Positions 1 to 23,018 of a DNA stretch of 23,018 bases are shown here, in pieces. The position numbers and the translations under genes were made by a program. This DNA is from a virus: IMG/VR virus record IMGVR_UViG_3300030329_002491, positions 1 to 23,018 of that record, one strand, 5' to 3'. The notes beneath the pieces are model-generated. The model did not search any database. It was not told the origin of the DNA and saw only the letters and a list, made by a program, of their open reading frames with translations. How positions within the stretch are numbered: the stretch's first letter is position 1; every line of letters begins with the position of its first letter.

Positions 1-461
1 TTGGGATCTTCCCATACCACGGTCAATTCATTGTGCCCCTTGGCCTTGATCAACTGTGTAGCATCACCGCCCTGACTCATCACTGAGTTACTCCACTCGC
101 ACACATCTGTGTGTTCATCGGATGTCAGGATGATTTTGCCCTCTGCGTTGTCCTCGAACTCAGCCCATTGGGCCTTGCCCTTTTTCGTCCGGCGGTCGAT
201 CTTGGGGGCCACGGTGTAATCGTTGTGCCAGTTGTCGTCGAACAATCGTGAGTGCAGTGCCTGACCTAGCACCAAGGCCCGTGATGGTGGATCAGGTGCG
301 ATCATCTTGTTCAATGCATGTGCTGGTGACCGCCGAAACGGCTTCAACACGCTGGCATTGACGGCATCTATCGCTGCATACTGATCGAACGTCAAACCTG
401 CGAACACTCCCGGCTCAGCCTTGGGGATGTCACTGTCAAATGTCTTTGGTTTCCTTGCCAT
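1..461 (-). CDS. RecE-like / DUF3799 PDDEXK exonuclease, C-terminus outside window
   Basis: The first 153 residues of a probable phage recombination exonuclease of the RecE-like exodeoxyribonuclease VIII / DUF3799 (PDDEXK) family. Such enzymes resect double-stranded DNA to give 3' tails for an annealing protein. Visible family signatures are NASVLKPFRRSPAHAL (residues 35-50), LGQALH (65-70), a PKIDRRTKKGKAQWAEF stretch (86-102) and NELTVVW (144-150). The remaining acidic/Lys catalytic residues should lie past the left edge. The ATG at 461 is preceded by GGAG eight bases upstream within the shared leader GGAGTACGAAA. It overlaps the end of the preceding gene by 26 bases. The family assignment rests on recalled motif resemblance; a RecT or SSB gene would be expected to the left. 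Confidence 0.8.
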   Translation of the reverse strand, partial: MARKPKTFDSDIPKAEPGVFAGLTFDQYAAIDAVNASVLKPFRRSPAHALNKMIAPDPPSRALVLGQALHSRLFDDNWHNDYTVAPKIDRRTKKGKAQWAEFEDNAEGKIILTSDEHTDVCEWSNSVMSQGGDATQLIKAKGHNELTVVWEDP

Positions 462-702
462 TTTCGTACTCCGGTTCTGATAAAAAATCTATCATCGCAG
501 TAAAACCTACGTCTATCGTGTATCCGATAGCGACCCATGTTTTGCGTGGCAGCTTGACAGATATGACCTGCTCTATGTTGTCAGTATTTACTTGTTCAAG
601 GATGCCCCTAAGTGTCTTGGAAAAATCTTCCAGATCCTCACGAATCGTTGGGTCAGGCAGTTGGGCCAATCGAACGCACGCATCTTTAAGTTGTTTGTTC
701 AT
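436..702 (-). CDS. hypothetical protein, 88 aa
   Basis: I do not recognise this protein. It is small and soluble-looking, with an N-terminal amphipathic, probably helical half (DACVRLAQLPDPTIRED, residues 7-23) followed by a more beta-like stretch around VISVKLPRKTWVAIGYTIDVGF. It has no signal peptide, membrane segment or cysteine cluster beyond one Cys. The start ATG overlaps the TGA of the preceding gene as ATGA and is preceded by AGAGG at normal spacing, so it is probably translationally coupled. Its own end overlaps the start of the exonuclease gene by 26 bases. The position suggests a role accessory to recombination, but this is only inference from context. Confidence 0.65.
   Translation of the reverse strand: MNKQLKDACVRLAQLPDPTIREDLEDFSKTLRGILEQVNTDNIEQVISVKLPRKTWVAIGYTIDVGFTAMIDFLSEPEYENGKETKDI
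462..473 (-). promoter_or_regulatory. shared translation leader, gene starting at 461
   Basis: Reads CGGAGTACGAAA then ATG on the minus strand. Identical to the leader of the 2818 gene and complementary to the 6683-6720 hairpin loop. Confidence 0.6.
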
Positions 703-1007
703 AACGCCACCTCTTGCATCTCAGCGTTGGATGGGCAGGAAGCACTCTTACATGTGATATACGCTGTACCCTCTGACCAATCGATGGTTCCATCGTCCAG
801 CACCTGCTGGGTCACCTTACACTCCTGGCACTGTACGGTGTAATGGTCACGGCGTTCGTCGTACAATTCAGCCAGTGAGAAGTACTTCTTGTATTTGTGA
901 GGCTCGTCAAAGAAGGCGACGATGTCTTTGGCTTTCCAGTCGAGTACGTTAACTAGAAACCTTCCTACCTTCACAAGGTCTTCATGATCGTTGAATTCAA
1001 TTCCCAT
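699..1007 (-). CDS. hypothetical protein with two Cys pairs, 102 aa
   Basis: Unrecognised. The start at 1007 (MGIEFNDHED) is chosen because AAGGA lies seven bases upstream; a longer reading from 1049 would begin inside the previous gene with no such site. The N-terminal half (about 1-50) is acidic and helical. The C-terminal half carries CQEC near residue 60 and CKSASC near residue 90, a spacing compatible with a single zinc ribbon, although the metal site is inferred. It ends in an ATGA overlap with the next gene, and the two are probably coupled. Confidence 0.65.
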   Translation of the reverse strand: MGIEFNDHEDLVKVGRFLVNVLDWKAKDIVAFFDEPHKYKKYFSLAELYDERRDHYTVQCQECKVTQQVLDDGTIDWSEGTAYITCKSASCPSNAEMQEVAL

Positions 1008-1029
1008 AACCCATTCCTTTCGCTTGCTG

Positions 1030-1239
1030 TTAATCCAAGTCAAGTCCACTCATATCAATATCATGCCGGTGCGCCAGCGACTTTGCTGCCGCCTTGACGG
1101 CTGCTTTGATACTGCCGTATTTCCCCATTGCCAGGCGAATAAGCAGCGCGTATGTATCATGATCAGTGCTTACTATCATCTGGTTGGATGGGGGGTGATT
1201 CTTTGTGTACCTCAGATCCGGGTTGATTCCTCTTGCCAT
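1030..1239 (-). CDS. small hypothetical protein, 69 aa
   Basis: Unrecognised. Start at 1239 (MARGINPDLR) is preferred over 1257 because AAAGG sits about nine bases upstream of it. The chain has a short basic N-terminus and then a region, TYALLIRLAMGKYGSIKAAV, that could form two helices as in small ribbon-helix-helix type DNA-binding proteins; this resemblance is weak. The most notable feature is that its first 77 bases overlap out of frame with the 3' end of the preceding gene. Confidence 0.55.
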   Translation of the reverse strand: MARGINPDLRYTKNHPPSNQMIVSTDHDTYALLIRLAMGKYGSIKAAVKAAAKSLAHRHDIDMSGLDLD

Positions 1240-1513
1240 CTTTTTCTTTCCTTTCATCTTCGTAAACGAGTACGTCGAACAACAACGACTCTAATTTGTT
1301 AAGTCCTGATAACTTCTTAGCTCCATCGTGGGATATCTTTGTGCAATCTTCTGGGAAGCACCACCGGCGTGGCTTGCCCTTTGTCAGTTCCACACCAAGT
1401 ATGATCCCTGAGATTGGCGCGCCAATAACCAACAGCACGAATGGGTCTACCAGTTGTTCTTCTACATATACAGTATCGTTAACCTTGAGTTTGTCGGCAT
1501 CTTCGATATTCAT
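1163..1513 (-). CDS. hypothetical protein, 116 aa
   Basis: Unrecognised. A possible beta-rich N-terminal part (residues 1-60: KVNDTVYVEEQLVDPFVLLV, then a Gly/Ile-rich hydrophobic stretch and KGKPRRWCFPEDC) is followed by a highly charged tail (EDERKEKDGKRNQPGSEVHK). The ATG at 1513 has AGGA seven bases upstream. Without this gene the tightly packed leftward operon would contain a gap of about 300 bases, which supports it being real. Its last 77 bases overlap the start of the next gene in another frame. The tail could therefore be a recent extension into non-conserved sequence. Confidence 0.6.
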   Translation of the reverse strand: MNIEDADKLKVNDTVYVEEQLVDPFVLLVIGAPISGIILGVELTKGKPRRWCFPEDCTKISHDGAKKLSGLNKLESLLFDVLVYEDERKEKDGKRNQPGSEVHKESPPIQPDDSKH

Positions 1514-1537
1514 GGCGTGATCCTATATAGTTCTAAA

Positions 1538-1735
1538 CTATTTGTCAAGATTGTCATCTGGTCTTCGTAAGTACCTGGGAATAGTGGTAACCGGCTCGAT
1601 GTTTTCGTCGGCTGTGTTAACGCTTGTCCGACTACCACAGTCTTCGCACCACAGCGTGAGCCACATCCCAGTGGCCGGGATCATGCTATGCATCAATTTA
1701 GATTTGCAATTGGGGCATTGGTTAATGATTTCCAT
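1538..1735 (-). CDS. zinc-ribbon protein, 65 aa
   Basis: A small protein with a typical zinc-ribbon layout: CPNC at residues 7-10 and CEDC at residues 30-33, separated by 19 residues, followed by a short tail rich in Thr, Asn and Arg. The four cysteines would be expected to bind one zinc ion; the partner (nucleic acid or protein) cannot be read from the sequence. GGAG lies seven bases before the ATG. Its first 14 bases overlap the end of the lysozyme-like gene. Confidence 0.65.
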   Translation of the reverse strand: MEIINQCPNCKSKLMHSMIPATGMWLTLWCEDCGSRTSVNTADENIEPVTTIPRYLRRPDDNLDK

Positions 1736-2186
1736 ATCGAGTCTCCAATGTTGTTTTAACTTTACGCCAATACTTTACAGTCGCCTGTTTTCGGTATCCT
1801 TTTGGTCCACCGTTATGGGTTCGTGCCATCCACTCGGCTGTAGCCATGTTGATGGGCGTGTTTAGACCACGCTTCACGCCTGAATACCTAGCCCAATATG
1901 CCAGCATCACCTGCTGGCCGATCAGTGGGTTTGACCAAGCCTCTTGGTATGTTGTCTGTATGCCGCTGTCGATAAAGTAGGGCCGTGATATTTGATAGCG
2001 GCCACGGCTCGGAGTTAACCCGATATCACCTATAGCACTATCGGGATTCAACTCTCCTCCAGTTTCAACAACGGCGATGGCGTCAACAAGACTTTGAACC
2101 AGAAGCAGTTGCGGGGGTGGCGCATTGTCCTGCACACACCCCGCTATAACAACTGCTGCACACACACACAGTGCTTGTGGTTTCAT
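1722..2186 (-). CDS. lipoprotein with invertebrate-type lysozyme-like domain (putative endolysin)
   Basis: A probable peptidoglycan hydrolase, 154 aa. Residues 1-17 form a lipoprotein signal with lipobox IAGC (Cys17), so the protein is expected to be anchored in a membrane and to act in the periplasm. The domain from about residue 34 matches, by eye, the i-type lysozyme (destabilase) pattern: VETGG with the presumed catalytic Glu41, GDIG with the presumed Asp54, then RGRYQISRPYFIDSG (61-75), and the C-terminal ARTHNGGPKG (121-130) and KYW (138-140). The many disulfides of animal members are absent. The start at 2186 overlaps the TGA of the preceding gene as ATGA and has GAGG eight bases upstream, so the longer reading from 2240 is rejected. 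Its location in the leftward block is unusual for a late lysis gene. Confidence 0.75.
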   Translation of the reverse strand: MKPQALCVCAAVVIAGCVQDNAPPPQLLLVQSLVDAIAVVETGGELNPDSAIGDIGLTPSRGRYQISRPYFIDSGIQTTYQEAWSNPLIGQQVMLAYWARYSGVKRGLNTPINMATAEWMARTHNGGPKGYRKQATVKYWRKVKTTLETRYGNH

Positions 2187-2488
2187 CGTGAATCCCTCGT
2201 TGGCCACCATGTTTGAGCAAGCTTCTTTGATACCGTGCATCTACGCTTATCGCCAATGTACGCTTTGCCCATCCTGCGCAGATCGTTTAGCCGTTTGCGT
2301 ATCTGGCCGTCAGTGGTTCCAGATATGAAGTCAAGCTCCCTGGCTGTACGCCCAGGGTGCGCAGTGATTGCTACCAGTGCCTGTTGGGCCATGTCTGGTA
2401 GCATCTTGGCAACGTCTTTGGCTGCTTGCTTGGATGTCACCGGGTCTTTTGCTCTTGCTAAAAATTTGTGGCTGAATAGATTCATCAT
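2183..2488 (-). CDS. winged helix-turn-helix (MarR-like) phage protein, 101 aa
   Basis: A probable DNA-binding protein. It shows a recurring phage pattern: DPVTSKQAAKDVA (about residues 15-27), then QQALVAITAHPGRTARELDF, QIRKRLNDLRRMGKAY (a recognition helix and wing start), and IGDKRRCTV as the wing, ending in TWWPTR. The translation start is taken at 2488, where TGATG joins it to the stop of the preceding gene; ATG at 2485 is equally possible. It ends in an ATGA overlap with the lysozyme-like gene, which suggests coupled translation. Target sites are unknown. The family resemblance is from memory of phage wHTH proteins, and repressor activity is inference. Confidence 0.6.
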   Translation of the reverse strand: MMNLFSHKFLARAKDPVTSKQAAKDVAKMLPDMAQQALVAITAHPGRTARELDFISGTTDGQIRKRLNDLRRMGKAYIGDKRRCTVSKKLAQTWWPTRDSR

Positions 2489-2631
2489 CAGTAGGTTACC
2501 TTTTCCAAATGAACAGCCCAATTACATACTGTCACCTGTCCCAGTATCCACGCGATCATCAACGCAAACACTGAACACAGCACGCCTACGCAGAATCCCC
2601 GGCTGAAACTGTCTATCTTCTTAATCATCAT
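2488..2631 (-). CDS. small single-pass membrane protein, 47 aa
   Basis: A very short protein with a basic N-terminus (MMIKKIDSFSRG) and one hydrophobic segment, roughly residues 11-34 (GFCVGVLCSVFALMIAWILG). It then has a short tail ending in HLEKVTY. The start is 2631 or the adjacent ATG at 2628, both behind AAGGGGG. The longer reading from 2676 lies inside the preceding lipoprotein gene and has no ribosome site. Placement between a lipoprotein and the lysozyme-like gene makes a holin- or spanin-like role possible, but size and sequence do not prove it. Confidence 0.55.
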   Translation of the reverse strand: MMIKKIDSFSRGFCVGVLCSVFALMIAWILGQVTVCNWAVHLEKVTY

Positions 2632-2818
2632 CAACCCCCTTATTGATGCGTTCATCCAGGCCCATCGTCGCGGCATCTAGATCGCTAAGAACGGCTTCAC
2701 CGACTAAGCCGGTCGCCTTGATCGTCGCTCGTACACTCTGGCATCCGCCAACCATCGGCATAATGCACAAGCAACACAGCAGAACAAAAGCCATAAGTAC
2801 TCTTTTAAACCTGATCAT
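2621..2818 (-). CDS. small lipoprotein, 65 aa
   Basis: A lipoprotein by sequence: a basic start (MIRFKR), a hydrophobic core rich in Leu and Cys (residues 7-22) and a lipobox VGGC with Cys26 as the acylation site. The mature part is only about 40 residues and acidic, ending VDDD. In phages a short lipoprotein next to a lysozyme can be an outer-membrane spanin subunit. There is no proline-rich stretch or clear partner here, so that remains a guess. It starts at 2818 behind the shared leader GGAGTACGAAA and overlaps the next gene by 11 bases. Confidence 0.6.
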   Translation of the reverse strand: MIRFKRVLMAFVLLCCLCIMPMVGGCQSVRATIKATGLVGEAVLSDLDAATMGLDERINKGVDDD

Positions 2819-2830
2819 TTTCGTACTCCA
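2819..2830 (-). promoter_or_regulatory. shared translation leader, gene starting at 2818
   Basis: Reads TGGAGTACGAAA then ATG. Second perfect target of the hairpin loop; a small inverted repeat lies directly upstream. Confidence 0.6.
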
Positions 2831-2834
2831 TTCT

Positions 2835-2847
2835 GCACCTTTGGTGC
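2835..2847 (-). repeat. inverted repeat before the 2818 gene
   Basis: GCACC TTT GGTGC forms a five-base hairpin just upstream of the shared leader. TGCACCTTTGGT also occurs at 3131-3142 before the 3119 gene, where the right arm is lost. Confidence 0.4.
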
Positions 2848-2870
2848 GTCAATTAAACACAAGCATATTT

Positions 2871-3119
2871 TCATTCGCTTTGAATCACGTCTGTATCTCG
2901 AACACAAGATGAACACACAAACAACTCATCTGATCCTGTCGAATCCCAAACAGTCACACCGATCTCTGTACTGAAGTATCCCTCAGCTAAGAGACTGCAT
3001 CGTCCACAACGCTTTGCATCATCGAGCCATGGATCACTGCACCCTGCACACACATTGTCTGTGGATGGGCAGCCGTCTTCATCAATCCCTACACCATCAC
3101 CGCACTTAATACACTGCAT
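2871..3119 (-). CDS. Cys-rich putative zinc-binding protein, 82 aa
   Basis: A soluble, acidic protein with ten or so cysteines arranged as CIKC (residues 3-6), an isolated Cys near 17, CAGC near 24-27, CGRC near 38-41 and CSSC near 69-72. CxxC pairs at these spacings suggest two zinc ribbons or a treble-clef fold. It carries no recognisable catalytic residues. The start at 3119 has GGAGTACGACG just upstream, the same leader shape used by neighbours, plus a shared TGCACCTTTGGT stretch. Its function is unknown. Confidence 0.65.
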   Translation of the reverse strand: MQCIKCGDGVGIDEDGCPSTDNVCAGCSDPWLDDAKRCGRCSLLAEGYFSTEIGVTVWDSTGSDELFVCSSCVRDTDVIQSE

Positions 3120-3149
3120 CGTCGTACTCCTGCACCTTTGGTTGGTTAG
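3120..3149 (-). promoter_or_regulatory. shared translation leader, gene starting at 3119
   Basis: Reads CTAACCAACC, then a TGCACCTTTGGT-related stretch, then GGAGTACGACG before ATG. It has nine bases of identity (GGAGTACGA) to the hairpin-loop complement. The TAA of the gene upstream is part of CTAACC. Confidence 0.55.
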
Positions 3150-3394
3150 TTGTCATCGGTTATTTCCTCTTGGCACTTTGCAAATTCCATCACTGCGTCA
3201 GCAAATTCATCATTCCCATTACCAACTGCGTCTACAACGGCGATAAGAAGGTGCGCACCTTTTGCCCCAGTCAGGCCGAATAACGCTGCCGCTAGGTGGG
3301 ATGCCGCATCGACCTCATCGGTGCAGCTACCCTCGACAAGATCCAAGATACTATCCGCTGTCTTGGGGTTGAAATCTGCAAACGGTATACTCAT
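3146..3394 (-). CDS. hypothetical protein, 82 aa
   Basis: Unrecognised small acidic, probably all-helical protein: DSILDLVEGSCTDEVDAASHLAAALFGL and HLLIAVVDAVGNGNDEFADAVMEFAKC are helix-like stretches. The start at 3394 is preferred over the in-frame ATG at 3400, because GGAGT then lies nine bases upstream rather than three. It is the first gene behind the candidate promoter at 3429-3457. It ends with TDDN and a TAA whose downstream bases form the start of the next gene's leader. Confidence 0.6.
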   Translation of the reverse strand: MSIPFADFNPKTADSILDLVEGSCTDEVDAASHLAAALFGLTGAKGAHLLIAVVDAVGNGNDEFADAVMEFAKCQEEITDDN

Positions 3395-3416
3395 TGTCAT
3401 TCACTCCTATGGTTGT
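3395..3416 (-). promoter_or_regulatory. shared translation leader, gene starting at 3394
   Basis: Reads ACAACCATAGGAGTGAATGACA then ATG region; lies just below the internal promoter. It decides the start at 3394 against 3400. Confidence 0.5.
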
Positions 3417-3428
3417 GTTGTTTAGATA

Positions 3429-3457
3429 ATCTTAACAATCAATCCTGGGATTGTCAA
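3429..3457 (-). promoter_or_regulatory. candidate internal leftward promoter with palindromic spacer
   Basis: Minus-strand TTGACA (perfect -35, complement at 3452-3457), a 17-base spacer, and TAAGAT as -10 (3429-3434) preceded by TGT, an extended -10. The spacer contains the palindrome CAATCC/GGATTG, a likely operator. Transcription would start near 3422, before the gene at 3394. Confidence 0.5.
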
Positions 3458-3762
3458 GTATCATCATCGATAAATGTTACCGTCATTTTTTTGACTCGGC
3501 CCTCAGAGTTTTTTTCAACGGTAACCCGATACACCCCATCGCCATAGCCTGTTGAAACCAGCGTACATATTCCCGCGCCTAATGGTTGCGATGCCATATT
3601 GCGCTGGAATTCAGATTTCGGGCCGATCTTATCGCAGAATGCTTGCCAGTCATCCACTCCATTGGTGGCAAACTCGCCAAGAATGTAGCATGGGTCTGCC
3701 AAAATAAGGGTTCCAGAGTCAACGTAATTCTCAAAGATCATTGTTTTATTTTTATTATTCAT
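3454..3762 (-). CDS. conserved phage protein with DPCY and GDGxY motifs, 102 aa
   Basis: A small protein of a widely seen but unnamed phage family. The hallmarks are VDSGTLILADPCY (residues 14-26), a Trp-containing helix (DDWQAFCDK) and STGYGDGVYRV (70-80), followed by a beta strand near the end (KKMTVTFID). Function is unknown. The conserved Asp, Cys and Tyr suggest a compact beta-rich domain. The start at 3762 carries GGAGTGAATAACG upstream. The stop codon overlaps the -35 element of the next promoter (3429-3457), so that promoter reads away from this gene's 3' end. Confidence 0.65.
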   Translation of the reverse strand: MNNKNKTMIFENYVDSGTLILADPCYILGEFATNGVDDWQAFCDKIGPKSEFQRNMASQPLGAGICTLVSTGYGDGVYRVTVEKNSEGRVKKMTVTFIDDDT

Positions 3763-3785
3763 CGTTATTCACTCCATCGGTTAGG
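3763..3785 (-). promoter_or_regulatory. shared translation leader, gene starting at 3762
   Basis: Reads CCTAACCGAT, then GGAGTGAATAACG before ATG. The CCTAACCGAT block nearly matches the 4322 leader (CTTAACCGAT). Confidence 0.5.
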
Positions 3786-3805
3786 TTGTTATCGTCCATC
3801 ACGCC

Positions 3806-4051
3806 TTAGCATGTATAAAATTCCAGATGAAATTGGCGCTGGTCATCTTCGGATACATTGAGCATGTACAGAACCTCATCCACAGCGCGTTTGTTCCTGG
3901 GGTCTACTCGGTTTTGCTGTTTTGATTCGATAGCCCAGGTGGCCAGCGCCTTGCACATAGCCGATACCGTATCTGCTTGAGTTGTTGGATGTTGCGCGTG
4001 CAATTCGTCAACGAATTTTCTTATAGATTGACGGTTATTCTTTATTGCCAT
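3806..4051 (-). CDS. hypothetical protein, 81 aa
   Basis: Unrecognised helical, basic N-terminal protein (MAIKNNRQSIRKFVDEL) with a mid-section AMCKALATWAIESKQQNRVDPRNKRAVDEV and an acidic C-terminal part. The start at 4051 is chosen because the leader GGAGTACGAACA ends exactly at this ATG. A longer reading beginning with TTG at 4090 would include that leader as codons. Nothing in the sequence indicates a membrane or metal-binding role. Confidence 0.6.
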   Translation of the reverse strand: MAIKNNRQSIRKFVDELHAQHPTTQADTVSAMCKALATWAIESKQQNRVDPRNKRAVDEVLYMLNVSEDDQRQFHLEFYTC

Positions 4052-4072
4052 TGTTCGTACTCCGTTGGTTAG
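4052..4072 (-). promoter_or_regulatory. shared translation leader, gene starting at 4051
   Basis: Reads CTAACCAAC then GGAGTACGAACA before ATG. It shares ten bases (GGAGTACGAA) with the hairpin-loop complement and fixes the start at 4051. Confidence 0.55.
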
Positions 4073-4109
4073 ATTGTCATGGTCGATCAATTAAAACTGC
4101 AAGCGCGCC

Positions 4110-4322
4110 TTATTCCCATTCGCCATGGTCGGCAAGTTTCAATTCGTCCCATTCCACATCGTCATCACCGGATTCTGTTAGGTATTGGTGCAATTCAACT
4201 TTCATTGCTTCCGATTCTGATGCGAATTGAGCGCCACAACTCGCCACCCATACATTGCCATTCCACGTCACTTCCAGCGTATCTCCGTATATGGTTTTGA
4301 ACTTAGTTGCCTTAGTTGCCAT
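4110..4322 (-). CDS. hypothetical acidic protein, 70 aa
   Basis: Unrecognised. A possible beta hairpin (KFKTIYGDTLEVTWNGNVWVA) at the N-terminus leads into a helix (ASESEAMKVELHQYL) and an acidic tail (SGDDDVEWDEL). Start at 4322 has GGAGTAAATAACA immediately before it. The leader also contains the TAA of the gene upstream (4341-4520). A 58-base gap without obvious features separates it from the next gene start at 4051. Confidence 0.6.
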   Translation of the reverse strand: MATKATKFKTIYGDTLEVTWNGNVWVASCGAQFASESEAMKVELHQYLTESGDDDVEWDELKLADHGEWE

Positions 4323-4344
4323 TGTTATTTACTCCATCGGTTAA
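4323..4344 (-). promoter_or_regulatory. shared translation leader, gene starting at 4322
   Basis: Reads TTAACCGAT then GGAGTAAATAACA before ATG. The TAA is the stop of the 4341-4520 gene, so stop and leader are fused. Confidence 0.5.
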
Positions 4345-4520
4345 GGTTTTCGGATCAATCCCACGGTATATTTGTGGCCAGATAGCCTAGGGTATTCATG
4401 GCGCGCGTTTAGTCGTGCTAGGATCTTGTTTGGCGCTTGCACTTGTACGCGCTGATTAATCTTGCCGTCTGCATCGTATGACGTGACTTGCCAGGTTCTA
4501 ACTTTCGGTATTCGTGCCAT
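4341..4520 (-). CDS. hypothetical basic protein, 59 aa
   Basis: Unrecognised small basic protein. The first half resembles a beta-strand unit, WQVTSYDADGKINQRVQVQA (residues 9-28), and the second half a helix (NKILARLNARHEYPRL). The start at 4520 (MARIPKVR) is preferred to the ATG at 4526 because GGAGTAATGACA then gives a normal eight-base spacing. The chain ends IRKP with a TAA that lies inside the leader of the next gene. Confidence 0.6.
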   Translation of the reverse strand: MARIPKVRTWQVTSYDADGKINQRVQVQAPNKILARLNARHEYPRLSGHKYTVGLIRKP

Positions 4521-4538
4521 TGTCATTACTCCAGATTA
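4521..4538 (-). promoter_or_regulatory. shared translation leader, gene starting at 4520
   Basis: Reads CTAATCT then GGAGTAATGACA before ATG, a more divergent copy of the upstream half. Confidence 0.45.
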
Positions 4539-4556
4539 GTTGTTATTGTTTATTGG

Positions 4557-5339
4557 CTATGCTGTTGCGCTTATTGTTAACGCTTGCACTTTCGGTAAAT
4601 TTTGACCTGTTTTTGCATGTGCATTGACGTAGATTGATTTTGCGTGGACTGCTGATCCAGAGCAGAGCAGACAATCTTCACATTGGACACCATGGCTGTA
4701 ATAGGGACATTCAATCGCATCGGTTGGCGCTTCCCCATTGGGAGTTTTTACCGTGAATGCTCGCCAACCGTAGCTAGTTGCGATATCATGTTGCGCGTTA
4801 TCGTCACATGAGCACATGACCAATTTTGACAATCTGTCGGCCAATGGTCGATCAGTTTTGGCAATATCGAATAGTTGATGCGAATACCCGGTATGGCCAG
4901 CAGACAAGCGCGCCAAATGTTCTAAAATTTCACATGGCAGCGCAGCCGGGTCACCATAAGCGCCTAATCTCGTTTTGCGCCCTTTTATGTATTTTGCATG
5001 GATTTTAGGATCATAAACCGGATAAAGTCCGCGCTTGTATGATTTATGGATTGTATCCGGCGCTTGGCCAACGTTAACATAGCAGACACGGTCAACCATC
5101 TTGCCTAGTTTGTTATCAAACCGGCCTTGAAGTTTGCACGATCCGCAAGCGCCCTTGTTATTGTTGTTCTGAAGCGCTTCCAGTGGTGATAGGTCTGCTG
5201 GCAATATCCACACTTGCACCATATCTCCGGTTTTGCCATTTCTACTATGCAATGTGGCTATGGCTACGATGTTTTGATCGCTGATTGCCGATTTACCCTC
5301 ATAAAGTATAAAACCTTTAGGCCGTTTAATTGCTACCAT
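4557..5339 (-). CDS. conserved Cys-rich phage protein, 260 aa, unknown function
   Basis: The largest leftward gene. It shows a recognisable conserved layout: an N-terminal LYEGKSAISDQNIVAIAT, then CGSC (residues 65-68), CYVNVGQAP (86-94), RLGAYGDPAALP (124-135), GHTGYSHQLFD (148-158), CSCDD (176-180) and a C-terminal cluster CPYYSHGVQCEDC with LLCSG (211-228). I recall similar proteins from phage and bacterial genomes under DUF-type names (possibly DUF7227; not certain). The nine or more cysteines suggest a metal or cluster site. No catalytic chemistry can be assigned. The start at 5339 has GGAGTGTAGACA directly before it. Confidence 0.7.
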   Translation of the reverse strand: MVAIKRPKGFILYEGKSAISDQNIVAIATLHSRNGKTGDMVQVWILPADLSPLEALQNNNNKGACGSCKLQGRFDNKLGKMVDRVCYVNVGQAPDTIHKSYKRGLYPVYDPKIHAKYIKGRKTRLGAYGDPAALPCEILEHLARLSAGHTGYSHQLFDIAKTDRPLADRLSKLVMCSCDDNAQHDIATSYGWRAFTVKTPNGEAPTDAIECPYYSHGVQCEDCLLCSGSAVHAKSIYVNAHAKTGQNLPKVQALTISATA

Positions 5340-5366
5340 TGTCTACACTCCTCTATGGTTGGTTAG
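5340..5366 (-). promoter_or_regulatory. shared translation leader, gene starting at 5339
   Basis: Reads CTAACCAACCATAGA then GGAGTGTAGACA before ATG. The TAA stop of the 5363-5728 gene lies in CTAACC. Confidence 0.55.
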
Positions 5367-5728
5367 CTGTTGGCTTTGTCGATTGCTATGCGGAGGTTGT
5401 TCCGCTGCGTTTCGGATATCGCCCAATGCGTCCGGTAATACTCGTCCTCTACCTCAAAACCATTATTGATAGCGCACTTCGCTGCTTTGATTAAGTCCGG
5501 GGTTGCGTCTCTTTTGTGATCTTCTTCCATGCGTAGCGCCTTAATCATTGTCCATATGTAGTCGTTAACTTGGCGTTTTGTTCCGCGCGGGGATATGTCC
5601 ACCGATCCGTTTTTAGCCTCTAATCGTGGCTGGCCGTAAGCCCAACCTATCGAGTAATCCGCCCATGGCTGATGGGCTTGTAGTACTTTCACGCTTCGTT
5701 CTAACATTGCTTTTGTTACTTGTTCCAT
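5363..5728 (-). CDS. hypothetical protein, first leftward gene, 121 aa
   Basis: The promoter-proximal gene of the leftward block. Unrecognised, but has features reminiscent of small phage proteins: a helical N-terminus (AMLERSVKVLQAHQ), ADYSIGWAYGQPRL, a short basic loop SPRGTKRQVNDYIW, and a helical C-terminal half (ATPDLIKAAKCAINNGFEVED). One Cys, no signal or membrane segment. The start at 5728 is preceded by GGAGTGTAAACA and by TAGGAG. Being first, it may be the earliest expressed product. Confidence 0.6.
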   Translation of the reverse strand: MEQVTKAMLERSVKVLQAHQPWADYSIGWAYGQPRLEAKNGSVDISPRGTKRQVNDYIWTMIKALRMEEDHKRDATPDLIKAAKCAINNGFEVEDEYYRTHWAISETQRNNLRIAIDKANS

Positions 5729-5756
5729 TGTTTACACTCCTATATGGTTGGTTGGT
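5729..5756 (-). promoter_or_regulatory. shared translation leader, gene starting at 5728
   Basis: Reads ACCAACCAACCATATA then GGAGTGTAAACA before ATG. It nearly matches the 5339 leader, although it has no upstream gene, so the leader is not just the end of a coding sequence. Confidence 0.55.
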
Positions 5757-5781
5757 TGTCTCGTCTAATCCTTATCGGCTG

Positions 5782-5834
5782 AACGATTGATATTCTTTAC
5801 AATGGCAAATGATAAACGATCAATCTTTACAATG
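5782..5834. repeat. two operator-like direct repeats, 30-bp spacing
   Basis: Both copies contain AACGAT followed by the identical block CTTTACAATG. The CTTTACAATG blocks begin at 5795 and 5825, exactly 30 bases (about three helical turns) apart; AACGAT begins at 5782 and 5815. One copy lies in the spacer of the candidate leftward promoter and one just downstream of its -10, so they are likely binding sites for a repressor or activator. Confidence 0.5.
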
Positions 5835-5837
5835 CAA
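5809..5837 (-). promoter_or_regulatory. candidate leftward promoter
   Basis: On the minus strand, TTGCAT (5832-5837) is separated by exactly 17 bases from TATCAT (5809-5814), a five-of-six match to the -10 consensus. It reads toward the first leftward gene at 5728. The -35 is weak, and a second possible -35 TTGACA (complement at 5864-5869) lies upstream with a poor -10. One operator-like repeat lies in the spacer, which suggests repression by binding there. Confidence 0.45.
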
Positions 5838-6137
5838 CAGGTAATCTAAACAATTGCAAATATTGTCAAAGTTTTTTTAATTCCAGTGCTAAACCGTAGT
5901 CCTGGCAAGGGTTTAGGGGAATCTAATAAATTATATGGTGGCGAGAATCTGCGAAATATGTACGCTAAAGGGGCGTTCTAGCGTTGTTATTACGGTTCAA
6001 GCGCAATTTATTCTTAGCGCAGTAAGGCAAAACGCAGTCTTTATATGATGATGATGGTTTTATGTGGTTTGGTTTGGTTTGGTGGCAATGGTGGGGATGA
6101 ATGGCAGCGCACAAAAACACTCGAGCATTGATGATAT

Positions 6138-6416
6138 ATGGCACATCGCGCAAAATCTTGGCGCAATCTACTCGCGCAGATTGAAAATGATCTCTCAATT
6201 GGTTCTTGTTCCACTTGTGACGGTCAAGGTGTAGACGGATCGACCTATTTAATCCTTGATGGCGATCCTATGCCGGCTGATGCCGGCGGTTGTCCCGAAT
6301 GTGGCAAGCTTTCAAGCTTGGCCAGTGTAGTCGTACTACACGATAGGCAAGCGCCACAAGTGCCGCAGAATATAGATGATCAAGGTGTGATGGAAAATAG
6401 GCCACGTGGTAAATGA
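6138..6416 (+). CDS. small zinc-ribbon protein, 92 aa
   Basis: A short basic-start protein with CSTCDGQG at residues 24-31 and, after a spacer containing DGDPMPAD, CPECGKL (residues 52-58). Two CxxC pairs of this type commonly make a single zinc ribbon. A short hydrophobic strand (SLASVVVLHD) follows. It is the first rightward gene after the divergent control region. The ATG at 6138 has no convincing Shine-Dalgarno sequence (upstream is TTGATGATAT), so the start is less certain. No function is assigned. Confidence 0.55.
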   Translation: MAHRAKSWRNLLAQIENDLSIGSCSTCDGQGVDGSTYLILDGDPMPADAGGCPECGKLSSLASVVVLHDRQAPQVPQNIDDQGVMENRPRGK

Positions 6417-6682
6417 TGGCAAATGGTTATGGTGTAGTGGTTTAAAAAAAACCTCGAGCAAAGGTGAAGTAGTGCCAGGTTTGGTAGTTGTAAGGTAGGG
6501 GGGGGGAGGGGGTAGCACGTTTCTGGTTCCATCATACCCCTATATATATCCACTTCCCCACGAAATTTTTTGTTTTGGCATTTGGATTTTGGGTTATGGT
6601 TGGTTATGCTTTATTTAGGACACCGAGCCGGTTTTGGGAACTGGTATGATGTGTTCTTACTTTTACTCTTCATTCCTGGGCT
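6417..6682. other. non-coding leader with G-rich tract
   Basis: No gene is supported. It contains G9-A-G5 at 6498-6512, an A8 run near 6444-6452 flanked by GGTTT and AACC, and the extended -10 candidate at 6642-6650. A short inverted repeat CCGGTT/AACTGG spans 6628-6644 next to this promoter. I see nothing else. Confidence 0.4.
6642..6650 (+). promoter_or_regulatory. candidate extended -10 promoter, rightward
   Basis: TGGTATGAT is a TGn extended -10 with a five-of-six TATAAT match. No -35 is visible at 17 bases upstream. Transcription would start near 6657, leaving a leader of about 60 bases up to the terminator hairpin at 6683-6720. It would serve the rightward late block or a short terminated RNA. 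Confidence 0.35.
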
Positions 6683-6720
6683 GCCGTGAGTTTTCGTACT
6701 CCTCACGGCGGTCTTTTTTT
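6683..6720 (+). terminator. intrinsic terminator or attenuator with antisense-like loop
   Basis: Perfect eight-base stem GCCGTGAG (6683-6690) and CTCACGGC (6702-6709), then seven T residues (6714-6720). The loop TTTTCGTACTC, extended by one base to TTTTCGTACTCC (6691-6702), is the exact complement of GGAGTACGAAAA, which is the ribosome-binding leader of the genes starting at 461 and 2818. It lies 14 bases before the 6734 gene. Confidence 0.75.
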
Positions 6721-6733
6721 AGGGGTATATACG

Positions 6734-7090
6734 ATGATAGATTACGACAAGTGGCTGACACGTTTGTTTAAGGTTTCGGTCGTGGTTTATGTGGTGATAT
6801 CTTTGGTTGGATGTGCGGAATTGGATAAGGTTGTGGGTGCTGGCGAGCCTGAGGTAGCGGCCAAGGTTGACCAGACGATTGACGAGGTATCTGGCGTAGC
6901 TGACTTATGGTTTCCCGGATCGGGCGTAGCGATTGCTGGTTTATTGACATTTGGCACTAGGGAGTATCGCAAGCGTCGCCGTGCGCAGTCGGCATTGATT
7001 GAGATCAATGATTTCAAGGGTACGCCTTCAGCCAGGAGTCAGGTTCGATCTGGCGAGGCGATTGATGCTATTCGAGAGGCCATTGGTTAA
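6734..7090 (+). CDS. small lipoprotein / membrane protein, 118 aa
   Basis: A short basic-hydrophobic leader (residues 7-24) ends in the lipobox LVGC with Cys27, so the mature protein is probably membrane anchored. After an acidic stretch there is a second hydrophobic segment (SGVAIAGLLTFG), followed directly by a basic run REYRKRRRAQ. This second segment could be an inner-membrane contact. Start at 6734 is taken because AGGGG lies directly upstream; the earlier start at 6686 would read through the terminator hairpin. It sits just before the terminase. A holin-like role is possible but unproven. Confidence 0.55.
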   Translation: MIDYDKWLTRLFKVSVVVYVVISLVGCAELDKVVGAGEPEVAAKVDQTIDEVSGVADLWFPGSGVAIAGLLTFGTREYRKRRRAQSALIEINDFKGTPSARSQVRSGEAIDAIREAIG

Positions 7091-7121
7091 GGGGAATTTA
7101 GGTATAAAGAAGAAGAGTTAG

Positions 7122-8453
7122 ATGCCTGTAATTCGTAAAACTTCCCCAGTTTACCATGCTTATGGTGGTGCGACGAAGGTTTTCACGTCCAACGCCCCCG
7201 AGGTCTTGTTTGCCGGTGCTGCGGGTACGGGTAAATCGCGTGCAAGTTTGCAGAAAACGAAGTATTTGTGCGATAACAACCCGAAAATCAGCGTACTTTT
7301 CGCTCGAAAGACCCGAAAGTCCTTGACTGACACGATTTTGCCGATTTGGGAGAAGGAGGTGCTTCCACCGGGTCATTCTGCACCGCAGCGTGGTGCTGGA
7401 AAGATGCGATATACGAGGCATGACTACAAGTGGGCGAACGGATCGGAGGTTGTTCTTGGTGGTATGGACGATCCGACGGCGATCATGTCCGGTCAGTTCG
7501 ATTTTATCATTGCATTTGAGGCAACGGAGCTTACGGTCAACGATTGGGAGTTATTGACCACTCGCTGCCGCCAGCGGATGATGCCATTGCAGCAGTGTAT
7601 CGCTGAATGCAACCCTGGCCCGCCGAATCACTGGCTTTTGAGGCGTGCAAATGAGGGGAAGATGGAGCATGTCACGTCTTTGCATGAGGATAATCCGACT
7701 GCGGATGAGGGATACCTCAATTCGCTACGGAATATGACTGGGGTACGGCGAAAACGGCTGTATTTGGGGCAATGGGCCGCTGCCGAGGGTGTTGTATACG
7801 AGAATTGGAACCCGAATATGCATGTGATCAAGGCACGGTCACGGTCAGAACTGAAGAAGAAGTTCGGGGTAAAGCACTTCATATGCTCCAAGGACTGGGG
7901 TTATACCAACGCAGGGGTAACGCAGGTATGGGGCGTTGACGGTGATCGAAGGATGTGCTGCTTCGAGGAGATTTATCATTCTCATGAAACCCCCGACTGG
8001 TGGATCGCCAATGACAAGAGCATCGACGAGAAGTACAAGCCCAAGGCTTGGACGTGTGACCCGTCACGACCGGAGTATATTACGCAGTACAGGAGGCATG
8101 GTATTAAGGCTGTGCCTGCCGATAACAAGATGGATGTGGGTTTACAGAGAGTTGAAGAGCGGCTTGGCACGTCAGGTGACGGAAAGCCACGCCTATACTT
8201 CTACCAGGACACGATCAAGAAGGTGGACAACTATCTGCTGGAGAACGATCTTCCGGCAAAGACAATCGATGAGTTCCCGACTTATGTCTGGGAGGAGGCA
8301 AGACCGAATAAGAATTACAAGGAAGAGCCGAAGGACGTGAACAATCATGGAATGGATGCGATGCGGTACGCCGTCATGTGGGTAAACCGATACGGACACA
8401 CGACCCCATCGTCACGAAATACTTCAAAGAGAGGCTTACGTTATGTCGCCTGA
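7122..8453 (+). CDS. terL: terminase large subunit (ATPase/nuclease)
   Basis: The packaging motor, which cuts concatemeric DNA and pumps it into the procapsid through the portal. The N-terminal ATPase has Walker A GAAGTGKS at residues 32-39 and an acidic Walker B region FIIAFEATEL (128-137), with NPGPPNHW (164-171) as the coupling-type segment. The C-terminal RNase H-like nuclease has the expected three aspartates: SKDWG (Asp258), TCDPS (Asp313) and GMDAMRY (Asp412). Length 443 aa is usual for a TerL. No small terminase subunit is recognisable, although the 6138-6416 product is a candidate only by position. The next gene starts 11 bases before this one ends. Confidence 0.9.
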   Translation: MPVIRKTSPVYHAYGGATKVFTSNAPEVLFAGAAGTGKSRASLQKTKYLCDNNPKISVLFARKTRKSLTDTILPIWEKEVLPPGHSAPQRGAGKMRYTRHDYKWANGSEVVLGGMDDPTAIMSGQFDFIIAFEATELTVNDWELLTTRCRQRMMPLQQCIAECNPGPPNHWLLRRANEGKMEHVTSLHEDNPTADEGYLNSLRNMTGVRRKRLYLGQWAAAEGVVYENWNPNMHVIKARSRSELKKKFGVKHFICSKDWGYTNAGVTQVWGVDGDRRMCCFEEIYHSHETPDWWIANDKSIDEKYKPKAWTCDPSRPEYITQYRRHGIKAVPADNKMDVGLQRVEERLGTSGDGKPRLYFYQDTIKKVDNYLLENDLPAKTIDEFPTYVWEEARPNKNYKEEPKDVNNHGMDAMRYAVMWVNRYGHTTPSSRNTSKRGLRYVA

Positions 8454-8649
8454 ACAAGTATCAGACCTGGTCAATATCCTGATCGGTGCGTCGATGGTAA
8501 CGGTAGGTGTTATCGTCGGCTCAATCACTTCGAGAAGATCGGACGGCAGTAGCAAGCCAATATTCGACTTCAAGAAGCCGCATACCGGCCAACCGAAGAA
8601 TAGAACGCCAAGAAAGAAAAAAGACGAATCCAAACGAGCAAAGGTATAA
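8443..8649 (+). CDS. small single-pass membrane protein, 68 aa
   Basis: An unrecognised protein that begins inside the last codons of the terminase gene. It has a hydrophobic segment of about 20 residues (LVNILIGASMVTVGVIVGS, residues 9-27) followed by a strongly basic tail (TPRKKKDESKRAKV) that should stay on the cytoplasmic side, giving an N-out/C-in orientation. AGAGG lies eight bases before its ATG. The small size and location between terminase and portal recall small phage membrane proteins, but I cannot assign a role. Confidence 0.5.
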   Translation: MSPEQVSDLVNILIGASMVTVGVIVGSITSRRSDGSSKPIFDFKKPHTGQPKNRTPRKKKDESKRAKV

Positions 8650-8652
8650 GAT

Positions 8653-10794
8653 ATGGCTATTTTACCACTACCAACACTCAAGGAACTGTTTACCGGCAAG
8701 ATGTTCGGATCGGGCGGTGCTGACAAGTCCAAGCCCGGCGAGAACGTGAATCCTGCTGTAATACTGGTTGACAGGCTTGTAACTGAAGCGAACGACTCTC
8801 TGCAAAGCAAGAAGATCGACGGTGACAGGAACATCAAGGACTGGTGGCTGTTCTGCCATCGACGTTATGTGGGCGATCATCACGACGTTGCACCGCAGGA
8901 CGAACTTGTACAGTTCACCTTGAACCGTGACCAAGTGTCTATTTTGACCAATGTTGCAGAGCAGACCCAGCAGCCGTTCACCAATATTTTCACCCCGGTC
9001 GAATATAACGATCAGCCAGCGTATTTCCTTACAAGAAGCGGTATCACGCAGATCCAAGACTTGCGATTAGAGCGGTTATCCCAAGATGCCGAGGCAATAG
9101 CCCTCAGTCCCATCATCCCGCCGGGTCTGGATTCGCTGATCAAGGGCATGTCAGTTGAACAGCTTTCTGGCGAAGAAGAGATTTCATCTTCACAAGTAAA
9201 GAAACTTAAACGGTTCATGGAAACGATGGTCCTGCCCGACGGCCAGTCAGTGGAACCACTGCTAGATACCAACGCAATTGTGGAGATCAACGACTCTTTC
9301 CGGGCTGAACGATTACAGAAGCTGGTCGAACTGAAGTGGAAAGATGCAAACGGCGATCTGCGGATGAAGATGAACGAGTTGTACTGCAATATCTACGGTC
9401 ACGCCGTATCGTGGTGCAATATCGACGAGCGGGATTGGAGTATCAAATTACGCAATGTGCATCCACGCAATGCACTGGCAGACCCCGTACAGTTCATTAT
9501 TGATGATTTTCACTATTGTGTGATTACAGAAATGGTGTCGCTGCATGAGGCTATCGGCCAGTGGCCTCAGTTTAAGGAAATGCTGGTAGAAGCGTCAACC
9601 ACCGGGACACTCGAAAATACCGAGGAGCCGGGTGCTTGGCACATGGGTAGCGTGTACGGTGACACGAAATTCCAGCGTGATATGGTTGTTATTAGAAATG
9701 CTTATATCAGGGACTCAAACTTCCCGATGGAGCCGAAATATGCAGTCCAATGTGGTCTGGTAGTCGAAGATGGAGAAGGGTTCAAGCTCGCAGCCAACGA
9801 CGAACCGATTACGCCAGACGATGAAGCCTGGCCGGTCAGAACAGGGATTCGGTTTATCAAGACCCTGCCGCAGATCCAGCAGCTTATCGAGGATCGGATG
9901 AGCAAATACGACGATATCCCCGTCGGCTGGAACCTGAATATCCCCATCCCATTCGATCATCACGGTATGGGCGAACCGTTCAGAACCAAGGACGTAACCG
10001 ACGCGATCAATAAGTCTGGTGAAATTATCATAAACTACTTGCTGTACTACCCTTATCCATGCGAGATTTGGCCGCAAGATGTCCTCGACAGCTATGCTGA
10101 CCAGGGTAAGGAAGAGCCGTTTACCCATCCGGGCAGACAATGGGGAATCGACGGTATCCACTACCAGGAATATCTGAAGGGAAACCCATACGGATTCGCA
10201 GTCAGGCCACCGGATATCCCATCCATTGCTGCCAAGGTGTGGGACGATTTCAGGGCCGAACATGATGTAATTGCCGGACGCCCCGACGTAAGATCAGGTC
10301 GTGCGCCCGGTGCAAATACGAGTGGTATTGCTATTGATGCCCTGATGCAAAAGGCTTCAGGACCAGTGTCTTTTAAGGCGTCATTTACCGGAGATACGGT
10401 ATCTCGGTTAGGCAAAATCATCGGTTCCTATTATGCTAAGTACATGCCTATGGAGCATTGGAAGGTAATTTTCTCTGATCTGACCGATGCTGCCGTGAAT
10501 TATGTATTTGGCAAAGATGCCATGTCCAAGCTGAAGTTCGATGTAATGTGTGACGTTCAGGCAGGATTGGCTGCTAATAGGGAGCGTCAGATGAGAAAAG
10601 TGCTAGAAGATTTGAATTTCGGTTTGATCAATAAGGAAGATGCTCGTAATATTCGTGGTATAGCCAATAACTCAAGACAAGAGCAGAAGATAGCCAGGGA
10701 AATAAGATTGGCGAACCCACAGTTACAACAACAACAGCAACCTGCGCAGCCTCCGACGCCGCAAGGTACGCTTCAGCCAATGACGGGAGCCTAG
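8653..10794 (+). CDS. portal protein
   Basis: The 713-residue portal forms the ring through which DNA enters and on which the neck assembles. The identification rests on position directly after the terminase, on size and on a recalled portal-like motif RPDVRSGRAPGANTSGIAI (near residues 541-559), which is followed by a helical C-terminal region. The tail is Gln-rich (LQQQQQPAQPP, about 692-702). AAAGG lies upstream of the ATG at 8653, and a three-base gap follows the preceding gene. No frameshift or truncation is visible. The following intergenic stretch contains a terminator. Confidence 0.85.
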   Translation: MAILPLPTLKELFTGKMFGSGGADKSKPGENVNPAVILVDRLVTEANDSLQSKKIDGDRNIKDWWLFCHRRYVGDHHDVAPQDELVQFTLNRDQVSILTNVAEQTQQPFTNIFTPVEYNDQPAYFLTRSGITQIQDLRLERLSQDAEAIALSPIIPPGLDSLIKGMSVEQLSGEEEISSSQVKKLKRFMETMVLPDGQSVEPLLDTNAIVEINDSFRAERLQKLVELKWKDANGDLRMKMNELYCNIYGHAVSWCNIDERDWSIKLRNVHPRNALADPVQFIIDDFHYCVITEMVSLHEAIGQWPQFKEMLVEASTTGTLENTEEPGAWHMGSVYGDTKFQRDMVVIRNAYIRDSNFPMEPKYAVQCGLVVEDGEGFKLAANDEPITPDDEAWPVRTGIRFIKTLPQIQQLIEDRMSKYDDIPVGWNLNIPIPFDHHGMGEPFRTKDVTDAINKSGEIIINYLLYYPYPCEIWPQDVLDSYADQGKEEPFTHPGRQWGIDGIHYQEYLKGNPYGFAVRPPDIPSIAAKVWDDFRAEHDVIAGRPDVRSGRAPGANTSGIAIDALMQKASGPVSFKASFTGDTVSRLGKIIGSYYAKYMPMEHWKVIFSDLTDAAVNYVFGKDAMSKLKFDVMCDVQAGLAANRERQMRKVLEDLNFGLINKEDARNIRGIANNSRQEQKIAREIRLANPQLQQQQQPAQPPTPQGTLQPMTGA

Positions 10795-10810
10795 TTCCCT
10801 TGAACTCCAT

Positions 10811-10846
10811 GGTCACCTTCCCATCTAAGGATGCGGGTGACCTTTT
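10811..10846 (+). terminator. candidate terminator after portal gene
   Basis: Stem GGTCACC (10811-10817) and GGTGACC (10836-10842), 18-base loop, then TTTT. The long loop and short T run make it a moderate candidate. Confidence 0.45.
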
Positions 10847-10854
10847 CTCAAGTC

Positions 10855-11017
10855 CTGTTCAGAATGGTTCTGTTCAGGCAACGCCACCTAGTGAGCGCAC
10901 TTAAGCAACTACTTTAACCGAACAGTATCCGTAACAATGAGAACTTAAGCGTGAGCATTCGCAAGATGTTTTTGCAATGCAAATCGAACAGTATCCGTTG
11001 CGGCGTGAACTTAAGCG
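10855..11017 (+). repeat. structured intergenic region with bipartite repeats
   Basis: Two 33-base repeats at 10919-10951 and 10985-11017 each have the exact block CGAACAGTATCCGT, eight variable bases, then the exact block GAACTTAAGCG. They are 66 bases apart. A third ACTTAAGC lies at 10899-10906. CTGTTCAG, the complementary arm of GAACAG, occurs twice near 10855-10878. Between the full repeats a hairpin GCATTCGCAA/TTGCAATGC (10955-10980) can form. The region has no gene on either strand that I accept and precedes the scaffold-like gene. Confidence 0.55.
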
Positions 11018-11062
11018 GGTCAGGCTAGTTTGATCAGTAGCCGAATTAGGGACTAATAGACT

Positions 11063-11971
11063 ATGGCAGATGAGCAAGTAATTGAGACACCTGATGGTGT
11101 ATCGGATGGTTTCTCTTTGTATCAAGGCCCGGATGGATCTATTGACCCTGTTGAATCTCCAATAGGAACAACCATTCCTGACCCACAAGAGAAAAAAGAA
11201 CAAGAGCAGTCGGAAGCGGAATCGAAACCAGAATCTAATTTAGACGATGAACCCGAAACCGTACCCGAAGCCAAGGACGATTCAGATCAGTACAAGGATC
11301 TTGAAAACAAGATGCGACAAGAGTATCGCCAGAACATGAGCGTGATACAAAAGCAGCTTGACGACCAGATCCAGAAGATTACTGATGCGGTCACGAATCA
11401 AAATCCAGTAGCTCCACCAGAATCTAAAGCCAATAGGTTTGATGATCTGAAAAAAGAGTTGGCTGATTCGGATGACTATGTGTCACCGGAAAAGATGCTG
11501 GAACTTCTTGACGCGCAGAAAGATGATATCCTTGGAAGTGTATCGAACTTGAATAACGATTCTTCGGATTATTCCGTGCGAGATGAACTAGAAGCTATAA
11601 AGCAGGAAAAACGTGCTGAACAGTTCTGGTCATCGTATGGCGAAAAAAACCCGGAGGTCGAAAACCCAAGGGATGTACATAACAAGCTCGTCCAAAGTTG
11701 CCTTGATCGTGGCATGTCAGAGGAATACGCGCAGGCTTATGCCCACGGTATGCTTGACAACACGGTCACTCATCGCCGCAAAACGGGTTCTCCTCCTAAA
11801 GACGGTGAAACAAAAGACCCGCCCAAGTCCAAGTCCCAGGATTCCACCAGTGGTGCTTCGGAAATGACTCCAGGCGCTTCGGGGAACACTACCCTTGCTG
11901 GAACCACTGATATCGAAGACGGTGTATTTAACGACGGACTTCGCATATTTAAACCGGGGCCACAACAGTAG
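11063..11971 (+). CDS. scaffolding-like protein, 302 aa
   Basis: Probably the capsid assembly scaffold. It lies directly before the major capsid gene and has the expected composition: a very acidic, Pro/Glu/Ser-rich N-terminus (about 1-80), a charged helical centre with coiled-coil character (DLENKMRQEYRQNMSVIQKQ), an EEYAQAYAHGM stretch near residue 220 and a Ser/Thr/Gly-rich, low-complexity C-terminus. No protease motif is visible, so a separate maturation protease was not found. The start is behind AGGGA at a somewhat long spacing. The identification is from composition and context only. Confidence 0.65.
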   Translation: MADEQVIETPDGVSDGFSLYQGPDGSIDPVESPIGTTIPDPQEKKEQEQSEAESKPESNLDDEPETVPEAKDDSDQYKDLENKMRQEYRQNMSVIQKQLDDQIQKITDAVTNQNPVAPPESKANRFDDLKKELADSDDYVSPEKMLELLDAQKDDILGSVSNLNNDSSDYSVRDELEAIKQEKRAEQFWSSYGEKNPEVENPRDVHNKLVQSCLDRGMSEEYAQAYAHGMLDNTVTHRRKTGSPPKDGETKDPPKSKSQDSTSGASEMTPGASGNTTLAGTTDIEDGVFNDGLRIFKPGPQQ

Positions 11972-11980
11972 ATGATCCGC

Positions 11981-12006
11981 GAGGCGTTTCCGATAAGGAG
12001 CGCCTC
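11981..12006 (+). promoter_or_regulatory. hairpin presenting the capsid ribosome-binding site
   Basis: GAGGCG (11981-11986) pairs with CGCCTC (12001-12006); the loop holds the AAGGAG site at 11995-12000. The ATG at 12009 follows after eight bases. The stem places the site in a single-stranded loop, which could raise or tune capsid translation. Confidence 0.45.
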
Positions 12007-12008
12007 TT

Positions 12009-13136
12009 ATGGCAATTAACTTTGACCAAGCAAACTCTTGGACTAGACAGCTTATTGAAGCCGAACTGAAAAGTTCGTTCGGCAAAACTAAACCTCTTTT
12101 GACATTCCTTGCCGGTCAAACCGTGGCCGACTTTGGTTCACGTCTTGGCGATCCCAGTATGGGAACCGTCCTTGGTGGCAAGGCTGTTGGTAAAGCCACA
12201 CTGCGTTCGCAGCTTGGTTCATATCAGCATCAAGTTCGTTACCAATCTTCAGAACCAGATGCGGCAAGTGCCGTTCAGTTGGACGATGCTACTCCGGTTG
12301 CGTCAGTCTTTGCTGATGATCTGGTCAAGCAATTCGCAACTCGATGGACAGAGTTCGATTCGCCGTTGCGTGTTCGTGAAGATCGTGTAGAGCAGGCGCA
12401 AGGTGAACTCCAGGTTCGCGCACTCTTAGAAGAGGCGTTGGACATGGGATTCAACAAGCACCTCAAGAAGCACCAGTCCAGTCTATGGACAGGAACGCTT
12501 ACCGAAGCACAGCAAAGTGCTGAAACGTGGCAGGACTATATCGGCATTGACCATATGACCGATGGCTCCGGCTCCGATTTCTACGGTGGTATTGACCGTT
12601 CGGTAGAGACTGTTCTTCAAGGTAACGAGGTAACTGGTACTACGCTGACATCTGCTGGCGTGTTAACCAGTGATGTCATCAACCTTCGCATGATTCGTGA
12701 AGTAATTACCAATCCAACCTATGGCGGTATCGGCAATAAGATGGCCGGTGCGGGCAAGTTGGTTATCACGACTCCTGCATTGTGGAATACCCTTGCAAAT
12801 GAAGCCGAAGGCAAGCATCGTATCAATCATAGCACGGAAGGTATTCCGGGCATGTTGACCGATACAAGCACCGCCTTCCCAATCATTCACAAGGATACAT
12901 CCTCTATCGTTTACGACGAGGATTGCCCAGCGGAATGTTGCTACGTTCTTACCCCCGAGGTCATGGTGTTCGAGATCATGCCGGGCAAGAACTTCTCAAT
13001 TGACCAATGGCAAGCCAAGTGGCGTAACGATGAGGGTGGAGCCAAGTATTGGTACACGCTTATTCGTGCCAAGACTCGCTTCACATGCTATCGACCTGAC
13101 TTGCAGGTCAAGATCACAACCTTGGACGCAAGTTAA
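12009..13136 (+). CDS. major capsid protein
   Basis: The 375-residue main shell protein, assigned from position, size and a following transcription terminator typical of highly expressed structural genes. Features seen include a short N-terminal arm, a beta-rich mid-section (VRYQSSEPDAASAVQLDD), a charged helix (EEALDMGFNKHLKKHQ) and a C-terminal Trp/Tyr-rich end (WQAKWRNDEGGAKYWYTLI). These fit a HK97-fold coat protein, but no single motif proves it. The ribosome site AAGGAG is presented in a hairpin loop eight bases before the ATG. The next gene follows a terminator. Confidence 0.8.
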   Translation: MAINFDQANSWTRQLIEAELKSSFGKTKPLLTFLAGQTVADFGSRLGDPSMGTVLGGKAVGKATLRSQLGSYQHQVRYQSSEPDAASAVQLDDATPVASVFADDLVKQFATRWTEFDSPLRVREDRVEQAQGELQVRALLEEALDMGFNKHLKKHQSSLWTGTLTEAQQSAETWQDYIGIDHMTDGSGSDFYGGIDRSVETVLQGNEVTGTTLTSAGVLTSDVINLRMIREVITNPTYGGIGNKMAGAGKLVITTPALWNTLANEAEGKHRINHSTEGIPGMLTDTSTAFPIIHKDTSSIVYDEDCPAECCYVLTPEVMVFEIMPGKNFSIDQWQAKWRNDEGGAKYWYTLIRAKTRFTCYRPDLQVKITTLDAS

Positions 13137-13152
13137 CACTCCTCCATCTGTG

Positions 13153-13193
13153 GTGTAGGGCCGTCCTTCGGGGCGGCTCACACCCTTTTTTTA
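13153..13193 (+). terminator. strong terminator after major capsid gene
   Basis: Hairpin with a TTCG tetraloop: GCCGTCC TTCG GGGCGGC, extended by GGTGT and ACACC arms, then seven T residues (13187-13193). It would limit read-through from the capsid gene into the decoration-like genes. Confidence 0.75.
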
Positions 13194-13209
13194 TAAGGAC
13201 GAAAAAATT

Positions 13210-13929
13210 ATGTCTTTCGACGGAACAGCACAATTACCTGTCGGGTCTAGTAAAGCTAGACATAGCCTTTACGAATCGTTTGATCGCACGGTTGCACTTA
13301 ATGCTGACATTTTGAACTCTGCCGAATCAACACGCATGATTGCAAATGCGAACTTTGAGCTTCTCGGAACCAACGCAAGTACTGGCGACGTTACGCTTGA
13401 TGTTGACGGCGGTATCAAGTGCGAAACAGATGGTGCTTCAGGTGATGAAAATATCATTCTTCCCCACCTTGACTCCGGTCAAACAACGTGGACATCCACG
13501 ACTTGGGATACCGAGGATGAACTCGGTTGGGGATGCGTGATCAAGACTGGATCAAGCATTGCAGACACAACAATTTGGGCTGGCTTGAAGCTGACCAATA
13601 CTGATGTGATTGCGACTGACGCTGATCAGGCTTTCTTTCGCTACAACCCAAGTGAAAACAGTGGTAAGTGGCAGCTAACAACGTCCAACGCAGGAACCGA
13701 CACAACTCGGGCAGTTGGCCCGGCGGTAGCTGCAAGCACGACGTATTACCTGTCAATCAAAATCAACTCGGCGTTCGACGTGTCCTATACGGTCAATGAA
13801 ACTACTGGTATCGCCAGCACTGCCGTGAGAACCGGCATCGACCTTATCCCCTACATTGGGATTTCGGCTGAAGCTGCTGCTGCCAAGCATTTTTATGTCC
13901 GAAAAACATGGATTAGCAAGGCTTATTAA
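13210..13929 (+). CDS. decoration-like structural protein 1, 239 aa
   Basis: A probable virion surface protein: beta-rich, Gly/Ala/Thr-rich, no cysteine cluster, and located just after the capsid gene behind a terminator. It is a clear paralog of the next protein. Shared stretches include LGTN and GGI near residues 55-75, GASGDENIILPHLDSGQTTW, WGCVIKTGS, VAASTTYYLSI and the end VRKTWISKAY. The pattern looks like a jelly-roll or concanavalin-like fold (inference). AAGGA lies about ten bases before the ATG. A second hairpin terminator follows the gene. Confidence 0.6.
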   Translation: MSFDGTAQLPVGSSKARHSLYESFDRTVALNADILNSAESTRMIANANFELLGTNASTGDVTLDVDGGIKCETDGASGDENIILPHLDSGQTTWTSTTWDTEDELGWGCVIKTGSSIADTTIWAGLKLTNTDVIATDADQAFFRYNPSENSGKWQLTTSNAGTDTTRAVGPAVAASTTYYLSIKINSAFDVSYTVNETTGIASTAVRTGIDLIPYIGISAEAAAAKHFYVRKTWISKAY

Positions 13930-13953
13930 ACATGCACCGGTTTCGGTGTCCCA

Positions 13954-13988
13954 GTCGGAGTGGCCCCAACGGCGTCACTTCGGCTTTT
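13954..13988 (+). terminator. terminator after first decoration-like gene
   Basis: Stem GTCGGAGTG (13954-13962) and CACTTCGGC (13976-13984), all positions paired with two G-T wobbles, then TTTT. A second short hairpin CACCG/CGGTG lies just upstream. Confidence 0.6.
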
Positions 13989-14005
13989 AACAAAGGAGTT
14001 TTCTT

Positions 14006-14743
14006 ATGAGTACCTTCGGGAAATACGGACTAGCATACAGGGACGCCGCCCCTCTTGGCAGATATCGGTTACATGACCAGTTAACCCAGATACCGCAGTT
14101 GAATGCGAACGTAGACAATCCCTACGCGCATCGTTATTTGGAACTACAGGGAACCAATGCGGCAAACTCGGACATCACCCTTAACACGGGTGGTGGAATC
14201 AGGGTTAGAACTGCTGGCGCGTCTGCCGATCAAGCAGTTATTACCGTCCACAAGGACACGGGCCAATCAGCGTGGGACGGTACTCGATGGCAAGTCACCA
14301 AGGAAATTTCGTTTGGATGCGTGTTCAAGACCGATAGTGATGTTGACAACCTGATTATAAACGCAGGTTTCAAGGCCAGAGAAGCCGCGATATCCGGTGC
14401 TGGTGAACTTGCAACGGGTCACAGTAACCACAAGGCGATCTTGTTTTACGATTCTGAATCTGACGGTGGACGATTCCAGTTTGTATCCAGTATTGGCGGT
14501 GCTGATACTGTTGCCGATGTTCCCTTGATGAAGGTTGCGGCGTCAACAACGTACACGTTTGGCATCGTTATCACTCCTGATTACGAACCTGTGTATACGA
14601 TCATGGATGAGAACCAGTCGATCACCTACAAAGGCCCGGCGATTGACTCAGGAAATACTCAGCCGTATTTCGGGATGGAAGCTCAAGAGGCTTCGGTGAA
14701 GACGACGTACCTCAGAGAGATGTGGATTTCCCGAAAATACTAG
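14006..14743 (+). CDS. decoration-like structural protein 2, paralog of protein 1, 245 aa
   Basis: Aligns end to end with the preceding protein: QGTNAANSDITL, GGGIRVRTAGAS, HKDTGQSAWDGTRW, FGCVFKTDS, VAASTTYTFGIVI and the terminal YLREMWISRKY match the same places in the neighbour. The two are therefore tandem paralogs. They probably decorate the capsid or form a shell-associated pair. AAAGGAG lies eight bases before the ATG. Unlike the first copy, no terminator follows; the adaptor candidate starts nine bases later, which suggests this gene begins the next transcription unit or read-through. Confidence 0.6.
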   Translation: MSTFGKYGLAYRDAAPLGRYRLHDQLTQIPQLNANVDNPYAHRYLELQGTNAANSDITLNTGGGIRVRTAGASADQAVITVHKDTGQSAWDGTRWQVTKEISFGCVFKTDSDVDNLIINAGFKAREAAISGAGELATGHSNHKAILFYDSESDGGRFQFVSSIGGADTVADVPLMKVAASTTYTFGIVITPDYEPVYTIMDENQSITYKGPAIDSGNTQPYFGMEAQEASVKTTYLREMWISRKY

Positions 14744-14752
14744 GGGGTTGTT

Positions 14753-15646
14753 ATGAATGTCGGAGAGTTGGTTACTAATGTTCGTCTTGCGGCAAACATG
14801 GACGAGAACCAGGCTTCCAAGGCTGACATCATGACCGCCGCGAATTATGCGGGTAACGTGTTTGTCAATGAAACTCGGTGCGTCATAACGTCATTTACCA
14901 AGACTCTTACTCAATATCTTTCGGAAGTTGACCTGAGCAATATCTACGGACTCCGCAAGGAGTTCCTGATCAGCATAGAGCTTGGCCTTAAGGATCGAAG
15001 TTCGTGGTCTGACGCAACCGATTACATTCTGAGGGATCTTGTCCAAGGCCGTGGCACTGGTGGAACCCCTGCCACAGCAGATACATTCTTTTACAAATGT
15101 GTTAAGGCCCATAGAAGTTCTGATAACACAAACGAGCCGGGAAGCACTGCTGGCAATGAGTTCTGGACTAGGGTTCATACGAAGATTGGCGATCCGATGG
15201 AAGGCCCGATCTCGTTTGAGGAAATGCGACGAAAGTTCAACGGCTCAGGCGTAACGGACGAACCGTCGTTCTATGGCTTTGATGATGCCGATACGCTGCA
15301 TGTGTATCCAGCACCTGATGTCGCCTATGAACTTAAGGGCCGGTTCTACGACGACTTCTCGACGGTTGACTCCACCTCGTCAGATGGTTTTGAACTAAAT
15401 ATCCCTGATCGTTATATCCAGCCGGTGGTATGGGAGGGAATACCAGCGTTGCTGGCGGCAGGGTCGCCCGATGCGTTGGCGAGTGATCCGCTGTGGCTTC
15501 GCTTTACAAGGGAGTCTATCCCACGGGTCAGGAACAGGGTGCATAGCGGGCGAAAGTTCAGACGAAAGATAGATCAAACTCCCTACTTTTCTGGTGGACG
15601 ATTCGGCAGTTACAGCAGGCGCGAGTTTTTTAACGAGGGCAAATAA
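14753..15646 (+). CDS. head-tail adaptor candidate with carbohydrate-binding-like insertion
   Basis: A 297-residue protein placed after the capsid genes where head-completion or adaptor proteins are usual. The N-terminal helical part (residues 1-60, MDENQASKADIMTAANYAG) and the later HVYPAPDVAYELKGRFY (183-199) fit an adaptor body. Between them, residues 85-141 look like a small carbohydrate-binding module: WSDATDYILRDLVQG, YKCVKAH, SSDNTNEPGS and NEFWTRV, with a pattern similar to chitin-binding type-3/CBM5-12 domains. The start is behind AGGGGG five bases upstream. The adaptor role and the module are both inference from pattern. Confidence 0.6.
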   Translation: MNVGELVTNVRLAANMDENQASKADIMTAANYAGNVFVNETRCVITSFTKTLTQYLSEVDLSNIYGLRKEFLISIELGLKDRSSWSDATDYILRDLVQGRGTGGTPATADTFFYKCVKAHRSSDNTNEPGSTAGNEFWTRVHTKIGDPMEGPISFEEMRRKFNGSGVTDEPSFYGFDDADTLHVYPAPDVAYELKGRFYDDFSTVDSTSSDGFELNIPDRYIQPVVWEGIPALLAAGSPDALASDPLWLRFTRESIPRVRNRVHSGRKFRRKIDQTPYFSGGRFGSYSRREFFNEGK

Positions 15647-15648
15647 GT

Positions 15649-16512
15649 ATGTCTATCTCACTTGTTAAAGGATACAAAGCCAGGATAACGTCCCCCATTA
15701 CTGGGGTACGATGGCAGCAAGCAAGAATAAATACGAATAGTCCAATATTCGATGTGTCTGGAACAAAAGATTCGTCCCGATCTGGAACTCCTATGCTGAT
15801 TTCGGGGCTTCCTACTATAGACGTTACCCTTGCTGGTGTCGCCAAGCATTCAACTACTGCAACGGAAACGTATGGTAGGGGATACAATACTGATATTAAG
15901 CAATACGATGGATCAACGGCATTAGCAAGCCCACATATCAAGCCTTACGAATGGACGTTGCGTCGTGTATGGAATCTTGAAGATGTAACTGGCGCTGGCG
16001 ATCCAACCGCTGATGCCGCAGCAGGTGCGCGTTCACGAAGTTTCATGTGGTCAACGCCAATAACATATTTGACTATGAGTGCATGGTTGAAAACTGCTTC
16101 GTCATCTCCAAAGCATTGGCTTGCAAGTCCAATGGGGTTTAATGCAAGTTTGGATAATGTTGGAACGCTTAAGGTAAACACGACTGGGTTGGGTGGCGCA
16201 ATTATTCGTTCCACTCCCACATCATTTGATACGCGAAACGGTTTTGTAAATATGCAAATTGATGCCGTACTGTCAGGGTTAATCGAATATACTGGAGGGA
16301 ACTCCGATTACGGTGATATCTTTGAGGATACAGAAAATGCAGTTAAAGTGCCTCCGCGAGGTGCTACAACCATTGACTTTGCCACGGACGATAGCGGTGA
16401 AACTTTGGGTGGTACAGCAATCGTGTATGACGTGACATTACGGGGATCTCGTAAACAGGACGCACTGATCAGGGTCGAAGCAAGGCATCGTTATGACAGT
16501 CTTGCATCTTAG
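15649..16512 (+). CDS. unrecognised virion protein, 287 aa
   Basis: Located in the structural gene order. Serine, threonine and glycine rich, probably beta-rich, and without signal peptide, membrane helix or cysteines. Visible stretches include DVTLAGVAKHSTT near residues 58-70, a WSTPITYLTMSAWL hydrophobic stretch near 134-147, and the C-terminal VTLRGSRKQDALIRVEARHRY. A tail-tube or neck role is possible but I have no motif for it. The ATG at 15649 follows the preceding stop by two bases; GAGGG lies nine bases before it. Confidence 0.6.
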   Translation: MSISLVKGYKARITSPITGVRWQQARINTNSPIFDVSGTKDSSRSGTPMLISGLPTIDVTLAGVAKHSTTATETYGRGYNTDIKQYDGSTALASPHIKPYEWTLRRVWNLEDVTGAGDPTADAAAGARSRSFMWSTPITYLTMSAWLKTASSSPKHWLASPMGFNASLDNVGTLKVNTTGLGGAIIRSTPTSFDTRNGFVNMQIDAVLSGLIEYTGGNSDYGDIFEDTENAVKVPPRGATTIDFATDDSGETLGGTAIVYDVTLRGSRKQDALIRVEARHRYDSLAS

Positions 16513-16521
16513 GGGTTTGTA

Positions 16522-16887
16522 ATGGCTAACGCTGATCCTGAATTTGATAAAAACAGGGAAGACTTGCAAGAATTGCAAGATTCTAGTGACGAAGTAGATG
16601 TTTTTGTGGAAAACAATTCCATTGTTCAACCTGGAACCAACGTCGATATATCTAACGACAGCAGTGATACTGGGACGGCTAGTCAAGGTGTAGTGGTAAG
16701 CAAGCTCGACGATTTGCTTCGTAATTCGACTGATCATCACCGCGAATTTATCGAGAGATTTGACAATATAGATATGAGAATGCAATTGTTGGAGGATCGG
16801 ATTCAACGGCAGGATGAAACATTGAATAAATTATTTGGGGTTATTGAGCTATTAGGTGAAGAAGATACGGGGACTTATTTCGTATGA
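16522..16887 (+). CDS. small coiled-coil protein, 121 aa
   Basis: Acidic protein with an N-terminal Glu/Asp-rich segment (residues 5-30), a low-complexity linker, and a probable coiled coil from about residue 62 to 112 (FIERFDNIDMRMQLLEDRIQ, then DETLNKLFGVIELL). The start has AGGGG six bases upstream. Its stop overlaps the next start as ATGA. The role is unknown. A chaperone or structural linker is conceivable from composition only. Confidence 0.6.
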   Translation: MANADPEFDKNREDLQELQDSSDEVDVFVENNSIVQPGTNVDISNDSSDTGTASQGVVVSKLDDLLRNSTDHHREFIERFDNIDMRMQLLEDRIQRQDETLNKLFGVIELLGEEDTGTYFV

Positions 16888-17774
16888 ACGATCCAGGTAA
16901 TCCAAAAAATAGAGATGACACTCCGAATCTTGGCAGGCGAATACTTGTCAAGCATGACTTTTATAGTAAAGACCGAAGCCGAGCTACCAGGGTCAGGCAT
17001 CGTGTGTCAGTAAAAACCTTCAGTGACGTTCTCAAATTAGCTTCTCAAACAGATGATCGTGAAGTTGCTATCGGTGGACAGCATGGAACTCTTGGCCTTA
17101 AATCACGAACGGTTGAATGGCTCGATGGGCAACGGGCCATTGTTATAGACGAATACGGGAATACGGATATTAGCGGAAAGGCCAGAAATAGATCCACCCA
17201 AAAGGCAAAGGATTTAAATAACAGCGTATTCACTATTACCCCCAGAAGAATGGACGTTCCATGGTATACGATTACTGATACCGCAGATGTAGTTAAGATA
17301 TCCAAGCCAGTGCTTCCTGCCGACGCAAGGATTCAGGAGCGACCGCAGAATAATTCTGGTTATCGGAGGCAGTTGCATTATTTTTTGATACGAATCCCTT
17401 TTTCGTTGTCAAAAACGCCTCTTACCCCAGAGGTGATGAATATGGTTGGGCATACCAATACGAATAAATACAATATCGCCGGTGTCAAATGGCAGCCGTA
17501 TCACGTTATTTTCAATTTAGGCGAGGTAAAGGTTATTACTGATCCCGCAGGTGTAAGGAAATTTACAGGCGAATACATTTTCCAATGTATGTCAGATACG
17601 ACATTTACAGGTCAAGAATTAGATAAGGAAGCGAAAAGGGAAGTGCTATTGAGAAGCCCAGAGGGGTTTCGGAGATTGGTATGCACAGTGATTGAGAAAG
17701 ACGGTCTTAATAAAGTGAGGTACTACAAAGTGCCAATAGTAGAGTCGCTTAAATATGCAGATTTGAGAACGTAA
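16884..17774 (+). CDS. unrecognised structural protein, 296 aa
   Basis: A basic protein with a probably disordered N-terminus (NDPGNPKNRDD) and a beta-rich remainder, including GGQHGTLGLKSRTVEWLDGQ (residues 65-84), PWYTITDTADVV, YHVIFNLGEVKVITDP and EYIFQCMSD. I do not recognise the fold. It overlaps the preceding gene by an ATGA and is joined to the next gene by a TAATG overlap. The cluster 16522-18331 therefore reads as one coupled group. It may contribute to the tail or baseplate. Confidence 0.55.
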   Translation: MNDPGNPKNRDDTPNLGRRILVKHDFYSKDRSRATRVRHRVSVKTFSDVLKLASQTDDREVAIGGQHGTLGLKSRTVEWLDGQRAIVIDEYGNTDISGKARNRSTQKAKDLNNSVFTITPRRMDVPWYTITDTADVVKISKPVLPADARIQERPQNNSGYRRQLHYFLIRIPFSLSKTPLTPEVMNMVGHTNTNKYNIAGVKWQPYHVIFNLGEVKVITDPAGVRKFTGEYIFQCMSDTTFTGQELDKEAKREVLLRSPEGFRRLVCTVIEKDGLNKVRYYKVPIVESLKYADLRT

Positions 17775-18331
17775 TGAGTTTTATTGATCGTACTATACTA
17801 GACCGTATTGGCAACGAGGAAGTGGAACTTCGTGAAGCTATCGGTGCGATTAGGGATGCAATATTTGATTTGGATGACGCCATTGCTGAAGTTCGTGACC
17901 AGGGTCATAGTGGTGAACAGCAACTTAGTCAATTCCCGGCGTTGATTACCGGCAGCACTTTAATTACTGGTGCTGATGCGCGATGGGTGTATGATTTTCA
18001 ACAGGTATCTTTAACCAAAACCGGGAAGGTAGAGGTTCTAACTGAAACGACTCGTAAAGGAGGAATTCTTGGCGATGTCGTGCAGGGGAAGGCGTACAAT
18101 ATTTCGGAATCTACGAACACTCCAAAGCCGACAACAGTAACGGAGTCTTGGTATGTAAGTGGCGTAGATGTTCACGGCGCGTCTTATCGTGGAACGAGCT
18201 TTCAGCCAAGGCCGATTGGTTTTAGTGTCTTTGGTGACGTTGTATTGATGATGGCTTGGAGTGTCGGAGAACACATTTTGTATTTGTTTGATCGTCCTAA
18301 TCCTCACGATGGTAATTGTTCGGGCGCATAA
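17774..18331 (+). CDS. virion-associated protein with ITGS and NPHDGNC motifs, 185 aa
   Basis: A short N-terminal charged helix (residues 13-43) is followed by a beta-rich domain. Recognisable landmarks are ITGST-ADARWVYDFQQV (about 58-77), AYNISE, a GVDVHGASYRG / SFQPRPIG stretch and the end FDRPNPHDGNC. I recall similar landmark order in proteins of planctomycete-associated phages, but cannot name the family. There is no clear ribosome site; the ATG overlaps the previous stop as TAATG, suggesting re-initiation. The stop is TAA at 18329-18331. Confidence 0.55.
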   Translation: MSFIDRTILDRIGNEEVELREAIGAIRDAIFDLDDAIAEVRDQGHSGEQQLSQFPALITGSTLITGADARWVYDFQQVSLTKTGKVEVLTETTRKGGILGDVVQGKAYNISESTNTPKPTTVTESWYVSGVDVHGASYRGTSFQPRPIGFSVFGDVVLMMAWSVGEHILYLFDRPNPHDGNCSGA

Positions 18332-20121
18332 TGAGCGGAAACATTGTACGGATGGCATGTTGTTGCAAGATACCAACGGAAATACCGTCTGGCGGTGACT
18401 GCGATCCTTGTAGTTGCCAACCGGATGTATTGCAGGTCAAGTTAAGTGGTATATCTTATTGCAAGGGGGCGAGTGATAATTTCTGGAGAGTCGGTAGTAC
18501 CGGCGCAGGCGCTTCGGACAGTGGTTATGTTTTTGAATTGGATTCGAGCCAAATAAACTCTACCTTCAAACTTGATAGATATGCCACAATATCAAGACCC
18601 AGCCATTCAAGCCATGGCGTGGCGTTATACAAAGGCGTTTTTGAGGGCAAGTACGGGACAATAATGAATGATGCCGGAAGTCTAGGAATGAGTGATGTTG
18701 ACACATGGAATAGAGTAAAAAACGAACTGAAGTTTGGAGTAGAAGCGTATGCAAAAAAACATGATATACCGTATGGTATTGTCGAAAGTACCATGCCGCC
18801 CAATCTTATTAAACTCCGGACAGGGCAGGGACTCGAAGAAGAAATTTGGATGTATCTCGATCCCGTGACACGTCTACCTTGGGTGAAAGAAAGCACTAAT
18901 CATGGGCCGCCATGCGGGCATTTGTTTACTGGTGACGGGATTGTAGTAGCCAATATTGGGGTATTGGAGATTGATGTAGGTCTTAACCCTGACTGTAAAA
19001 CTATATACGGAATTTCGGCTGTGGTTCATTTCGGTGAATCCTTTTTCCCGGGGCATATTGCGGGACACCCTGACGACGATTGGGAAAGAAATGGTAGTGA
19101 AATTCCGTTTTTTGCTGAAGCAACGGAAGAGGACAGTGGTGCTGGAGCGCCATATGACTATTCTTATTATTCTGAAATTGTTGATGTCGCAACGGGAGAG
19201 AAAAGTGAAAATCAAGAACCTTTAACTAACTACGATACTGGGAAACGAGAACATAGGTTTGCTTATATATTCAACAATAACGTGATACATTATTCGAGAT
19301 GCGGATTTGCATCACGGTCAGGCCCGAAAATCGATGGTGAGTTCGAGAGAAGGAAAGGATCTATTGAATCGATGCAAGGTGACACATGGCCTATACCTCG
19401 TTATGGGGCTGCAAGAATATTTAGCTACAGCAGTATTTCAAGCGGCGCTCCAGCCGTATTAATTGCTCAGGACGCAACCAATACTTTAAGTTTAGATGAC
19501 TGCAAGGATGGCACACGAAGCCAAAAATTTGGAACGGTAGAAAAGATACCGACGGGGACTTCTTTTGCTTATCCAGATCCTCCGTTTGGTGATGGGACAG
19601 CGAAAGTTCTTCAATTCAAAGATGAAACCCATGCCTGCAAGCCTGCAAAGGTAAAGGTGACGTTCAGTTCACGCACTGCATGTAGTTCATGTTTCATTAT
19701 TGACACAGGCAAATGGGCCACTGTAAATACGGATTACCTTCCCGGTACTTATACGCTTTCCAATAGGGTTGGTTTATCAACTGATAGTTGCACCAAACAT
19801 GTATATAGAACGGCATCTGCTGTGAATTTGTCTAAGCTGAATACGTTTTCCGATACATGCTCCACTCCTACATCCCCGGCAACAGCTACGGAAACTGGAA
19901 ATATACAGGTATCTTTAACTTGGGACGAGGAGGATAATGAGTGGAAAGTTAACAATGTAAAAGTGTACCAGAAATCCTGCCATTTTAATACTGGTACGGG
20001 AGATTTCGATTTAAATACTCCTATACCCAACGGGTACGACTTGTCTGGCGAGGTGTGCGTTATTGGTTGTAGTGCTGGCTACTACGCTGGAACTGTGACG
20101 GTGAATTTGGAGCCAGCGTAA
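18331..20121 (+). CDS. Cys-rich virion protein, 596 aa
   Basis: A large protein with 19 cysteines, including an N-terminal MACCCK and CDPCSC cluster (residues 8-25), CSSC in the C-terminal third and VCVIGC close to the end. Segments between are beta-rich and Ser/Gly-rich. A Cys-rich N-terminus next to a receptor or tail gene could hold a metal site or disulfides formed after release; neither is proven. The start at 18331 is chosen because TAATG overlaps the previous stop; the earlier in-frame start at 18316 lies inside the previous gene. Followed by another TAATG overlap. Confidence 0.6.
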   Translation: MSGNIVRMACCCKIPTEIPSGGDCDPCSCQPDVLQVKLSGISYCKGASDNFWRVGSTGAGASDSGYVFELDSSQINSTFKLDRYATISRPSHSSHGVALYKGVFEGKYGTIMNDAGSLGMSDVDTWNRVKNELKFGVEAYAKKHDIPYGIVESTMPPNLIKLRTGQGLEEEIWMYLDPVTRLPWVKESTNHGPPCGHLFTGDGIVVANIGVLEIDVGLNPDCKTIYGISAVVHFGESFFPGHIAGHPDDDWERNGSEIPFFAEATEEDSGAGAPYDYSYYSEIVDVATGEKSENQEPLTNYDTGKREHRFAYIFNNNVIHYSRCGFASRSGPKIDGEFERRKGSIESMQGDTWPIPRYGAARIFSYSSISSGAPAVLIAQDATNTLSLDDCKDGTRSQKFGTVEKIPTGTSFAYPDPPFGDGTAKVLQFKDETHACKPAKVKVTFSSRTACSSCFIIDTGKWATVNTDYLPGTYTLSNRVGLSTDSCTKHVYRTASAVNLSKLNTFSDTCSTPTSPATATETGNIQVSLTWDEEDNEWKVNNVKVYQKSCHFNTGTGDFDLNTPIPNGYDLSGEVCVIGCSAGYYAGTVTVNLEPA

Positions 20122-20549
20122 TGGATTTTCTTGTTCGTGGTGACAACCAGGAGCTTCGTCGCGTAGAGGTAAAGGACGAATGGGGTGACGGGTACGCAGT
20201 GTTCGACTGCGAAAAGGAACAGGTTATAGAGAGTTTTATTAAATGCAAGACCTTCGAGCCGAAAATTCCAGAGCCAAAGGATGAAGTTGTAGATGAGGTT
20301 GTAGATGAAGTTGTGCCGAAGGCTCCAAAGCGAACGGTGAAAACGATTGTCGAGGGTGCTGCGAAACTGATAAAGGCAGAGGCGAACATCGGAATGGCTT
20401 CCCATGAAATTGTAACCGATAGGTATTCAATATGTAATTCATGCGATACCAACAATAATGGTCGTTGTGAAGGTTCAGGTGGCTGCGGATGCTGGATAGC
20501 ACCAAAGATCCGACTATTAAAAGAAACATGTCCGAAAGGTAAATGGTAA
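20121..20549 (+). CDS. small protein with DEVV repeat and C-terminal Cys domain, 142 aa
   Basis: The middle carries DEVVDEVVDEVVPKAP (residues 54-69), from a 12-base tandem unit repeated three times. The C-terminal region (YSICNSCDTNNNGRC, GCGCWIAPKIRLL, then ETCPKGKW) is a compact Cys domain of a type I recall from phage proteins: Cys pairs, a GCGC centre and a CPxGKW end. Zinc or cluster binding is inferred. GGAG lies eight bases before the ATG, which also overlaps the previous stop as TAATG. The next start overlaps the stop in the same way. Function unknown. Confidence 0.6.
   Translation: MDFLVRGDNQELRRVEVKDEWGDGYAVFDCEKEQVIESFIKCKTFEPKIPEPKDEVVDEVVDEVVPKAPKRTVKTIVEGAAKLIKAEANIGMASHEIVTDRYSICNSCDTNNNGRCEGSGGCGCWIAPKIRLLKETCPKGKW
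20280..20315 (+). repeat. three 12-base tandem units in coding sequence
   Basis: GATGAAGTTGTA, GATGAGGTTGTA and GATGAAGTTGTG in tandem encode DEVV three times in the 20121-20549 gene. Expansion or loss of a unit would keep the frame. Confidence 0.7.
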
Positions 20550-21865
20550 TGGCTATTAGAACTTGGCAAGGCGATGTTACTTCGGTGGCTCATGTATGGG
20601 CAGGTGAAATTAACACTTATGCGGAGAACAACACTTTCACTATTACTCTTACTGATGAAAACAACAAGACCCATGCGTTCACCCACACCGTTGCGGCTGG
20701 TGTTGCCAGCACTGCCGTAGTGGCTACGAACTTTGTGTCTGAATGGAATGCTTCAACTACCACTGAAATCAGGGCATTAACTGCTTCGGTAGATGGCACT
20801 ACTACGGACAAGGTGGTCTTAACCGGGGAAGCTGGTATTCCTTATACCATAGCGGATAGCGTAGGCGGCAGTGCTGCATGGGCTAATGAAGGGGATGTAA
20901 CCACCGGCACTGGGCCGAATGATTGGACGAATCCTGCGAATTGGCTAGAGGGAGCTATACCTGTTGATAATGATGAAGTTCATATTCCTTCTGGATCTTC
21001 ATCTATCCTTTACAACTTGGATGGCTTGACAAATATTGACTTCAATGAATTTCACGTTCACCCCGGATACACGGGGAATATCGGTGGAACTGCTGGTCAA
21101 TACCTGCATGTGATGATGGACGCAAATAAAGCACCGATGTTCGCGGGTACAGGTACGGCGTATATCTATTTCAGAGGTGAAGCCGGATCATCAAATACGG
21201 TTAACTTGTCTGTATATAACACTGCTACCCCATCAGAAGGAAATCACGGCTTGTATTTAATGGGAGAGCAGTATGAAAATATATACGTCTATAGGGGATA
21301 TGTTGGCTGCGGTATTGTTCCACAAAACGGCAATTTTGAGGCTGCGACAATACACGTTGGCTATGTCGATGATCCTGTTGGCGATGCTACCGTTACGATT
21401 GGCCGTGGAAACTACGCATTAGATGGTTCGTCCGGCGTGATCATAAAGCAGTACGCAGGGACGGTTGTAAATCAATCTAGTGCTGGCGTATGTGTTATCA
21501 AGGGTGGTCGTTATATTCAGGACAAGTACGGAACCTGGGAGAATGGTACTGAGATAAGCGGTGACGCGATTGTAGAATTGAATGCACCGCCTAATGTTCC
21601 CGGTGCTTCCACAAAGATCGGCACGTTCACGCTGGACGATACAGCCCAGTTATTAAACGAGACAGACCCTTCCACTAAGGCGATGGCTGGCAAGGTTGTT
21701 GTCAAGGCTGATGGCGTAACGATTAAAGATCCTAACGGTCTTATTTCTTGGAATACTGATTCTGGTGTTGATAGTGGTATCAGTCTCGACTTTGCTGGTT
21801 GCAATATGTCGCAAACGGTATTGGATATAGGTCGAAATAAACAAATTATAATTTCAGATAGTTAG
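20549..21865 (+). CDS. probable tail fibre or surface-binding protein, 438 aa
   Basis: Beta-rich protein, Gly/Thr/Val-rich, with many short strands. The N-terminal part (residues 1-60, WQGDVTSVAHVWAGEINTYA) is followed by a WTNPANWLEGAIP unit near 125-137 of a kind seen in bacterial surface and adhesin-like repeats, and then a repetitive region with GNYALDGSSGVIIKQYAG-type strands suggesting a beta-helix. Start 20549 is preferred over the in-frame ATG at 20543 because AAAGG is then nine bases upstream and the TAATG overlap continues. Adhesion is inference. A stop-coupled position downstream of the Cys-rich gene supports a tail role. Confidence 0.55.
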   Translation: MAIRTWQGDVTSVAHVWAGEINTYAENNTFTITLTDENNKTHAFTHTVAAGVASTAVVATNFVSEWNASTTTEIRALTASVDGTTTDKVVLTGEAGIPYTIADSVGGSAAWANEGDVTTGTGPNDWTNPANWLEGAIPVDNDEVHIPSGSSSILYNLDGLTNIDFNEFHVHPGYTGNIGGTAGQYLHVMMDANKAPMFAGTGTAYIYFRGEAGSSNTVNLSVYNTATPSEGNHGLYLMGEQYENIYVYRGYVGCGIVPQNGNFEAATIHVGYVDDPVGDATVTIGRGNYALDGSSGVIIKQYAGTVVNQSSAGVCVIKGGRYIQDKYGTWENGTEISGDAIVELNAPPNVPGASTKIGTFTLDDTAQLLNETDPSTKAMAGKVVVKADGVTIKDPNGLISWNTDSGVDSGISLDFAGCNMSQTVLDIGRNKQIIISDS

Positions 21866-21874
21866 GAAATAATC

Positions 21875-22984
21875 ATGGAGACTTATGGCTTTAAACAGCG
21901 TGGGAGCAGTAGACAGGCTACTTATCGTCCTGTTAGAAGTAAAAAACAGCAGGAAGACAGTGCTAAGCTTCGTAAGAAACGACAGATAGAAAATGAAAAT
22001 AGAAAAGCAGAGCAGCGGTTAATTCAACAAGCCAGGTTTACATTTGATAACCAGCAAGGCGATGTCGAAGTTCCTATGAATGCGAGAGACAGGCGTAGGG
22101 CTGTTCAAAAAATAGCCCAAGAAAATCCTCAATGGGGCGATATACAGAAGGCTCGCAGCCTTGGTTTGTCTTTAAGCGGTCTTGAGGAACATGAACAAGG
22201 TATTCTAGATCGGGAAGCGAAAAGGGAAGCTATTGAAAAATTTGGCCTTACAGGAAAAGGAACGGGAGGTGGTGTACAAGTTCCTAGTGTTAAGAGCAGG
22301 GAGTATGATAGAGTAAATCAAGAAATAGCCGATTTACAGTCTAGAGACAATCTTAATCCATCTGACAAGAAACGGTTAGCCGAATTAATACAACATCGCA
22401 ATGACCTTGCGATTGGTAAACGTGAGGCTACAAAAACACAGCCACAGCCAAAGTTCAATCTAGACGAAGCGATGTTTAATTTGAAGCTGGAAGGAAGGAT
22501 ATCTGATGAGGAATGGAATGCTTATCTAAACCGTGGGAAAACAGGACAAAATTCCATTGGCAGTATAGAGGGTCGTTTTCTTAGACTACAAGAGACGATG
22601 AGAGAACAAAGTAAAGTCGTTGATTCGTGGAAAAATAAGGGTGACGAATTGCGTTCTATACGTCATAAATTTCGTGCAAACGCCCTGACGAATGAAGAAG
22701 AATATAAGTATCCTGATATAAAAGCGATCAATGAGGCGGTTGATCATGCAGAAAGCAGACTTGAAGAGGAAGAAAGTCGATTGGAGTTGTTTAAGAACGA
22801 GAGTGAAAGAATGAGGGTAGGACTGGAAACCCTAAGAGGGCCAGGTCAAGGCCCAAAGAATAATGCGCAGTCTTTTCTTGGCGGGAATAATGTTCGGCAA
22901 AATGTAAATGCAATGTCGCCAGCAGCGCAAAGAGTTATAGATGTTTTGAGTAACAGAGATCCGTTGCAATATATAAGGCGATGA
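21875..22984 (+). CDS. highly charged coiled-coil protein, 369 aa
   Basis: Basic N-terminus (SSRQATYRPVRSKKQQ) and long charged helical stretches, for example EQRLIQQARFTFDNQQ near residues 46-61 and AESRLEEEESRLELFKNESE near 295-315, with Gly-rich linkers between. The composition fits an internal virion protein, tape-measure-like segment or tail chaperone, but no motif separates these. The start at 21875 follows AGGAAATAATC. It ends with IRR and TGA three bases before the next start. Confidence 0.55.
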   Translation: METYGFKQRGSSRQATYRPVRSKKQQEDSAKLRKKRQIENENRKAEQRLIQQARFTFDNQQGDVEVPMNARDRRRAVQKIAQENPQWGDIQKARSLGLSLSGLEEHEQGILDREAKREAIEKFGLTGKGTGGGVQVPSVKSREYDRVNQEIADLQSRDNLNPSDKKRLAELIQHRNDLAIGKREATKTQPQPKFNLDEAMFNLKLEGRISDEEWNAYLNRGKTGQNSIGSIEGRFLRLQETMREQSKVVDSWKNKGDELRSIRHKFRANALTNEEEYKYPDIKAINEAVDHAESRLEEEESRLELFKNESERMRVGLETLRGPGQGPKNNAQSFLGGNNVRQNVNAMSPAAQRVIDVLSNRDPLQYIRR

Positions 22985-22987
22985 TTT

Positions 22988-23018
22988 ATGTCTACGCTTA
23001 ATACATCAATTCCAGGCG
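22988..23018 (+). CDS. start of next structural-region gene, cut by window edge
   Basis: Only the first ten codons (MSTLNTSIPG) are present. The ATG follows an AAGG about nine bases upstream and starts three bases after the preceding stop, in the same direction. Too short for any identification; it is reported as a partial gene only because the ribosome site and spacing fit. Confidence 0.4.
   Translation, partial: MSTLNTSIPG

Follow-up and report, generated by a model that had tools for sequence, protein, structure and literature searches.

The question raised by this locus is whether a hairpin ahead of a phage operon serves only to stop transcription, or whether its loop also acts on the ribosome-binding sites of genes read in the opposite direction. 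The window, the whole stretch of viral DNA analysed here (23,018 bases), contains leftward genes from 5728 down to its left end, an exonuclease VIII-like gene among them. Rightward genes are present from 6734, with a terminase, a portal protein and a weak match to a major head protein. The hairpin is located between the two groups. The features are collected in Table 1.

Table 1. Positions of the features in the window, with the mycobacteriophage element in the last line
Feature	Position	Strand	Remark
Leader and start codon of the exonuclease VIII-like gene (3-461), GGAGTACGAAAATG	459-472	-	exact 12-nt target; duplex -19.7 kcal/mol
Leader and start codon of a 65-aa lipoprotein-like gene (2621-2818), GGAGTACGAAAATG	2816-2829	-	exact 12-nt target; duplex -19.5 kcal/mol
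Leader of gene 2871-3119, GGAGTACGACGATG	3117-3130	-	weaker target, 9 contiguous matches; -17.2 kcal/mol
Leader of gene 3806-4051, GGAGTACGAACAATG	4049-4063	-	weaker target, 10 contiguous matches; -16.7 kcal/mol
Other members of the start-associated leader family (3400, 3762, 4322, 4526, 5339, 5728)	3385-5759	-	shared GGAGT and related spacer; repeat families D1, D2, D4
Small ORF of 92 aa upstream of the terminator	6138-6416	+	two CxxC pairs; no Pfam match
Extended -10-like motif TGGTATGAT	6642-6650	+	putative promoter of the short terminated RNA
Candidate terminated RNA, about 60-65 nt	6657-6720	+	putative RNA with presumed start; fold -21.9 kcal/mol
Intrinsic terminator stem-loop	6678-6714	+	13 pairs; T run after it to 6720
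TTTTCGTACTCC, loop (11 nt) and first base of the 3' arm	6691-6702	+	antisense of the RBS motif GGAGTACGAAAA
First gene after the terminator, 118-aa lipoprotein-like	6734-7090	+	start codon 14 nt past the T run
Terminase large subunit	7122-8453	+	PHROG terminase, Pfam Terminase_3; marks the packaging/virion operon
Conserved, structured, largely unannotated element near the right genome end	L053:28580-28760 (Adephagia record ~58,579-58,759); homologues in L055, L056, L057-L073

Terminator hairpin and candidate promoter

The strongest terminator-like hairpin of the window has the features of an intrinsic (Rho-independent) terminator, a stable GC-rich stem with a U tract directly after it (6678-6720). 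According to the fold of 6657-6720 (z = -5.4), the 13-bp stem carries a loop of 11 nt (6691-6701), which is predicted to be 97% unpaired in the 64-nt RNA. The initial annotation had described a hairpin loop of 12 bases. The antisense match is indeed perfect over 12 bases, but the loop itself has 11; the complementary stretch consists of the whole loop and one stem base. The minus strand at the terminator is without an ORF of at least 40 aa, and Rfam gave no match for the hairpin. The 9-mer ACTCCTCAC at 6698-6706, which spans the loop and the 3' arm, is identical to bases 1-9 of the ultraconserved 11-mer of cyanobacterial Yfr1; this is probably a coincidence.

No obvious promoter is present between the terminator and the first rightward gene, and therefore rightward transcription from upstream must cross the terminator. 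The arrangement suggests that the terminator is an attenuator or antitermination site for the rightward operon. The small ORF with the CxxC pairs is, from its position, a possible regulator of this operon.

The motif at 6642-6650 had been proposed as an extended -10 element for a short terminated RNA. The motif is there as described, but the promoter call is weak: two TGNTATNAT sites in total are found on the two strands of the window against 4.4 expected, 6642-6650 being one of the two, and no TTGACA-like -35 was seen by eye 17 nt upstream. A G-rich run is located upstream of the candidate promoter (6498-6512). In the leftward cluster, the best sigma-70-like promoters (TTGACA, 17-nt spacers) are inside the cluster, at 3457-3429 and 1548-1520 of the minus strand.

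Complementarity of the loop to leftward leaders

The minus strand has three exact copies of GGAGTACGAAAA, at 461-472, 2818-2829 and 6691-6702. The first two overlap the start codons of the exonuclease and lipoprotein genes, and the third is opposite the loop. On the same strand, 4052-4063 matches with one mismatch (11 of 12, with 10 contiguous bases) and 3119-3130 with two (10 of 12, with 9 contiguous). Thus, the perfect antisense relation to the 461 and 2818 leaders and the 9-10 matching bases at the 3119 and 4051 leaders, both claimed in the initial annotation, are confirmed. The match to the leaders spans the entire loop and ends where the start codon would follow. The 461 leader sits within the 3' end of an overlapping upstream ORF (436-702, 88 aa).

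Loop duplexes were calculated for 35 leaders. The four strongest are those with 461, 2818, 3119 and 4051, all leftward (-19.7 to -16.7 kcal/mol), and they fall in the 0.05-0.5% tail of random window segments. Pairing with the remaining leaders is weak, so that about 4 of 18 leftward leaders pair well, and the 5' tail of the candidate RNA shows no pairing with other leaders clearly above background. The leader regions are predicted to be 33-73% unpaired. An 11-nt loop that is fully paired is geometrically strained. Nested co-folding did not show the pairing of loop and leader, and this method cannot represent loop-loop (kissing) pairs.

The 12-mer is one variant of a leader family. About ten leftward leaders contain GGAGT and a related spacer, and in the window one RBS-containing motif is thereby found at many non-structural gene starts, as in a start-associated system. 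AACC-rich stretches are present upstream of several of the leftward ribosome-binding sites (3119-5759, minus strand). A leader with the similar sequence ACCAACCAACCAAGAGGAAC was seen in another locus, L024.

The initial annotation had also claimed that a given 12-mer is not expected three times by chance in 23 kb, and the counts agree with it. GGAGTACGAAAA is the only 12-mer that occurs at least three times in the window, and dinucleotide shuffles contain 0.025 such 12-mers on average. When up to two mismatches are allowed, seven matches are found against 1.7 expected, and none of 100 shuffles reached seven. In a Monte Carlo calculation with random 11-nt loops, closed by G-C and having the dinucleotide content of the window, a match over 12 nt to any of the 35 leaders occurred with P = 8.5e-5 (about 1 in 12,000), and to the leftward leaders alone with P = 3.8e-5. 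The chance is roughly 6e-4 when the seven terminator-like hairpins of the window are allowed for. Among 356 terminator-like hairpins from the window and 43 loci, the window terminator is the sole case of a non-self 12-nt match between loop and leader; one further 12-nt match comes from a hairpin that itself overlaps a start codon. These results indicate that the complementarity is genuine and well placed to block translation, and that simple chance is unlikely. The window was pre-selected from an unknown number of windows and the pairing was noticed post hoc; for these two reasons the match is regarded as suggestive and not as proof. A reading of thousands of windows would be expected to yield one such coincidence.

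Explanations of the complementarity

The first explanation is that the hairpin is a plain attenuator or terminator, overcome by antitermination or leaky read-through, and that the loop resembles the leaders by chance. We give it close to an even chance. Attenuation alone would account for a terminator whose distance to the first rightward gene is 14 nt, with no evident promoter in the gap. A chance likeness would be aided by the CTCC/GGAG common to the 3' arm and the leaders as well as by the post hoc selection from many windows. In the window, 73 12-mer pairs were seen and about 37 are expected by chance, and most leftward leaders are unmatched. Against a chance loop stand the P value of the Monte Carlo calculation and the single case among 356 hairpins, and the whole loop is matched to the ribosome-binding sites of two genes, with two near matches in addition.

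In the second explanation, the rightward operon leader gives rise to an anti-RBS RNA that acts in trans. We consider it plausible, at somewhat less than an even chance and about level with the first. The hairpin would be the leader terminator of the packaging/virion operon. As long as transcription does not continue into the operon, a promoter located somewhere in 6420-6660 would give rise to a short RNA ending at the terminator. In its loop of 11 nt, this RNA would carry the antisense of one variant of the repeated start-associated ribosome-binding site, and the loop may pair in trans with the exonuclease (461) and lipoprotein (2818) leaders, and more weakly with those at 3119 and 4051. Pairing in cells would cover the Shine-Dalgarno sequence and the spacer up to the start codon, and translation would be lowered. 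As in an anti-RBS antisense RNA, an unpaired stretch is complementary to the Shine-Dalgarno and start region beyond chance. The initial annotation had proposed a block of leftward translation in trans, as an early-to-late switch. The unpaired loop, the complementarity beyond simple chance and the K1 phages described below favour such a block in part, but only about 4 of the 18 leftward leaders pair well. A short RNA, early expression of the leftward genes and an early-to-late order of the switch would have to be assumed in addition.

The same complementarity may act in reverse. Abundant leftward leader RNAs would sponge the short RNA or modulate read-through, and the rightward operon, in whose leader the terminator lies, would be coupled to leftward mRNA. 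This is improbable, as pairing of the loop need not open the 13-bp stem, and no alternative antiterminator fold was found in the prediction. Slightly less probable still is a functionless relic, a minus-strand RBS without a start codon left in the loop by recombination among the leaders, which are a repeat family and may recombine as repeats do: the identity ends at the stem edges, and neither flanking leader sequence such as the AACC stretch nor a start codon is found alongside.

Relatives and known systems

Relatives in which the proposed anti-RBS loop could be compared were searched for. The window DNA had no match in 50,697 phage records. No IMG/VR or phage record (searched with the terminase, capsid, portal, 601-aa protein and a leftward gene) and no GTDB genome (searched with the terminase) shared more than one gene with the window. 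The relatives of the terminase have identities of at most about 41-45%, and no similar terminator with a loop that matches was found upstream of them. A specific DNA pattern of the hairpin gave no match in IMG/VR. Seven IMG/VR contigs contain the 17-mer GAGTTTTCGTACTCCTC, and in none of them is it surrounded by a comparable hairpin; its complement would read Glu-Glu-Tyr-Glu-Asn if translated.

A terminator after the gene of a DUF5906 protein (L039:9453-9490 and L040:6722-6753) has a loop, TCCTCACT, complementary to the leader of its own gene. It was rejected as a pairing case. In 75 of 80 viral contigs (L074-L153), the loop is UCCUCACU(C) or a close variant on differing stems, whereas the match of the leaders to the loop is not kept in the 80 relatives. 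Because the loop is kept and the leaders are not, the case gives no support to pairing. In L039 and L040, the stop codon of the upstream gene appears to supply the TGA of the complementary stretch. The loop GGAGGAA of L024 was too short to weigh.

The lambda 6S RNA and late leader terminator have an operon-leader layout resembling that of the window. Among the features of the lambdoid late leader (pR'/tR'/Q), the terminator before the terminase operon is present in the window; no good promoter was found, and for the ORFs searched neither PHROGs nor Pfam named a Q-like gene. StxS, a 74-nt small RNA of Shiga toxin phage, is likewise a short phage RNA able to act in trans (PMC12197685). The targets of both systems differ from those proposed here, and the window is without an identified Q-like antiterminator or late promoter. 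The c4 antisense RNA of P1 and P7 is a phage RNA that blocks translation through segments, likely presented in loops, that are complementary to the RBS region of its phage target mRNA (reviewed in PMC12197685). However, c4 targets the ant mRNA for immunity, whereas the candidate in the window would act in trans on several leaders of the opposite strand. Yfr1 of cyanobacteria is a small terminated RNA with an anti-SD-like core (PMC2190773), of which the 9-mer ACUCCUCAC is found across the loop and 3' arm of the window hairpin. In Yfr1, the full ACUCCUCACAC is unpaired between two hairpins, whereas the window has one hairpin and 9 of the 11 bases, half of them in the stem; the Yfr1 arrangement is thus absent.

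A partial, independent parallel is found in Cluster K mycobacteriophages. Each genome has 11-19 copies of their 13-bp start-associated sequence (SAS), GGGATAGGAGCCC, and almost every copy is at a gene start (PMC3203893). A single oppositely oriented copy, away from an obvious gene start, is found in each of Anaya, Adephagia, Angelica and CrimD and was left unexplained (PMC3203893). In the genome stretches examined here, 8-15 exact copies were counted. In Adephagia and Anaya, a long hairpin has the antisense copy in its terminal loop of 10 nt. The hairpin occupies the gp92-gp93 gap of Adephagia, and in some relatives part of the region carries gene annotations. By chance, 0.04 antisense copies with no more than one mismatch would be expected in the Adephagia stretch of 29.6 kb. 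Eight K1-like phages (Adephagia, Anaya, Niklas, Efra2, LastHope, Amelie, LaterM and Kashi_VT1) have an unchanged loop core CCTCCTATCC, which complements the SAS core exactly. In these eight and Hammy, 98% of the stem pairs are kept; two pairs differ in both bases and others in one base. The count is small, and the pairs with both sides changed do not stand out from shuffles as covariation. In the literature searched, which has the 2019 ZoeJ paper outside it, no report of this K1 antisense-loop hairpin was found.

The hairpin belongs to the element in the last line of Table 1. At its start, upstream of the SAS hairpin, a conserved promoter-like motif, TTGRCG ... TTTTAGACT, is present in most phages, and several hairpins are predicted in the element in all phages examined. 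The matches from Rfam searches with the element regions of three phages all scored far under the curated thresholds. The loops of Hammy, Krueger and Tierra pair with the SAS at about 8 of 10 positions, and the mean duplex energies of loop and leader are -16.9 kcal/mol for Hammy and -19.2 kcal/mol for Krueger against -8 kcal/mol for random segments. The K3 phages (Pixie, Hurricane), Marshawn, KiSi and Omnicron have no matching loop though the element is kept, and the SAS is nevertheless abundant in Pixie and Marshawn, the two in which it was counted. The comparison of kept stems with matching loops is thus mixed in Cluster K. By analogy, the K1 parallel may be taken as partial, and not universal, support for the anti-RBS idea in general.

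A broader hypothesis is that phages with a start-associated RBS encode a cognate anti-RBS hairpin RNA controlling the whole motif-bearing set, which would have arisen independently as the terminator of the window and as the K1 element. We consider it unlikely, though worth stating. The purpose of the mycobacteriophage SAS was left open at its description in 2011 and again in 2024-2025. If the hypothesis is true, it would explain why the leaders are conserved beyond the Shine-Dalgarno core; if it holds for the phage of the window, the terminated leader of one operon would control the translation of opposite-strand genes. With the antisense hairpin as partner of the SAS, the question becomes testable in a standard laboratory phage, Adephagia on M. 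smegmatis, and Cluster K, which raises the general anti-RBS idea, is the better system for a direct test.

In both systems, many non-structural leaders carry one RBS-containing repeat, and one antisense copy lies off the gene starts (for Cluster K, PMC3203893). The two differ in sequence and in phage: the motif of the window is not the 13-bp SAS consensus and is less uniform than it, and the window DNA, without a match in the phage records, shows no kinship to Cluster K. The K1 hairpin lies within a larger conserved element, whereas the hairpin of the window is a terminator with a T run.
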